Source: Planctomycetota bacterium
GTDB lineage: Bacteria > Planctomycetota > Planctomycetia > Pirellulales > Pirellulaceae
Length of the DNA: 64,000 nucleotides
NCBI GenBank assembly: GCA_029259935.1
Contig: JAJDEH010000408.1
Coordinates: forward strand, 24,369-88,368
Direction: 5' to 3'
Every line of letters starts with the position of its first letter. Position 1 is the stretch's first letter. Shown here in pieces: positions 1-64,000 of this stretch. Position numbers and translations under genes: made by a program. Under the pieces are notes generated by a model. That model saw only the letters and a program-made list of their open reading frames with translations. It made no database searches and was not told where the DNA came from.

Positions 1-2
1 TG

Positions 3-1016
3 GCCAGCGCGAACTGGACGAAAGATGACTATGCGATGTTCCATGAATATTGGATGGCGTATGACGAACGGCGTTTGAGCGTCGAGGCGCTGGATACGTT
101 TTTGCGCGAAAACAACTCCCACGTGCCGGCTTGGTCCTGGTTGCGAATGCGACAAGCCCTCTCGTCGGCGTACGGCGCCAATCGCCTCAATACACCGGTG
201 TTGATCTGTTGTTGCTTGGCACTGCTTTTCTATCGAGGCGGAAGTTTATTGCAAGCGCCACGCGGCGACGTGCTGCGCGTACTGGGCGCGATTGGCATCT
301 TTGGCGTCCTCACCATCGGGCTGGTCAATTTTCGATTCGTGGGACGTGTGAGCATTCCGATCATGGCGTATTTCGTGGGCATGCTGGCCGTGCTGCCGTC
401 GTCGGCCGACGGGCAAGGGAACGCCAGTGCGGCGGGATGGAAGAAGATCCTTCGGCGAGCGTCCCAGGCCGGGGCCATCGTTTTTTGTATCTTGTCGCTG
501 TGGGCTGCGGCGCATTGGGCCCGAGCCGACTTCAGTTCGCTGCGTACCAGCCGCGCGCACTGGCGATTCATGCAGCAATCGCTGACCGAGGCCAGCGCCG
601 GCCGCGCGAATCCGATGCTGCTGATCCAACTCTATCCGCCCAGTTCCTACGCCCGAGAGTGGATTCATCCACTGATGGACCATCGCGAGCGGAGTGGCGT
701 GCGGCTGTTGCCGGGCGGCTGGACCATTCGGTCTCCGCGATATTATCGAGTGTTGCGGCAACTGGATTTGCAAAATGGCCTTGATCTGTTGAGAGGGTCG
801 ATCGATAGTCCCGACATTCGATTCCTATTGATGGAGCTACACGACAAGGACGTCAGCCCAGCGGTTGGGCAGTGGCAGTCGTACTTCAATCGGCACGTGC
901 AGCCAGTGGACGCCGGCGGGCACCGCCGCGTGACGCTGATTCCCGAACGCGAGTTTGTGAAACCGGACGGGTTGAAGCTGGTAATCTATCGGCTGGAATC
1001 GCAAGCGGACCATTGA
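3..1016 (+). CDS. C-terminal part of a membrane protein, cut by window start
   Basis: The reading frame is open to the first base of the window (first full codon at 3), so the true start lies upstream and about 337 residues are visible. From the visible ATG at 36, hydrophobic segments lie at about residues 53-67, 83-103, 107-122 and 147-162. A soluble tail of about 150 residues follows, with no motif I recognise. The shape (membrane core then soluble C-terminus) and the flippase gene 30 bases downstream suggest a surface-glycan membrane enzyme, for instance a glycosyltransferase or polymerase. That role is inference from context only. Confidence 0.7.
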   Translation, partial: ASANWTKDDYAMFHEYWMAYDERRLSVEALDTFLRENNSHVPAWSWLRMRQALSSAYGANRLNTPVLICCCLALLFYRGGSLLQAPRGDVLRVLGAIGIFGVLTIGLVNFRFVGRVSIPIMAYFVGMLAVLPSSADGQGNASAAGWKKILRRASQAGAIVFCILSLWAAAHWARADFSSLRTSRAHWRFMQQSLTEASAGRANPMLLIQLYPPSSYAREWIHPLMDHRERSGVRLLPGGWTIRSPRYYRVLRQLDLQNGLDLLRGSIDSPDIRFLLMELHDKDVSPAVGQWQSYFNRHVQPVDAGGHRRVTLIPEREFVKPDGLKLVIYRLESQADH

Positions 1017-1046
1017 TCCGTGCCGCTGGCCGGTTGGGAGAACTCT

Positions 1047-2606
1047 ATGTCAGGACTGCGTAACGTGGCAAAAGCCGGCCTGTTGATGGCCGTCGCCGCC
1101 GCCTTGTGCCGCGTGGTCTCGTTCTCCAAGGAGATCTTTGTCGCTTACGTTTTCGGGGCCGGCGTGGTAACCGACGCCTACGCGCTGGCGATGCTGATTC
1201 CCGCGCTCGGCATGGCGCTGTTCGTACAAGCGGTGCGCCGCTCTTTTCTAGTGCAGCATCCGAAGTTCGCCTTGCAGGGAGACCAGGCCGCCCAGCAGTT
1301 CACGAATCGCTTTCTGACCAATTTGTTCTTGGCGTCCGTCGTGGTTGCCTGCGGCGTCTCGGCCGTTTTGCGTTTTACCTGGTTCTACATCATCGCCGGC
1401 GACGATCCGAGCGTGGTGCAGGTCTCTTATTCTTTGGTAGTTCCCGCGGCGTGGCTGATCGTTCCCATGGCCATGATTGGCGGCTTGACCGCGGCGCTGA
1501 ACGCCCAAGGACGCTTTTCGCTACCGCAATTGACGGCGGCCATTCCCACAATCTGCGTGATCATGGTCGTCGTTTTCAGCGGAGCGGAATCGGGAGCCGC
1601 CGGATTAATTAGCGGGCTGTTTGTCGGCTGCGTGTTGCAAAGCCTGCTGCTTGCCGTGATGGTGCGCGGCCTGGGGCACCGCTTTCATTGGGACACCGGA
1701 CTACGAACTCCTACCTTTAACTTGATCTGGACGTTCGCCGCGCCGCTGATCGTTTTGGATTTGATCTCTCAAGGCAATGTGTTCGTCGACCGGGCGATGG
1801 CCAGCTATCTGGAAACCGGCAAAGTCGCGGTTCTGACCTGGAGTGCCTTGATCAAGGACGTATTGTCGGGGACCGTCATTGCCTCGATGCTGGCCGTGCT
1901 GCTGCCACATTTTTCCCGGCAGGCGGCCGAAGGGGGCACCGACGAAATGGGCCGTTCGTGCGGCACGATCATGCGCTACGCGGCGATTCTGCTGTTTCCC
2001 GTCTCAGCCCTTTTGTGCATTTGCTGTCCGCCGGTATTCAGCTATTTCGACATCGGACAACTCGACGAAAAAACCACGCGGGCCATGGCATTTTGTCTGG
2101 CCGCCTACGGGCTGGGCCTGTTTGCCGACATGGTCAGCACGACGTTCTATCAGGCCTTGATGACGATGGGCAAGCTGCGCGTGCTGCTGCTGCTGGGCGT
2201 GTTTGCCAGCTTCGTTCCGAATATCGTCTTCAATCTTCTGTTGATCGGGCCATGGGGAGAGGTTGGCTTGGCACTCTCCACGTCGCTGGTCGGTCTGCTG
2301 ACGCTGGTCATGAATTATCTTGTGCTGCGCCGCTGCGTGGCGATCGAGAACGAGCGGCGCAACCTGCGCGTAATTTTCGGCGCGCTGTTGGCGACCGGCG
2401 TGATCGGGGCGATCGGCTGCGGCGTGCTGCACAGCGCTCGGTATCTTTGGGCCGATCAGCCGTGGGGCGAATTGGCGGGGGCCTTGCTGGCCGCGTTGGT
2501 GTCGCTGGCGGTTTACGCCATGTTCTTGTTTGTCTATCCGGGTAGCCAGGACGCGCGGGCGGCGTGGGCCGAAATCCGATTCAAATCCCCGTCGGATCCA
2601 AGTTAG
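1047..2606 (+). CDS. MurJ/MviN-family lipid-linked oligosaccharide flippase
   Basis: A 519-residue polytopic inner-membrane protein with about 14 hydrophobic segments. Its N-terminus follows the MurJ pattern: a CRVVSFSKEIF stretch in place of SRxxGxxRD, then YVFGAG and TDAYALA. The family flips undecaprenyl-linked precursors to the periplasmic face. I chose ATG 1047 over the GTG at 1020 because GGGAGA lies about 6 bases upstream of it. It follows the membrane gene ending at 1016 and lies near FkbM methyltransferases, so a role in exporting a surface glycan repeat unit is more likely than being the sole housekeeping lipid II flippase. The stop codon overlaps that of the convergent gene by 3 bases. 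Confidence 0.85.
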   Translation: MSGLRNVAKAGLLMAVAAALCRVVSFSKEIFVAYVFGAGVVTDAYALAMLIPALGMALFVQAVRRSFLVQHPKFALQGDQAAQQFTNRFLTNLFLASVVVACGVSAVLRFTWFYIIAGDDPSVVQVSYSLVVPAAWLIVPMAMIGGLTAALNAQGRFSLPQLTAAIPTICVIMVVVFSGAESGAAGLISGLFVGCVLQSLLLAVMVRGLGHRFHWDTGLRTPTFNLIWTFAAPLIVLDLISQGNVFVDRAMASYLETGKVAVLTWSALIKDVLSGTVIASMLAVLLPHFSRQAAEGGTDEMGRSCGTIMRYAAILLFPVSALLCICCPPVFSYFDIGQLDEKTTRAMAFCLAAYGLGLFADMVSTTFYQALMTMGKLRVLLLLGVFASFVPNIVFNLLLIGPWGEVGLALSTSLVGLLTLVMNYLVLRRCVAIENERRNLRVIFGALLATGVIGAIGCGVLHSARYLWADQPWGELAGALLAALVSLAVYAMFLFVYPGSQDARAAWAEIRFKSPSDPS

Positions 2607-3190
2607 CCAAACACAACTTTAAGATCGTCGGCCAACATCTGAAGGCCGAACCTGTGATGGCTGGGCGAAGCTTGCGTGCCGACGGGCGTAAGCGGCTGCA
2701 TGATGTTGGAACGCGGATCATCGCCGTTCGCCGCGGCTTGCCCCGGGCCAATCACGCCAAAGTTGTTCGACAGAAAGTGGAACAGGCTGGTCAAGCTTGA
2801 GTCCTCGGCGAAGATGCGCTCGATGGCCGCGCGATCGGGGTGTTGCCCCGCGACAACGACCTTGCCGTCGGCATCGCCTTGCAACAAGAAGGGCACGGTC
2901 GTATTCACATCGGCGGCGTGCAGGCGGTCGCGCAGGATCTCGCTGAGCTGCTCCAGGGCGCTTTCTGAAGAGGCCTGCAAGGAATCCAGAGCCCCTTGCC
3001 GCGAATTGATGGAGACGAACGGGGAGTCTTTTTGTGAAGACGCGCCGCCTGCCAGCGATTTTCCGGCCACCACGTCGGTTATGGCTTGCAGAAATCCTAA
3101 ACCGTCCGAAAGCCGTTTGGCAACCTGCGCGGAAACAGGAGCGATCGCCGCTCCGGCCAACGGTAGCAAGGGTGCCAGCGACATGTTCAA
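2603..3190 (-). CDS. Hypothetical protein, alpha-helical
   Basis: 195 residues with no family I recognise. The N-terminus (MNMSLAPLLPLAGAAIAPVS) is hydrophobic, rich in Ala and Pro, and could be a weak membrane anchor. The rest is predicted largely helical and soluble, with no Cys and no evident catalytic motif. It lies 67 bases downstream of the FkbM gene on the same strand, so it is probably co-transcribed with it. The stop codon TAA overlaps the TAG of the convergent flippase gene, which supports both gene ends. Confidence 0.6.
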   Translation of the reverse strand: MNMSLAPLLPLAGAAIAPVSAQVAKRLSDGLGFLQAITDVVAGKSLAGGASSQKDSPFVSINSRQGALDSLQASSESALEQLSEILRDRLHAADVNTTVPFLLQGDADGKVVVAGQHPDRAAIERIFAEDSSLTSLFHFLSNNFGVIGPGQAAANGDDPRSNIMQPLTPVGTQASPSHHRFGLQMLADDLKVVFG

Positions 3191-3257
3191 CCCTCTTGAA
3201 AGTCGTGGTTCTTCCGGCGAGCCCGACGCTTTGATCGCGGAGCGATCCGCGACAATG

Positions 3258-3953
3258 TCAGGCCGCCTTCAGCCGATACAAAACATCCGCCCGGTTGATG
3301 CGGCGCGAAAATTCCGCCACCGGTTCGTACAGCGGATGCAAATGATTTTCTATTTCCGTGGGGTCGCGAACTTCGATGAGCATGAAGCGGGGCCGATGCC
3401 GATCGAAATCGATGCCTTGCAGTGCTTGCAGTTCAAAGCCTTCCACATCCAGCGACAACAGGTCGACCTGTTCGACGCCATGCTCGTCCAAGAGACTGCT
3501 GAGCGGCCGGGCGGGAACCCGCAAGTCATGCGTCTCGATTTGCTGAACCTGGCAGCCCAGTTGCACGTGGGCCAGTTCTTCGTCTTCGGTATCCATCGCG
3601 CCTTTGATTTGCGACATCAGATCGCAGTAGCGCATGTCGACATGGGATTGCTCAAAATCGAGCGGCACTAGCGCCACGCCTTCCACGGCGCAGCGCGGCC
3701 GATTGCGGCGGCAGGCTTCCGCCAAGCGGGGCACCGGTTCGACCAACAGCCCTTGCCAGTTGTAGTACTTTTCAAAATACAACGTGTTACTTTGCCGCAG
3801 ACCGTCGTTGGCACCGGCTTCGATGAAGAAGCCATTCTTGATATTCAGGCGCGCCGCCAACTTGCGATCCATTTCGTCCGAAGCATAAGACCGGCGACGA
3901 ACCAAGTTCTTGACCTTGGTAGCAAGGCGAGAAATCTTTCCCATCCGCGACAT
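3258..3953 (-). CDS. FkbM-family SAM-dependent methyltransferase
   Basis: 231 residues from ATG 3953 (a longer frame opens at 4019, but its first 22 residues look non-coding). The FkbM fold is shown by FFIEAGANDGLRQSNT (SAM-binding motif I), GLLVEPVP, and SLDVEGFELQALQG near the C-terminal third. FkbM enzymes O-methylate small molecules and the sugars of exopolysaccharides or glycans. With the flippase next door, methylation of a surface glycan is the likely job. It diverges from a second FkbM-like gene at 4300. Confidence 0.88.
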   Translation of the reverse strand: MSRMGKISRLATKVKNLVRRRSYASDEMDRKLAARLNIKNGFFIEAGANDGLRQSNTLYFEKYYNWQGLLVEPVPRLAEACRRNRPRCAVEGVALVPLDFEQSHVDMRYCDLMSQIKGAMDTEDEELAHVQLGCQVQQIETHDLRVPARPLSSLLDEHGVEQVDLLSLDVEGFELQALQGIDFDRHRPRFMLIEVRDPTEIENHLHPLYEPVAEFSRRINRADVLYRLKAA

Positions 3954-4299
3954 CCGTGACTTGTGAGTGTGCTCGTTCGGCCCGGAATACGAAGAATCCG
4001 GCGAGGAGCAATGTATCACACACTAAATCGGTTGTTGAACAGTAATTCTAAAGCGTTGGTTGTGGGAATTCCGACGGGGACTACAAGCTTGCTTAATCAC
4101 AAGTAGGCCGGACCGACGAGCGAAGCGACGAAATTCCGGCATCCACGAAGCTTGGTAAACTGGGGACCTGCCGGAGCAGCGCTTCGCTTGATCCGGCCTA
4201 CACAATTGGCCCGTCGTGCTAGCAGGCGGCGGCCGAAACAGAGACCGGCGTTGCTTCTGTTCGTCGCCCGTCCTATTATCCGCCGCGAAAGGATTGCGC
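3954..4299. promoter_or_regulatory. Divergent intergenic region between two FkbM-like genes
   Basis: 346 bases between two outward-reading methyltransferase genes, so it must carry promoters for both. I could not assign -35/-10 boxes with confidence. Its centre holds the palindromic repeat at 4101-4203. AAAGGA just before 4300 is the ribosome binding site of the plus-strand gene. Confidence 0.4.
4101..4203. repeat. REP-like extragenic palindromic element
   Basis: An imperfect palindrome of about 100 bases. GTAGGCCGGA at 4103 is mirrored by TCCGGCCTAC ending at 4200, and inside these are AGCGAAGCG-type arms and CCGGCA/TGCCGG segments. Elements with GTAGGCCGG ends around GCGAAGCG cores are common extragenic repeats in GC-rich bacteria. 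Nothing in it looks coding. Confidence 0.65.
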
Positions 4300-5157
4300 A
4301 TGGCTAGCAGCACTTGGTTCGAAGAACATCAACACAACATTACTTCCCAAAACGGCGAAGATGGGATTCTGCTGAAGATCCTTGAGATCCTTGATGGTCC
4401 AGAAGACGAAAACTGGTGCGTCGAGTTTGGAGCCTGGGATGGCAAGTTCCTCAGCAACTCGTACAACCTCGTGACGCACCACGGCTATTCGGCCGTGATG
4501 ATCGAAGGCAATCCTCGCCGCGTGGTCGACCTGCGGAAGACATTTGAAACGCGTGACGACGTGATTCCGTTGTGCAATCTCGTGGGCTTCGAGGCCGACG
4601 ACAATCTGGACGTGATTCTGCGGAAAACGGCGGTGCCCGACAATTTTGCACTGCTGTCCATCGACATCGACGGCAACGACTACCACGTTTGGGAAGCGAC
4701 GACGGAATATCGGCCCAAAGTGGTCGTGGTGGAATTTAATCCAACGGTCCCCAACGAAATCGAATTCGTGCAGCCCAGGGATATGTCCGTGTCGCAGGGC
4801 AGCAGCCTGCTATCGCTTACCAAGCTGGCGCGGCGGAAAGGTTACGAATTGGTCGCCGTCACCGACTGCAACGGTATCTTCGTCGATTCAGAATACTTTC
4901 GCTTGTTCGAAGTTGAAGACAACTCACCCGCCGCGATGCGGCCGGCCAACAGTTACCAGACATACGCCTTCATCGGCTTTGATGGAACGCTCTTCATCCG
5001 CGGCAACCGCAGCCTGGTGTGGCACGGACTCGAGTTCGAAGAAGCCGACATCCAGCCGCTGCCCCGCATCCTGCGGCGCAATCGCGACCGCTATAACAAG
5101 CTGCAATCGTTTCTATTTCGTTGCTATAAACGACTGCGCGGTCGTCGCGCCGCGTAA
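4300..5157 (+). CDS. FkbM-like methyltransferase domain protein
   Basis: 285 residues from ATG 4300, chosen over GTG 4216 because AAAGGA precedes it and the upstream stretch overlaps the repeat region. It starts with HQHNITSQNGEDGIL, then CVEFGAWDG (motif I analogue), MIEGNPRR and LLSIDIDGNDYHVW, the FkbM-like arrangement of an acidic SAM site and SxDIDG. The substrate is unknown. It is divergent from the FkbM gene at 3953, and the two probably modify the same glycan. The C-terminus is very basic (RLRGRRAA). Confidence 0.75.
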   Translation: MASSTWFEEHQHNITSQNGEDGILLKILEILDGPEDENWCVEFGAWDGKFLSNSYNLVTHHGYSAVMIEGNPRRVVDLRKTFETRDDVIPLCNLVGFEADDNLDVILRKTAVPDNFALLSIDIDGNDYHVWEATTEYRPKVVVVEFNPTVPNEIEFVQPRDMSVSQGSSLLSLTKLARRKGYELVAVTDCNGIFVDSEYFRLFEVEDNSPAAMRPANSYQTYAFIGFDGTLFIRGNRSLVWHGLEFEEADIQPLPRILRRNRDRYNKLQSFLFRCYKRLRGRRAA

Positions 5158-5200
5158 AAGGGGACGATCAGCGCCAGGCCGAGCCATGGCGTTTGGGGCG

Positions 5201-6085
5201 TTAGGGCGCGTTTTTGAGTACGGATATTGCGCCGGGCGTGTCTTTCAGATACAAGATTTCTGATTTTTCGAGCGGCTTGTCGAAGATGGCCAATTCGTCG
5301 AGTAGTCCGATGTAATTCACGGCCACATAGATGCCGGTCTTGTCCAGATTCCACTCCATGGCAATTTCGCGGTCGGTTAGTCGCCCAATCAGTTTGCCGT
5401 CGATGAACAGTTCCGCCGAGGCATTGGTCTTACCCGAATCGAGATTTCGCCAGTTCATCACGACATGATGCCAGTCGCCATTCTGGAAGCCGACATCGGC
5501 CAGTTGGACGAGTGGCGCGGCGGGGTCGGATTCGGGAACTGCCTTTTCACCCACCGCCAGAGCGCGAAATACGCCCAGCCGCATGTCGCGCGGTTTCGTG
5601 TTCGGAAAGTCGATCCACAGACCTCCGTCTCCCGCCCGACGCTCGGTGATCTGAACAGGATCACAGTACGAAGTCTTCAACATCGTGTTGGGGTCGGTGT
5701 TGAGCCAAACCGAAACGGCTCCGCTCCACCCGTCGGAATCGTAAGGCAAATTGCCCTTTGCCGGGAAAAACATACGTCCCCGTCGTGGAAGAACATCAAA
5801 TCCTTCCAGTGCTCCACGATGAACTCCGTTGTTTTTCGCAATACGAAGCGATGATTCGCGGAACCCACGCTCGACGACAAACTTGCCTTTCTCGGTTGAG
5901 TGGTCTGATCGCGTGCGCGGGAGCAATTCGCCACTGCCATAATCGCCCGCGACTCGTTCATCGAAAGAAGCATAGAACGTGACCGCCTTTAGCAGGGCCT
6001 CGGTGTTGGGATCCGCGTCAACATCGCGGCTGCCATTCAGCAGGGCGACTAGAAAAGCGGCGTAAACCCATGGCGGGCAATTCAT
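5201..6085 (-). CDS. Secreted LamG/concanavalin-like domain protein
   Basis: 294 residues from ATG 6085, which opens a signal peptide (MNCPPWVYAAFLVALLNGS); the frame itself opens at 6145. The remainder matches a LamG-type jelly roll: VTFYASFDERVAG at the start, then GWSGAVSVWLNTD, GDWHHVVMNWRNL, AELFIDGKLIGRLTDRE and IGLLDELAIFDKPL. These domains bind carbohydrate, and in planctomycetes they usually stand alone as exported proteins. It is the last gene of a three-gene minus-strand run with a dehydrogenase and a DUF1501 protein. Confidence 0.8.
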   Translation of the reverse strand: MNCPPWVYAAFLVALLNGSRDVDADPNTEALLKAVTFYASFDERVAGDYGSGELLPRTRSDHSTEKGKFVVERGFRESSLRIAKNNGVHRGALEGFDVLPRRGRMFFPAKGNLPYDSDGWSGAVSVWLNTDPNTMLKTSYCDPVQITERRAGDGGLWIDFPNTKPRDMRLGVFRALAVGEKAVPESDPAAPLVQLADVGFQNGDWHHVVMNWRNLDSGKTNASAELFIDGKLIGRLTDREIAMEWNLDKTGIYVAVNYIGLLDELAIFDKPLEKSEILYLKDTPGAISVLKNAP

Positions 6086-6153
6086 GACGGCGGTTCTTTC
6101 TTGAGTGAAATTGTACAGTGCATGATGTCCGATGCCGCCCCGCATCTTATCTC

Positions 6154-7113
6154 TTAGGTCACGACATTTTCAGGCGTGCCTCGCAAGAACGCCAACACGT
6201 TGTCGACAGCCCCTTCGTTGAGCAGTTCGATACCTTCTGGAGTTTGGTCCGCGTTATGCGGCGAAAGAACGACCTGATCACAGGTTAGTATCGGATGATC
6301 GGCCGGCAGGGGTTCTGGGTCGAATACGTCGAGCCCGCAGCCGGCCAGATGTCCGGAAAGAACCGCGGCGACCAAGGCCTCCGCGTCGACGACCGCGCCA
6401 CGGGCCGAATTGATCAGCAAACTGCCCGCACGCATCAGCTTCAACTCACGAGCGCCGATCAAGCCGCGTGTCTGGTCGGTCAGCTTGACGTGCAGGCTGA
6501 CAACATCGCTGGCCCGCAGCAATTCGTCCAGTTCGACGAATCGCACGCCGAGATGGGCCGCGCGATCCTCGGAAGGATTAAAAGTCCAGGCGACTACGTT
6601 CATGCCAATGGCACGCCCAAGCCGTACCATCTGGCTGCCAATGGCACCGGTACCGACAACCCCCAACGTCTTGCCCGCCAACATGACATTCTGCGTCGCG
6701 GTCCAACGTCCTGCTTTCAATTCGGCGGTTTGAAAAGCCAGCCGCTTGGCGGTCGCCAAAATGAGAGCCAACGCATGTTCGGCAACGACTGGAGCCGTTT
6801 TGCCGGGAATATTGGAAACGACGATGCCCAGCCGAGCCGCCGCCGACAGATCGATCGCATCCGTGCCGATGCTGCAAGTTGCTATCATCCGCAGTTTAGG
6901 CAACCGAGCAAGTAACGGCTCGGGCCATTTCACATGGCTCCGCGAGTTGATAATCGCGTCGGCGTTCTGGACGCGGTTTTGCAGGTCGGTGGCGGAAGCG
7001 ATGGGTTCTTGATGCGTGATCACCTCCGCCACCTCGCGCAGTCGCGCGAGTTGTGGCGAGTCGGCGATCTGCCGAGGAGAGTCGGCGGGAACGACGACAA
7101 CAGGGCTTGTCAT
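6154..7113 (-). CDS. D-isomer-specific 2-hydroxyacid dehydrogenase
   Basis: 319 residues, the normal length. It reduces 2-oxoacids to D-2-hydroxyacids, or the reverse, using NAD(P)H in the cytoplasm. The Rossmann motif GVVGTGAIGSQMVRLG is intact. The catalytic triad is visible: Arg in NSARGAVVDAEAL, Glu in DVFDPEPLP and His in SPHNADQTPEG. The substrate (glycerate, phosphoglycerate, lactate or another oxoacid) cannot be told from sequence. A GAAGGTG ribosome binding site precedes ATG 7113. It lies between a LamG gene and a DUF1501 gene on the same strand. Confidence 0.9.
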   Translation of the reverse strand: MTSPVVVVPADSPRQIADSPQLARLREVAEVITHQEPIASATDLQNRVQNADAIINSRSHVKWPEPLLARLPKLRMIATCSIGTDAIDLSAAARLGIVVSNIPGKTAPVVAEHALALILATAKRLAFQTAELKAGRWTATQNVMLAGKTLGVVGTGAIGSQMVRLGRAIGMNVVAWTFNPSEDRAAHLGVRFVELDELLRASDVVSLHVKLTDQTRGLIGARELKLMRAGSLLINSARGAVVDAEALVAAVLSGHLAGCGLDVFDPEPLPADHPILTCDQVVLSPHNADQTPEGIELLNEGAVDNVLAFLRGTPENVVT

Positions 7114-7194
7114 TGCACCTTCACTCTGCTGCTTACCCGGGGATCAAGAAGCTAGGTTACTCGCTAGACGTTCGCGGGAAGGCGAATCGGGCGA

Positions 7195-8475
7195 TTAGAT
7201 CAATTCGCGGATCGGTTCGCGACCGTCGGTCAAGTATTGCGGTCGGCCATTCGTGTCCTGGAATTGACTTTGCGCGACGTCGATTCCCATGTTGTGATAC
7301 AGCGTCGCGAACACTTCGCGCAAATGAACAGGACGGTCCTTGGCGACTTCGGCGTTCTTCGACGATGTGCCGATCGGCTGGCCGGTTCGCATGCCTCCAC
7401 CGGCTAGGAAGCTCATCGCCAATCGCGGCCAGTGGTCGCGTCCGCCTTGGTTGCTGTTGATCCGTGGGGTCCGTCCGAATTCACCCCACATGACGACCGT
7501 CACGTCCTTGTCCATTCCGCTGGCGTGCAAGTCGTCCAAGAGTGCACTCATCGCCCGGTCGAGCTTGGGCAATTGCGTTCCCAAACGGCCGAAGTTGTCG
7601 CGGTGCGTATCCCAACTGCCCCAGTTGAACGTGACGACGCGCACGCCCGCTTCGACAAGCCGTCGCGACAGCAGGAAGTTCTTCCCGTCCTTGCCATATC
7701 GCTCGACGACTTTGGGATCTTCCTTGTTAATGTCGATGGCGTCGGCGACGCGTCCCGACGTGACAACATCCACCGCGCGTTGGGTGTAGCTGTCCATCGC
7801 TTTCATCTGGCCGCTGCGATCGGCGTCGCGGCGGATGCGGTCGAGCGATGTTAGCAAGCTGGTGCGATTTCCCAGCCGCTCGGAAGTCAATGATCCGTTG
7901 AGCCGCAGGCCGTTGCCGCTTGGTTTGAAGGGCCGATACACGGGCCCCAAATATCCAGGCTCGCCGCCGTTGTACGAAACATACGGCGGTGCTCCGCTGC
8001 CCGCCGGGCCGTGCAGCCGCGCGACCACACTGCCTAGCGACGGTCGGCCGCCGGCGTTAAGCACATCCTGCCGTCGTCCCCAACCGCTTTGCGTATGAAA
8101 ATTCGAGTGATCGTTGTACATGCCGGTTAACGAGCGAATGGCGACGATGCGGTCGGTCATCGTTGCCAGTTGCGGAAAGTGCTCGCAAATGTCAAAGCCG
8201 GGCACGTTGGTGCTAATGGGATTGAACTCGCCGCGATATTCAGTCGGCGCGTTCGGCTTGAGATCGAACATGTCCTGATGCGACGGGCCGCCGCTCAGGT
8301 GAATGTTGATCACGGCTTTGTTCGACGAGCCGATGCCCGCGACGTCCTCGGCACGCAGCAAATCGGCCAGCGTAAAACCGCCAACGCCCAGAGCGCCGAT
8401 CTTCAAAAAATTTCGGCGTGAAACCGCGTCACAAAAAGAAGCATCACTTTTTGAAGAGAACGTCAACATTGCCAC
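7195..8475 (-). CDS. DUF1501 family protein with Tat signal
   Basis: 426 residues. The twin-arginine signal is SRRNFLKIGALGVGG. The DUF1501 (sulfatase-like alkaline-phosphatase fold) core follows: INIHLSGGPSHQDMFDLKP, NDHSNFHTQSGWGRR, VVMWGEFGRTPRINSNQGGRDHWP, FLAGGGMRTGQPIG and EVFATLYHNMGID. GTG 8475 and ATG 8469 are both possible starts. DUF1501 genes usually travel with a DUF1549/DUF1553 partner; this copy has none beside it. The function is not established; export to the periplasm and hydrolase-like metal chemistry are expected from the fold. Confidence 0.9.
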   Translation of the reverse strand: MAMLTFSSKSDASFCDAVSRRNFLKIGALGVGGFTLADLLRAEDVAGIGSSNKAVINIHLSGGPSHQDMFDLKPNAPTEYRGEFNPISTNVPGFDICEHFPQLATMTDRIVAIRSLTGMYNDHSNFHTQSGWGRRQDVLNAGGRPSLGSVVARLHGPAGSGAPPYVSYNGGEPGYLGPVYRPFKPSGNGLRLNGSLTSERLGNRTSLLTSLDRIRRDADRSGQMKAMDSYTQRAVDVVTSGRVADAIDINKEDPKVVERYGKDGKNFLLSRRLVEAGVRVVTFNWGSWDTHRDNFGRLGTQLPKLDRAMSALLDDLHASGMDKDVTVVMWGEFGRTPRINSNQGGRDHWPRLAMSFLAGGGMRTGQPIGTSSKNAEVAKDRPVHLREVFATLYHNMGIDVAQSQFQDTNGRPQYLTDGREPIRELI

Positions 8476-8869
8476 GAGCCTTTCTCGTTGAACTGTCCGA
8501 AGGTGGGAAGTAATGGAGGGAGAGGCCGCTTGCTGGCCCGAGCCTCACATTCTCCACCATCGAATCGAACAAATCAATAGAATTTGATGTTTTCCGATTT
8601 TCCCTATTTAGTCGGTGTTTCCGTGGGCCGCTGGAGGAATTCAACGTGGGCGAGTGAATTGTGGCGGCGGGGCGCAGTTACCTCCTTGGAGAGACAACGA
8701 GCCGCGTATCGTGTTGGTTCGGACCGCTTCCGTCCGGTGGAGCGTGTGGCACCTTTTTCGGAACAGTGGAGAGGCCCGCGCGGCCACCGGAGGAAGCGCC
8801 CTCTTTCGAGATTCGGAATTCGCATTTTGGTTGCGGCTATGCCGCTTTTGGGAGAGTAGTCCTGGTTAC
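8476..8869. promoter_or_regulatory. Divergent intergenic region
   Basis: 394 bases between the DUF1501 gene (minus) and the sigma factor gene (plus). Open frames run through it on both strands, but they show no family similarity and have no good start. GGAGAG at 8851 is the nearest purine-rich stretch to the sigma factor start. I see no clear promoter boxes or hairpin. Confidence 0.35.
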
Positions 8870-9523
8870 GTGACCCCAATTGACAACCAAGACGATCAAG
8901 GATTTACCGACCAACTGACCAAGGCCGCGGCGGGCGATCAGCGCGCGTTGACCGATTTGCTGTCAGTGCATCGGTTGCGGCTGCGAAAGTTGGTCAGCTT
9001 GCGGCTCGACCATCGTCTGCGCGGGCGCGTCGATCCTTCCGATGTCATCCAGGAGGCGTTTCTGGAAGCCAATTCCCGACTGACTTCATACCAACAGAAC
9101 CCGACGATGCCGTTTTTCATTTGGTTGCGGTTTATCACCGTTCAAAAACTGCTTGTGTTTCACCGGCGGCATCTTGGCACCAAAATGCGCGACGCGAGTC
9201 GGGACGTGTCGATTTTCCGGCGCGAAGATTCGGAAGCGAGTTCGGCGGAACTGGCCGAGAGGTTGATCGGCTGCCAGACGTCACCCAGCCAAGCCGTACA
9301 GCGGGCCGAGCGACGCCTTCGGATCGAGCAGGCTTTGGAGGCCATGGCGGCAATCGACCGCGAAGTACTCGTTTTGCGGCACTTCGAGGAACTGACCAAT
9401 ACGGAAACGGCCCAAGTACTGAATGTCAGCCCGACCGCGGCCACCAATCGGTATGCACGCGCGCTCAATCGCCTTAAAGAAATTCTGGTCGAAACGTCCC
9501 GAGGAGTTGAGGATCTGCCATGA
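8870..9523 (+). CDS. ECF-type RNA polymerase sigma factor
   Basis: 217 residues from GTG 8870. The frame extends back to 8615, but that part has no sigma similarity and a 217-residue product is the usual size. Region 2 is PSDVIQEAFLEANSRL preceded by LVSLRLDHRLRGRVD. Region 4 is LEAMAAIDREVLVLRHFEELTNTETAQVLNVSPTAA, written here in two parts: LRHFEELTNTETAQ then LNVSPTAATNRYARAL. This is the planctomycete sigma type paired with Ser/Thr kinases. Its stop overlaps the kinase start (ATGA), so the two are translationally coupled. No anti-sigma factor is adjacent; the kinase may take that regulatory role (inference). Confidence 0.9.
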   Translation: MTPIDNQDDQGFTDQLTKAAAGDQRALTDLLSVHRLRLRKLVSLRLDHRLRGRVDPSDVIQEAFLEANSRLTSYQQNPTMPFFIWLRFITVQKLLVFHRRHLGTKMRDASRDVSIFRREDSEASSAELAERLIGCQTSPSQAVQRAERRLRIEQALEAMAAIDREVLVLRHFEELTNTETAQVLNVSPTAATNRYARALNRLKEILVETSRGVEDLP

Positions 9524-12500
9524 CGCTCGACACTGTAGTCAATCACCCCTTATCCGCCCTGGCGGATTCGTTCGTTCAGAAAATCCGCCAGGGCGAACGG
9601 CTCTCCGTTTCCGAGTATATGGAGCGGTATCCCGAACATGCCGGAGAGATCGAGGACCTGCTAACCACGCTGGTCATGCTTGAGGAAGCCAAAGCCAATT
9701 CATTGGGATCGTTAGTCAACAGCAGCGCGATCCATGAGCACATGCCCACTCAGTTAGGCGATTTTCGCATCATTCGGGTGATCGGACGCGGCGGGATGGG
9801 AGTGGTTTACGAAGCGGAACAGCAGTCGCTGGGGCGTCGCGTCGCGTTGAAGGTGCTGCCAACATCCGCGCATGCGAATCCGTCCGAGCTGGCGCGATTC
9901 CACCGCGAGGCGAAGGCGGCGGCCAGACTGCACCACACGAACATCGTGCCGGTCTATGGTGTCGGTGAAGATCAGGGCGTCCATTATTTTGTCATGCAAT
10001 GCGTACAAGGCGAGTCGTTGGACTGCCTGATCGACGAACTGCACGGGCTTGTGACGGTTTGCAACGGCCACGCCTCGGCAAACAATGAGATTGCGCCGGC
10101 ACCAACGGCCTCTTCAATTCTGGCCAGTAGTTTGCTTTCCGAGACCTTTCCCCCATCCGCGACGCGGCCGAAGGGCGTTGCGGGCGATGGTGACAATTCC
10201 TCGCGGGAAGAGCGGCGACCGGTACCCCAAAAGGCCATGCCCGGCAATCGGCCACACCGTGCCAAATCAAAGCGTATTCATGGATTCCGATTTCCAAAAT
10301 CCTATTGGCGGCGCGTGACCCAAATCGGCATGCAGGCGGCCGAAGCGCTGCAGTATGCCCACGGGCGGGACACCGTCCATCGCGACATCAAACCCTCCAA
10401 CTTGATTTTGGATGAGGATGAGAAGGTTTGGATTACGGACTTCGGCCTTGCCAAGGCCGGTGATGAACACGGCCTAACGTCGACCGGCGATGTTCTGGGG
10501 ACACTTCAATACATGGCCCCCGAGTCCTTTGAAGGCCGGCTCGACGCGCGGAGCGACATCTATTCGCTGGGACTAACACTCTACGAACTGGCCGCATTAG
10601 TTCCGGCGCGGAGCGGGGTCACCCGCAACGAGTTGATTCAACGGGTCCGCGAGGGGTCCGTGCCGCGGCTATCCAAGGTGAATGCGCAGGTTCCCCGCGA
10701 CTTGGAAACGATTATCCACAAAGCGGTCAATCCCGATCCGCGGAAGCGGTATCAGACAGGCGGCGAAATGGCTGACGATCTAAAACGCTTTGACAACGAT
10801 CTGCCTATCCGTGCTCGGCGAACGGGGTTGGCCGAACGAATCGGCCGCTGGTGCCGACGCAATCCACGCGTTTCACTCATATCCGGCAGTGCCGCGTTTA
10901 CCGTCCTGGTGACGATTTGTATCGCCTTCGCCATGATCACCACATCTCGCAATCGGGCCGTTCATCTGGCGTTCAAAGAAGGTTTGGCGCGTCGTGAAAC
11001 GGAATCCGCTTTTAAGCAGGCCGAATTACAACGGCAGGTCGCCGACGTTCAAAGACAGGAAGCCGAAAGATCAGCGAATCGGGCCCGTGCCGTGACCGAA
11101 TTCCTGATTGACATGATCGACACGGCAAGGCCCGAAAAATCGAGAGGCCGCGCGATGACGGTTCGTGAAGTGCTGGATCGCGCGTCGGCAATGGTGGGCG
11201 ACGGGTTCGCCGACGATCCGGAAAAAGAAGCCACGGTTCGCTGGACGATTGCCCGCGCGTATTACAGCCTTGGCCGCTACGAAGAAGCTGAACACCATTG
11301 GACCCGCGCGCTTAAAATTCGCCAACGTGTTCTCGGACCTGAACACTTGGAAACCTTGGGAACCATGAACGACTTGGCGTCCAACTACTATGGCCGTGGC
11401 CAGCCTGCCGCCGGACTGCGGCTGGAAGAGAAAGCTCTGAAAATCCTCCTCCGCGTGCATGGACCGGAACACCCCATGACGCTGACCACCATGGGCAATA
11501 TGGCCTCGAATCTGCATGCCCAAGGGAAGTACTCCCAAGCCCAACAGCTTTTCGAAAGGGCTTTAGGTCTGCAACGTCGCGTCCTGGGCTTGGAGAACGC
11601 TAGCACCATGGCCACCATGTCGAACTTGGCCTTAAATTTGCACGTCCAAGGGAAATTCGTCGCGTCCAGCAAACTCAACCGCAAGACGCTCGAGATGCGT
11701 CAACGATTGCTCGGCAAGGACCATCCCAGCACGCTCGTTTCGATGGGGAATTTGGCGCACGACCTGAATGCGATGCGAAAGTTCGATGAGGCACAAACGC
11801 TTGCCGAACAAGTGTTCCGCGCCCGTTGCCGTATCCTGGGCCCTGAACATCCACACACGCTGGCGGCAATTAACAATCTAGCGGCCATTCTTGACGAACA
11901 GGAAGACGCGACCGACACTCGAAATCTCTACCAAAAAATCATCGATATTTCTTCCCGTGTCTTGGGTTCCGATCACCCGAACACGTTCGTTGTCGTCAGC
12001 AACTATGCCTTCGAGCTGCAGCAACAGGGAAATATTGCGGAAGCCCAGGAGGCTTATCGGCGGGCGCTGGAGAGTGCTCAAAAGACTCTGGGCGCGAATC
12101 ACCCGATATCAATCAAGATCTTGGCTAATCTGGCTGATTCGTATTTCTCGGAAGGCCGCCATGCGGATGCGCAGCAGCTCTATGAAACCGTGTTCGATGT
12201 GGAATCCGTCTCTGATGAAGGGCAAGACCCCTGGCCGCTTGGAATCACCCTTGCCATGGCAAGAGTGTTGATCGCACAAGACAAGCACGCGCAGGCTGCC
12301 GGCCTGATACAGGCTCAATTGGATACCCACGTGGATACTGATCGACGATGGGATTGGAGAGTGGGATTTCTCAAATGCTTGGCGGGACGCTCGTGGGACA
12401 CCGCCGGCCAATCCGCCAAGGCCGAGCCGATGCTGTTGACCGGCTATCAAGTCATGGAATTGGATCCACACGCTTCAAGCAATAGACTTGCTGATGCGCT

Positions 12501-12618
12501 GGCCTGGATCATCGAATATTACGACACCCAGGGAAAGACGGAAGAGGCCGCGCGCTGGCGCGAGAAGCAACTGGCACCAACCGCCAGCGGCCCTTCTATC
12601 TCAGAAGCGAAACCTTGA
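9520..12618 (+). CDS. Transmembrane Ser/Thr protein kinase with TPR sensor domain
   Basis: 1032 residues. A short N-terminal helical region with YMERYPEHAGEIEDLL precedes a Hanks-type kinase: GRGGMGVV at 89-96, Lys111 in VALKVL, HRDIKPSN from 287, DFGLAK from 307 and APES near 333. All catalytic residues are present. A low-complexity insert (about 175-250) splits the lobes near the hinge. A single transmembrane helix lies at about 451-474. The rest is TPR repeats of the kinesin-light-chain type with recurring RVLGPEHxxT units, suitable for protein binding. The start overlaps the sigma factor stop by 4 bases, so sigma and kinase form one signalling unit. Confidence 0.92.
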   Translation: MTLDTVVNHPLSALADSFVQKIRQGERLSVSEYMERYPEHAGEIEDLLTTLVMLEEAKANSLGSLVNSSAIHEHMPTQLGDFRIIRVIGRGGMGVVYEAEQQSLGRRVALKVLPTSAHANPSELARFHREAKAAARLHHTNIVPVYGVGEDQGVHYFVMQCVQGESLDCLIDELHGLVTVCNGHASANNEIAPAPTASSILASSLLSETFPPSATRPKGVAGDGDNSSREERRPVPQKAMPGNRPHRAKSKRIHGFRFPKSYWRRVTQIGMQAAEALQYAHGRDTVHRDIKPSNLILDEDEKVWITDFGLAKAGDEHGLTSTGDVLGTLQYMAPESFEGRLDARSDIYSLGLTLYELAALVPARSGVTRNELIQRVREGSVPRLSKVNAQVPRDLETIIHKAVNPDPRKRYQTGGEMADDLKRFDNDLPIRARRTGLAERIGRWCRRNPRVSLISGSAAFTVLVTICIAFAMITTSRNRAVHLAFKEGLARRETESAFKQAELQRQVADVQRQEAERSANRARAVTEFLIDMIDTARPEKSRGRAMTVREVLDRASAMVGDGFADDPEKEATVRWTIARAYYSLGRYEEAEHHWTRALKIRQRVLGPEHLETLGTMNDLASNYYGRGQPAAGLRLEEKALKILLRVHGPEHPMTLTTMGNMASNLHAQGKYSQAQQLFERALGLQRRVLGLENASTMATMSNLALNLHVQGKFVASSKLNRKTLEMRQRLLGKDHPSTLVSMGNLAHDLNAMRKFDEAQTLAEQVFRARCRILGPEHPHTLAAINNLAAILDEQEDATDTRNLYQKIIDISSRVLGSDHPNTFVVVSNYAFELQQQGNIAEAQEAYRRALESAQKTLGANHPISIKILANLADSYFSEGRHADAQQLYETVFDVESVSDEGQDPWPLGITLAMARVLIAQDKHAQAAGLIQAQLDTHVDTDRRWDWRVGFLKCLAGRSWDTAGQSAKAEPMLLTGYQVMELDPHASSNRLADALAWIIEYYDTQGKTEEAARWREKQLAPTASGPSISEAKP

Positions 12619-12682
12619 AGGTTACTTTACTTAGTTTAGGACCCGTGTCACCACTAACTCTTAGAGGCGACGGAGGTCTGGG

Positions 12683-15580
12683 CTAAGGTTTAAACGCATC
12701 ATCGTCCGGATTGCCGCCCGAGCGCAGGTAGGCCACCAGGTCCAGCAGTTCCTTCTTGTTGAGCGTGTCGAGCAATCCGGCGGGCATCTGCGACGTGGTC
12801 GAAGGCTTAAATGCTTCGATTTCGTTTCTGTTGAGGGCCGTCAGATTGCCGGGGTCCAACATGTTTTGGATCACCATGATCGTGTCGTTGCTCAGATTGG
12901 CGACACGTCCCACGACCGTACGGCCGTCTTCCATTTGGAACATGGTGGCCTCGTACTGATCGGAGACGACCTTGCTAGGTTCGATCAGCGAATCCAGCAG
13001 CGTCTGTGAGTTATAGCGGCGGGCGACGGCCGTCAGATCCGGGCCAACGGTTCCTCCTTGGCCATCGAAGCGGTGACACTTGAAGCACTGCGTCGCGGCG
13101 AACATCTTGCGGCCGTTCTCGAAGTCGTGTCCGCTGAGTCCTGCTTCCAATTCGGGCATCAGTTCAGCCACGGTCCACTTTTTCACGAAGCTGCGGGGCG
13201 TCGTGTCGGCGGGCTCGCTGGACATGGGCGATTTGCTAAGAATCGGTTCCAACGCCTTCTTTTCTTTTTCGTTCAAGGTGTCGACCGCCTCTTTGCGAAT
13301 GTTGGCCAAGAAGCCCGTAAACGAATGTCCCCCGCGATGGCCGGCCGCCATCAAGAACCATTCGAAGTAACGGGAACGGGTGGGCATCGTCCAACCGCTT
13401 TTGAGATTTCGCAAGCAAAACGCGTAATGGATTTGTTCTTCCTGCGTGGGTGCGGTCTCGAGCAACTTTACCGTTCGCTCGGCGACCTTGGGAGCTTCGA
13501 GATAAACCAGCACTTGGCAGAGTTCCCGGTTCAATCGCGGACCCGTGGCCGGGAACCGCGCGTCGATCACCCTCAGGACTGCTTTCCGCGAAGCTTCGTT
13601 TGGCTGGCCCATCCGCGCGAACGCCAAGGAAACCGCCCGCAACCATTGGAGTTTCTGGGATCGAGTCAGTTTGCCCCAATCCAGATCACACAGCCGACCA
13701 ATCATTTTGCTTTGTAGCGATTTGTCGCCATTGCGCGCCAAAGCAACCATCGCCAGAATCAGAGCTTGGGGATCATTCTCGGCCAAGGCCCGATCTTGCC
13801 ACTTGGCAGCTTCCCGATGTTCGACGGCGATGCGGGCCGCGAAACGGATGTGCCGATCGGCATTCGAAAGATGGGGCCACGCAGTGTCCAGTCCCTTCGC
13901 GTCGTTGCTGGTGTGCAAGGCTTCCAGTTCATGACGCAATCGGCGTTGGCCCTCGCCCGCTTTCGTCAGACCGCTGACTGGTTTGGTTGGCTCGTCGCCA
14001 ACGTACGTCACGCGATAAAGTCCCGATTGAGTACGACGTCCGCCGATCGTGAAATAAAGCGCGCCGTCCTTCGGGTTCACGACCAGATCCGTACCGGGCA
14101 ACGGGGCGGCGGAAACGAATCGCTCGGCCGATCCGATATAGGTCGAGCCTTTGGGCTCCAGATGCACGGCGTAAATGATCCCGTAACTCCAATCCGAAAT
14201 GAACAACGCGTTCTGATACTTGGCGGGGAACTTCGTACCGTAACCAAAGACGATTCCGGTGGGCGATCCGGGACCGATATCGACGGCGGCGGGCAGGCTG
14301 TCCGGATAATAGGCGGGCCACTTTCCAGTACCGCTGCGCCAACCAAATTCGCTGCCGCTAGTCGCGTGACAGACACGCGTCGGCCGATACCAGGGCAAAC
14401 CGATGTCCCATTCCATGTCGGCGTCAAACGTGAACAACTCGCCATCGGCATTAACGGCGATATCGTATTCATTGCGGTAGCCGCTGGAGATCAGTTCCAG
14501 TTCTTTCCCATCGGGATCGGTACGGCAAATCCAACCGCCGGGCGCAAGCTTGCCCACGGCATGGCCGCCGGCGTCCCATTGCCGGCCCAGCAAAAGATCT
14601 TCGTCCCAGTTACGCGGCACGCGCGATTTTTCGGGATCGGGAAGCGGGGTGTGGTTGCCCGCGCAAATGTACAGCGACTTCTTGTCGGGCGTGAGAATAA
14701 TCGCGTGCGCGCCATGTTCGCCTTTTCCTGGCGGCAGCTTTCGCAGCAGTTTGACCTCGTCAAATTTGTCGTCGCCATTGGTGTCGCGGGCGCGATACAA
14801 ACCGGTGTCTTTCTCGTTGGCCATGACATACAGGCTGTCGAAGGCGTAGAGCAATCCGTGTGCGAAGCCAAGCTCGAGATCGATCGTTTCGATCTCGACT
14901 TCGCCTTGGCTGCCGATCGCCGGCGGCGTGATGCGGTACAGCTTGCCGTACTGGTCGGAAGTGATCAGCCGGCCTTTGTCGTCTACCGTCAGGCTGACCC
15001 ACGAACCTCGCTCGCCCGACGGAACCGAATACAAAAGTTCGGCTTTGAATCCAGGAGCCAGCTTGATGCGATCCACGGGCGTGGCCATGGGTGGCGGAGG
15101 TTGGCGATTGGCCAACGCGATCCAATCGACGCGAGTGCGCCCTTTGCGGTTGTTGGGATCCAGCCGCAGGCCGCTCACCTTGCCCGCGGGCTTGAAATAG
15201 ACTTTATACTCATGCCAGTTTTCGTCTCGTGATCGAAGATGAAAATTCACCGAGCGATTCTCGCTGGTCCCGGGTTGCTTGGCGGTCGTCCAAAAGATCT
15301 GACCCGAATAGCGGCCTTTAAACTTGGCACGGAACGACAGTTCCTTCCAACCCGCCGGCGCGTCGACGCTGACGCTCAAATGCGGATCGTTCCCTTGGGA
15401 ATCGATGATCAAAGCGCCATCCGCGTTCGACAGTTTGCATTCACGTTGAGCTTGCCAGCCGTCGGTATCATTATCGAAATTCCACCGAGTAATCTCTTCG
15501 CTCGTGGAATTCTCCGCCGCGAAGATCGCTGCCCCGGGGCCCAAAATCAGCAAGCCGAACAAAATCCAAGAATATCGCAC
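12683..15580 (-). CDS. PVC-type secreted cytochrome c / beta-propeller protein
   Basis: 965 residues from GTG 15580, which follows GAGGAG by 6 bases and opens a signal peptide (VRYSWILFGLLILGPGAA); the frame opens upstream at 15619. Order of domains: a jelly-roll region (about 30-150, WNFDNDTDGWQA), a sorbosone/PQQ-dehydrogenase-like propeller (about 170-540, starting IKLAPGFKAELLYSVP), a helical HEAT-like stretch, and a C-terminal cytochrome c with CFKCH at about 832-836, PDLTAVARRYN and SQMPAGLLDTL. This is the membrane-bound dehydrogenase domain architecture typical of Planctomycetes and Verrucomicrobia. A periplasmic redox role, possibly sugar oxidation, is inferred. Confidence 0.88.
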   Translation of the reverse strand: MRYSWILFGLLILGPGAAIFAAENSTSEEITRWNFDNDTDGWQAQRECKLSNADGALIIDSQGNDPHLSVSVDAPAGWKELSFRAKFKGRYSGQIFWTTAKQPGTSENRSVNFHLRSRDENWHEYKVYFKPAGKVSGLRLDPNNRKGRTRVDWIALANRQPPPPMATPVDRIKLAPGFKAELLYSVPSGERGSWVSLTVDDKGRLITSDQYGKLYRITPPAIGSQGEVEIETIDLELGFAHGLLYAFDSLYVMANEKDTGLYRARDTNGDDKFDEVKLLRKLPPGKGEHGAHAIILTPDKKSLYICAGNHTPLPDPEKSRVPRNWDEDLLLGRQWDAGGHAVGKLAPGGWICRTDPDGKELELISSGYRNEYDIAVNADGELFTFDADMEWDIGLPWYRPTRVCHATSGSEFGWRSGTGKWPAYYPDSLPAAVDIGPGSPTGIVFGYGTKFPAKYQNALFISDWSYGIIYAVHLEPKGSTYIGSAERFVSAAPLPGTDLVVNPKDGALYFTIGGRRTQSGLYRVTYVGDEPTKPVSGLTKAGEGQRRLRHELEALHTSNDAKGLDTAWPHLSNADRHIRFAARIAVEHREAAKWQDRALAENDPQALILAMVALARNGDKSLQSKMIGRLCDLDWGKLTRSQKLQWLRAVSLAFARMGQPNEASRKAVLRVIDARFPATGPRLNRELCQVLVYLEAPKVAERTVKLLETAPTQEEQIHYAFCLRNLKSGWTMPTRSRYFEWFLMAAGHRGGHSFTGFLANIRKEAVDTLNEKEKKALEPILSKSPMSSEPADTTPRSFVKKWTVAELMPELEAGLSGHDFENGRKMFAATQCFKCHRFDGQGGTVGPDLTAVARRYNSQTLLDSLIEPSKVVSDQYEATMFQMEDGRTVVGRVANLSNDTIMVIQNMLDPGNLTALNRNEIEAFKPSTTSQMPAGLLDTLNKKELLDLVAYLRSGGNPDDDAFKP

Positions 15581-15737
15581 GAGAATCTCCTCACCCAATA
15601 ACGTGTGGTTGATTAGCAAATCGCAAAGATCGCGCCGCTAATTCTAATTTGTCGCCGAGCGCCGCGGTAGGTGCTTTCACGCATCAGGCGAACGCCAGGT
15701 CCAGGCCGGAATTCGAATTTCCCGGCGAGAAGGCCGC

Positions 15738-17513
15738 TTAATCCTGTTCCAATTCAAGCGATTGGAAAGCGGGCAGTTTGGAACTCCATAGATCGGCGAG
15801 ATTGCCGACCCCTTGGAAGGTGAGGCTGTCGAATTCCGGCTTGGCGAACATCGCTTCGATCTTGTTGGACGCCATCGGCTTTCCAAAAAAGAAGCCCTGG
15901 CCGTAGCTGCACCCCAGATCCTGCAGCACGGCGACCTGTTGTTGGTTTTCCACGCCTCCGGCGACCAACGTCACATTCAAATTACGCACTAGCGTCGCCA
16001 GCGAATGGACGATGGCGGCCCCATCCATGGACGATGCGACTCGCGAAATGAGAGAACGGTCGATCTTGACGGTATCGATGGAGAAGTTCTCGATCGCCGA
16101 GAACATCGATGTGCCCGTACCAAAATCGTCGATCGCAATACGAACTCCCAATTGTTTGAGTTCTTCGATGGTGTGGCGATTGGCTTCCACATCGCCGTTG
16201 TAAATGTCTTCGCTGATCTCCAACTGAAGGCGGTTGGCGGGGACCGTGGATCGCCCGATGATCTCACGAAAGCTGGCTACGAGGTTCGGTTCGGCAAACT
16301 GACGTTGAGACAGATTGATGCTCATCAAATCCGGGCCGGTACAGGGATACCGGGTGATCCATTCGGCCATCTCGCGCAGGCTTTCTTTCAGGACCCAGGT
16401 GCCGATTTCAAAGATCAAGTCCGAATCCTCGGCAATCGGCACAAACTCGCAGGGATTGACCGGGCCAAGTTCCGGATGGGTCCAACGGAGCAGCGCTTCG
16501 ACGCCTTTGATGCGGCCCGATGCGAGCGAGACGATTGGCTGATACGCCAGGTGCAATTCGTTGTGCTTCAGCGCATTGTGCAGGCCGCTGTCCAACTGGA
16601 CGCGACGTACCCAATGGTCGCGCATCGAGCGTTCGAAGACAACGACTCGGCCGCGCCCCAAGTGCTTCGCCTTGTACATGGCCGCGTCCGCGTCACCCAG
16701 CAGCAACGATGCGTCGCCGTGGGCGTCGGTTTTCACCACGACACCGATGCTTGTGGTGGTCGACACGCTGATGCCGTTCAACGAGTAGGGCTTCGACAAC
16801 TCCTCCAGCAACTCGTCGCACAGCCCTTCGATCTCTTCCAGGTTGGCGGCGTTCCGCACGATTGCGACAAATTCATCCCCACCCAAGCGTGCCGCGAAGT
16901 GCGGTGCCGTTGGGTTTTTCGCCGCGCCCGCCGTTTGAATGCGGCCTTGAATGCGGCGTGAGATTTCCTTGAGCAATGCATCACCGACATCGTGGCCATG
17001 CAGGTCGTTGATCTGCTTAAACCGATCGAAGTCGAAAAACAAGAGCGCGGTAAGAAACTCCTTGTCGGAGGTGTCCTCGTCAAAGACTTCCTCCAAGTAT
17101 TGCATGAGACGCGCGCGGTTCGGCAATCCGGTGAGCGGATCGGTTAGTGCCGCTTTTTTCAGGACCTTTTGCTGCCGTCGCACCATCTTTTGCGATTGCT
17201 CGACCGCCCTCAGCGCGCGGTCCCGCTCGTGGGCCAACAGGTACATCTCGCGGTACCGCCGCACGAAGAACACCACGGCGGCAGCCAAGGAGTAGCAACC
17301 GACGACGAACAATTCATCCAATTCCCACTTCTCGTTCGCATAGACGAATGACACAAGTTGCGCAAACAACTCAAAGTGGACGCTCAGCAAGAACATGACG
17401 ACGGCAAAGACACCGGCCAGGACGACATCAAGAATGATGGTCTTCCGCAGATCCGCGAAGCTGCGATTGGAAGTGCCAGTTGGTTGCGGGCAGGGGGTCG
17501 GTTCTTCAGCCAT
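15738..17513 (-). CDS. Membrane GGDEF-EAL cyclic-di-GMP protein with altered EAL site
   Basis: 591 residues. Two transmembrane helices (about 25-45 and 67-86), a coiled-coil linker, a GGDEF domain with intact GGDEF at 211-215, then an EAL domain. The RxxD inhibitory site is absent upstream of GGDEF (TAPH at that place). EAL residues present: E339 of EALLRW, N400 of INLS, E432, D462/D463 of IDDFGTG, K483 of VKIDRS and Q539. The AEGVE motif that carries the catalytic general base reads AGGVE (Gly519). So it is probably an active diguanylate cyclase with a doubtful phosphodiesterase half. It sits near two response-regulator genes. Confidence 0.92.
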   Translation of the reverse strand: MAEEPTPCPQPTGTSNRSFADLRKTIILDVVLAGVFAVVMFLLSVHFELFAQLVSFVYANEKWELDELFVVGCYSLAAAVVFFVRRYREMYLLAHERDRALRAVEQSQKMVRRQQKVLKKAALTDPLTGLPNRARLMQYLEEVFDEDTSDKEFLTALLFFDFDRFKQINDLHGHDVGDALLKEISRRIQGRIQTAGAAKNPTAPHFAARLGGDEFVAIVRNAANLEEIEGLCDELLEELSKPYSLNGISVSTTTSIGVVVKTDAHGDASLLLGDADAAMYKAKHLGRGRVVVFERSMRDHWVRRVQLDSGLHNALKHNELHLAYQPIVSLASGRIKGVEALLRWTHPELGPVNPCEFVPIAEDSDLIFEIGTWVLKESLREMAEWITRYPCTGPDLMSINLSQRQFAEPNLVASFREIIGRSTVPANRLQLEISEDIYNGDVEANRHTIEELKQLGVRIAIDDFGTGTSMFSAIENFSIDTVKIDRSLISRVASSMDGAAIVHSLATLVRNLNVTLVAGGVENQQQVAVLQDLGCSYGQGFFFGKPMASNKIEAMFAKPEFDSLTFQGVGNLADLWSSKLPAFQSLELEQD

Positions 17514-17950
17514 GTTTCTACGACAAGCAGACCAAGCGACAGGGGTGCCGAGCTTTGACGGGTCTCCTTACCGGACAAAAGCGAACTTACTGTGAACCAT
17601 CGGCGAATTGGGTGGAAACACTCCCCCCCATTCCCGCTATCGGCGAGGAAAAACCCTTGGGGTGAACGATCAGCCCGAATAAATGAATCATTCAAAATTG
17701 TTCGACAGTTCGCTATGCGCGGGATCGCGCATAGCAAGCCCCGCCATGCTCGCCGCATGTTATTATCGCCGCGCGGTATCGCCTGGATCCGCACTTCCGA
17801 GGCGGTGATTGCGCACGCCGATCCTCGGATCGGTTCCGACGATCTATGGATGGAAGATATTCGGGCGAAAAGACGTTGCTTGTGAGAGGCCGTCAAAAAT
17901 GCGGGAAAACAACTTCCAAGAATCCCGACATTCGAACGCGGAACCGTTCT
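17514..17950. promoter_or_regulatory. Intergenic region upstream of the GGDEF-EAL gene
   Basis: 437 bases between two minus-strand genes. Short frames cross it (for example 17592-17885 on the plus strand), but none has similarity or a convincing start. It should hold the promoter of the GGDEF-EAL gene and the end of the response-regulator transcript. I cannot name boxes or a terminator. Confidence 0.3.
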
Positions 17951-18583
17951 TTAGACAATTCCGCCTTTGACAGCCCAAACCGCCGCTTGCGTTCTATCCG
18001 AGACATCAATCTTGCGCAGAATGTTCTGGACGTGTTCCTTGACGGTTTCCACGCTGATCCCTAAAGATCGCCCGATTTCTCGGTTGCTAAGTCCCAACGC
18101 GACATGACGCAAAACTTGCATTTCGCGGTTCGTCAACGGAAGCTCTTTTTCATTGGGATCGCGACGCTTGGCCATCGCTTCTTTGACCTGGCGCAACACA
18201 CTGTCGCCAGCCGGGTTATCGCCCGAAGCGGCTCGCTGAATCGCGCCGACAATTTGTTCCCGGGCGGATCCCTTGAGTACGTAATCCGCCGCGCCCAGTG
18301 CGACCGAACGAGCGACGTAAGTTGGATTGTCATAAGTCGACAGTACGACAACCGGAATATCTGGAGATTGGCTCCGAATCTGTTCCATCGCGCTAAGCCC
18401 ATCCCCATCCGGCATGCGAATGTCCATCAACACCACGTCCGGATTCGCCTTCCGTGTTTCTTCCACGGCCTGCTCACCGCTGGCCGCCTCGGCGACGATC
18501 TGAATGTCCGAACCCTCAAACAAACTCACCAGCCCACTGCGGACCACCTCGTGATCGTCCGCGACTACTATTTTGATGCTCAT
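17951..18583 (-). CDS. NarL/FixJ-family response regulator
   Basis: 210 residues. The receiver domain (1-120) has the acidic pair in VVADDHE, the phospho-acceptor D54 in VLMDIRMPDGDG, Ser/Thr in VVLSTYDN and Lys in YVLKGS. The C-terminal LuxR-type HTH (about 148-205) reads LPLTNREMQVLRHVALGLSN, then REIGRSLGISVETVKEHVQN. It is a typical two-component transcription factor. No histidine kinase lies in the window, so it is an orphan here. It is divergent from the NtrC-type regulator at 19024. Confidence 0.92.
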   Translation of the reverse strand: MSIKIVVADDHEVVRSGLVSLFEGSDIQIVAEAASGEQAVEETRKANPDVVLMDIRMPDGDGLSAMEQIRSQSPDIPVVVLSTYDNPTYVARSVALGAADYVLKGSAREQIVGAIQRAASGDNPAGDSVLRQVKEAMAKRRDPNEKELPLTNREMQVLRHVALGLSNREIGRSLGISVETVKEHVQNILRKIDVSDRTQAAVWAVKGGIV

Positions 18584-19023
18584 TATTGCACTCCCGAAAG
18601 TTAACCGAAACTCGCGATTGCGGGTTGTTTGCGCGCGGCAAAATCAACGCCCGCCAGGTCGTAACGAGAGACCTCGTCAAAGATCGACCGCTATCGGGAC
18701 ATTCCCGATAAACTTTCTACTGCCATCATCTGGCATCCTACCCACAACAACCAGTTTTTCCACCCCTAACGGGAAGGATTGTAAGGATTTGAGGCGACTT
18801 CCCGTCTTTGACGGAAAATCACCGCTTTTACCCTCGGCAATTCGCGGGTTTAGCGCGGTCCAAACGGTTGTTTTGCGATGGCGAATTCGATCAGCGACAA
18901 GATTCATCACGTTGACTCTAGGCATGCTGTGACCTAGATAATCTACACAGTCATTTTGGTGATGAATTTTGTCAACATTTTCGGATCACTGCCTCCGCGG
19001 GAATCGGGCGGATCTGGGAAAAA
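18584..19023. promoter_or_regulatory. Divergent control region of two response regulators, with inverted repeats
   Basis: 440 bases between the NarL-type (minus) and NtrC-type (plus) genes. It contains two inverted repeats: ATTCATCAC at 18902-18910 with GTGATGAAT at 18959-18967, and CTAGG at 18918-18922 with CCTAG at 18933-18937. The AT-rich stretch around them stands out in a GC-rich neighbourhood and is a good place for shared promoters and operators. No sigma-54 GG-N10-GC promoter is evident to me. Confidence 0.45.
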
Positions 19024-20433
19024 ATGCGGGAAAAGGCCATGAACAGAGGGTCGCTGCTACTGGTCGACGACGACCGACACGTTTTGGATTCCATGGCCGA
19101 GTGGCTGCGTGAGCAGGGCTATGAGGTCGAGGAGGCGGCGAGCGTCCAAGAAGCCACGCATTTGGCCGGCACGAAACCGTTTGATCTGGTCTTGTCGGAT
19201 ATCCGTTTAGGGGATGGCGACGGGTTCCAAGTCCTGGCTTTTTTCCGTGAACATCATCCCCAGGCCATCGTCATTCTGATGACCGGCTATGGAACCGTGG
19301 AAACCGGCATCGAAGCGCTGCGCGAAGGCGCATTTGATCTGCTTACCAAGCCCCTCATCGACGAAGAGTTGGCGATGTCGATTGATCGGGCTCTATCGCA
19401 ACGGCAAGTCATCGAGGAGAACCAGCAACTCAAAGCCCAACTCGACTTGCGTTTCGGCATGGAAAACATTGTCGGCCACGATCACCGCATGCAGCGGGTG
19501 TTCGACATGATCGACAGCGTGGCCGACACCAAAGCCACCATCTTGATCACTGGCGAGAGCGGCACCGGCAAGTCGCTGATTGCCCGGGCCATTCATCGCC
19601 GCAGTGCCCGGCGCGACGGACCGTTCGTGGAAGTCGCTTGCGGGGCGTTGCCAGAGAATCTGTTGGAGAGCGAATTGTTTGGCCATGAGGCGGGCTCGTT
19701 TACCGGCGCGACGGCCAACAAAATCGGCAAGTTCATGCAATCGAACGCCGGGACGATCTTTTTGGACGAGATCGGAACCGCGTCGCCCGGCATGCAAGTA
19801 AAACTGCTTCGCATTTTGCAAGACTTCGAGTTCGAGCAGGTGGGCGGCACCAAGACGTTCAAGGTCGACACGCGCGTTGTTCTGGCCACCAACGAAGAAC
19901 TGTCCACGGCGGTGAGCGAAGGCCGGTTTCGCCAAGATTTGTTTTATCGCGTCAACGTCATCAACATCGAACTGCCCTCGCTACGCGATCGCATTTCGGA
20001 TATCCCGCTATTGGCGAATCATTTTCTAGAAACAGTTTGCCAAGAATCGGGCAAGGAAGTTCGTGGATTTTCCGACGAAACAATCGCGGCCTTCCAGCAT
20101 TACCGCTGGCCTGGCAATGTGCGAGAACTACAAAATGCGGTGGAGCGCGCGGTCCTGCTGGGCAAGAATTCGGTAGTCGGGCTCGATGATCTTCCGCGCC
20201 ACCTCACGCAAGGTCAGATGACTCCCATACAATCCGTCGGTGGCCGCACGTTGAAAGACGCTTTGGCCGGCCCCGAACGGCGGATCATCATGGAAGTATT
20301 GCAAGCCAACAATTGGAATCGCAACACGACGGCCGACGAATTGGGCATCAACCGCACCACGCTCTATAAGAAAATGAAGCGGCTGGGAATCGACGAGCCC
20401 AAGCACGCCGCGGAAGCGCCGACATTTTCTTAG
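19024..20433 (+). CDS. NtrC-family sigma-54-dependent response regulator
   Basis: 469 residues (ATG 19039, five codons in, is an alternative start). The receiver domain has LLVDDDRH and the phospho-acceptor in LVLSDIRLGDGDG. The AAA+ domain has Walker A GESGTGKS, the sigma-54 contact loop written GSFTGA instead of GAFTGA, Walker B GTIFLDEIG, and the WPGNVRELQNAVERAV sensor region. The C-terminal Fis-type HTH ends NTTADELGINRTTLYKKMKR. It activates transcription from sigma-54 promoters when phosphorylated; the partner kinase is not in the window. Confidence 0.94.
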   Translation: MREKAMNRGSLLLVDDDRHVLDSMAEWLREQGYEVEEAASVQEATHLAGTKPFDLVLSDIRLGDGDGFQVLAFFREHHPQAIVILMTGYGTVETGIEALREGAFDLLTKPLIDEELAMSIDRALSQRQVIEENQQLKAQLDLRFGMENIVGHDHRMQRVFDMIDSVADTKATILITGESGTGKSLIARAIHRRSARRDGPFVEVACGALPENLLESELFGHEAGSFTGATANKIGKFMQSNAGTIFLDEIGTASPGMQVKLLRILQDFEFEQVGGTKTFKVDTRVVLATNEELSTAVSEGRFRQDLFYRVNVINIELPSLRDRISDIPLLANHFLETVCQESGKEVRGFSDETIAAFQHYRWPGNVRELQNAVERAVLLGKNSVVGLDDLPRHLTQGQMTPIQSVGGRTLKDALAGPERRIIMEVLQANNWNRNTTADELGINRTTLYKKMKRLGIDEPKHAAEAPTFS

Positions 20434-20481
20434 TCGAAAAAGAACACGTTTGTCGGCCCGTCAACGCGGTCGCCCCGTCAT

Positions 20482-21177
20482 TTAGTCCTGGGCGAAAAAC
20501 AGCCAATCCGTGTGCTGCTGGTCGATCATTTCGTTGTGATGCGTCACGGGCTCGACCCGGACTTGCTTGAAGACCGCGCGCAGAGCATCTGCAAACTGAG
20601 AGCTTTCCGCGTAGGACCACACGGCCAAGACGCCCTCCGCGGCAAGATGCCGGCGGGCGGACTGTAATCCCTGCTCGGTATAGAAAGAAGCACTCTGTTC
20701 GCCCAATCGCTCGTCTGGCGAGTGGTCAACGTCGATCAAAATCACGTCAAACAAATCGTCCGGCGGTCCGGCAAGCCGCTGGTAGACGTCACCCTGGGTG
20801 ACCACCAGTCGCGGTTCGTCGCAAAGCTCGGAAGAGAGTGGCACCAATCCATCGGCCAGCCATTCGATCACGGGCGATAGCAGCTCCACGACCTCGACCC
20901 GCGCGACGCGATCCGACAACAGCGCTTCACGCGCCGTATAGCCTAGCCCGAGTCCGCCGACCAATACACGCAGATCCTTGCCGGCGTGCATCCGCAACGC
21001 CAGCCGGGCCAAGGCATGCTCTGAATCCGTATACAAACTGCTCATCAGAAACTCATGGTTGAGCGTCACCTCGGTCACGATCGTGCCGGGTTGAGCAAGC
21101 AATTCACGCCGGCGCAGGGACAACAGCCCCAACGGGCTCATTTCATGCGCGAGAATCTCGAAATTCAAGTCGGCCAT
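20482..21177 (-). CDS. Spermidine-synthase-like class I methyltransferase-fold protein
   Basis: 231 residues. The Rossmann-type core shows LVGGLGLGYTARE (nucleotide-binding loop), VEVVELLSPVIEW, VVTQGDVYQRL and DVILIDVDHSPDE, the order seen in spermidine synthase-like proteins. Unlike true SpeE it lacks the N-terminal beta-barrel substrate domain and the usual GGGDG loop. It may be an aminopropyltransferase relative or a methyltransferase; annotation as polyamine synthase would be too specific. Convergent with the NtrC-type gene. Confidence 0.75.
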   Translation of the reverse strand: MADLNFEILAHEMSPLGLLSLRRRELLAQPGTIVTEVTLNHEFLMSSLYTDSEHALARLALRMHAGKDLRVLVGGLGLGYTAREALLSDRVARVEVVELLSPVIEWLADGLVPLSSELCDEPRLVVTQGDVYQRLAGPPDDLFDVILIDVDHSPDERLGEQSASFYTEQGLQSARRHLAAEGVLAVWSYAESSQFADALRAVFKQVRVEPVTHHNEMIDQQHTDWLFFAQD

Positions 21178-21209
21178 ACGCGGCCAACTCGATGGAGTGC
21201 ACTTCGCAT

Positions 21210-21317
21210 TTACTTATTTTTCTTTTCGTTTTTCAATTTTCGCTTTTCCTTCGCGGTGGTTTGAGCTTTCTTCTGTTTTTCCTTCTTGCCTTTGTCTTTG
21301 CTTCCTCGGTCACCCAT
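21210..21317 (-). CDS. Lysine-rich 35-residue protein
   Basis: The product starts MGDRGSKDKGKKEKQKKA and ends KNEKKNK; about half of it is Lys or Arg. I chose ATG 21317 because GGGAG lies about 8 bases upstream; the frame opens further up at 21455, but that part has no such composition. I recall very similar short Lys-rich open frames beginning M(G/A)D(R/K)GSKDKGK in other bacteria, which supports a real gene. Likely disordered and nucleic-acid or ribosome associated (inference). Confidence 0.6.
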   Translation of the reverse strand: MGDRGSKDKGKKEKQKKAQTTAKEKRKLKNEKKNK

Positions 21318-21669
21318 GTCGTTCTCCCTAATTGAAATAAAGTGTTCGTCCAACTCGTGAGGCTTACTTTGCGTAGGCTCCCCGGGCCGTGATGGCCGTG
21401 TCTCGCCGCGCATTATGCGTACTTGCTCTGTTTCCCAAGAGTGCGCGCTTGGCAAAGAGTGCGGTGCAGGTTGATAAATTGCACGTGGGGTAATTCTATC
21501 GCATTTCCAACGACGTGCAATGAAAAAGAACGACGACTACAGAGAACGGCGACCACTCCGACTGGCGAAAAAGCGGAAGCCTGGCGTGACATGTTCGCTC
21601 GCGGGGCCGTATACTCAATTGTGTGGTGTGTGTGCGGACGCGAAATTAGGCGCGGACGAGCCCAATGCA
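21318..21669. promoter_or_regulatory. Divergent intergenic region
   Basis: 352 bases between the Lys-rich small gene (minus) and the P-loop/pentapeptide gene (plus). The plus frame is open from 21520, but its first 50 residues have no similarity and fall before the likely start. No hairpin or recognisable box is seen. Confidence 0.3.
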
Positions 21670-23535
21670 ATGATCTCCCCTCGGCCTGCTCCGGCCAGAC
21701 CCCGAGTTATCTCTTCCGAAATAAACGAGACGGTCCTTTTAGAGGACTTGGTCGGTTGGTGCATAGAGCAGGGATACCGTGGTGCCATCGAAGTCGTGGG
21801 CGGACCGAGAACTGGTAAGACCTCGGCGCTGTCCCACTTGGCTTCGCTTGCCGTGGCCGACCAACTGTTGCTTCTGGATGACCCCAGTCCGCGCGACGTG
21901 AAACTGAGCGGACCCAAATGCCTGATCGTCTACACCACTCGCCGTCCATTCGCTGATTGCGACTTGAGTTACCAGCTTGCATCTTGGACCGACGACGACT
22001 TGATCGAGTACCTGCTGTCGAGCCATCCCGATCGTTGTGCATCGGTGGCGGCGCGCTTCATGGCCGATGGCAACAAGCACTCGCTCTTGGGCAATCCAGA
22101 GCTTTACACCATGATTGCCGATCAGATGGCCGCCAATGAAGCGGTGCAAGACATCCGGACGGCGGTGCGTCTGGAACTCGCGGATCGAATGGAGGACGAG
22201 CAGACTCGCGAGGACGCTCAGTTTTACGCCGCCGCCGTTTTGCTAGGAGAGCAAGACCTCGCTAATGGGCGAGCTGGCCGGATGTTCGAGCGGGGCGTGA
22301 ACCGAGAGTTGTTTGCCCTTCTCAGCCATCGCTGGGTCCAAGTTCTGCTGAGTGCCGATTGGGTGATCTCGGTTTTGAAGAAGGAGAGTCCCGAACATCC
22401 GTTTCCCAAAAGAGAATTCTCGGGCGAACTGGTGGTGGAAGCGGCGCGGCTTGCCAAGGAAGATCCGACGGCACTCTCTGGGTTGCGCAAGCTGGTTGAG
22501 TGCCGCCGACCAGAATTCGTGCCAATGGCGGCCAGCATGCTGCATCTGGCGGATCCCGAATGGCGTCCTAACCGCGCCCTTTGCTTCTATTTTAGAGGGG
22601 CCCACTTGGCCAATGCCCAATGGCGAGAAATTGATCTAGGACAAACGAACTTGGAACGCGCGGACCTTCGCTACTCGGATCTGCAAGGCGCGAACCTCAA
22701 GCGGTCGCGGTTGGCTAAATCGACTCTTCGAGGAAGCAAACTCGGCAGCGTCCAATTGATCGAAGCGACTGCGCACGAAACCGACTTCAGCATGGCGGAT
22801 TTGACTCGTGCCGACATGACGCGCGGACAATTCGATCAAGCGGACTTTGCCTGGTCGGTGCTGAAGCACGTTTCGGCCGTGGAAGCGAATTTTCACAGTG
22901 CGGATTTCAGCGATGCTTGCCTGCGCTCGGCAATCCTCGCGGGCTGCGACTTTCGCGACGCCACCCTCAACGAAACGGATCTGCAAGACGCCGACCTACG
23001 AGGAGCCAATTTGTCTCGGCAAAACCTGCGTGGCGCAATCCTGCGGGGAGCGAATCTCTCCAACAGTCTGCTCTCACGCTGTGACTTGGAGTTCGTCGAA
23101 CTGCCGAACGCAAACTTCGCCGAGGCGAACCTCACCAACGCTTGGCTCACCGGCAGCATGATGCCTGGCGCGAACTTTCGCAATGCGAAGCTCTGTCACG
23201 CCGGGCTGGCGGACGTCGAGTGGGAGCAAGCTGATTTGCGTGGCGCGGATCTGCGCGGCTGTTCGTTTCATATGGGATCTTCCCGCAGCGGACTGGTCGG
23301 CAGCCCCTATCCGGGACACGGCAGCCGCACCGGTTTTTACACCAACGACTACGACGACCAGTGTTACAAGGCACCGGAAGAAATTCGCCATGCCAATCTT
23401 TGCGGCACGGACTTGCGAGGATCCGTCATCGAGGGAGTGGACTTCTACCTAGTGGACTTGCGAGGGGCAAAGTACGATGCCGGCCAAGCTAAACAATTTC
23501 GCCAATGCGATGCCATTCTCAGCCGCTCGAAGTGA
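21670..23535 (+). CDS. P-loop NTPase fused to pentapeptide-repeat domain
   Basis: 621 residues from ATG 21670. The N-terminal third carries a Walker A motif (GGPRTGKT, residues 44-51) and a short hydrophobic LLLLDD (66-71) that could be Walker B; the ATPase core is small and of a STAND/AAA-like kind. A helical middle follows (about 130-310). From about 315 to the end runs a right-handed pentapeptide-repeat coil with A(D/N)LxxAxL units such as ADLRYSDLQGANLKRS. A break (SFHMGSSRSGL to NDYDDQCY) interrupts it near 540-580. Signalling or effector-like architecture. No partner gene is evident. Confidence 0.75.
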   Translation: MISPRPAPARPRVISSEINETVLLEDLVGWCIEQGYRGAIEVVGGPRTGKTSALSHLASLAVADQLLLLDDPSPRDVKLSGPKCLIVYTTRRPFADCDLSYQLASWTDDDLIEYLLSSHPDRCASVAARFMADGNKHSLLGNPELYTMIADQMAANEAVQDIRTAVRLELADRMEDEQTREDAQFYAAAVLLGEQDLANGRAGRMFERGVNRELFALLSHRWVQVLLSADWVISVLKKESPEHPFPKREFSGELVVEAARLAKEDPTALSGLRKLVECRRPEFVPMAASMLHLADPEWRPNRALCFYFRGAHLANAQWREIDLGQTNLERADLRYSDLQGANLKRSRLAKSTLRGSKLGSVQLIEATAHETDFSMADLTRADMTRGQFDQADFAWSVLKHVSAVEANFHSADFSDACLRSAILAGCDFRDATLNETDLQDADLRGANLSRQNLRGAILRGANLSNSLLSRCDLEFVELPNANFAEANLTNAWLTGSMMPGANFRNAKLCHAGLADVEWEQADLRGADLRGCSFHMGSSRSGLVGSPYPGHGSRTGFYTNDYDDQCYKAPEEIRHANLCGTDLRGSVIEGVDFYLVDLRGAKYDAGQAKQFRQCDAILSRSK

Positions 23536-23726
23536 TCGGCAAGCGCCCGCGTATTCTGAAATTCGGCGAGATGAACGCCACGCACCCGTCATCCGCGTTT
23601 GGAACATCACCACGGTCCGCATATTGGAACCGACGCGTGGCGCTGGAAATGTGGCTGTAAAGAGCGTAAGTTAGTGCTGCCAATCGTCGAACGATCGAAC
23701 ATTTCGTGAGCTGGGAGTAACGAAGC

Positions 23727-24896
23727 ATGGCTGTGAAGTCGTGGACTCTGACCGATGTCGAGAATCATGTCTATCTAGAGGAACTGTCTCTTTCGTCCAA
23801 GGACGTGCCTGGTGCCGCCAATGGGTTGAAAGTGTCCAAACGCACATTGCGCGGTGGTCTGAGCGACGGGGTCGATGAGATTCGCGTCGACAACGGCGAG
23901 TTCTCCTTTGTCGTGCTGCCCACCCGCGGAATGGGCTTGTGGAAGGCGTGGCTGGGCGAGTTGGAAATTGGTTGGAAGTCGCCCGTGCGAGGCCCCGTCC
24001 ATCCCAAGTTCGTGCCGATTGGCGAACCGAGCGGGCTGGGCTGGCTGGACGGATTCGACGAACTGTTGCCCCGCTGCGGTTTGGTGAGCAACGGCGCGCC
24101 GGTCTTCGACGACGAGGGCAAGCTGGTCTATCCGCTGCACGGGCGAATTGCCAACAAGCCGGCTCACAAGGTCGAAATCGCCATCGACGGCGACGCGGGG
24201 ACCGTGTCGGTGACGGGAGTGGTGGAAGAGACGCGTTTTCATTTCACCAAGCTGCGAATGACGTCGACGGTTACCACCAAGATTGGCCAGCCGGGACTGT
24301 CGATCCGCGACGAAGTCGAAAACTTTTCCACCGGGCCGACCGACATCCAAATGTTGTATCACTTCAATTTCGGCGATCCGATTCTGGACGGCGGCGCGCG
24401 CGTTGTCGCGCCGATCAAGACCTTGGTTCCGCGCAACGACCGCGCGGCGGCGGGGATCAAGAACTGGGACAGCTACGCCCCGCCCGAACCGCAATTTGAA
24501 GAGCAAGTCTACTTCATGGAACTGTTGGCGGACGAGCAATCCGACACGCGGGCGCTGCTCAAAAATGCCCACGGCACGCAAGGCGTCAGCCTGCACTTCA
24601 ACAAGTCGCAATTGCCCTGGTTCACGGTGTGGAAGAACACTACTTCCCTGGAAGACGGCTTGGTCACCGGAATCGAGCCTGGCACGAACTTTCCCAACCC
24701 GCGCGGTTATGAAGAAGAACAAGGCCGCATTGTGAATCTCGCGGGCGGCGGCAAGGCAACTTTCGACCTACGCCTGGAAGTCCATAAGAACAGTTCCGAA
24801 GTGGAATCGGCCGCGGCCGCGATCGCCAAGATTCAAGGCGATACCGAGCCTAAGATTCACGACGTGCCCCAAAAGGGATGGTGCGACGACGCGTAA
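23727..24896 (+). CDS. DUF4432 family protein (aldose-1-epimerase-like)
   Basis: 389 residues. It fits the galactose-mutarotase-like DUF4432 family: VLPTRGMGLWKAWLG near the start, GWLDGFDELLPRCGL, YPLHGRIANKPAHKVE, YHFNFGDPIL and TGIEPGTNFPNPRGYEEEQGR. The His and Glu of these motifs match the positions used for sugar C1 binding in the fold. Likely cytoplasmic sugar handling. It is a single-gene unit followed by the tandem repeat at 24905. Confidence 0.88.
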   Translation: MAVKSWTLTDVENHVYLEELSLSSKDVPGAANGLKVSKRTLRGGLSDGVDEIRVDNGEFSFVVLPTRGMGLWKAWLGELEIGWKSPVRGPVHPKFVPIGEPSGLGWLDGFDELLPRCGLVSNGAPVFDDEGKLVYPLHGRIANKPAHKVEIAIDGDAGTVSVTGVVEETRFHFTKLRMTSTVTTKIGQPGLSIRDEVENFSTGPTDIQMLYHFNFGDPILDGGARVVAPIKTLVPRNDRAAAGIKNWDSYAPPEPQFEEQVYFMELLADEQSDTRALLKNAHGTQGVSLHFNKSQLPWFTVWKNTTSLEDGLVTGIEPGTNFPNPRGYEEEQGRIVNLAGGGKATFDLRLEVHKNSSEVESAAAAIAKIQGDTEPKIHDVPQKGWCDDA

Positions 24897-24904
24897 CTGA
24901 AAAT

Positions 24905-24956
24905 GCGGAAGCGGTGCCTGGTGCCGTTCAGCGGAAGCGGTGCCTAGCGCCGTTTA
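24905..24956. repeat. Tandem 26-bp repeat, two copies
   Basis: GCGGAAGCGGTGCCTGGTGC plus CGTTCA at 24905-24930 is followed directly by a second copy at 24931-24956 with 3 differences. The second copy overlaps the stop codon and last codons of the minus-strand lipoprotein gene. Confidence 0.7.
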
Positions 24957-25528
24957 AACGTCACTTTCTCACCGGCGAGCCTGTACATGGACCACGTGGT
25001 GCCGTCTTCGCCAATGAAAAGTTCAAGCTTCAACTTGCCGGTGACTTCAAGGATGTCTTTGCTTTGCTTCGTCGTCACGCCCTCATTGAGTTCGACTTCG
25101 ATCAAGTGGTCCGCTTGGCCTTCGGGGCCGCCGAACTTGCACTCCGCGTTCTTCAAGAGAACAAACTCCTTGACTTTGGGTGATCCAACCTCAAGCATCA
25201 CGCCCTGAATTTTGACTCGTTGGCCATCCAGTTCTTTCGCGCGCTCGCTGACCATCCAATCCCGAACGACGGTCCCGGGGTTAAGACCGCAATTCAAATC
25301 GTCCCAACCAATCCGCTCTATTTTGTTGGATATTGGCTTAGCTTGCGGACCGCTCGACGAATCGCTGGAGCTTCCGCCATTCGAATTGCCCGCAGCCGTC
25401 GTTTTCGAGTTGGCAACCGCTTCATTGTCCGGTCCGCCAGCGGATGCAATTTGCTCGACGTCGGCATTGCAGCCCGTGAACAGAAGACATCCCAGTGCCA
25501 ACCAACTTGCGGTCCACAGTATTTTCAT
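24944..25528 (-). CDS. Lipoprotein with DUF3299-like domain
   Basis: 194 residues. Signal and lipobox: MKILWTASWLALGCLLFTGC. A Ser/Gly/Asn-rich linker follows (about 45-62), then a DUF3299-like OB-fold domain: WDDLNCGLNPGTVV, RVKIQGVMLEVG, KEFVLLKNAECKFGGP and ILEVTGKLKLELF. Its ATG overlaps the stop of the upstream DUF3299-like membrane gene (ATGA), so both are made together. The two share the Cys-Phe-Gly-Gly signature (CKFGG and CCFGG). Ligand binding, perhaps metal, is inferred from the Cys and the context. Confidence 0.75.
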   Translation of the reverse strand: MKILWTASWLALGCLLFTGCNADVEQIASAGGPDNEAVANSKTTAAGNSNGGSSSDSSSGPQAKPISNKIERIGWDDLNCGLNPGTVVRDWMVSERAKELDGQRVKIQGVMLEVGSPKVKEFVLLKNAECKFGGPEGQADHLIEVELNEGVTTKQSKDILEVTGKLKLELFIGEDGTTWSMYRLAGEKVTFKRR

Positions 25529-26202
25529 TTCACAAATTCCGCTTCGAGTTGATAGTATCCGCCATCTAATCCCCCGGCGGCCTGCGAACCTGACAACGAT
25601 ACCTTGAGCGTGCCGGCCACGGCGATCCGCCGCATACTATATCTTACTCCCGGCTCGCAAAGCACCCTCACTTCCATCATATCGGTCAATTTCGGTTGTC
25701 CGCCAAAGCAACAAACGCCCATATCGCGAACTAATACAAAGTCCTGTACCGGACCTCGGCCGTCGACGCCCGGATGGACGTAACCCTTGATGAACACGGA
25801 TGTCTCGTGCAACTCGCCGGCCCGCTCTGGAATCGGATAGACGGAGCCCAGCTTGGGCTGCATTTCGCTCCAAGAGATCCGCTCGTAGCCGTCGGGCACT
25901 TCCGTCAGGTAGACGTAGGTGTGGAGCCCAACACCGCCAAAGAACAGCAAGGAACCAATCGCCATGCCCATCCAGGCAGCGGGTCTGCCCATCAATTCGT
26001 GGGGGTAGTGCGCGATTCCGACCAGCGCCATGATTCCAAAGATGACGGCGACCAATCCAAAGATCGTTAACACCGGATGAATCAGTCCCAGCAGCGACAT
26101 GAATGACAGCACCAGCGAAAACACGGCGTACTTGCTGACCGTGCGATACGACTCCACGTTTTCAACTTGTGGTTCTTCAAAGGCTGCTGATTTTGTCGAC
26201 AT
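25525..26202 (-). CDS. Membrane protein with DUF4190-like and DUF3299-like domains
   Basis: 225 residues from ATG 26202; the frame opens at 26337 but the first 45 codons look non-coding. Three transmembrane helices (about 25-45, 47-66, 74-95) in the DUF4190-like part precede a periplasmic DUF3299-like domain: ISWSEMQPKLGSVYPIP, VFIKGYVHPGV, QDFVLVRDMGVCCFGGQPK and RIAVAGTLKVSLSG. The CCFGGQP motif is the hallmark. It overlaps the lipoprotein gene by 4 bases and follows the CPFC gene by 95 bases. Confidence 0.75.
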   Translation of the reverse strand: MSTKSAAFEEPQVENVESYRTVSKYAVFSLVLSFMSLLGLIHPVLTIFGLVAVIFGIMALVGIAHYPHELMGRPAAWMGMAIGSLLFFGGVGLHTYVYLTEVPDGYERISWSEMQPKLGSVYPIPERAGELHETSVFIKGYVHPGVDGRGPVQDFVLVRDMGVCCFGGQPKLTDMMEVRVLCEPGVRYSMRRIAVAGTLKVSLSGSQAAGGLDGGYYQLEAEFVK

Positions 26203-26297
26203 CTGTCTTCCAGATCTCAAATGGGAGACCGCTCCTAGCTCGTAAGTATTCCGCGGCCCTTCAAGGGGCGGCGGATCGACCTGGGACCGGCCAGCTC

Positions 26298-27728
26298 TTA
26301 TGCCGAAGCTCGGCCTCTCCCAACCAAAATCGACCATTGCAACAGCATGATAGCTGTTGCGGCTACTAGCGTTACGCCCAGCATGGCGAACGGGTTCAAG
26401 GTCGGTTCGGTGACGTCGGCTCGCGAGAGCTTGCCGGAGCGGCTGGCGACCGCGGGTGCCTTCGAGTCGGCCACTTTGTCCTCGTCGCGGGGCGGAGGAA
26501 CCAACGCGGCGGTCAACGCGCCTTCTTCAAATGGAACGGTCTGGCCGGTCTTTTGAGCGGGCACTTTGGTCGACTTCTCACCGTCCGCCTTGGGGCCAAT
26601 CGGGAAAAATGTCTCGGCCCGTTTGACCGCGGCCGGGTCGACTTTCTTCAATTCCTTGATGTAGTCGTCGGATTCCGGCAAGGGGCAGGCTCGCAAGTAG
26701 TTCACGACGGGGACCCGCACCCAACTCGATTTTTCGTCCGCGTCCTTAAACAGCTTCACCAGCTTTTCCATCACCGACCAGTCTTCCCATTTGGCAAGAT
26801 CGGGGATCACCAGGTCGGCAAGCTGGGGCCGTTCGAGCATGAATCGCAATCCGTGCAAGATCCGGTCGCGGGGAATGATATCGTCTTCCTTGCCGTGAAA
26901 TCGCAAAGCCATGATCGCGGCGTAAGTATCGGCGTACTCGGCATTCTTGTTCTTCAGAAACAGGTCTTCGATCATCGACATGCCCGTGGGGCCTTTCAGC
27001 GTCAGATAGCAACTGATCATCGCGTCGAGTCCCGCTTTCTTTTTGCGATCGCTGGACCCCATCAGTTCTTCCAGCATTGGCAGATCCTTTTCGGAACCGC
27101 AAACGCCCAGCATCACCAAGTACAATCGCCGACGGCTGGCCGGAACATCCGTATCCTGAATCCAGCCGATGACGCGCTCGTGATTCATGTCCATCTTCAG
27201 GCCTTTGACTTCGCTGTAAGGCGCTTTGGCGAATTCGTCATAGGCGTCTCGGGCCAACACTTCATCCTCGTCCTCAAGGTAGTCCTGGAAGAACGTTAGC
27301 CGCTCGGGGCCTTTCTCCGGCAGTTCCAAAATGTTGTCGATGTATTTTTCGGCCCGTTCGGACAGCCGCAGCGGCGTGGACCACATCAGTTTGGGAGGAT
27401 CGACGCCCATCACCAAAAACCGCTGGCCGATCTTGGCTTCGCCGAAAAAGAGGGTTTCAATTTCACGCTGATTGTTCAAATGGGAATCGCCCTTGATCAC
27501 CGTTTCAATTTTGAACTTGGCCTTGGAGATCTCCTCGCCTTCCTCATCCGACGTCGACGACGACTTGGTCGGCTTGACCAGACTGGCAATGACCACGACG
27601 TCCATGGCGTTCATTTCTTCGCCGAATGTTTGCGAAACGGCCGAGCAAAATGGACAGGCGGACGCGGAACGGTTAACACCGAACGCGACCAGTGCGACGA
27701 CGAGGACGGCAATGTAATGACGGGGCAT
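26298..27728 (-). CDS. Secreted CPFC-motif protein, C-terminal membrane anchor
   Basis: 476 residues. A signal peptide (about 1-24) ends just before ACPFCSAVSQTFGEEMNAMD, so the mature protein begins with a CxxC pair. Domain 1 (about 35-125) is beta-rich: VVVIASLVKP, KFKIETVIKG, RFLVMGVDPP. A helical repeat region (about 140-380) contains LPMLEELM and SWVRVPVVNYL. A Pro/Ala linker and one transmembrane helix (FAMLGVTLVAATAIMLLQW) end the protein. It is paralogous to the next gene upstream. I do not recognise a named family; periplasmic thiol-redox or metal binding is possible. Confidence 0.8.
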   Translation of the reverse strand: MPRHYIAVLVVALVAFGVNRSASACPFCSAVSQTFGEEMNAMDVVVIASLVKPTKSSSTSDEEGEEISKAKFKIETVIKGDSHLNNQREIETLFFGEAKIGQRFLVMGVDPPKLMWSTPLRLSERAEKYIDNILELPEKGPERLTFFQDYLEDEDEVLARDAYDEFAKAPYSEVKGLKMDMNHERVIGWIQDTDVPASRRRLYLVMLGVCGSEKDLPMLEELMGSSDRKKKAGLDAMISCYLTLKGPTGMSMIEDLFLKNKNAEYADTYAAIMALRFHGKEDDIIPRDRILHGLRFMLERPQLADLVIPDLAKWEDWSVMEKLVKLFKDADEKSSWVRVPVVNYLRACPLPESDDYIKELKKVDPAAVKRAETFFPIGPKADGEKSTKVPAQKTGQTVPFEEGALTAALVPPPRDEDKVADSKAPAVASRSGKLSRADVTEPTLNPFAMLGVTLVAATAIMLLQWSILVGRGRASA

Positions 27729-27780
27729 CTTGGTTTCCCTTAATTCGAAGCTCTGGTGGCAGGTAGTGAAATTATAACCC

Positions 27781-28935
27781 TTAGTCGGCCGATTGTGCGC
27801 CGCTGCCGGTTGATAATGGAAAAAACTGCCGCGACCGGCGTACCGATTCGGCGTCTATTTTTTCCAATTCCACGATGTGGTTTTTGGCTTTTTCAAGCGG
27901 ACAATGCCGCAGGTAGGTGACCACGGGGACGCGAATCCAGGGCGACTTCGGGTCGGCCTGCTTAAACAACTCTACCAGTTTATCCATCACCGTCCAATCT
28001 TCCCATTTTTGGAAGTCGGGAACCACCAAATCCGCCAATTCCGGCCTATCCAGCACCAGTTTCAGCGATTTTAGGACTCGTCGGCGCGAAATGACCTCGT
28101 CCCGCTCGGCCAGGAACCGCAGTGCCGAGATGGCGGCATTGGTATCCACGTAGTCCGCTTGGGCGTTTCCCAAAAATGTCTTGTCGATCAGCGGCAGCCC
28201 AGCCGGTCCGGTGATGGTCAGATAGGCGGCAATCATTGCGTCGAGGCCCTCTTTTTCCCGCCGCTCGCCGCTTTGCATCAGCTTCCTCAGCAGCGGCAGC
28301 TCTGTCGCGGTTCCACAAACGCCGAGCATCGTGAAATACAGCCGCCGCCGGCTGACGACAATGTCGGGATTGGCGATCCAGCGAATCAGCCGCTGGCGAT
28401 CGATGCGATCCTTGAATTCGCGTATCTCTTCGTAAGGGGCCCGGGCAAACTCGTCGTAGGCGTCTTGACTGAGCAAGGCGTCTTGGTCGTCCAAATAGTC
28501 TTCAAAAAAATCGAGCCGATCAGGACCCTTCTCCGCCAGGCCAGTAAGTTGCTTGACATAAGCCCGAGCGCGCGGCGAGACCGATCGGGGCCGCGACCAC
28601 ATCAAGTCCGGCGCATTCGACGCCATGATCAAGAACTCGCCTCCCTTCTTGGCTTTGCCAAAGTGGATCGCCTCGATCCTGCGCCTCGGACCGACCAATT
28701 CCGCGCCATCGATTGTCTCGACGATCTCGAAAGTCGCCAGCCAGGGCGTATCCGGCGTCGTGTCTGCTGGATTTTTGGAGACTACTCGAGCGATGACCGT
28801 CACATCCATATCGGCGATCTGTTGAGCCAAACTGGGTTCGGGCTTGTCACAGAATGGACAGGCCGAGGCCGCGGACGCAAGCAATGACACGACCGCCACG
28901 GACGAAAACACTTTCATCAACCAAGGGCTCATCAT
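27781..28935 (-). CDS. Secreted CPFC-motif protein, paralogue without membrane anchor
   Basis: 384 residues. The signal peptide ends before ACPFCDKPEPSLAQQIADMD. It aligns along its length with the next gene: DVTVIARVVSK against DVVVIASLVKP, RLDFFEDYLDDQDALLSQDA against RLTFFQDYLEDEDEVLARDA, and WEDWTVMDKLVELFKQAD against WEDWSVMEKLVKLFKDAD. It lacks the linker and transmembrane tail of its partner, so it is probably soluble in the periplasm. The tandem arrangement indicates gene duplication. Confidence 0.8.
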   Translation of the reverse strand: MMSPWLMKVFSSVAVVSLLASAASACPFCDKPEPSLAQQIADMDVTVIARVVSKNPADTTPDTPWLATFEIVETIDGAELVGPRRRIEAIHFGKAKKGGEFLIMASNAPDLMWSRPRSVSPRARAYVKQLTGLAEKGPDRLDFFEDYLDDQDALLSQDAYDEFARAPYEEIREFKDRIDRQRLIRWIANPDIVVSRRRLYFTMLGVCGTATELPLLRKLMQSGERREKEGLDAMIAAYLTITGPAGLPLIDKTFLGNAQADYVDTNAAISALRFLAERDEVISRRRVLKSLKLVLDRPELADLVVPDFQKWEDWTVMDKLVELFKQADPKSPWIRVPVVTYLRHCPLEKAKNHIVELEKIDAESVRRSRQFFPLSTGSGAQSAD

Positions 28936-29172
28936 TTCAACACTTTCCGAAACTCACGGCGAACCGGCGCATGAATGGGTTGGAGGGAGGCGGGGCAAGT
29001 TGTCATCCGCAACTGCCGGGCAGAATAAGATCCTGTCCCCGCGTGAAGGAATGGAAACGTCATTTTTGCACAAATCCCAGGATCGGCAAACACTGTTCCA
29101 ATCGACGCCCGCCTGAATCTGCCCGCCACATAATGCGGCAAAGATGATTCAAATTTGCCCTGGATGATACGG

Positions 29173-31407
29173 CTATTTGCCCAATGATTCGGCCACGTCG
29201 GTCCGATAGGCAGCCATCGCTGGCAGAATGCCCACGATGATTGCTAGCACCACCACGGCGGGAATGAGAATCGCCTCAATCGAAATGGACTGCACCATGG
29301 ATAATAACGGCAGACAATACCCAACGCCCATAGTCGAATATGCCCATTTGAATTCTTTGCGACGAATAAGTCCGTAGCCAACGTATCCAACAATCAAGCC
29401 TACATAGGCCAACATCGCGAGATTTTGGCCGATGTTGGCCGAGTAGTTCCAGATTCCAATTAAGCAACTTGTCACAACCACGCCACAAGCCGCGTCCAAG
29501 GCGACCGTCGCGCGGGCCCGACCGGCGTTATCTGCCGACTTGGCGTTAATCAATCCCATAACGATAAGCCATACCCAGCCTCCACCAACGAGCAGACGGA
29601 TGAGTACGACGATCGTGATCGAGATTGCGGAGACCGCGAATGGGTGCCACGACTCGGAAAATTGATCGACCGTCCAACCGGGCGCGAATTGCCAAAAGCG
29701 TAGGGTAACGCCCGTCCGTTCTTCAATGGATGGGCTGGCCAAGTGGTTGACACCATGCGCGGCAATCCAGCCAATCAGCGCGCCGCCCATCGACAAGATC
29801 ACGGATTCCAAGAAGATCGTCGTGGTCACCGTCGAGCGCCCGGCACCCAGCGCCCGCATTACCGCGATTTCGTGTCGGCGGTCGCTCATCGAGTTATAGA
29901 TGCTGACCAAAATACTCACGCCCGAGACGATACAAATCATCCCCGTCAGCAGCAGCAACGTCCATTGAATGGGCTTTACAATGATCTCAAACAGCCCGTT
30001 GATTTCGGCGGCGGGCAGAACCGCTTGGGCCGATTTTTGATTTCGTTCTGGGCGGAACTCCGACCAAAGCATCGAGTCATCCAGCGACCCTTCGTCGATC
30101 GGACCGGTAAGCTTGTAGGCAAACAGTGCTCGACGGGTTTGCACCAACAACGCCGTCACTTCCCGTTGTTCAATCGGCAGCGGCACATAGGTGCCCTGAG
30201 TTGGCTGAGGTGCCTCCGGTACCGGCGTGGGTGGCTGTTCCGGCGGCACGGGCTGCTCTTCCGCGATCGGCTTGGCATGGCTGGCCATTAAGAAGAAGCC
30301 TTCCATGTTCACGAACACCGCCCGGTCATTGGGCGTTCCCGTCGGTTCTAAAATGCCGACCACCGTGAATCGTTGATCGTGAATCGCCCCTTCCGGCGCT
30401 CCATGAGCGGGTGCCAATTGTTCGCCCAGTTGCACGCCCATTTCGCGGGCCACGGTCGCGCCGACGACCGCTTCAAAGAATCCGAATCGCCCGCTGTTAT
30501 ACTCAAAGGGCCGCGGATACTGGTCGTGGCAGGCGGCCAATTCTTCGTTGGTTAGACGTCGATCATCGTTGACGTCGGCCAGGTGCAGAATCCTCTCCAC
30601 ATCTTTTAACCAGGGAGGTGTGGGGATCGGGTCGCCCAGTTCGTCATCTCCCAATTCGCTGGACTCGACAATCCCGTTGCCGTTGGCATCCAGTTTCTGT
30701 TGCGCCGCGGTCAGTTCATCAAGCTCCACCGTTCCGTCGCGATCTTGATCCAGGCGGCGAAACGTCGCCTCGGCGGCTTTCAAATCCGAAACATTGGAAA
30801 TTTCATAACGGCGTTCGCGTTCGGGGTCATAAATGACATCTTCAAAAAAGGCGGGCGTCGTGCCGATCACTCGGAAGTTGCCGAAATAATCGCCCAAACA
30901 AAGGGGGATCGCGAAATTCACATACCCTGAGTATTTGCCTTTTTCGTGCAAACGCATCGCCGACTCGTCGATCTCCGCCGCCGCCTCCAGCGCCAGCAGC
31001 GAACCAATCGACGACAGGCCCGGCGACATACTGGCGACCGCCGATAGCGAATCGATGTCCGCCGTTTCCCATTCCGCTTGCGAGGCCTGGTAGCGGTTCG
31101 AATGCACCATTTCGGCCTCGCGCCGCTCGGGCGATAGGAATTCCAGATAATAGTCGTAGGGAATGTTCTCGACTGGCTGGCTCAAATAGTAGACCGTGTT
31201 CAGCGTCAATTGCAGAGCGCCGCCCTTGGCCCCCACGATCATGTTGTAGCCCAGCGTCGCGTTGCTACGAAACGACTCCTCAACGACGCCATGGATCGTC
31301 ACCACGACGACCACCAAGCCCACGCCCAGCGCCATCGACAACATCGTCAGCACTGACGCCCAGCCGCGCTGTTGAATGCTTCGCCAGGCAATTTTCCACA
31401 AACTCAT
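29173..31407 (-). CDS. FtsX/MacB-type ABC transporter permease with three EF-hand loops
   Basis: 744 residues. An N-terminal transmembrane helix (about 17-37) is followed by a large periplasmic domain, then hydrophobic segments typical of FtsX (ISGVSILVSIY-like CIVSGVSILVSIYNS, then SDRRHEIAVMRALGAGRSTV). The periplasmic domain contains EF-hand loops at residues 220-231 (DQDRDGTVELDE), 240-251 (DANGNGIVESSE) and 278-289 (DVNDDRRLTNEE). The C-terminal membrane part is longer than the usual three helices. It pairs with the ATPase gene at 31588 on the same strand. Lipoprotein or envelope-component export is the family role; Ca2+ control is inference. Confidence 0.85.
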   Translation of the reverse strand: MSLWKIAWRSIQQRGWASVLTMLSMALGVGLVVVVVTIHGVVEESFRSNATLGYNMIVGAKGGALQLTLNTVYYLSQPVENIPYDYYLEFLSPERREAEMVHSNRYQASQAEWETADIDSLSAVASMSPGLSSIGSLLALEAAAEIDESAMRLHEKGKYSGYVNFAIPLCLGDYFGNFRVIGTTPAFFEDVIYDPERERRYEISNVSDLKAAEATFRRLDQDRDGTVELDELTAAQQKLDANGNGIVESSELGDDELGDPIPTPPWLKDVERILHLADVNDDRRLTNEELAACHDQYPRPFEYNSGRFGFFEAVVGATVAREMGVQLGEQLAPAHGAPEGAIHDQRFTVVGILEPTGTPNDRAVFVNMEGFFLMASHAKPIAEEQPVPPEQPPTPVPEAPQPTQGTYVPLPIEQREVTALLVQTRRALFAYKLTGPIDEGSLDDSMLWSEFRPERNQKSAQAVLPAAEINGLFEIIVKPIQWTLLLLTGMICIVSGVSILVSIYNSMSDRRHEIAVMRALGAGRSTVTTTIFLESVILSMGGALIGWIAAHGVNHLASPSIEERTGVTLRFWQFAPGWTVDQFSESWHPFAVSAISITIVVLIRLLVGGGWVWLIVMGLINAKSADNAGRARATVALDAACGVVVTSCLIGIWNYSANIGQNLAMLAYVGLIVGYVGYGLIRRKEFKWAYSTMGVGYCLPLLSMVQSISIEAILIPAVVVLAIIVGILPAMAAYRTDVAESLGK
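30541..30750 (-). other. EF-hand insert inside the ABC permease gene
   Basis: Codes for residues 220-289 of the permease. Loops 1 and 2 keep all Ca2+ ligand positions (1, 3, 5, 9, 12) and Gly at position 6; loop 3 keeps ligands but has Arg at 6. Loops 1 and 2 are only 8 residues apart, as in dockerin-like or bacterial EF-hand pairs rather than calmodulin. Confidence 0.75.
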
Positions 31408-31517
31408 GGGTTACTCGAAGTTACTGATGGTTGCTCAAAGGTTCGCCAGTCCGTCTGGCCGCGATCAAAGACGACTCCCAAATGCTCGAATGAAAGAACG
31501 ACCAGGTTCGACGTCTT

Positions 31518-31576
31518 GAACATTCGGTATTCGGATCTTGATGTTTTTTCGGATTTCGACATTCGTATTTCGAATT
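31518..31576 (+). repeat. Dispersed ~60-bp AT-rich repeat, copy 1
   Basis: Begins GAACATTCGGTATTCGGATC and ends TTCGTATTTCGAATT. It is related to copies at 53789-53849 (plus) and 63850-63910 (minus). This copy is the most diverged. It lies in the 180-base gap between the ABC ATPase and permease genes. Confidence 0.7.
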
Positions 31577-31587
31577 GATCAACTGCT

Positions 31588-32340
31588 CTAATTTCTCTCC
31601 GCGCCGGCCACTTGGACGGCGCGGTTGATTTCTTCCAACCGATCCACGCGTTCGAATTGGCTGGCCACTTCCACGGAGTGCGTCACCATGACCAGAGCGA
31701 TATTTTCTTCACGGCACGATTCGCGAATCAGGTTCACGATGTTCTGCTGATTGGCGGGATCGATATTCGCCGTCGGTTCGTCTGCCAACAGCAATTTTGG
31801 TTTGTTCGCCAAAGCCCGCGCCACCGCGACTCGCTGTTGTTCACCGACCGACATCGCCGCCGGCTTGTGCGTCATGCGATGCGCCAGACCCACGCGGTCC
31901 AGCAGATGCCGAGCCCGCTCGTCGTCATAACGCCGCCGCCCGAACGTCATCCCCAGCAGCACGTTTTCCAGCGCCGAAAAACCGCTCAGCAGATTGAACG
32001 TCTGAAACACATAGCCCAGTTTTTCGGCGCGAATGCGGTCCCGAGTCGCCTCGGAAAATCGTAAAATATCGACGCCATCGATCTTGATGCTGCCCTCGTC
32101 CGCCGAGCGGATCCCGGAGACAACCTGCAGCAGCGTCGTCTTGCCACAGCCACTCTCGCCGACCAACACCATCTGTTCGCCGGCCCGTACCTGAAAGGAT
32201 TCAATATCGAGGATCGGCAACACATGGCCGTTCGGTTCGAGGTAGGCCTTCTTGACGTTTTCAAGTTGCAACATCAGCGGAGGAGGATCTTCTGAGGGGG
32301 ATTCGCGCGGCGGGCTGACTCCGTACCCACTTTCGATCAC
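31588..32340 (-). CDS. LolD/MacB-type ABC transporter ATP-binding protein
   Basis: 250 residues from GTG 32340 (an internal ATG at 32274 would also give a complete domain). Walker A is GESGCGKTT, the Q-loop lies in YVFQTFNLLSG, the ABC signature reads MSVGEQQRVA (usual form LSGGQQQR), Walker B is LLLADEPTANID and the switch His is in MVTHSVE. It energises the FtsX-like permease encoded 180 bases downstream. This class couples ATP hydrolysis to mechanical work on envelope lipoproteins or exported molecules rather than to classic import. Confidence 0.93.
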   Translation of the reverse strand: MIESGYGVSPPRESPSEDPPPLMLQLENVKKAYLEPNGHVLPILDIESFQVRAGEQMVLVGESGCGKTTLLQVVSGIRSADEGSIKIDGVDILRFSEATRDRIRAEKLGYVFQTFNLLSGFSALENVLLGMTFGRRRYDDERARHLLDRVGLAHRMTHKPAAMSVGEQQRVAVARALANKPKLLLADEPTANIDPANQQNIVNLIRESCREENIALVMVTHSVEVASQFERVDRLEEINRAVQVAGAERN

Positions 32341-32624
32341 CCCAAGTTACTAGCTGGAGCCAAGGGCGCAAAGTCCAGTACGATGGCTTGCTATCGACGG
32401 TTCAGCACGCTTGAAAATCACTTTCGCCAAAAGTGACCTTCAGCCGCCCGCCGTCCGCTGCCAACCAACCGCTTCATCGAAGCGCGGCCAATGCGGTTCG
32501 GCTTGAGCCCCGGTGCCGGATTCACGCGAGAAGTGTATGCAGGCACACATCCAGCACGCCAAGTCGAGCGTCGGCAAATTTGATAACCGCGTGGCCTACC
32601 AGAGTTCTTCGTCTCACTGCGAAC
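32341..32624. other. Intergenic region, no gene seen
   Basis: 284 bases between the chemoreceptor stop and the ABC ATPase start, both on the minus strand. Probable promoter region for the ABC operon. No hairpin followed by T-run was found. Confidence 0.3.
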
Positions 32625-35600
32625 TTAGGTGCTAACCGCCGCAAGGTCCTCAAACTTGTTTGCGACATCCGATTCCAAATGGACCGGATCGGTGGTCGTT
32701 TGGTTGGGGTCAACTTTGAAGCTGCGGACCAACTCGCGTAGTTGCACCGACTGGGCTCCTAGTTCTTCGCTGCCGCTGGCCATTTCTTCGCTGGAGGCCG
32801 CCACCCGCTCGGTGACCTGGGACACTTGCTGAATGGCCGTCGCCACTTCGTTGGCGTTTTGCGACTGTTCGCCCGTGGCGGTCGCGATTTCGCCGATTCT
32901 CGCCGCCGTCACCTCAACTCCCTCGATGATTTTCTCCAACACCTCGCCAGTTTGTTGGCTGAGTACCGCGCCTTCTTCGACTCGCTGAGTCGATTCCTTG
33001 ATCAGCGTGGAGACTTCGTCGGCCGCCTTGTTGGACCGTTCGGCCAATCCCCGCACTTCATCGGCGACGACCGCGAACCCCATGCCGTGTTGGCCGGCGC
33101 GGGCCGCTTCGATCGCCGCGTTGAGTGCCAGCAGATTGGTTTGCTCGGCGATCTCGGAGATGACCTGAATGATCTCGCCAATCTTGCCGGCGGAACCCTT
33201 GATCAGTTCCATGGCCTCAAAAGACTCCTTCACCGCCTTGCCGCCTTCCTGCGCGATCTGGTTGGTTTCTAGAGCGACCTCGTTGGCTTGTTTGGCGTTT
33301 TGGCTGACAGCTTCGATGTTCCGGGTCAGTTCGTCGATCGAAGCGTTCATCTCCTCGACCGAAGCACTTTGAGTTTGGGCTCCGTGAGCAATGTTTTGGG
33401 AATTCTCCGCAATCAGCCCGGCACCTTCCGCGAACTGGTCCGCGCTATCGACGACTTGGCTGATGACGCTGCGCAGGTCGTTCAGCATTTGCCGCAGACC
33501 GTTGGCCAGTTCGCCCACGGCGTCGTCACCGGAAACCGTGACCTCCTGGGTCAGATCGCCTTGGGCCGCCGCGTTGACAACGGCCAACAACTCGTCCACC
33601 TTGTTCCGGACCGCTTGTTGCTCGAGGCGGTCGCGTTCTTGATTCTCACGCTCGCGCTCTTGATTCTCGCGTTCTCGTTCTTCAGTCTCTTGCTTGTCTT
33701 GAATAAACTGTCGTAGCCCACCACCAAGTTGCCCAATGGCGTCGTCGCCATCGGCCTCCACTCGAAGTGAGTAATCGCCTTGGGTGACCCGATTGAGAAC
33801 CTCTAGCATCTGGTTGACATGGTCACGCATCTGCTCTTGCTCGCGGCGTTCGCGTTCCTGATTCTCGCGTTCGCGCTGTTGATTTTCTCGCTCTCGTTCT
33901 TCCCCAGCGAGTTTTTCCTTGAAGAATTGCCGCAGCCCCTCACCCAATCGTCCGATGGCGTCGTCGCCGATCGCCTCGACTTCCAGCGAGTAGTCTCCCG
34001 CCACAACTCGGTCCAATACTTGCAACATCTGATCGACCTTGTGTTGCAATTCTTCCGCTAGTTTGCGCTGCGCCGCGTTGCGTTGACGTTCCTTGGCCGA
34101 TTCTGCTTCCTGCCGTTCCTTCTCTTCCGCTACACGCCGGGCCTGAGTCTCTTTCTCCCGCTCGGCGGATTGCTTAACCTCTTCCATCGTTCGCTGAGAC
34201 GACGCCACCGCCTGATTCAGAGCGGTAGCCATTCTCCCCATCTCGTCCTGGCCATCCATGTCGAGCCGCTGTTTCAGATCTCCGTCGGCAACCGCCTCAA
34301 GCACGGAGACCGCCTTCTGCAGGGGTCGCGCGATCATTTCGGCAACTCCCCAGGCCACGAACACGATGACAACCACGGAAGCGATGACCACGGCAGTGAC
34401 CCAAAATAACAGCGTGCTTTGGGCGGAAGCGGCGTCGCTTTCCATCGCCTTGACCGAGGCAAACGCCTCATTGGTCTCGATCTCGGCAATTAACGCCCAC
34501 TTCAGTTCGCCGATTTGCGTTGGAGAAAATGCCGACAACACCTCGGAACCCAAGTAGTTTTTTGTCATCGAGGCGCCGGTTTCACCCGCCAACGCCGCCT
34601 TGGCCGGCGCTGTTTCGACCTTGCCCTTATCGGGATTGCGGTAGGATCCCGCCACCGAATGATTCTCCGCATCGCGGTAGGTGTCGGAACGCATGAGGAA
34701 GTTGGGTCCCACTAGATAGGCTTCACCTGTTTCGCCCAGTCCGGCCCGTTCACTCATCACCGTGGTCACACGATCCAACGGCATCTGAAACACGGCCACG
34801 CCAATCTTCTGGTCGCCATCAAAAATGGGCGAAGCGATGAAGCTGGCGGGCGCTTGATAAGAGGGCGCGTAAGGAGCGTAGTCGACCAAGACCACGACAT
34901 CTTTGTCGGTCGCCGCGTTGGCACGCCGAAACGCCTCGCCAAAATTCGTCTTGGCGTAGGGGCCGTCGACCAGGGACGTCGAATAGTCGAGTTCCTTGAA
35001 CACCGAGTAAATGACGTCTCCAGATTCCGCATCACACAGAAAGATGTCATAGTACCCAAACTTCTCAAGGTAGCTTCTCACGACCGGATGCAGTTCGGCA
35101 TGCAATCGGTTGTATCGAGTGTCGGCGACGTCGCGATCCAGTTTGTGTTTTGAACCCAGCGGGTTATCGTTGGCTCGAATGTAAGCATGCTGCAAGGCGA
35201 TGGAATCGTCATCCAATCGGCCCAGCGACGCCATGGCGTCGCTCGGTGGGATGCCGTTCTGATTTTTGTATTCTTCGCTGAACTCGTTGGCGTAATAAGT
35301 TGCCAAGTCCTTGCGCATTTCGACCAATCGCGTCGCGTCAACTCCCTGTTCGGCGCGGTGGTTGGAAAAGGCTTCGCGAAGTTCACTCATGGCATCAACA
35401 ACCATGCGGTCTTCCGAGAAGGTTAGAACCTGATCGTTGATGGTGCTAAAGTACTGCTCGATGGCGGATCGTTTTTCGTCTCGAATCGCCGAAAGCTGCT
35501 CGAACAACTGCTTCTCCATCGCTTTCGCGGTGGTCTGCTCCGCTTTGTCGAGTGCCCGCCTTGCTTGGCCATAGGCAATCCACGCGGCAATCGCCACCGG

Positions 35601-35675
35601 CACGACGCCCACCAAGAGGAAAAGCGTGATTAGCTTCGGCTTTATTCCCAGATTGGAAATACGAAATTTGCGCAT
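32625..35675 (-). CDS. Methyl-accepting chemotaxis protein with dCache-like sensor and poly-HAMP
   Basis: 1016 residues. TM1 at about 14-36, a large periplasmic sensor (about 40-415, dCache-like: [32 protein letters not shown]), TM2 at about 421-443, then four HAMP-like units at about 445-490, 546-585, 618-657 and 692-731. Units 2-3 are separated by ERE-rich coiled coils. The signalling tip reads [20 protein letters not shown] then [16 protein letters not shown], so it should bind CheA/CheW. AGGTGAG precedes the ATG. No che genes are nearby. Confidence 0.93.
33606..34040 (-). repeat. Internal duplication of HAMP plus ERE-rich coiled coil
   Basis: Codes for residues 546-690 of the chemoreceptor. 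Two units of about 72 residues align closely: [20 protein letters not shown] against [20 protein letters not shown], each followed by GDDAIG, GLRQF and an ERERENQ tail. A third, shorter unit ([20 protein letters not shown]) follows. Confidence 0.8.
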
Positions 35676-36306
35676 AGGGGCTCACCTGCACTTTTGAAAG
35701 CGTATTTGTGAAGTGCCCCAACAACGTACCGTGTGAGCTGGAAACGCAAATGGCCAGAAGAGACCACCTATGCCCATGGCTCGGCCCCCTGGCCAGCCAT
35801 ACTCACAGGTTGATATAGGTCGTCAAATGGGCCCGGTCAAACGTCGTATGTCCTGCCCATGCCTGCTTCCCAAACGGAAGTTTGCCCGGCGCTTTGCATA
35901 GAAGTACGATGAGTAAAAGTCGTGGTGGAAGCATCTGTTTGGATCGGATAAAGTGAAGGAAACATGGGGCGAGAGGGGCACGGAGTCGGCCGAACTAGAA
36001 GCCATTCAACAGTTCCAGCTTGGCGACCGAGAGTACGGCTGCCTGGCTGCATCGGATCACCGCAAGCCTGCCCGGCGATCCTGGATTCCAGCCTGCGCGA
36101 GAATGACGGATGGCACGGCTAGCGCGGAAGTGCTGAAGGGGGTCCCGAGACAAGAATTGATTGACGAGACGAAATTCGGGATGTTCCACTGCGTGAATCG
36201 GTAATATTCTCAATCAGAATTGGCGTTGCACAAACGAAACATGGTTCCTAACACTTTTTCTGCGCCTTCGCTCGTTGGAACGTTCGCGCTGAGGATCCGG
36301 CTCGGA
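35676..36306. other. Intergenic region with a short dispersed-type repeat
   Basis: 631 bases without a supportable gene. At 36081-36109 lies CTGGATTCCAGCCTGCGCGA followed by GAATGACGG, the kind of extragenic repeat (TGGATTCC-GCGCGAGAATGACG) found in many bacterial genomes. The small frame across it (35953-36204) only translates the repeat. Confidence 0.4.
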
Positions 36307-36711
36307 CTATTGTTGATTGGCCAGCCGCGCCATGATCATCAGGATTCGAATAATAAAAATCACTACCCCGAGCAAAATGAAACCTTGAGCCCACGAACCC
36401 TGTCGCCCGGTGTCGTAGCTTTCACCTCGTTCGATTCCTAGCCGATCTTCATCGTCTGAAAGATCGGAACGGCTTGGTGATTGTGAACGACCGCTAAGAG
36501 CGAGAAAGCATATGCTGACCGCCAGACCAACAATACCACCCGCGACGCCATAGCAGATTAGTTCGAACTGCAATGCGCCTTCGACTTCCGTGCTAAAGAA
36601 GAAATGCCCAATTCCGAATGCCAGTAACGCACCGGCCAGTGGTCCGGCAAACAGCACCGCACAGGATCGTCCGTATGAATCCACGTCTCCGCCTCCCAAA
36701 GAAAGACTCAT
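36307..36711 (-). CDS. Small membrane protein, hypothetical
   Basis: 134 residues from ATG 36711 (frame opens at 36780). Three hydrophobic segments: VLFAGPLAGALLAFGIGHFF, ICYGVAGGIVGLAVSICFLA and FILLGVVIFIIRILMIMARL. A charged loop with SRSDLSDDEDRLG separates the last two. No family recognised. It lies 106 bases downstream of arsC on the same strand. Confidence 0.55.
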   Translation of the reverse strand: MSLSLGGGDVDSYGRSCAVLFAGPLAGALLAFGIGHFFFSTEVEGALQFELICYGVAGGIVGLAVSICFLALSGRSQSPSRSDLSDDEDRLGIERGESYDTGRQGSWAQGFILLGVVIFIIRILMIMARLANQQ

Positions 36712-36817
36712 TCCAAGCACGCGAGGATGGCACTCAAGTCCGATCGAACAATAAGCTACTTCAACCCCACCGATGTGCAACCAGTTTACCGACGAATCTT
36801 GCTGCGTCCAGCGCGGA

Positions 36818-37258
36818 CTAGCGCAGGCGGTCGGGTAGCTGTTCGATTAGGGCGCGAATCTCGTCACGGACGCGGCGATAGTGCGATAGTTTTTCTTCTT
36901 CTGTTTTCGCGGCGCGGGCCAATTTCGGTGGGTCGTCAAATCCGATGTGGATGACTCGGGGACTGCCCAGCATCGTTGGGCAATGCTCGTCGGCATGGCC
37001 GCAGACCGTGATCACGGTATCGAATTGGATCGCACCAAGCTCGTCGACCGTGTTGGATTGCTGGCCGCTGATATCAATTCCCGCTTCCGCCATGACTTGG
37101 ACGGCATGCGGGTTCAGTCCGTGCTTTTCGATGCCCGCCGAATAGGCTTCAAGTTCTTCCGATTTGAGAGCCCGCGCCCAGCCTTCCGCCATCTGGCTGC
37201 GGCAGGAATTTCCCGTGCAGAGGAACAGAATGCGGAGTTTTTCAGAGGACTCGTTCAT
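36818..37258 (-). CDS. arsC: Arsenate reductase, thioredoxin-coupled type
   Basis: 146 residues of the low-molecular-weight phosphatase fold. The CX5R loop is CTGNSCRS with the nucleophilic Cys; the two further redox Cys lie in VCGHADEHCP, as in the thioredoxin-linked ArsC family. FDDPPKLA carries the general-acid Asp. It reduces arsenate to arsenite in the cytoplasm. No arsB/acr3 or arsR is adjacent, so the gene is orphaned from the usual ars operon; a protein-tyrosine-phosphatase role is a less likely alternative. Confidence 0.9.
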   Translation of the reverse strand: MNESSEKLRILFLCTGNSCRSQMAEGWARALKSEELEAYSAGIEKHGLNPHAVQVMAEAGIDISGQQSNTVDELGAIQFDTVITVCGHADEHCPTMLGSPRVIHIGFDDPPKLARAAKTEEEKLSHYRRVRDEIRALIEQLPDRLR

Positions 37259-37614
37259 CGGAGAGGCTTCGTGCTTTCCCGTCGTGTTGCCTTGGGTCGT
37301 TCGACCGAAACGGCGCAGTTGCGATTTTGTACCAAAGTAGTGTCCTCGGAATTACGGGCCACGGCGACTAACGACTTCGCTCGCCCCAATGCCTGAGGAT
37401 CGGCATTTTATGCGGTCCGACGAGAAAGATCTACTGTTCGCCAGTTCCTGCCGCGGCGTCAAGACGGCGAACCCGTGATTCGTCTTACGAAGGGTCGCAA
37501 CCGGGGACCGTTTGAAAAAAGCTGTTGCGTAAGCTGCCCACCGTCGCCAGAACGAATTGTCTGCCTTAAAATCTATGTACGTGATTCGCGTTATTATACG
37601 GAAGGATTCGTGCC
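37259..37614. promoter_or_regulatory. Divergent intergenic region
   Basis: 356 bases between arsC (minus) and the LexA-HTH fusion gene (plus). GGAAGGA at about 37600 is the ribosome binding site of the latter. The last 50 bases are AT-rich (TTATTATAC) and could include its promoter. No operator-like palindrome is convincing. Confidence 0.35.
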
Positions 37615-38496
37615 ATGGCCGACTATACACCGACGCAGGGTCGATACCTCGCGTACATTCACGCCTACACCGACGGTTTTGGTTTGCCACCGGCGGAGTC
37701 GGAAATTGCCGCCGCGATTGGGGTATCGCCGCCGTCAGTGAACCAAATGATGAGAACGCTCGAAAAAAAGGCGCTCATTCGACGACAGCCGGGCGTTCCA
37801 CGGTCCATTGAGATTCTGATCGCACCCGACGCCATTCCGAAATGGAAAGGCAAACGCATCACCCGCACCGTGAAGGTTTGGACTCTCCACAAGCCGACAA
37901 AGCACAACGCCGGTCGGGCAGGTGGCCGCCAGGCCGCCGTCTATCGTTTTAAGATCACTTTGCGGGATGCCGATCCGGCGATTTGGCGGCGGATTGAGAC
38001 GAAGGACGTGACGCTTGAAAAACTCCACGAGCTGATTCAAACGGCGATGGGCTGGACGAATTCGCATCTGCACCAGTTTGAGATTGCGGACACCCGGTAC
38101 ACCGATCCACGATTCATTATGGGTGACTTCTCTGACTTTGGCGCGGTCGAATACAGCGGCGTACGAGTCAGCGACTTGGTCTCAGAGCACGGTGCGAAGC
38201 TACGCATGGGCTACGAATACGACTTCGGAGCCTGTTGGCAGCATGAGGTCGTCCTGGAACAAGTAACTGAATCCGAGCAGGGAATCAGATACCCTCGCTG
38301 CATCGATGGCGAGCGAGCTTGTCCCCCTGAAGACGTTGGTGGCGTCCACGGTTTCGTGGACTACGTGGAGGCGATCACGAATCCAAATTGCGCCGAGCAC
38401 GACGAACTTCTGGAGTGGAGCGGCCCGTTTGACCCCGCGTATTTTGACGTGACGCAGGCCACTCGGCGTATGAAGAAAGGATTGCCAGTGTGGTGA
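37615..38496 (+). CDS. LexA-like HTH fused to plasmid pRiA4b ORF-3-like domain
   Basis: 293 residues. Residues 1-65 are a LexA DNA-binding winged helix: TPTQGRYLAYIHAYTDGFGL, PPAESEIAAAIGVSPPSVNQ, MMRTLEKKALIRRQPG. No LexA protease Ser/Lys domain follows. Instead from about residue 105 comes a pRiA4b ORF-3-like domain: YRFKITLRDADPAIWRRIE, LHELIQTAMGWTNSHLHQF, YEYDFGACWQHEVVLE, YPRCIDGERACPPEDVGG. It is likely a DNA-binding regulator whose effector domain is the pRiA4b fold. The gene downstream is frameshifted. Confidence 0.85.
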   Translation: MADYTPTQGRYLAYIHAYTDGFGLPPAESEIAAAIGVSPPSVNQMMRTLEKKALIRRQPGVPRSIEILIAPDAIPKWKGKRITRTVKVWTLHKPTKHNAGRAGGRQAAVYRFKITLRDADPAIWRRIETKDVTLEKLHELIQTAMGWTNSHLHQFEIADTRYTDPRFIMGDFSDFGAVEYSGVRVSDLVSEHGAKLRMGYEYDFGACWQHEVVLEQVTESEQGIRYPRCIDGERACPPEDVGGVHGFVDYVEAITNPNCAEHDELLEWSGPFDPAYFDVTQATRRMKKGLPVW

Positions 38497-38570
38497 AGTG
38501 ATCGACACACAAATCGCCGACCGAGTTGGTTTATCCGCGACAAGGAAATGGCAGAACTACGGGATGAGTC

Positions 38571-39705
38571 GTGAGCAAATATCAATACGTGGTTTTTCAG
38601 GCAGTTGACGGCCCGCTAAATGACAAGCAGTTAGAGTTCGCGCGACGACAGTCCACGCGCGCTGAAGTGTCACGATGGTCGCTGTCCGTCGAGTATCATT
38701 ACAGCTCCTTTCGCGGCGATGTCGATGGCTTGCTCCGACGGGGATACGACGTTTACTTGCAGTTTACAAACTTTGGTTACCGCGAAATCAAGCTGCGTTT
38801 GCCCCACGGGATGCCGGTCGCCAGGAATGTCTGGTCGAAGTACGTTGATGGCGAGCAACTTGAGTGGAAAAGGGATGGCCGGGGGGCGCGGAGGGATTCT
38901 GTCTCTGCGGCCATGTCACGAGGCTGGTGACTTGGAGGAGATTTGGGAAGCGCGGAAGTATCTTGATGCAGCCATTCAGGTTCGCGAACGATTGATGAGT
39001 GGCGACTTGCGAGCCCTTTACTTGCTTTGGTTGTGTGCGGCGGATGATGACTACAACGATCCCGCCGAGATGATGGAGCCGCCCGTGCCGCATGGCATTT
39101 CAGGCATCGCGACGCATGGCAGTGCGGTTTTGTCGTACTTTGGACTCGATCCGCTCTTGCTTGTTGCGGCGGGGCAAGACGTCGAGGCTGCTCCGACGGA
39201 TGTGTCGACGGATCAGACGTTTGCCCGGTGGGTCAAAGCACTCAGCAACCAGCGGGCGAAAGACCTGCTGCTGCAGCTATTGATCGGCGACACGGTGAAC
39301 GTGAAAGCCGGTGTACTCGGCGAAATTCGTGATGCGCGGCCTGCGGACATTTGGCCGACGACGGACAAGCAACGAAGTCTCGCCCAACTATTGCGGCAGT
39401 CCGCGACTCTGCGATCCGCCGAACACGCGAAGCAAGCTCGCAAGGCCCAGGCGCAGGCCAAGCGAGAGGCAACCAAGGCCGAGCGCCAACACGCAAAGCG
39501 AATGAAGGAAATGGTCAAGGACCCAAATAAGTGGCTTCGCGATGCGGAGCAGCTTGTCGATGCCAGAGGAGTGCACAACTACAAGGTGGCCGCGGAGATC
39601 CTCTACGATCTACGCGAGGCCGTCGGCGGTAAGGAGGGAGACAAAATCACTCGCCGTCACGCGGCGCATCTGGCGAAGAAAAGCACCCGACGCTCAATCA
39701 TTTGA
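38571..39705 (+). pseudogene. Conserved hypothetical gene broken by a +1 frameshift
   Basis: The frame from GTG 38571 gives VEYHYSSFRGDVDGLLRRGY then LPHGMPVARNVWSKYVDGEQ up to about 38888. The protein clearly continues in the +1 frame as GGILSLRPCHEAGDLEEIWE and onward to 39705. Removing one C in the GGGGGGCGCGGAGGG stretch (about 38881-38895) restores a 377-residue product with a Lys/Ala/Arg-rich coiled coil near the C-terminus. Either a genuine mutation or a sequencing error in a G-rich run. Function unknown. It follows the pRiA4b gene by 74 bases. Confidence 0.7.
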
Positions 39706-39807
39706 AGAGTTCGCTGCGGAAGCGCGGTCTGCTTGGATAGCAACACAGCGTCGGCGGTCCGGATGCGTGGACTGTGGAACGCGATTGAATGGCCTTGCGG
39801 CGTTCCG

Positions 39808-39924
39808 ACCCCTTACTAAGGGGGGCCACAGGGGGTTCTTCTTTTTTTCTTTCGCGAGATGTTCATCTTGTTTGAAAGTATGAAAGAAGCCTCCTCTAAC
39901 TCCCCCTTGGTAATGGGGAGAAGA
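39808..39924. repeat. Palindromic MITE-like element 1
   Basis: Left arm 39808-39840 (ACCCCTTACTAAGGGGGG then AGGGGGTTCTTC) and right arm 39891-39924 (CTCTAACTCCCCCTTGGTAA then TGGGGAG) are imperfect inverted repeats around a ~50-base AT-richer core. The right arm abuts the stop codon of the minus-strand DUF1553 gene. It can also form hairpins and may act as a terminator. Confidence 0.6.
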
Positions 39925-41526
39925 TCAATGATTAAACCTAAACTCCGCCGACGTAATCAACGCCCAAATCATCTGATCGCAGGTTGTGTGCCGGTCATCA
40001 CCTTGGCGACCGAACCAGCCGGTCAGACGAGCCGATTCGTCGTCATTAGGCGACCGGCTAAGAATGGTCCGTACAGCCTGCGTCACTAGCTCGCCCGTGT
40101 CTTCAATCTTTCCAAGTCGTGCCGCCAGATTGTCGCCCTGGGCGGCCACCAGCGCTTGAGACGCCGAGTTATTCGACATGAACAACGCCTCGGCGACACT
40201 ACTATGAAAATTGGCGCGGCGCGGGTCCAGGGAATTGATCAGTTCGGCGGCCCGCTCTTCGATCGTCAAATACTGCTCGATTCTTTGCAGGCCCGCGACG
40301 CCGGAATATCGCTCGACGCGCGACTGAATCTTGCCGGGTTCGCTCAGTGTTCCGTTTCCCGTGGCCAAGACCAGCGAGAAGGCAAGCTGCCGCTGCGAAA
40401 GTGGCCGCAAACTGGCGACCGCGAACAACGAATTCTCGGGGATTGGTGCGTCATGTTCCCAGCGGCTGCTAAGTTGATAGGCGCGCGTGCCGACGATGGC
40501 TTTGACCAGCCGTCGCAAGTCGTAGCCGCCGCCGGCAAAGTCGTCGGCCAGCCATTCCAGCAATCCGGGCACCGCCGATTCGTTGCCCGAGTGCATTTGA
40601 TCGACCGGCTCGACCAATCCGCGACCGAAAAAGTAGGCCCACATTCGATTGACCATCGCGCGGCTGAAGAAAGTCTTTTCGTCGAGTGCCGCTTTGACCA
40701 ATTGCTCGCGGCGGCTGATTCGAACTTTCTTCGCTCCTTCTTGATCCAGCGCGGCAAGGTCGACCACGTCGCCCGACAGGAACATCATCTGGGCGGTCTT
40801 TTCTTTTCCGTCCGCGCCGACAAAGGTGACCTCGCCTTCGTTTTTTTCGCCGACCTTGCCTTTGCCGCCGGTCGTGCGATTGAAGAAGGCGGCCATGCCG
40901 TAGAAATGCTCCTGCCGCCAATCGTCGACCAGGGGATGGTCGTGACATTTTGCACAGGAAATATCGACGCCGAAGAAAAATCGCGCCGCGTCGACCGCCA
41001 GCACGTCCGTGGTTTTGGCCCGCTTGTCCAAGAACCGGTTCGCCGGTTTCGTTGCCTCGGTATCCCACGGACCCAACATCAGTTCTCGGAACACCAAATC
41101 CCACGGTTTGCCGTCTCGAATGCCGCGCCGCATGTAGTCGACGAAATCGGCGTTTCCCGCATGCCGAGATTGAATCATCTGGTCGAGTACATTGCCAAAG
41201 TGCAACGGAAACTCAGGGCCATCCATCAGTCGCTGAACAATCTTCTCTCGTTTTACGTCCGAGGCGGCTAGCAGCCGGTCAAGTTCGGCGGCCGTGGGAA
41301 TACGCCCGGTCAGATCCAAAGTCGCGCGCCGCAAAAACGTCGCGTCATCGGCTGCTTGGGCAGGTTGAACTTGGTTGGCGCTCCAGTGGCTCTCCAAAAA
41401 ACCATCGATCTTGGCAGCCACCTGAGCGGATGAAGTCGCGGTCTGGCCGGCAAGAACAGAATTCGCGGACAGGGCGAAGGCGATCATCAATCGGCAGATG
41501 AAACTTAGCCGTTTTTGCCCTTTCAT
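39925..41526 (-). CDS. DUF1549/DUF1553 protein (second copy)
   Basis: 533 residues from ATG 41526, preceded by GGAGGA; the frame opens earlier at 41697 but that part overlaps the WD40 gene. Signal peptide: MKGQKRLSFICRLMIAFALS. DUF1549 is shown by DATFLRRATLDLTGRIPTAA and by CAKCHDHPLVDD, which holds a CxxCH haem-type motif. DUF1553 has AMVNRMWAYFFGRGLVEPVD and ends ALITSAEFRFNH. It is a secreted protein of unknown activity and the last gene of a four-gene operon; its start is 14 bases after the WD40 stop. Confidence 0.9.
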   Translation of the reverse strand: MKGQKRLSFICRLMIAFALSANSVLAGQTATSSAQVAAKIDGFLESHWSANQVQPAQAADDATFLRRATLDLTGRIPTAAELDRLLAASDVKREKIVQRLMDGPEFPLHFGNVLDQMIQSRHAGNADFVDYMRRGIRDGKPWDLVFRELMLGPWDTEATKPANRFLDKRAKTTDVLAVDAARFFFGVDISCAKCHDHPLVDDWRQEHFYGMAAFFNRTTGGKGKVGEKNEGEVTFVGADGKEKTAQMMFLSGDVVDLAALDQEGAKKVRISRREQLVKAALDEKTFFSRAMVNRMWAYFFGRGLVEPVDQMHSGNESAVPGLLEWLADDFAGGGYDLRRLVKAIVGTRAYQLSSRWEHDAPIPENSLFAVASLRPLSQRQLAFSLVLATGNGTLSEPGKIQSRVERYSGVAGLQRIEQYLTIEERAAELINSLDPRRANFHSSVAEALFMSNNSASQALVAAQGDNLAARLGKIEDTGELVTQAVRTILSRSPNDDESARLTGWFGRQGDDRHTTCDQMIWALITSAEFRFNH

Positions 41527-41540
41527 GTTGCATCCTCCGG

Positions 41541-42731
41541 CTAGGCCAACTGCCATACGTGGACCAGTCCCGCGATGTCGGCCGCCGCCACGGTCTTCTG
41601 ATCGGGAGAAACGGCAATGCCGTGTAGCCAGTCCTTGAATTGTCCGCCGCGGCTTTTGCCGAGCGCGGCGATTTCCTTGCCGTCTTCCACTTGGCAAATG
41701 CGGACCGACGTGTCGCGACCGCTGGACAACACATATTTGCCGTCGGCGGAAAACTTCACGTCGCAGGCACCGTAGCGGTGGCCCGAAATGGTGCGCACCA
41801 GTTTGCCCGAGTCAGTATCGAATAGATGCACTTTGCCGGTATCGGTTTCGCCGCCCTGGCCAACCGCCACCAGTTTGCCATCGGGCGAAAAATCGGCCGC
41901 GATCAGACCACGCTTGACGAACTTTCGCCAGGCTTGCGCCGAGCCGTACGAGTTTGCTTTGGCATCGAGTTTTGGAAGATGAATCTTAAGGAGATCCAGC
42001 TTCTGCGTGCCATCGGCGACGTTCCACAGCTTGAGCGCCGCGGCGGGAATGTCGAAGTCGTCTCGTTTGTAACGAAACTCCGAAACCAGGGCGGATTCAC
42101 CGTCGGGCGACAACGCGGCTGCCACGACCCAGTTCCACGGATGTCCGCTCCAGCGCGCGATTTCCTTGCGGCCTTTCAGGTCCCAAGCAATCACCAACGA
42201 GGTTACATCGCCGCTGATGAGCCGACTTTCGTCGCGGCTGAGCGCTAGGCTGCTGACCCAATCGCGATGGCCTTCCAGGATCTGTGCGGCCTCGACGGTT
42301 TCCACGGAAGCACCAGGCGCGGCGAGCAGCTTTTCCTTTCCTTCCTTCGATTTGCCACGAGCATTTCGCTCGCGGGCTTTTGCGTCGAGCACGACTTCGG
42401 CGCTGCCGGTGGCTGGGGCCGTGGTGTCCCACAAACGAATCGTGCGATCGAGGCTGGCAGAGATCAGCGTTTGGCCGTCGGCGGTTGCTCGCAGATGGGA
42501 GATGCCGTTGGTGTGACCGTCGAGCCGACGGACCGGCGCGAAATCGGGCGGTGGTGGATCCTTGGCGTTCTTGTCGACTTCCGGGGGTGATTCAGGAAGC
42601 TGCCAGATGTAGATTTGTCCGGCACGGTTACCGGCGGCCAACTGGCGATTGTTGCCGAGGAAAGCAATCGAGGTGGGCCAGTCGCCTTCGAAGGACAATT
42701 GCCAGCGGTGAGTTGGTTTGTTGATTTGCAT
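41541..42731 (-). CDS. WD40-repeat beta-propeller protein
   Basis: 396 residues with about seven WD40-type blades. Repeating motifs include GHTNGISHLRATADGQTLIS with DRTIRLWD, GHRDWVSSLALSRDESRLIS, and GHRYGACDVKFSADGKYVLS with RDTSVRICQ. No signal peptide is seen at the N-terminus (MQINKPTHRWQLSFEG), so it may be cytoplasmic unlike its secreted neighbours. It lies between the DUF1501 gene and the second DUF1553 gene, a placement common in planctomycetes. Scaffold role inferred. Confidence 0.88.
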   Translation of the reverse strand: MQINKPTHRWQLSFEGDWPTSIAFLGNNRQLAAGNRAGQIYIWQLPESPPEVDKNAKDPPPPDFAPVRRLDGHTNGISHLRATADGQTLISASLDRTIRLWDTTAPATGSAEVVLDAKARERNARGKSKEGKEKLLAAPGASVETVEAAQILEGHRDWVSSLALSRDESRLISGDVTSLVIAWDLKGRKEIARWSGHPWNWVVAAALSPDGESALVSEFRYKRDDFDIPAAALKLWNVADGTQKLDLLKIHLPKLDAKANSYGSAQAWRKFVKRGLIAADFSPDGKLVAVGQGGETDTGKVHLFDTDSGKLVRTISGHRYGACDVKFSADGKYVLSSGRDTSVRICQVEDGKEIAALGKSRGGQFKDWLHGIAVSPDQKTVAAADIAGLVHVWQLA

Positions 42732-42743
42732 GAGCTTGTGAGT

Positions 42744-42895
42744 TCCCTCTCCATTGCAAGGAGGGGTTAGGGGAGGTTCTTCTTTCTTTGTCCTTCAGCA
42801 TTCATCATTCCGTGTTCGATATTCGATATTCACTTGGAGCTGTTCGCGATGTGGCGGACGACCACCCCTAGCTCCCCCTTGGCAAGGGGGAGAAC
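42744..42895. repeat. Palindromic MITE-like element 2
   Basis: Left arm 42744-42780 (CCCTCTCCATTGCAAGGAGG then GGTTAGGGGAGG) mirrors the right arm 42861-42895 (ACCACCCCTAGCTCCCCCTT then GGCAAGGGGG). The right arm abuts the stop of the DUF1501 gene. Same family as element 1 and the solo arm at 44202. The core contains a TTCGATATTCGATATTCAC segment. Confidence 0.65.
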
Positions 42896-44182
42896 TCAGA
42901 CCAAAACATCCTGCACGACATTGGAACCAAACGGAGCGATAGGAATGGGTCGCACACCCGTGAAGTGTTCCGTTTCCGGGTCCATTCCCAACGCCTGATA
43001 AATCGTGGCGAAGAAGTCGCCCTCGGTCACGGGATTATCCTTGACATCCACGCCATCTTCGTCCGACTCGCCGTAGACCAATCCGCCTTTCACGCCGCAG
43101 CCGGCCAGCGCCGTACTCCACGAACGGACATAATGGTCGCGGCCGCTACGGTTGTTGATCCGAGGCGTGCGGCCGATCTCGCCCATCCAAACGATCAAGG
43201 TATGTTCCAAAAGGCCTCGCTGCTCGAGGTCGGTCATCAGGCCAACCCAGGCGTGCTCCATGGGCGGCACCAGGCCGCGATGAGCTGAAAAATTATCAGC
43301 ATGCGAATCGTAACTGCTCTGACCGACTTCGACGAACGGCACGCCCTGCTCGACCAGCTTGCGAGCCATCATACAGCGGCGTCCAAACGCGGTGTCGCCA
43401 TACAAATCGCTATGCTTGCCCCATTCGTCGTCGATATTGAAAACGGCGCGAACATTTTGCAGCCGCCGAGCCGCTTCGTAAGCTTCGCGGTGCATACGTG
43501 TCGTTTCCGCTTGATAATCACGGGCGTACACATCTTCGACAAAATTGCGCAACTCGTTGCGGCGCGATTCCAGTTCCGGCTTCATGTTCGAGGACGAAAA
43601 GGTCGGCAGCTTGCCATCGGGGCTGAGCGAGAACGGTTGGTACTTGGGTCCCAAGAACCCCGCACCGCTATTTCCATGTGAAAAGATCTTGATGAAGTTG
43701 GGCAGGTCGGAACCTTCACGGCCCAAGTACTTGGCAACGACCGCGCCAACTTCGGGAAAGCGAATATTGGCGGCGGTCGAATAACCGGTGTGCATCAAGT
43801 GGATGCCGCCCGGGTGATCGATTTGCGATGTGCGCATCGAGCGGATCACGGCCAGCTTGTCCATGTTCTGCGAGATTTTCGGCATCAGTTCACAGACTTG
43901 CGCCCCCGGCAAGTTGGTCGCGATCGGTCGGAACAGGCCGCCGGTGGGCCGCCCCGGTTTCATGTCAAACGTCTCAAACTGACTGGCCCCGCCGTTCATC
44001 CACAACAGGATGCAGCGCTTTTGTTGCTTCTTGACTTCGTCGGCCGCCACCTGCGAGTGGAACAGACTGCCCCAGTTCATGACCGCTCCACCCGCGGCAG
44101 TGGCGACCGTGCCTTTCAACAAAGCTCGTCGAGAAAGATGTTCAAAGCGGGGACATTGATGGTTCATGATTTGCTTTTTCAT
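42896..44182 (-). CDS. DUF1501 family protein with Tat-type signal
   Basis: 428 residues. SRRALLKGTVATAAGGAVMN is the twin-arginine signal. The core has ILLWMNGGASQFETFDMKPG, GGIHLMHTGYSTAANI, PFVEVGQSSYDSHADNF, LIVWMGEIGRTPRINNRSGR and FFATIYQALGMD. It is a paralogue of the DUF1501 gene at 7195. Here it follows its usual DUF1549/1553 partner by 55 bases. Exported folded; enzymatic activity unproven though the fold is that of alkaline phosphatase/sulfatase relatives. Confidence 0.92.
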   Translation of the reverse strand: MKKQIMNHQCPRFEHLSRRALLKGTVATAAGGAVMNWGSLFHSQVAADEVKKQQKRCILLWMNGGASQFETFDMKPGRPTGGLFRPIATNLPGAQVCELMPKISQNMDKLAVIRSMRTSQIDHPGGIHLMHTGYSTAANIRFPEVGAVVAKYLGREGSDLPNFIKIFSHGNSGAGFLGPKYQPFSLSPDGKLPTFSSSNMKPELESRRNELRNFVEDVYARDYQAETTRMHREAYEAARRLQNVRAVFNIDDEWGKHSDLYGDTAFGRRCMMARKLVEQGVPFVEVGQSSYDSHADNFSAHRGLVPPMEHAWVGLMTDLEQRGLLEHTLIVWMGEIGRTPRINNRSGRDHYVRSWSTALAGCGVKGGLVYGESDEDGVDVKDNPVTEGDFFATIYQALGMDPETEHFTGVRPIPIAPFGSNVVQDVLV

Positions 44183-44201
44183 ATTGTTGCTCTCGTCTTT
44201 C

Positions 44202-44237
44202 GACCCCCTCTAACTCCCCCTTGGCAAGGGGGAGAAC
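44202..44237. repeat. Solo palindromic arm of the MITE-like family
   Basis: CTAACTCCCCCTTGGCAAGG followed by GGGAGAAC directly after the stop codon of the minus-strand DUF1553 gene. CTCCCCCT and AGGGGGAG form an 8-bp stem with a 5-base loop. It could serve as a transcription attenuator between the two genes. Confidence 0.65.
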
Positions 44238-45869
44238 CTAGTGGTTGAATCGAAATTCGCTACATGTCATTAAGACCCAAATTGCCTCGCCTAGGCGCGT
44301 GCGTGGATCATTGTCGGCGGTGAGGAAAGCCACAAACCGCTCCCGTTCTTCCGGCTTCGGCCGCCGACTCAACATTGACAGATAAAGCCGATCGACCCTT
44401 TCTTCCCAGGGGTCTTCCGAATTCAACAACGAATCGTATAAGCCGCCTTTAGCCGACGTCAACAGTTTGCCGATGCCGCCATTGTTCAAATAAAGATGCT
44501 CGTGAAGTCCGCCTTGAAAATCGCCCACGCCGTTGCTGGGTGAACCGAAGAACCGCATCAAATAACCGGATCCCAACGGCGTGTAACGGTCGCTCCGCGG
44601 CTTCTTTCCCGATGCCTTTTCGATTCCATCGTAACCAACCGCGACCTTCCAGGCGTCCAGCAATTCTTCCGCCGAGAGCGGCCGCGTGCGCGCCCGTTCA
44701 AACCAACGCGGCATCGGGTCCGCCACCTGGCCCGTGCCCGCAAGTTGATAAGTGCGCGAGTTGACTAGCTCGCGAATGTACCACTTCAAGCTGAACTTTT
44801 GTTCCACCATCGCGGCGGCCAGCGCGTCGAGCAGTTCGGGATGACTGGGAGTGTTCGACTTGCTCATGTTGTCCACCGGATGAATCAGTCCCCGGCCCAT
44901 GAACTGCGCCCAAACGCGATTCGCCACCGCGCGGGCAAAGTACGGATTGTCGGGACGGGTGATCCAGTCAGCCAGTTGGTCCTTGCGAGAGAATCCCGGC
45001 TTGGGCGGGACCTTGCCGCTGGGGAAGTTACGGACTTCCTTGAAGTCCGCCGGCAACTCGGGTTCGGCCAGCGGATCGCCGTGCAGAAACTTGGGCTTCA
45101 CCGGCTCGCCCTTCTTGCCGACTTCCTGCTCGGTAACTGGACCGGTGAACAACACATCGCCTTTGTTCTTTTCGCCGATGGCGTACATCGCCAGTTTTTC
45201 CTTCTTGCCAACCTCGACGACCTGCAATCGAGCAAAGAACGCGGCCATGCCGTAAAAGTCCAACTGGGTCCACGATTCAAACGGATGGTCGTGACAGCGG
45301 GCGCATTGCAGTTGCACGCCCAGGAATTTCTGCGTGACCGCTTCGGTCGCGTCTTCGGGCCGGCTTTTGTATTGCACGAAGAACATCGGCGCGCCTTGTT
45401 CGACGGTGTTCCCTTCGGCCAGCAAGATCGCCTTGGCCCACTGGTCGTAGGGCGTGTTGTTGGCGAACTGGTCCGCCAACCAGGTTTGAAAGCCGGACCG
45501 CTTGTCCGTCCCAAAGCCGGGCGGGTTGCGGCCGAACAGCACCTGATCCCACACTTCGGCTTGGTGCTGGGCGAAACGCGGATCGTCGAGCAATCGGTCG
45601 ATGAGCTTCGTGCGTTTGTCTGCTCCCGCGTCGTCCAGGAAGCTGGCTGCTTCCTGGTGCGTAGGTATCGCGCCCAGCAGATCGAGATAGACCCGACGTA
45701 AAAACTCCGCATCCGTCGACGCGTCGGCCGGCTTGATCTTGTTCGCCTTCCACGCAGCGTCGACTTGCCGATCAACCATGTCGCGCAAGCCTTCCTCGCC
45801 GTGGGTAACTAGCGGCGAAAGGCACACTGCGACTAGGAACGTGAGGAAGGATCTTCGCGGTGGGCTCAT
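44238..45869 (-). CDS. DUF1549/DUF1553 protein (first copy)
   Basis: 543 residues. Signal peptide MSPPRRSFLTFLVAVCLSPL. DUF1549: ADASTDAEFLRRVYLDLLGA, then VQLQCARCHDHPFESWTQLD with a CxxCH motif. DUF1553: RAVANRVWAQFMGRGLIHPV, then NTPSHPELLDALAAAMVEQK, ending LMTCSEFRFNH. It is the first gene of the minus-strand operon and is divergent from the GntR-type regulator. It is not a close duplicate of the copy at 39925; the two differ in insert length. Confidence 0.92.
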   Translation of the reverse strand: MSPPRRSFLTFLVAVCLSPLVTHGEEGLRDMVDRQVDAAWKANKIKPADASTDAEFLRRVYLDLLGAIPTHQEAASFLDDAGADKRTKLIDRLLDDPRFAQHQAEVWDQVLFGRNPPGFGTDKRSGFQTWLADQFANNTPYDQWAKAILLAEGNTVEQGAPMFFVQYKSRPEDATEAVTQKFLGVQLQCARCHDHPFESWTQLDFYGMAAFFARLQVVEVGKKEKLAMYAIGEKNKGDVLFTGPVTEQEVGKKGEPVKPKFLHGDPLAEPELPADFKEVRNFPSGKVPPKPGFSRKDQLADWITRPDNPYFARAVANRVWAQFMGRGLIHPVDNMSKSNTPSHPELLDALAAAMVEQKFSLKWYIRELVNSRTYQLAGTGQVADPMPRWFERARTRPLSAEELLDAWKVAVGYDGIEKASGKKPRSDRYTPLGSGYLMRFFGSPSNGVGDFQGGLHEHLYLNNGGIGKLLTSAKGGLYDSLLNSEDPWEERVDRLYLSMLSRRPKPEERERFVAFLTADNDPRTRLGEAIWVLMTCSEFRFNH

Positions 45870-46033
45870 TGCATTTCGACTGACAAATAAGGGTAGGAGG
45901 GTCGCTGGGGATGGGGCATGTTTGCCACGAAATTGCCAGCCACCATGATAGCACGGTTCCGAGGGCTTCCGAACGACATTACACTATTGCAAAGTGGTTG
46001 TCTTTGTGTCTTTGGATGAGCCAGATTTGGCAA
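45870..46033. promoter_or_regulatory. Divergent promoter region, DUF1553 operon and GntR-type regulator
   Basis: 164 bases between the two genes. The arrangement suggests that the regulator controls the operon. I see no clear palindromic operator. Confidence 0.4.
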
Positions 46034-47197
46034 ATGGCAAAGAAACGAAAAAAGTCCGCGCGAGTACGCCCAAGTCCAACCCGTCCGTCCGTGGCGGGTC
46101 CGGCCGGATTGGATCGTATCGACCGGCCGCTAACGTTGATCGCGCAGGTCGAACAGACGCTGCGCCGCGCGGTGGCCGATGGCGTGTTCCCCGGCGATCG
46201 GTTGCCGACCACCGTCGAACTGGCCGATCAACTGGGCGTGAGCCGCGAGACCGTGCGGCTGGCCATGGAATCGATGCAGCGCGACGGCCTGCTGGTCAAG
46301 CATCGCCGGCGAGGCACGTTCGTCAATCCGCCGAATGTGCCCACGAATCTCGTGCCGACATCGACCATCATCGGCTACCTGCAAGCCGACTACAGTACCG
46401 AGCAAGGGGAGTCTGAGCTCATCACCCGCCCCACGAGCAGCAACATGTTCGACGGGGCGCTGGTCGAGGCGGGCCAGGCGGGCTTTCAGATCATCGCGCG
46501 TAGCGCCCGCATCGTTCACTTGCGAAAATCGTTCGAGGAACTGTGCAACCAAGCCCGCTTGCGAGGAGTGATCTTTGCCTCAATCGGCGAAGACAAGTTG
46601 CTGCGGCGGCTGGGCGGGTTGAACATGCCGGCCGTGTTGTTGGACCACGATCTGCACCTACCGAAGATCAGCTCGATTCGGCCCGATTCGTTCGGCCGCG
46701 CGAAACTGGCCGTGCGGCACCTGGCCGCCTTGGGCCATCGTCGGATCGCCCTCGCGCAGTGGCACCAACAGGACTTGAACCCCTGGCATCTGCGCGGCTA
46801 TCGCGAAGGAATGCGGGAAGCGGGGCTGCGCTGCCGCCGGGCGTGGGAGATGTTCGTGCGGATCAACCGCCTTGGAGCGAACGAGGTCGTTGATGCGATT
46901 CTCGAATCCTCGCCACCACCGACGGCCGTCATCTGCTTCAGCAACCCACTGGCGAACTTTGTCATCGACGCCGCTTTCGAGCGCGGACTGCGCGTGCCTG
47001 AAGATCTAAGCGTCGTGGGGGGCGGTGGCGGCGACGTGGCAGGCCTGACATGTATGCAACTCGACTGGTATGACTTGGGACGACAAGCGATGCAACTGCT
47101 GCTCAAAGCCATCCACGCGGGCGAGCATCACAAGCCGGAACACAAAGTCGTCCCCTACGATTGGCACGAGGGAAGGACAGCGATTCAGATTAAGTAG
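46034..47197 (+). CDS. GntR-type HTH regulator with LacI-like sugar-binding domain
   Basis: 387 residues from ATG 46034, the start of a basic MAKKRKKSARVRPS segment; the frame opens at 45911. The winged helix (about 35-100) reads VADGVFPGDRLPTTVELADQ, LGVSRETVRLAMESMQRDGL and HRRRGTFV. The remainder is a periplasmic-binding-like fold as in LacI/AraR: FDGALVEAGQAGFQIIARSA, LRGVIFASIGEDKLL, HLAALGHRRIALAQ, LRVPEDLSVVGGGG. This combination is that of AraR-like regulators sensing sugars. It is divergent from the DUF1553/DUF1501 operon, its likely target. Confidence 0.88.
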   Translation: MAKKRKKSARVRPSPTRPSVAGPAGLDRIDRPLTLIAQVEQTLRRAVADGVFPGDRLPTTVELADQLGVSRETVRLAMESMQRDGLLVKHRRRGTFVNPPNVPTNLVPTSTIIGYLQADYSTEQGESELITRPTSSNMFDGALVEAGQAGFQIIARSARIVHLRKSFEELCNQARLRGVIFASIGEDKLLRRLGGLNMPAVLLDHDLHLPKISSIRPDSFGRAKLAVRHLAALGHRRIALAQWHQQDLNPWHLRGYREGMREAGLRCRRAWEMFVRINRLGANEVVDAILESSPPPTAVICFSNPLANFVIDAAFERGLRVPEDLSVVGGGGGDVAGLTCMQLDWYDLGRQAMQLLLKAIHAGEHHKPEHKVVPYDWHEGRTAIQIK

Positions 47198-47278
47198 TAG
47201 ATCGCTTACCAAGCGTATCGCGACGGATGAATTGCGAATTCCAAGTCGATTCAACATTGGACGAACTGAACATTGCCC

Positions 47279-49735
47279 TCAGTTGCGAATCGCTTCACCG
47301 GGAATCACCTCAAGGGGCGTGGCTTCACCTTCCTTGACTAGGTAGTGTCGATTTCCCGGTAGCTCTGTCAATTCTTGTTCGGTTCCGGAGGGCCAGCGGA
47401 TCGTCAACCGGTCCACGGTTTCCGCTTCCCCCAGCCCCAAATGGACACAGGCCGGCGACTGTCCCAGGAAGTTGATGATCGGATAAAGCTCGCGCGTGAT
47501 GCGGCGACCGTCCGTTTCACAAATTAGCTTTGCGCCGATACCAAACCGATTGCTTTTCTCGCCGCGCAGCGAAATTTGCAGCCAATTGGCTTGCGGGAAC
47601 TTATTCCGAAAAACAAGCAGCGCTCCGCCTCCAGTTTGCCGAACGAACAGCTCGGGCATTCCGTCGCCGGTCACATCCCAACCGACCACCGTCCGCCCGT
47701 CGCCCGTGCTGTCGGCACCACTGATGTAAGAAATGTCGTGAAACGTCCGCGAACCGGAATTGAGAAAGATGCCGTTGCGTTCATAGGCGCTCAAGTTCTC
47801 GCCGCTGTTCATGAACTCCCACGGGTTCGAGATCCAGAATTCGCCCGACTCTTCATCGATGTCGCGTAGCGCGGGCACTTTGCACTGTTGATCAAACGGC
47901 TGTGACACGACAGCCAACCAGACGCAACGTCAGCCATCGGGCTTGTCCGTCGACACACTCTGATAGCCGACTGGCGCGTACATATCGACCAGTCCATCGC
48001 AATTGAGATCCATGTAACCGGTCCCATAGGCCCAGCCGACATCCGAGACGCCCGCCGCTTTGCCAATCCGCTCGAATCGTCCGTCTCCCAAGTTTCGATA
48101 CAATTCGTTGCCAGACACAAAGTCGCGCAACTGCGCGTCAACTTCGGGCGGATAGAGTTTTGGATCGAGGTTACCCACGACCCGTTCGCCCGCCTTCGAA
48201 TACATGTTGGCAACATAAGGATCACCAAAACCATCGTTGTCGATATCCGCCACGGTAATGCCCATCGAAAAGCCGCCGTAGATGTCGGGCAGTTCACCGG
48301 ATTTGAACGTGCCGTCGCCCTGATTGAGCAAGTAGTCGTTCATGCCGAACTCGCAGGACGTCATCAGATCGGGCCAGTCATCCCCATTGGCGTCGAACCA
48401 GATGCCGGCGAAGGCGGAATGTCCCAGGCCCCGCGTACCACTCTTCTCGGTTACGTCTTCGAATTGCCAGTCACCCAGATTACGCCACAACCGATTGCGA
48501 TCGACGCTGTTCTCGCCGATCCACTTTACCTTTCCCTCGGATTCGCCGATCCCCACGGCCATCAAATCCAGCAGGCCGTCACGGTCGTAATCAGCGACGG
48601 CGTATCCGGAGGCACTCTCTAGTTGAAGATTGGTTTCAATCTCCGGCGCAAGCTGCTCGAATCGCTCTCCCTTGTCGTTTCGGAACACATAGGAACCGAG
48701 AATCAAGTCCTCAAAGCCGTCGTTGTCCAGATCGGCGAACGCGGCGACCAGCACGTCCAACACATTCGCGGGCAGTCCGGCCTCCTCGGTTACATCGACA
48801 AAGCGTCCCTCGGCTTCACCCCGATAAAGGCGCGGGCCGTTGATGTCGGTCAGCAACACGTCCATTCTGCCGTCTTGGTTGTAGTCGGCCATGTAGAGCC
48901 CGCCGGTCATGAAGGGCAGTTCCTTCTTGCCGGCCGCGACGGTCTTCCAATTGTCGGTCAGGTGGTCGGCATCGATGCCGGTTTCGGCGGTCATGTCGAC
49001 CATCAAGGGCTCTTGGCTCGCGGAGTACTTGGCCTTGTACGGCTTGCACTCCAAGAACCAGTTGCGTTGGTCGGGCGTTTCGTCCGTGATCTTCGCGATG
49101 CGGCAGTGGAACTTGATAACGTGTTGGGCAACCGAACCGTCCGCGGTCTTGCCGGCCAGGATGAATTTGAAAGACCCCCGCCATGAACCTTCAAGATCGC
49201 CCCGCGTTTCGGGACTCATCAGCATGACCTTGAATTTGGCCGACTCCAATTCCGCCAGCTCATCTCGCAGCGCCAGCAACTGAGCAACAAAGCTCTCGCG
49301 GTCGCACTCAAGGGGCGCGTCATGTCCATCGCTCCACGTCCGTAGCGTGGCGAAGGGATAGGTCGCCGGAGTGCCCCCGTCGTTATCGAACAGGCTGCCG
49401 GAAAAATCTTCGGCGAAGAATGCCGTCAGTTCTTCGCGGTTCTTATCTTTCAGCGCCTGAGCAACCTTCGGAAAGGCGAGGTCGCCGAGGACGAAGCCGC
49501 CCAGATGTTCGACGTCCTGCAGATACTTGGCTTGCTCAGTAGAGAGTGCCAACTCCGGCTCGTCCGATTCTGGCGCTCCACTCGATTTGTCCCCCGAGCG
49601 AAGATTGCATCCGCCGGCCATGCCCAACGTCAGCACTCCGACGAGCGCGATGGTGGCCAAATATCGATCAGCAACTATCGACCAAGTGGGACCAATCATG
49701 ATAGTGCGACGCGGGTGGCGTGGTTGTTGAGACAT
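47279..49735 (-). CDS. CRTAC1-like lipoprotein with FG-GAP repeats and ASPIC/UnbV domain; in-frame TGA
   Basis: 818 residues if TGA 602 is read through. From ATG 49735 (AAGGAG upstream) comes a signal with lipobox GMAGGC. A helical/NTF2-like part follows (about 50-230), then FG-GAP-type repeats with Ca2+-binding DxNxDG motifs: ADYNQDGRMDVLLTD, ADLDNDGFEDLILGS, ADYDRDGLLDLMAVG, ADIDNDGFGDPYVAN, MDLNCDGLVDMYAPV. TGA at 47932-47930 interrupts after DKPDG. In the same frame the protein continues RCVWLAVVSQ through GDVTGDGM-like WDVTGDGMPELFV and the UnbV/ASPIC domain LTIRWPSGTEQELTELPGNR. A nonsense mutation or sequencing error is the alternative to selenocysteine. Confidence 0.75.
47898..47932 (-). 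promoter_or_regulatory. Candidate SECIS-like hairpin at an in-frame TGA
   Basis: On the minus strand TGA (47932-47930) is followed after 14 bases by GGCTGT (47915-47910), a CGTGTC loop and ACAGCC (47903-47898): a perfect 6-bp stem and 6-base loop. The loop starts 20 bases after the TGA and has G as its second base, as bacterial SECIS elements do. GTTG (47928-47925) and CAAC (47890-47887) can form a lower stem. By-eye folding only. Confidence 0.45.
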
Positions 49736-49890
49736 CGCATCACGGCTCCTTCGGCAGTCTTGCCGTTCCCAGAACAAGGTGTAGAAACTGTATCAACCTA
49801 TTCTGCGGCGGCCTTGTGAAACCGTCAAGTTTGGCAACCCAATCAAAGGGGTCAAAACCGGGCCAGCCTTCACAAGCTGCTGCAAATACG

Positions 49891-50649
49891 TCATTGGCCG
49901 CCTAACTGTTCAACAAATCCAGCCACCGCCTGGAAGTACTCCGCCTGATTGACCGCACAAATCGAGTTGTGATCGCCGTGCGGAAACCGCAGCAGGCGTT
50001 TGCGAGAAGTCGCCGCCCATTGGTGAAGGCGCTCGGCATGGCTGATGTCGACGAGGCCGTCGTGTTCCGTGTGAAGGGTGAGCAACGGCCCTGGGTAATC
50101 CGACATTTTCTGTTTGTGATCGAAGTACTGTTTCACCTCGGCCTGAACCTCGTGTTCGCGGATGCCCTCGGCGGCCAAATCAGCATAAGCCAGGAATCGT
50201 TCCGCCGGATTGGCGATTCCGCTCTCGATGATCAAACCCGCGAGATCATGGTGTCGATTGGCAAGCTCGATGGCGTACAACGACCCAATCGAACGGCCAA
50301 AGGCAACGGCCTTAGGAAATGGAATGCCCGCCGCTTCGACGGCCGCCTCGCCGTCTCCCAGCATCGAAACCAATTGGGCCTCGCCGGTCGACTCGCCATA
50401 TTCGCGATACTCGACGAACAGCGAATTCAGGCCCAACTCCTCGAACTGGTCGGCGACGTCGGGTACATAATCGGCGACGACCTCGCCATTTCCATGAAAA
50501 TGGACTACCGTAAATGCCTCGGCATCAACGATCCTTTGATGGCAAGCCAGATCCGCGCCGTCCACCGCGACCCAAAACGGATTTCGTACCCGCCGTGGCT
50601 GAGGGAAAAGATACCGCCCACTAACTGGGGGTCGATCGAGAATACTCAT
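49891..50649 (-). CDS. Alpha/beta hydrolase
   Basis: 252 residues. The fold is seen in TVVHFHGNGEVVADYVPDVA (oxyanion His-Gly), LFVEYREYGESTGEA, the nucleophile elbow GRSIGS (GxSxG), LLTLHTEHDGLVDI with the acid, and RFPHGDHNSI with the catalytic His. Short form typical of peptidase-S9-like or serine-aminopeptidase-like hydrolases. No signal peptide, so cytoplasmic. Substrate unknown, and neighbours do not help. Confidence 0.85.
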   Translation of the reverse strand: MSILDRPPVSGRYLFPQPRRVRNPFWVAVDGADLACHQRIVDAEAFTVVHFHGNGEVVADYVPDVADQFEELGLNSLFVEYREYGESTGEAQLVSMLGDGEAAVEAAGIPFPKAVAFGRSIGSLYAIELANRHHDLAGLIIESGIANPAERFLAYADLAAEGIREHEVQAEVKQYFDHKQKMSDYPGPLLTLHTEHDGLVDISHAERLHQWAATSRKRLLRFPHGDHNSICAVNQAEYFQAVAGFVEQLGGQ

Positions 50650-50727
50650 GGCGGTTCAGCCCAGTAAAGGATCTGGGAAATTTCTGTCGCAACACAACTT
50701 AGCTTATCAATAACTCAGCTTATCAAA

Positions 50728-50946
50728 ATGTCCCATCCGCTCGCCAGGAAAACTCCCGCCCCAGCGTCCTCGAAGTGCAAGATTGTATTAAACAGTTGCG
50801 TGCTTTCGGAACCGATTCGTAGCGAGCATTTCTACGTATACGAATCGCCCGAAAGTTGGGAGTTTCCAGCTACAATTGTAGATGTGGATGAAATCAGTCC
50901 CGAAAGCACGATTGGGAACCCAACTCCCTCAACGCCGCTCGCCTGA
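50728..50946 (+). CDS. Possible small protein
   Basis: 72 residues with no similarity I recognise and no good ribosome binding site. Acidic second half (YESPESWEFPATIVDVDE). It lies just upstream of a likely real small gene at 50965. Together with its flanks it forms the 315-base gap 50650-50964, in which I see nothing else. Confidence 0.25.
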   Translation: MSHPLARKTPAPASSKCKIVLNSCVLSEPIRSEHFYVYESPESWEFPATIVDVDEISPESTIGNPTPSTPLA

Positions 50947-50964
50947 TGTGCCGGACGATTAATA

Positions 50965-51294
50965 ATGAGCCAACCCAAAAGAAAACGCTGGTGGCAGTTC
51001 AGCCTGCGGAAGTTCATTTTGTTCGTGACGCTGGCATGCGTTTACTTTGGGTGCTGGGAAATCACGAAGAGTTGGGGAATGAAGGGCGCTAGGAAAAAAT
51101 TCAATCCAACATGTCCAGCACCATTTGTCATCCGGTTTGACGTTAAACCCGTCAGTAATGAATCCGTGTGGATTTCCAAAGGGCCATCGTATCACCTGTG
51201 GTTATTTGGCCTGCGATTCTGCCCGACAGACGGTTGCTTTTTTTACTACGACAATTTTGGTAAGTCCATCGACAGTCTGGACAGCAACAAATAA
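50965..51294 (+). CDS. Small membrane protein of the RRWWQFSLR type
   Basis: 109 residues. The N-terminus PKRKRWWQFSLRKFILFVTL and then ACVYFGCWE is a signature I know from many short planctomycete proteins: a basic patch, WWQFSLR, then one transmembrane helix. The C-terminal part is soluble and ends in a Trp/Phe/Cys-rich segment (LWLFGLRFCPTDGCFFYYD). Function unknown; membrane-anchored. Confidence 0.7.
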   Translation: MSQPKRKRWWQFSLRKFILFVTLACVYFGCWEITKSWGMKGARKKFNPTCPAPFVIRFDVKPVSNESVWISKGPSYHLWLFGLRFCPTDGCFFYYDNFGKSIDSLDSNK

Positions 51295-51386
51295 TCACTG
51301 CCGCGATTATCAGACTATTAGGACACGGGAAATACCGCATGGTTTCGCCGTGACACCTCTGGTCATTGAAAAGACCCCACTGCCAC

Positions 51387-52442
51387 ATGATGAGTGAATC
51401 CGCCATCGATCCGCCACCCAACGACCCGACCTCGATCTTCGAGCTTTTTCGCGGCAGCTATGGGAGCGAATTGCTGGCCGCCGCCGTTTGCCATTTCAAT
51501 CTGTTCAGCCTGCTCGCCGAGCGGCCGCGAACATTGGAAGAGTTGCGAACCGACTTGGGACTTCAGACGCGACCGGCCACCGTTTTGGTCACCGCCTTGC
51601 GGGCATTTCAACTGCTGCAGGCCGGCGACGCGGGAAAGCTGCAACTCACACCGCTGGCCCGCGACCATCTAGTACCCGGAACACGATTTGATGTGGGCAA
51701 CTATGTTGGTTTGGCGGCCCAAAGTCCCGGTGTGCTGGAAATGGTCGAGCGGCTGCGATCGAATCGGCCGGCGGGGGCCGACGAGCAGACCGGCGCGGCG
51801 TTCATCTACCGAGACGGACTGCGATCGGCCATGGAACAAGAAGATCTGGCGCGGCACTTTACGATGGCGTTGGCGGGACGGGCCAAGAACGTCGCGCCCG
51901 TTCTCGCGCAACGTGTATCCATGGAGGGAGTCCGTCGGATTCTCGACATTGGCGGCGGAACCGGGATCTACAGCATCGCGCTATTGCAAAAGAATCCGCA
52001 TCTGTCGGCGGTCGTTTTCGATCGTCCCGAAGTGTTGAAAATCACCACCGAAATGGCGCGCGAGCATGGCGTCTCCGAGCGGCTCGAATGCGTCGCAGGC
52101 GATATGTTCAGCGATCCCTTGCCGTCGGGCTGCGAAGCCGTGTTGCTGTCGAACATCTTGCACGACTGGGATGTGCCACAGTGTCAAGATTTGGTTTCGC
52201 GTTGTGCAGGCGTGTTGCCACCGGCGGGCCGTTTGCTCATTCACGACGTGTTTCTGAACGACGAACTCGACGGACCGCTGCCGATTGCATTATATTCGGC
52301 GGCACTTTTTACCGTGACCGAAGGACGCGCTTACAGTGGAGCCGAGTACCGATCGTGGCTATCCCGGGCCGGTCTTACGGCGGGCGAAGTGGTTCCCACG
52401 CTGATCCACTGTGGGGTGCTAACCGGCGTGAACGATCGCTAG
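51387..52442 (+). CDS. SAM-dependent O-methyltransferase (hydroxyneurosporene/acetylserotonin type)
   Basis: 351 residues from ATG 51387 (51390 also possible). The N-terminal winged-helix dimerisation domain (about 20-100) has LLAERPRTLEELRTDLGL. The catalytic domain has motif I LDIGGGTGIYSIAL, VFDRPEVL, VAGDMFSDPLP, LSNILHDWDVPQC with the base His, and GRLLIHDVFLNDE. This is the arrangement of methyltransferases acting on hydroxyl groups of aromatics, carotenoids or polyketides. No biosynthetic partners are adjacent, so the substrate is open. Confidence 0.87.
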   Translation: MMSESAIDPPPNDPTSIFELFRGSYGSELLAAAVCHFNLFSLLAERPRTLEELRTDLGLQTRPATVLVTALRAFQLLQAGDAGKLQLTPLARDHLVPGTRFDVGNYVGLAAQSPGVLEMVERLRSNRPAGADEQTGAAFIYRDGLRSAMEQEDLARHFTMALAGRAKNVAPVLAQRVSMEGVRRILDIGGGTGIYSIALLQKNPHLSAVVFDRPEVLKITTEMAREHGVSERLECVAGDMFSDPLPSGCEAVLLSNILHDWDVPQCQDLVSRCAGVLPPAGRLLIHDVFLNDELDGPLPIALYSAALFTVTEGRAYSGAEYRSWLSRAGLTAGEVVPTLIHCGVLTGVNDR

Positions 52443-52557
52443 TTTGGCAAGCCGCCAGATCGTGGCCGGTAGCTCGAAAATCCAAAGACATTTCGCCAAG
52501 ATTCACGAAGAATCCTAGAATTACCCATAAGAAGAGAAAGAGGAGACAACAACAGCG

Positions 52558-53184
52558 TTGGCCACTTCAAGAGCACTCATCCTTGTAGATATTCAAAACG
52601 ACTTTTTGCCCGGCGGCGCGCTCGCGGTTCCTCATGGTGATCAAGTTGTGCCGGTGGCCAATCGCGTCGCGCGGCAATTCGATTTGATCGTGGCGACCCG
52701 CGATTGGCATCCCGCGAATCACGGCAGTTTTGCCTCGAATCATCCAGGCGCGAGAATTGGCGATACAGTTCAGCTAGGCGGACTCGACCAAATTCCGTGG
52801 CCCGTTCACTGTGTCGAAAACACGCCGGGTGCCGAGCTTTCCGCGCAACTGGATACGGGCCGGATTTCCAAAATCTTCACCAAGGGAACCGATCCGGAGA
52901 TAGACAGCTACAGTGGATTTTTCGACAACGGACATCGCCAAGCCACGGGGCTAAGTGATTTTCTGCGGCAGCAAAATACGAATGAGGTTTATGTGATGGG
53001 CCTGGCGACGGACTACTGCGTGAAGTTCACGGCTCTCGACGCACTGCAACTAGGATTTGAAACCTTTTTGATCGAAGATGGATGCCGCGGAGTGAACTTG
53101 CAACCCGGCGACGTGTCCCATGCAATAGAAGAAATGCGTGCGGCAGGTGTGACAATCGTAACCAGCGACGAATTGAAAAAGTGA
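52558..53184 (+). CDS. pncA: Nicotinamidase
   Basis: 208 residues from TTG 52558, an unusual start; AGGAG lies about 13 bases upstream. It hydrolyses nicotinamide to nicotinate in NAD+ salvage. The catalytic triad is visible: Asp11 in LVDIQNDFLPGG, Lys in IFTKGTDPEIDSYS and Cys in MGLATDYCVKFTA. The metal ligands Asp and His are in ATRDWHPANHGSF. WPVHCVENTPGAE is also family-typical. Its stop overlaps the kptA GTG start (GTGA), giving translational coupling to an enzyme that makes nicotinamide. Confidence 0.93.
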   Translation: MATSRALILVDIQNDFLPGGALAVPHGDQVVPVANRVARQFDLIVATRDWHPANHGSFASNHPGARIGDTVQLGGLDQIPWPVHCVENTPGAELSAQLDTGRISKIFTKGTDPEIDSYSGFFDNGHRQATGLSDFLRQQNTNEVYVMGLATDYCVKFTALDALQLGFETFLIEDGCRGVNLQPGDVSHAIEEMRAAGVTIVTSDELKK

Positions 53185-53732
53185 CAAACGCTCTTGATAC
53201 AAGGCGAATTAGCAAGCTGCTCAGCTATGTGCTGCGCCATCGCCCGGATGAATTTGGCGTCGTGCTGGACGAATCAGGCTGGGTCGAGGTCGAAGTGTTG
53301 CTGGCCGCGCTAGGGCGGCACGGCAAATCGATCTCACGCGAGACGCTCCTGCATGTGGTCGCGACCAACGACAAAAAACGGTTTGTCTTCAGCGACGATC
53401 AAACCTTGATCCGAGCCAGCCAAGGCCATTCGATTTCGGTGGACCTAGGTTATGAAGCGGCCGAACCTCCGGAGGTGTTGTATCACGGCACGGTCGCCGC
53501 CTTCTTGGAGAGCATTCGTAGCGAAGGCTTGAAAAAGGGCAGTCGCCACGATGTCCATCTTTCGGAAACCAAGGAGACCGCACAAAAAGTTGGCAGCCGT
53601 CGCGGGAAGCCGATTATCCTTGAGGTCCGCGCGTTGGAGATGGCCGCTGCGGGCCACGCGTTCTTCGTGACGCCGAATCGCGTTTGGCTCACGAATCATG
53701 TCCCGTCACAATTCATCGACTTCGGATCCTAA
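53181..53732 (+). CDS. kptA: RNA 2'-phosphotransferase (Tpt1/KptA)
   Basis: 183 residues from GTG 53181, inside the 4-base overlap with pncA; the frame opens at 53082 but the extra residues lie in pncA. It moves an internal RNA 2'-phosphate, or other terminal phosphates, to NAD+, releasing nicotinamide. Motifs: ISKLLSYVLRHRPDEFGVVL with Arg-His of the RNA/NAD site, DESGWVEV, LYHGT, GSRHDVHLSET and FFVTPNRVWLTNHVPSQFI. The natural substrate in bacteria without tRNA splicing is uncertain. Confidence 0.92.
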   Translation: MTNALDTRRISKLLSYVLRHRPDEFGVVLDESGWVEVEVLLAALGRHGKSISRETLLHVVATNDKKRFVFSDDQTLIRASQGHSISVDLGYEAAEPPEVLYHGTVAAFLESIRSEGLKKGSRHDVHLSETKETAQKVGSRRGKPIILEVRALEMAAAGHAFFVTPNRVWLTNHVPSQFIDFGS

Positions 53733-53788
53733 CGAGGAAGAGCCTCGAACCAATTACGAAAAGCAAATGACAAGGGATTCCGTGTTTT

Positions 53789-53849
53789 GAACATTTGGTA
53801 TTCAGATTTTGAATTTGTTTCGGATTTCGATATTCGGATTTCGAATTTC
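53789..53849 (+). repeat. Dispersed ~60-bp AT-rich repeat, copy 2
   Basis: GAACATTTGGTATTCAGATT continuing to TATTCGGATTTCGAATTTC. It is nearly identical to the reverse complement of 63850-63910. It lies between kptA and the DUF456 gene. Confidence 0.8.
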
Positions 53850-53895
53850 TTCCAAACAAGCACGCGCGCCGCGCTAATTCATCGACGAGACTAAC

Positions 53896-54597
53896 ATGGA
53901 AGTTGCCGCGGCGATCACCCTTGTCATTGTGTTAATGGCTGTCCTGCTTGGCTGTTGGCTCTTGAACGTATTCGGACTGCCCGGCAACTGGGTCATGTTG
54001 GTCGTGGCCATCGTGTACTGGTATTTTGTACCGGCGGATTGGCTGACTTATGGTTGGGTCGTTTTGGTCATCCTCGGCGTGCTGGCGATCCTTGGCGAAG
54101 TCGTTGAGTTTTTGGCCGGAGCCATGGGGGCAACCAAAGCGGGCGGCAGCAAACGCGGCGCGGCGCTGGCCGTCATTGGCTCGATGATCGGCGGCATTGT
54201 CGGGATCTTCGTTGGCAGTCTCGTTCCCATACCCATCATCGGTTCGCTAATCACGGCGTTACTCTTTGCCGGCTTTGGCGCGCTACTGGGCGCGGTGCTG
54301 GGCGAGCAATGGAAAGGGCGGTCGCTGGACGAAAGCGTGGAGATTGGCAAAGCCGCGTTTTGGGGAAGGATACTCGGCACGCTCGGCAAGATGCTGGCCG
54401 GTGCCGTGATGCTGGCCGTCGTGTGCGCCGCGGCCGTGCTGAACTGGATTGTCGTTGAACGCTCCGCGATCAATACGTTTGGTTCGCCGAGCGAACCGCG
54501 ACAAACCACTACGCGCTTTGCTCAACCAACTGCTTCAATCGCTCGATCCCCATCGACAACACTTCGCGGGGATCTTGTTCCCACAACTCGCGGTTGA
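53896..54597 (+). CDS. DUF456 family membrane protein
   Basis: 233 residues. Four or five transmembrane helices: AITLVIVLMAVLLGCWLLNV, WVMLVVAIVYWYFVPADWLT, VVLVILGVLAILGEVVEFLA, a Gly-rich IGSMIGGIVGIFVGSLV, and a final MLAGAVMLAVVCAAAVLNWI. GAMGATKAGGSKRGA and ALLGAVLGEQWKG are typical of DUF456. The function is unknown. The last 29 residues (89 bases) are antisense to the end of the isomerase gene and look unstructured, perhaps a lengthened tail. Confidence 0.82.
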   Translation: MEVAAAITLVIVLMAVLLGCWLLNVFGLPGNWVMLVVAIVYWYFVPADWLTYGWVVLVILGVLAILGEVVEFLAGAMGATKAGGSKRGAALAVIGSMIGGIVGIFVGSLVPIPIIGSLITALLFAGFGALLGAVLGEQWKGRSLDESVEIGKAAFWGRILGTLGKMLAGAVMLAVVCAAAVLNWIVVERSAINTFGSPSEPRQTTTRFAQPTASIARSPSTTLRGDLVPTTRG

Positions 54598-55324
54598 AAA
54601 GCTCGAGACTGATCGTCCCTTGATAGCCGATCTTTCGTAGTGCTTGCAATTCGGCCGCCAGATCGATGGGACCGTCGCCCAGCATGACGCGATCCGGGTC
54701 GGTCTGTTTCCCGGCGGGAATATCCGGATCCGCATCGTCGATGTGATAATGACTAATTCGCTCCGCCGGAATCTGCAACAAATCGTCCAACGTCCCGCCA
54801 CTGTTCCAAGTATGAAAAGCATCCACAATCAACGTTGCGTCATCATCATCCACGTCTTGGACTATTTGCCACGCCTGACGCAGTTGATTCACGGAGCGGA
54901 AAAAGCTGATGTATTCAAACGTGGGCCGGATGCCGATCTGACGGCCCAGGTCTAGCAGATCTTTGTATCGCCGAGTGATTTGCCCCGGGTCGCAAGGCTC
55001 GCGCGGCGGTGTTGCCACGATGAACGGCGCACCGAGGCGCGTCGCCATCTCCATGCGGCGTTTGCACTCATCCAAGATAATCGGATACTCGTCGTCGCTG
55101 GCCTCGCCCCATTGCCGCAGCGCGATGGTACAAGGCACGATCAGGCCGTGATCGGCGATCGCCTTTTCAATGTCGCGCACTTCGCCGCCCTGGCCAACGT
55201 ATTCATACACGTCGTTGATCCACGGTTCGATGCCTGTGAATCCGGCCTCGGCCGCCAGCCGAATCTTGTCCAACATCGGTTGCGGCTTGATCGTGCTCGT
55301 ATTCAAGCAAAGAGTAAAACTCAT
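54509..55324 (-). CDS. Sugar phosphate isomerase/epimerase (AP endonuclease 2-type TIM barrel)
   Basis: 271 residues from ATG 55324 (frame opens at 55408). TIM-barrel strands with metal ligands: LAAEAGFTGIEPWINDVYEY, GIRPTFEYISFF (Glu), ATLIVDAFHTWNSGG (Asp, His), HYHIDDADPD, and TISLELFNRELW (Glu). It interconverts or epimerises a keto sugar or related compound. Its start is 20 bases after the GH88 stop on the same strand, so the two are co-transcribed and may act in one uronate or oligosaccharide pathway. Confidence 0.87.
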   Translation of the reverse strand: MSFTLCLNTSTIKPQPMLDKIRLAAEAGFTGIEPWINDVYEYVGQGGEVRDIEKAIADHGLIVPCTIALRQWGEASDDEYPIILDECKRRMEMATRLGAPFIVATPPREPCDPGQITRRYKDLLDLGRQIGIRPTFEYISFFRSVNQLRQAWQIVQDVDDDDATLIVDAFHTWNSGGTLDDLLQIPAERISHYHIDDADPDIPAGKQTDPDRVMLGDGPIDLAAELQALRKIGYQGTISLELFNRELWEQDPREVLSMGIERLKQLVEQSA

Positions 55325-55344
55325 CGGTGCTCCGTCGCTTCGGT

Positions 55345-56472
55345 TTAGGCCCTCGCTCCACCCTGCACGACTTTGGTGAGCGCTTCGACAAAGAAAAACT
55401 CGCCCCACATCACCGATTCATCGACGCCCAGATTCTTCGTGGTGTGATAAACGCCGTGTTTGAGAATCCCCTCCCAGCCCGGCGTTTCACTTGCCAGATA
55501 CTCAGGCTCCACCAAGGCGTCCAGCATGGCCAGGGCGGCCGTCCGGTAAGCGCTCGCCCGCGACGGCGATTTGGTTTGACCCGCCAGATCGAGCAAACCG
55601 CTGGCGGCAATCGCTCCCGCCGAACTCTCCTTTTGAGCCCCTTGCGGCGGCGGCGCGGAGAGGTCGGCGTCGAAATCCCAAAACGGCACTTTGTCTTCCG
55701 GCAAGTGGGTTAGCCAATAGTCGGCGTTCCTTTCGGCAACTTTCAGAAACGCATCATTGCCGGTCAGCCCATAGCACTTGCTGTAGCCATACAACGACCA
55801 AGCCAGCCCGCGGGCCCAGGCGCTCTCCGCGCTCAAGCCTTGATGGGTCGATTCCCGTAGAAACTCGCCGGTCTCGGTATCGAAGATGCCTTCATGAGCC
55901 GTCGATCCGTCAGCCCGCACAATTCGATCGCGAGTTGTCAGGCAATGCGTTTCGGCGATTCGCAGCAGATCGTCGTCGCCCGCTTCCTTGGCCGCGTAGA
56001 AAATGATGGGCACGTTCATCATGATGTCGATGAACAACGATTCAGGAGCGACGAAGCTGCGCAGATATTGCCCGCGATCTTGAAACCGCATGGCCAACGT
56101 CTTGCCAGCTTGGATCAGCACATCATGCAATTGCTCGTCCCCGGTCAACTCGTACCAAGGCAAATACGTGCTGAGAAAAATGAAGCCCAAGTCGTGGACA
56201 TTGCGATCGTGCTGACGATGTTCAAGCAGTTTCGAATAGTGCTCGGCCCTCCCGCGCCACTGTGCGTCGCCGGTTCGCAGGTGGAACTGCCACATCATGC
56301 CGGCCAAGAATCCACCCGTCCAATCGGTCCATAATTCCCCTGCATGCTGCCAGCGGCCGTCGACCGTATAGATGGGGAAAAAGTCAGGATGCTTTTCCGC
56401 CAGCGCGGCGACTTGTCGCTCGGCGAACTCCAGTGCCGCGGTGTACTTCTCTAACCGATCACATTCGGCCAT
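55345..56472 (-). CDS. Unsaturated glucuronyl hydrolase (GH88 family)
   Basis: 375 residues from ATG 56472 (frame opens at 56511). An alpha/alpha barrel with the family's residues: ELWTDWTGGFLAGMMWQFHL, the catalytic Asp in HDLGFIFLSTYLPW, the second Asp in SLFIDIMMNVPIIFYA, and THQGLSAESAWARGLAWSLY. GH88 enzymes remove the unsaturated uronic acid left by polysaccharide lyases (from hyaluronan, chondroitin, ulvan and others). No signal peptide, so it works on imported oligosaccharides in the cytoplasm. Confidence 0.9.
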   Translation of the reverse strand: MAECDRLEKYTAALEFAERQVAALAEKHPDFFPIYTVDGRWQHAGELWTDWTGGFLAGMMWQFHLRTGDAQWRGRAEHYSKLLEHRQHDRNVHDLGFIFLSTYLPWYELTGDEQLHDVLIQAGKTLAMRFQDRGQYLRSFVAPESLFIDIMMNVPIIFYAAKEAGDDDLLRIAETHCLTTRDRIVRADGSTAHEGIFDTETGEFLRESTHQGLSAESAWARGLAWSLYGYSKCYGLTGNDAFLKVAERNADYWLTHLPEDKVPFWDFDADLSAPPPQGAQKESSAGAIAASGLLDLAGQTKSPSRASAYRTAALAMLDALVEPEYLASETPGWEGILKHGVYHTTKNLGVDESVMWGEFFFVEALTKVVQGGARA

Positions 56473-56728
56473 GGCTATGATTCTCCACGAGGCAATATCT
56501 ACGACCATCACTCACAAGAGACAACTTTCAGTCCCGCGGGATGCATGGTACCGATTCGGCAGGCGATTGAGAACGTGGTGTCCGCCGGTCTCCCGTCATT
56601 GCCCATGACGCGAGAAAAGAAGGAGCAGCACACGTTGCTCGGCTCCGGCCAAGCCTGCTCAACAGAATTTAGTCGCCAACTAGCTTCAGTCTTGACCGCT
56701 TCTGTTTTAAGATGCAACTAGACTGCGT

Positions 56729-56758
56729 TATCGAATAGCGCGGTATCGAATAGCGCGG
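56729..56758. repeat. Perfect 15-bp tandem repeat, two copies
   Basis: TATCGAATAGCGCGG occurs twice head-to-tail, 28 bases before the MocA-related gene. The whole stretch is framed by GTTA and TAAC. Could be an operator or a slippage product. Confidence 0.6.
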
Positions 56759-56785
56759 TAACAAGTAAATCGGAGTTGTGAGATG

Positions 56786-58066
56786 ATGCATCAGATCAGC
56801 CGCAGGACCATGATCCAACAAGTCTCGGCGGCGACCGCGGCCGCGTTGAGCGGACATCGCTTGTCCTTCGGAAACGAGGATCCGCTCCAGCCAAAGTTGG
56901 TGGCCGGGGTTGTCTCCGCCTACTACCACAATTCTCATGCCGACATGATTATCGGCCGCATTCTCAATGGCTGGAATCACGACGGCGGCCCTGGGCCCGC
57001 CTTGAAACTGGCCAGCCTGTACGTCGACCAATTTCCAAAAAAGGATCTGGCTCGCGAACTTGCGAAGAAACACGGCTTCCCGATTTTCGACAACATCGCC
57101 GACGCGGTGACGCTGGGAAGGAACAAGACCGCCGTCGACGGTGTGATCAGCGTTGTCGAACATGGCAACTACCCAAGCAGCGATCTCGGCCAGCGATTGT
57201 ATCCGCGGTTTCGATTCTTGAATGAAATCGCCAAGGCCTTCGAATCGACCGGGCGCGTCGTTCCGGTCTTCAGCGACAAGCATTTGGGACCGGCCTGGAG
57301 CGACGCGCAAAAAATGTATCGCCGCGCCAAGCAACTCGGCATTCCGTTCATGGCTGGATCGTCGCTGCCGGTCACATTTCGCAAGCCGGACCAGACCGTC
57401 CCGCTCGGCGCGGACTTCAAAGAGATTGTCGGCATTGGATACGGCGGACTCGATTCGTACGGATTTCATACTCTCGCCTTGCTGCAAGCAATCGCCGAAC
57501 GACGAAGCGGCGGTGAAACCGGAATTGAATGGGTACGCTGCATTCAAGGGAAAGAGATTTGGAACGTCATCGACGAGGGATTTGTTTCCGAAGCACTGTT
57601 CAACGCTGTACTCGACGTGACTCCTCACGGCAACCGCGACCGCTTACGACAACTCACCGGCGACCGCGTTGCACTGTATCAATTTCAATATCGCGACGGC
57701 CTGCGTGGTGCCGCCTTCATGCTGAACGGAGTTGCGAGAGGGATGTCAGTGGGTGTCCACGTCAAAGGCGAAAAATTACCCACGGCGTTCAACGGCGAAC
57801 TTCGCGATGAACCGCGATTCCCTCACTTTTCATATCTACTGAAGGCGATCGAACGAATGATCCACACGGGGCGGCCGTCCTACCCAGTGGAACGAACTTA
57901 TCTTGTGAGCGGATTGCTCGACCGGCTGCTGACCTCGCGGGTGGGCGGCCACCAGAAACGCGAAACACCGGAACTTGCCATCGCCTATAAACCGGTGGAC
58001 TATCCATTCGGCCCCCGACCCGATTTGTCATTAGACCCTCGAAGCAAAGCCGTGATTTCGAAGTAA
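56786..58066 (+). CDS. Tat-exported Gfo/Idh/MocA-related protein
   Basis: 426 residues from ATG 56786 (ATG 56783 is one codon earlier). Twin-arginine signal SRRTMIQQVSAATAAALSG. The core is a degraded oxidoreductase: LVAGVVSAYYHNSHADMIIG has no GxGxxG, but GFPIFDNIADAVTLG, VDGVISVVEHGNYP, RVVPVFSDKHLGPAW, GIPFMAGSSLPVTFRKP and VGIGYGGLDSYGFHTL belong to a MocA-like family I know from planctomycetes. Catalysis with NAD(H) is doubtful given the missing loop. Confidence 0.8.
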   Translation: MHQISRRTMIQQVSAATAAALSGHRLSFGNEDPLQPKLVAGVVSAYYHNSHADMIIGRILNGWNHDGGPGPALKLASLYVDQFPKKDLARELAKKHGFPIFDNIADAVTLGRNKTAVDGVISVVEHGNYPSSDLGQRLYPRFRFLNEIAKAFESTGRVVPVFSDKHLGPAWSDAQKMYRRAKQLGIPFMAGSSLPVTFRKPDQTVPLGADFKEIVGIGYGGLDSYGFHTLALLQAIAERRSGGETGIEWVRCIQGKEIWNVIDEGFVSEALFNAVLDVTPHGNRDRLRQLTGDRVALYQFQYRDGLRGAAFMLNGVARGMSVGVHVKGEKLPTAFNGELRDEPRFPHFSYLLKAIERMIHTGRPSYPVERTYLVSGLLDRLLTSRVGGHQKRETPELAIAYKPVDYPFGPRPDLSLDPRSKAVISK

Positions 58067-58101
58067 GCATCACCACGCGGCAAGTCATCCGGCATGAAGC
58101 A

Positions 58102-61100
58102 CTATCGTAGTGACTCCAATCGGATGTCGCGGTCGTTTCGATCAATTGCGAACACCGATTGCAGCACGTTGCCGCCTAGCGCCTCTTGATAATGAACAGC
58201 GAAGATGCGGCCGTCTGGCAACTCGGTCAACGACGGGTATGCGCCACCCGCGAATCCGATCATTCGCGGCCGACTCCAACTCTTGCCGTAGTCGGTCGAG
58301 ATGATCACTCCGGTCCGCGGACTAGGCTGTTCGCGGATGCCGCACAGCAGCACGCCGTCACGAGTTAACAACAAATCCGGCGCGGCGCCGCGCGGCAGCA
58401 GCCCGGTTCGTGGCTTGGTCCACGTGCGGCCTTGATCTGATGAAAAACTGTGAGCCATCTCGGTGCGCATCACGCACAGCAGGCGGCCGTCCGGCAGTTC
58501 CACGAGATCAGGCTCGGTCAAGTGACCGCTTGCTGGAAGGATGTGGGTTGCCGTCCATGTCGCGCCGTGATCCGTCGAGCGGGCCACCGCGCAACGATAG
58601 CTCCCGCCGGTGTAATGACCGTAAATCGGCAGCAGCAAATCACCGCTGGAAAGTTCAGTCACCGGCGCGCTGGTGGCATTGATCGCGGCGAACTCTTCTT
58701 TCACGGGATGTTCGTGCGAGGCATCCGTTGATGGCGGACCGGCCAGCCGCAATACTTCGGACTTCTGCTGTTGGGTGAACCAAGGTGACGGGACCTCGGC
58801 CGGTTTCGATTCCCAGGTCTGGCCGTTGTCGAAACTGCGAATCGTGCGCACTTCGCACACGCGTCCATGCTGGTACCAGACGGTTTGGAAGTACGAGCAA
58901 ATCACCGTGCCGTCGCTTAGCTGGCTGAGGCTCGGATCGCGCTCGCCAACGGACGTGTCGATGATCGCGCGTGGCTGAGACCACGTTTTGCCGAGATCAC
59001 TGGAACGCATCACACAGATGCGGCCGCGGTTGGGCAGCGCGGGATCGGGCCAGTCCATGTGTCCACGACCCGCGTAAAAGCTGACCAGCAAATGGCCATT
59101 CTTCAGCAGGCAGACGCTGGGAAATCCTTCATAACCGCCCCATTCGCCATCGGTGGTAATCGGCCGACTGCCACGGTTAATGTCTCGCCCCGTCGCGCCG
59201 CTTAGTTTGTATCTTGCCAAGGCGCGGTCATGGATGCGGACGTCGTCGATGCTTCCTTTAAAAAACTCGCCATCCGGCGCGCCGATCGATTTCCCGATCG
59301 TCAGAGCGGTCTGGTTCGGTTTGAATCCGCCGCCGAAAGGCCTGACGGATTGCAACTGGCCATTCACAAAAATCGCGACACGCTGGCCGTCACAAACGCC
59401 GGCAACGTGCGACCATGTTTCCCACGGGATCGGAATTTCGTGGGTCCGGTACGCTCCGTTTTCCAGCATCAATTTGCTACGATCCCACGGAGTGCCCATT
59501 CGCAGATTGAAGCGGCCCCGATAACGATACCCCTTTGCAAGAATCGTCATGCTGTGTCCGCCGGGGTTCTCCGGTTTGACCCAAGCTTCGATGGTGAATT
59601 CGTTGGCCAGATTAAGCACGTCCGCATTCCCGCAATCGACCCAGCTTCGTTTCCCGTCGAAACGCAATGCCTTGCCGCCGTCGCGGCCTTCAACCCACTC
59701 CGCATTGTGAATCGTTCCCTCGCGACCGCTTGGACTCGAATCGGTCGCTGTTTGTCCCGCCCCTTCGTCGAATCGCCAATGGGCGACCAGACCCTTGGTG
59801 GGCACAGCGTCATTTCGGCTTCCGCGAATTGCCGCGCCTAGCTCCACGCGATCCTTGCCGGCCAGCTCGACAAGATCTGGCAGATCGTAATACCGCAGTG
59901 CGCCTTGAACCGAATTGTGTACATGTTCTTGCGCGGCGGTGGATGTCATTAGTTCGCGCCACGATGGCAAACTGTTCTTTACGCGAGCAGCGGCGACCAA
60001 CCGTGGCTCGAGTGCCGCGGCGTGCAAGGCCGCCGGTCCGATCTCACCATCGGCCAGCAAACGAACAGACGTCGCGTCATGCTGCTTCGTCATCCAACGA
60101 GCGCTGACGAGCAGGTCTTCAGTTCGCATCCCCAGCCAGCAGCGGCCCAGCATGTGAGCGATATAGTAGTCGGCACCGAAGAAACGCCAGTTCCGCGTCT
60201 TGGTCTCGCCCGTGTCGCGAACTTCGACAATCAGTACGGGATGTCCATCCGCGTTCAACTTTTCCGCTTGCTTGACAGCCGAATTCATTCCCTCGGAGGG
60301 CGCGATCAACACCGGCTCGTCGTCGCCGTGGGGCCAGTGCAACGCCGGCAACACGATGCCGCGCTCCGGATGAAAGACCAGCTTCCGTGGGGCGGAAAAT
60401 CGTTTCGCCTTCGGCCCATCGACGATTGGCGTGGGCAAATCGGCCAGAGTCCGAATGCCGGTGACCTTCCGCACGATTTCTCGTGTCAACTTTGGCCGCT
60501 TGGCCGCCAGCTCACGTTCATAGTCTTGGAAGAGGTTCAACATCGACCGTTCGTCCGGCAGCTTGCTGACTTGCCCGTCGGGCGTGACCCGCAGTTCCTT
60601 TTCTGAGTGAATCACAGCGTCGTCTTCCTCGAAGACTTCGATACGCCGATCTTGCAGCCAGCGGGCGAAGAACCGCACCGCGCCCTCACGCAAGCGACGG
60701 CTGAAGCCGTGTTTCGCGTTGGCTTCGATCAGCTCCACCCGTTCCGGATAACCCAACTGCGAATAGACGCGTTTGGCCTGACGAAACGCCTCCCACGTGC
60801 CTTCGATCGGTACGAAGTCGTTTGTCGCGGCCAGGATCAACGTCGGCTTCGGCGCACGCGACAAAATGAAATCGGGATGATCGAACCCGTCGCGGATCTG
60901 AGCGAATAGGTTTTGCTCGGCGTCGCCGGGACCGGGGCTTTCATTCTTGTGGCGATGCGTCGTCATGAAACAGCCCGGCGCGGCGGCAGCGATCCGATCG
61001 TCGTACGCCATCAGGTAACTGGTCAGGTTGCCGCCGCCGGAATTGCCCGTGCAGCCGATGCGGTGGCGATCCACGTCTGGCCGACTGCACAGATAGTCGA

Positions 61101-61788
61101 GCGCGCGCACGCCGTCCCAAACCATATAGCTGCCCAGTCCGCGGCCCAGCAGAATCGGAGCCACTCCCAGTTGCTGATGTTCGCCACTGGCCCTTTGAAT
61201 CGATTTTCCATCCGCCGCGAAAAGCTGCTTTCGTTCGCCTTGACCGATCGGGTCGAAGCACAGCACCACAAAGCCGTTCCGCGCCAGCAGCCGATTCGCC
61301 CGCTGATACGCGGCATAAGCTTTGCCATTTTCGGCATGCCCAACGGGGTGCAAGATCGCGGGAAACGGGCCGTCGCCTTGAGGCCGATAGACACTGGCCG
61401 TGACATGAAAACCGGGCTGGCTCTCGAACAAGACCTTCTCAATGGTAAAGCCATCGTCTTGGATCGTTCCGACGACTCGCGCGTTCAACGGCGATCGCTG
61501 CGGCATTTCGCCCAGCGTCCAATGCAGAAATTCACGACGTCTCTTCTGATACGCGGCCAGTTGCTCTTCGCCGGCAAGAGCCGACTCCAGTTCCTTCAGA
61601 CGGCGATCGAGGGCGTCATGCGCATGCCCACGCAAATAGGACCGCATCATCTGCTGGGACTTATCCGAATTAAAGTCCGCAGCCAGAACACGGTGGTCGC
61701 CCTGAGCCCACGACGTGCCACTAGTAAAAACGAGGAAGCAGACGGCGGAGAGAGTGGCCGACAATGCATTTCTGAGCATGATGGTCAT
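58102..61788 (-). CDS. Secreted esterase-LamG-sialidase fusion
   Basis: 1228 residues from ATG 61788, which overlaps the preceding stop (ATGA). A signal peptide lies in NALSATLSAVCFLVFTSGTS. Domain 1 (about 35-640) is an acetyl-xylan-esterase-like hydrolase: GFVVLCFDPIGQGERKQLF, nucleophile GNSGGGN (Ser250), Asp324 in AATNDFVPIE and His360 in NAKHGFS. Domain 2 (about 665-855) is LamG: GLVAHWRFDEGAGQTATDSS, EFTIEAWVKPENP. Domain 3 is a six-bladed sialidase/BNR propeller with five Asp boxes such as SSDLGKTWSQ, SFDNGQTWES and SSDQGRTWTK. A secreted enzyme for decorated glycans. Confidence 0.88.
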   Translation of the reverse strand: MTIMLRNALSATLSAVCFLVFTSGTSWAQGDHRVLAADFNSDKSQQMMRSYLRGHAHDALDRRLKELESALAGEEQLAAYQKRRREFLHWTLGEMPQRSPLNARVVGTIQDDGFTIEKVLFESQPGFHVTASVYRPQGDGPFPAILHPVGHAENGKAYAAYQRANRLLARNGFVVLCFDPIGQGERKQLFAADGKSIQRASGEHQQLGVAPILLGRGLGSYMVWDGVRALDYLCSRPDVDRHRIGCTGNSGGGNLTSYLMAYDDRIAAAAPGCFMTTHRHKNESPGPGDAEQNLFAQIRDGFDHPDFILSRAPKPTLILAATNDFVPIEGTWEAFRQAKRVYSQLGYPERVELIEANAKHGFSRRLREGAVRFFARWLQDRRIEVFEEDDAVIHSEKELRVTPDGQVSKLPDERSMLNLFQDYERELAAKRPKLTREIVRKVTGIRTLADLPTPIVDGPKAKRFSAPRKLVFHPERGIVLPALHWPHGDDEPVLIAPSEGMNSAVKQAEKLNADGHPVLIVEVRDTGETKTRNWRFFGADYYIAHMLGRCWLGMRTEDLLVSARWMTKQHDATSVRLLADGEIGPAALHAAALEPRLVAAARVKNSLPSWRELMTSTAAQEHVHNSVQGALRYYDLPDLVELAGKDRVELGAAIRGSRNDAVPTKGLVAHWRFDEGAGQTATDSSPSGREGTIHNAEWVEGRDGGKALRFDGKRSWVDCGNADVLNLANEFTIEAWVKPENPGGHSMTILAKGYRYRGRFNLRMGTPWDRSKLMLENGAYRTHEIPIPWETWSHVAGVCDGQRVAIFVNGQLQSVRPFGGGFKPNQTALTIGKSIGAPDGEFFKGSIDDVRIHDRALARYKLSGATGRDINRGSRPITTDGEWGGYEGFPSVCLLKNGHLLVSFYAGRGHMDWPDPALPNRGRICVMRSSDLGKTWSQPRAIIDTSVGERDPSLSQLSDGTVICSYFQTVWYQHGRVCEVRTIRSFDNGQTWESKPAEVPSPWFTQQQKSEVLRLAGPPSTDASHEHPVKEEFAAINATSAPVTELSSGDLLLPIYGHYTGGSYRCAVARSTDHGATWTATHILPASGHLTEPDLVELPDGRLLCVMRTEMAHSFSSDQGRTWTKPRTGLLPRGAAPDLLLTRDGVLLCGIREQPSPRTGVIISTDYGKSWSRPRMIGFAGGAYPSLTELPDGRIFAVHYQEALGGNVLQSVFAIDRNDRDIRLESLR

Positions 61789-63344
61789 TGGCTGTTGATA
61801 GTTCCTTTGATGGATGCACCGCCAAAACTTCCGTAGATGCCGTCGCCCCATTCGACGTCTTTAAGTCTCTTCAACTTTCCGAGTTGCTCGGCGATTGCTC
61901 CAGTCACGTTGGTCGCGGCGGTTCTTTTTCCATCTTGGTCGATTGCGATCTTGGACCCTTGAATGATGAACTCGATCGTGGTCGGGCCGTCGGTCCACTT
62001 GGTCGGCGCGGCCAGGTGGCCCGGCATCGTCGTGCGATATACCTTGCCGTAAGACTTCCATTTGTCCGGAGCCAAAAATGGAAACGGCTTTGGATTCCAT
62101 TCGTAAGGTGACTTGGCCGATGTGGAAATGAACAGGTCCGCTCCGCTTGTGATCAGGCTGGTAACGCGCTGGCCCCAGCGATTGCGCGGCGAGCCGTCGT
62201 GGTTTTCGACATCGTACGGATGCACGATCTTGTCAGAAAGATCCGGATGGTCGAACATGCGTCGCGCGAAGAACCACTGGCAGCTGTCGGGGTTGTAACG
62301 CCACACTTCGCCCCACGGCCAGACTCCGACCATCAGATCGCCGCCGTAGATGACGGTGGTCTGCGCCTCGCGCGCACTTGCCGAAACGCCCGCCAAAACC
62401 GGTGGCCAACCCTCCTGGTCCTTAATCTCCTTGCCATCGTATTCGAAGACGCGGCCCGTCGGATATTGTCCCATCAACAACCGATCGCGGAAAGCAAGCG
62501 TCGAGTAGAGCTGATAGCTCACTCCGAGCCGGGGCTCAAGCAACATCCGCCACGCGCCGTCTTCAAACACATAGAATCCTCCGATGTTCGATCCCGTCAC
62601 GATCTGGCTGCCCAACTGACCCCAGGCAAACGTCGTCTCACCGACAACCGGCAGCCGAAGCGTCTTGGCGGAGGAAACATCGACTTGGTCTTGGTCCGTC
62701 GTCCACGGACAGGCGTAGAGCCTGCTGAAACCATCCTCATCGTTCTCGTAAGGCCGATACGGTTTGCCCTTTCGATGGACGTGGTAAAAGCAAAGGTGGC
62801 CATGGGCGTAGAAGAACAATTGATAGCTGCCCTTGGCGGGCGGCTCAAGAATCGTCTGGCCGTTGAAGGTCGCGCGGCTGTCGCCAAAGACCAGTTCGCC
62901 GTCGCCAACCCGCATGGACTCGTGCGTGCCGCCGGCACTTGCTGCTTCGCGCCACGCCTTTGATTTCGAATCCCACGACTTCAAACCGCCATAGGTGGAG
63001 TAGACCGTACCGTCGCGTCCAAAGAGGTAAGCGCCGGTCAGCTTATCATTCGGCCGAGGCAGTTCCTCCGTCGCCAACTCGCGTTTGCCGTTGGCCGGTC
63101 GGATAAAGAACTGCACGGCATGCCGGTCCGCTCGGTAGCGCGTGTTGTAGCCGTTTTGAAAACCGGCCCCCAAGACCAGCGATCCGTCGTCGCTGGTCGC
63201 CTCGAACAGCGACCCAAAGGTCTGTCCCAAATCGCGACCCCGGTCGATGGTCACGGTAATTTTCGTCTCCGCGAGGGCGGAAGCCGGCTGCAGTGCCGCG
63301 AGCAGCAGGACGCCGAGCAACATGTGTTTTGAGTTTGTGTTCAT
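61785..63344 (-). CDS. Secreted beta-propeller-like protein, hypothetical
   Basis: 519 residues from ATG 63344 (63350 is possible). Signal peptide MNTNSKHMLLGVLLLAALQP ending at ASALAE. The mature part is rich in beta strands and Trp/Tyr/Gly, with GSLFEATSDDGSLVLGAGF, AYLFGRDGTVYSTYGGLK and LFFYAHGHLCFYHVHRKGK: a propeller-like arrangement without a named family. The stop overlaps the start of the esterase-sialidase gene by 4 bases, so both are made in concert; substrate recognition is a likely role. Confidence 0.75.
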   Translation of the reverse strand: MNTNSKHMLLGVLLLAALQPASALAETKITVTIDRGRDLGQTFGSLFEATSDDGSLVLGAGFQNGYNTRYRADRHAVQFFIRPANGKRELATEELPRPNDKLTGAYLFGRDGTVYSTYGGLKSWDSKSKAWREAASAGGTHESMRVGDGELVFGDSRATFNGQTILEPPAKGSYQLFFYAHGHLCFYHVHRKGKPYRPYENDEDGFSRLYACPWTTDQDQVDVSSAKTLRLPVVGETTFAWGQLGSQIVTGSNIGGFYVFEDGAWRMLLEPRLGVSYQLYSTLAFRDRLLMGQYPTGRVFEYDGKEIKDQEGWPPVLAGVSASAREAQTTVIYGGDLMVGVWPWGEVWRYNPDSCQWFFARRMFDHPDLSDKIVHPYDVENHDGSPRNRWGQRVTSLITSGADLFISTSAKSPYEWNPKPFPFLAPDKWKSYGKVYRTTMPGHLAAPTKWTDGPTTIEFIIQGSKIAIDQDGKRTAATNVTGAIAEQLGKLKRLKDVEWGDGIYGSFGGASIKGTINSQ

Positions 63345-63637
63345 GCTCACTTTCGATATTCGGGATCAAAGGCTCTTTACGCCGGACTCCATCACGTTCC
63401 GCAAAACGCATGAATTATATGGTAGTTACGCGGGGCAAGTGGAAAGTCCGCCCACCATCGGGCCGCGGCCAAAGCGGGGCAGTCATCAGCTTGTAACATA
63501 CGGCGGCGGCCCGTATCGCAGCGATCGACCACCAAGAACCGTCCCCTGGCGACGGTTGCTAACAGTCTGTGATGAATACATTTGCGCGTCATCGAGATCC
63601 GTCTTCCCCTCATCAAATCGTCCCCTGCGTGGTGAAA

Positions 63638-63661
63638 AACGCTTGCAATCCAGCAAGCGTT
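63638..63661. repeat. Perfect 9-bp inverted repeat
   Basis: AACGCTTGC, six bases, GCAAGCGTT. No T-run follows on either strand, so an operator-like site or simple palindrome rather than a rho-independent terminator. Confidence 0.5.
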
Positions 63662-63849
63662 CAAGCGCAGCAATTCACACAACGGGGCGTCGCCATTCGC
63701 CCAGCCGGATTCAATTCGAGTTACTGCAACTTATGCCCCGGTGTTTTCGCGAACACCACAAACGCTGCCGCCCGACTTTCATTTTACCAAGTACCCACAA
63801 TCCCGGCATCTGTTTTTTTGATCACGCGAGTGAACGCCGAATCGAGGGG

Positions 63850-63910
63850 GAAATTCGAAATCCGAATATTGAAATCCGAAACAAATTCAAAATCTGAATA
63901 TCCAATGTTC
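63850..63910 (-). repeat. Dispersed ~60-bp AT-rich repeat, copy 3
   Basis: GAAATTCGAAATCCGAATAT continuing to AATCTGAATATCCAATGTTC. On the reverse strand it matches the copy at 53789-53849 with only a few differences. Confidence 0.8.
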
Positions 63911-64000
63911 GAAACGTGGAGCCGGAGATCTTGTGATTTGAGTCTTGGCATACGATTCAAACCGGCACTCGAGGTGGCTCGCTGATGAGAAGAGAAGAAC

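Follow-up and report, generated by a model that had tools for sequence, protein, structure and literature searches.

The window, i.e. the entire stretch of 64,000 nucleotides of planctomycete DNA that was analysed, carries on its minus strand a long gene that is interrupted by one in-frame TGA. The features of this gene are the following:

47279..49735, minus strand: the whole gene, 818 residues with a predicted selenocysteine (Sec, U) at residue 602, from frame and translation, the ATG at 49735 being the assumed start
47281-47279, minus strand: the gene's own final stop, TGA, from its translation
47930..47932, minus strand: the in-frame TGA, codon 602, predicted selenocysteine, from the frame and its conservation in relatives read as DNA
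47924..47926, minus strand: TGC, Cys604 (U+2), from the count of Cys columns in clade A
47898..47915, minus strand: bSECIS-like hairpin GGCUGU-CGUGUC-ACAGCC (arms 47915-47910 and 47903-47898, loop 47909-47904), from folding and covariation
47324..49012, minus strand: segment matching the murine CRTAC1 structure, model residues 242-804, FG-GAP propeller, from Pfam and a structure model
47342..47542, minus strand: UnbV_ASPIC domain, residues 732-798, behind the TGA, from Pfam (1.8e-16)
49607..49609, minus strand: Cys43 of a lipobox-like AGGC after a hydrophobic N-terminal helix, a possible lipoprotein site, from a loose regular expression

Frame and translation bear out what the initial annotation had described, namely a single in-frame TGA at codon 602 (47932-47930) in the context DGURCVW. 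The frame also continues behind the TGA as claimed there; the 212 further codons that were given have to be corrected to 216 sense codons, the former number being that of a mechanical open reading frame from a TTG start behind the TGA. According to Pfam, the FG-GAP repeats (124.1 bits, cut-off 26.9) lie before and UnbV_ASPIC (60.2 bits, cut-off 23.4) lies behind the TGA, and the similarity to UnbV/ASPIC reported earlier for the latter part was thus recovered. In the structure model, the protein matches murine CRTAC1 (PDB 9etn) and would adopt the CRTAC1 fold, with a predicted N-terminal helix of residues 18-40 and with residue 602 as the first residue of a predicted helix 602-610. None of the NCBIfam models was matched by the window protein, and neither a redoxin domain of the TlpA/ResA type (Pfam) nor a downstream CxxC is present in it. 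The loose AGGC-type lipobox pattern is matched by 10 of 44 rows of clade A, the window's own kind. TGA terminates 10 of 27 long open reading frames that were hand-picked from the list for the window, as well as the gene itself. Thus, TGA is not simply reassigned, and a general reassignment was rejected because other open reading frames of the window end at TGA as usual.

The conservation of the TGA was assessed at the level of proteins, genomes and individual loci. Among the best 120 of 5106 matches of a protein search, the window's own record excluded, 117 of 119 homologues stop with ...DG, immediately ahead of the TGA; the other two run to full length and have Asp (P0009) or Ser (P0022) at the site. 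A six-frame search of one planctomycete class (E<=1e-100) yielded 46 matches in 34 of 397 genomes, all 46 with a TGA inside, one of them also with a TAA and one with a second TGA. In a sample of the phylum Planctomycetota (E<=1e-40, counted by hand with two candidates scored per genome, some genomes being shared with the class sample), 131 matches were obtained in 81 of 392 genomes. Of these, 117 have a TGA inside, its position being verified only in the loci read as DNA, 14 have no stop and none has TAA or TAG only; at least one TGA match occurs in 79 of the 392 genomes. The query for the searches of genome contigs was an alignment, as a single-protein query gave no match. Rows with TAA or TAG alone were seen neither in the class search nor in the phylum sample nor in the search of multi-copy genomes; in the row P0001, the protein's own final TGA is written as Cys, which is of no consequence.

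From loci read as DNA, which were mostly fetched since their search row showed a TGA, 100 distinct interrupted frames were collected, and six were dropped as unrelated by context (four with TGA, namely L017 twice, L067 and L111, and two with TAG, L014 and L050). The 94 remaining sites comprise 48 of clade A, 40 of clade B, five of clade C and L129, which contains a run of N and was excluded from all alignments. The interrupting stop is TGA, rather than TAA or TAG as already pointed out for the window, in 94 of 94. What is expected of a selenoprotein family, a TGA at one aligned position and no other stop, was hence found in 94 of 94 sites, the one TAA and the one second TGA of the class search being the extras. 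The initial annotation had left room for a nonsense mutation. The same TGA in many species cannot come from one error or one mutation, and a sequencing error or a nonsense mutation was therefore rejected, with 117 of 119 homologues ending at this point and TGA in all 94 sites.

The part behind the TGA evolves like the part before it. Nine comparisons between the window and clade A relatives, in which synonymous sites are close to saturation, gave a pN/pS of 0.35-0.51 for the part behind the TGA and of 0.36-0.54 for the part before it; dN/dS behind the TGA amounts to 0.05-0.16 in six of seven close pairs, the seventh pair giving no value. Judged by these ratios, the frame behind the TGA is under purifying selection and is constrained like the part before.

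Behind the TGA, a hairpin with a 6-bp stem, 20 nt between TGA and loop, and a G at loop position 2 had been proposed, and all of these were found. With a loop of 6 nt, a stem of 6 bp (7 with a G-U pair), a spacing of 20 nt and -15.2 kcal/mol over a 48-nt stretch, it agrees in loop, stem, G, spacing and energy with the published bSECIS model (loop 3-9 nt, upper stem 4-16 bp, spacing 16-37 nt, G in the first two loop positions, MFE <= -7.5). The folding energy as such is ordinary (z -0.22 for 56 nt, z -1.10 for 48 nt). The geometry is uncommon: of the 1816 TGA triplets that the window has on its two strands, 30 are followed by a Watson-Crick stem of at least 6 at bSECIS spacing, with a G as the first or second loop base. 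In clade A (48 sequences), 97.9% of the stem cells are paired and four cells are changed on both sides; the covariation score exceeds 500 of 500 shuffles, which are uncorrected for kinship among the sequences in both clades, two slid controls, in which many fewer cells are paired, beat the hairpin on this score, and 95 of 500 shuffles have at least as many pair types. In clade B (40 sequences), 96.7% of the cells are paired as compared to 90.3% in shuffled alignments, 11 stem cells are changed on both sides as compared to 1.5, and neither any of the 500 shuffles nor any slid version attains the covariation of the hairpin; 156 of 500 shuffles have at least as many pair types, and one slide has more. 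Synonymous codons over the hairpin are strongly frozen in clade A (0 of 20000 resamples) and not significantly so in clade B (1359 of 20000). A covariance model of clade A scored 13 sites with 57-68 bits, all else in 261 kb staying at or below 14.4 bits; these scores show specificity only, because the 13 sites are in or overlap the training set. Taken from these alignments, the compensatory changes in clades A and B indicate selection on the hairpin. The possible GUUG/CAAC lower stem of the initial annotation is present in the window's own fold and is not conserved; it was rejected as a conserved element, with 61.9% of its cells paired and its two outer pairs formed in 10 and 12 of 48 rows, respectively.

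Furthermore, genes for selenocysteine synthesis and insertion were sought in the 34 class genomes with close homologues ("carriers", relatives of the window species) and in the first 20 non-carriers listed. Over the cut-off, SelB was found in 28 carriers and 10 others, SelA in 31 and 10, and SelD in 32 and 10; all three are present in 27 of 34 carriers versus 9 of 20 others, seven carriers thus being without one or more of them. At least one of the three occurs in 34 of 34 carriers versus 11 of 20 others (Fisher p 3e-5, uncorrected for relatedness and genome completeness). A tRNA-Sec was detected at E<=1e-12 in 27 of 34 carriers; over the gathering score, it is found in 250 of 397 genomes of the class and is therefore common in the class anyway. 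In nine of the 34 carriers (G001, G079, G250, G263, G269, G343, G353, G357 and G374), SelD has an in-frame TGA of its own. Because of this one in-frame TGA, the SelD concerned is probably a selenoprotein, too. SelD with one in-frame TGA was also noticed in G007, G020 and G021. Two contigs bring the genes close together: on C9 of G342, tRNA-Sec, selD and selA lie about 9-16 kb from the clade A gene, and on C155 of G079 a TGA-containing selD lies at most 9 kb from it.

The family falls into three clades. Members of clade A have about 800 residues and the motif PDGU[RNST]C; in the 44 rows exceeding 700 residues, Cys reaches half of the rows or more in just two columns, namely the U site and U+2, each with 44 of 44. 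Clade B, with the motif DLUSFFWRQV and variants thereof, has full-length rows of mostly 950-1400 residues. An AhpC-TSA domain was identified by Pfam behind the Sec propeller of five clade B proteins and one clade C protein (L159 being below the cut-off), TPRs are present as well in three of the five Pfam-scanned clade B proteins, and most clade B rows have W-C-x-x-C in the redoxin domain. The NCBIfam matches of clade B among those listed are all below the curated cut-offs and concern nearly always the TPR or redoxin parts. Clade C is a mixed group of five sequences and includes L016 from an acidobacteriote. The Cys at U+2 and a downstream CxxC alternate: the CxxC is absent from 51 of 51 rows with the U+2 Cys and present in 40 of 42 rows without it, one of the 40 (L013) having an atypical CxxC and the two exceptions extending only 240 and 137 residues behind U. 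In the multi-copy genomes, which are those of the loci L003, L009, L021 and L053, TGA matches number 14 (G398), 13 (G399), 7 (G403) and 7 (G407), one verrucomicrobial MAG having 14; two of the G407 matches are identical over 120 nt around the site. SelA is over the cut-off in all four of these genomes, each of which has many clade B TGA genes. Among 288 genomes of the Verrucomicrobiota samples, only G399 itself matched; since at most two or three candidates were scored per genome at strict thresholds, the spread in Verrucomicrobiota is understated.

Homologues were expected to have either Cys or TGA at residue 602. The latter holds in 94 of 94 sites, and Cys was not seen at the site in any relative with the surrounding motif kept. 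The residues found there in sense-codon relatives are S, A, G, E, D, N and R. A remote BLAST alignment that places Cys there (P0174; 24% identity, a gap right after the site, motif absent) was not trusted. The missing Cys forms, unusual for a redox Sec, are evidence against the reading as Sec, which is outweighed by the conserved TGA. Among 126 redoxin-TPR forms with a sense codon, the site is occupied by S in 101, A in 19, G in five and a gap in one. The CxxC is missing from all 126 where the redoxin aligns: every one has lost the first cysteine, and 114 retain the second; as close relatives, they count as few events. Of the 13 planctomycete loci that have no stop, 12 could be aligned at the site, where five have E, three A, two R, one D and one N, and the nine with a redoxin region are all without CxxC there, one of the stop-free loci (L206) having one elsewhere. 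In many of the more distant sense-codon relatives, the Sec stretch falls into a gap of the alignment. In a quick tree of 63 rows (without the short rows L003 and L053), Sec and CxxC change three times each and supported branches force only one change; the CxxC pattern was C..C for Sec rows and WC..C for sense rows, a small asymmetry. A sign test for the coupling on this tree has no power. With at most three changes, one of them on supported branches, the data are no more than suggestive of a loss of Sec together with the redoxin CxxC.

The candidate selenoprotein that the initial annotation had seen here is supported by the conserved TGA, the purifying selection behind it, the compensatory changes in the hairpin and the Sec genes in carrier relatives, and none of the three refuting conditions named there overturned it. 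Very probably, the gene that is shortened at the TGA in the databases makes a full-length selenium protein, and from the comparative evidence Sec is almost certainly inserted at UGA 602. The codon would be decoded by means of SelA, SelB, SelD and tRNA-Sec together with the bSECIS right behind it, and the product would be one CRTAC1-type beta-propeller of 818 residues with a C-terminal ASPIC/UnbV part. Sec602 quite probably has a redox role, as a redox centre that would probably lie outside the cytoplasm. When oxidised, it may well be bonded to Cys604 as a selenenylsulfide; in relatives without the +2 Cys, the fused TlpA/ResA-like redoxin domain with its CxxC would fill the role of Cys604. As a whole, we consider it likely that the gene makes a redox propeller protein whose UGA 602 is decoded as Sec through the usual bacterial machinery, which is the best explanation.

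If the TGA were a true stop, a propeller of 601 residues would be made and the remainder would be decaying or a separately started protein. Gene callers do end at this codon, which acts as an ordinary stop in other parts of the window, and a TTG start is available shortly behind it. This is nevertheless highly improbable, given that constraint is as strong behind the TGA as ahead of it, that TGA was found in 94 of 94 sites read, that the residues across it (PDG-U-x-C-x-W) are conserved and that full-length relatives with a sense codon exist. There is only a very slight chance that the TGA is read through in another way, by a suppressor or near-cognate tRNA aided by the hairpin, with insertion of Trp, Arg or Cys. 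A hairpin 3' of a stop codon can favour read-through, the inserted residue cannot be told from the sequence, and 7 of 34 carriers are without part of the Sec set; against this, the hairpin geometry fits a bSECIS, every carrier of the class has at least one Sec gene over the cut-off and carriers exceed non-carriers in this respect, and neither Trp nor Cys stands at the site in trusted sense-codon relatives.

Alternatively, Sec might be inserted as a metal ligand or structural residue instead of a redox centre. The alternation of the +2 Cys with a fused CxxC, together with the missing CxxC of sense forms that have a redoxin, points to a redox role, and we regard a purely metal-binding or structural Sec as unlikely. 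Starting from the redox reading of Sec602, we lean towards a large Sec-CRTAC1 superfamily that is hidden by gene calling and would form an extracytoplasmic redox system, in which a +2 Cys or a redoxin-TPR part regenerates the propeller Sec, Sec is not swapped for Cys and the redoxin cysteines are lost alongside Sec. It would span about one fifth of the sampled Planctomycetota species, with up to 14 copies in a verrucomicrobial MAG.

Most characterised selenoproteins have a thioredoxin-like fold (PMC13188914). Table 1 of this 2026 catalogue, with 119 families, includes known selenoproteins with Sec two residues before a Cys, as in the window's protein. These UxC/UGC proteins (thioredoxin-like Sec.2, DUF1573, SO_0444 family transporter) are other families, set apart by the domain names in that table. 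A Sec-bearing CRTAC1/UnbV family is not among the table's 119 families, in agreement with the earlier statement that no Sec member had been described, and our literature search found no description of a Sec-containing CRTAC1, FG-GAP or UnbV protein. For CRTAC1 (murine, PDB 9etn) and UnbV/ASPIC (PF07593), the closest known relatives of the window's protein, no Sec was found described. TlpA/ResA-like redoxins (AhpC-TSA PF00578, ResA 1st9/2f9s) resemble the domain behind the clade B Sec propeller, and the window's protein has no such domain. Going by Table 1 and the comparisons presented here, the window's gene probably represents a selenoprotein family absent from the catalogue, with a redox-active Sec on a CRTAC1 propeller. 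If so, 117 of the 119 best database homologues (best 120 of 5106) would be the front parts of selenoproteins, a beta-propeller would join a set dominated, as far as the catalogue describes it, by thioredoxin-like folds, and selenium use in planctomycetes, and likewise in a few Verrucomicrobia and Acidobacteriota, would far exceed its annotation. The questions of what the Sec propeller reduces and why Sec is not exchanged for Cys are thereby made testable.

The neighbourhood of the clade A gene was compared in 12 loci, Pfam being run on the neighbours in L175, L182 and L183 only. In five of the 12 loci a TPR gene is located nearby: in L175, L179 and L182 it is the immediate neighbour of the clade A gene, and in L183 and L177 the distance is 2-6 kb; TPRs are fused in some clade B proteins. 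Among the scanned neighbours of the window gene, no TPR gene was found. The other shared neighbours, DUF1559, DUF1501 and PSCyt, were regarded as common planctomycete genes. In the window, PSCyt2/PSD1, DUF1501 and WD40 genes (39925-45869, minus strand) adjoin the selenoprotein candidate, and a GntR/LacI-like regulator is located next to them at 45911-47197. Elsewhere in the window, the plus strand encodes a protein kinase with TPRs (9520-12618) and a protein with many pentapeptide repeats (21520-23535).
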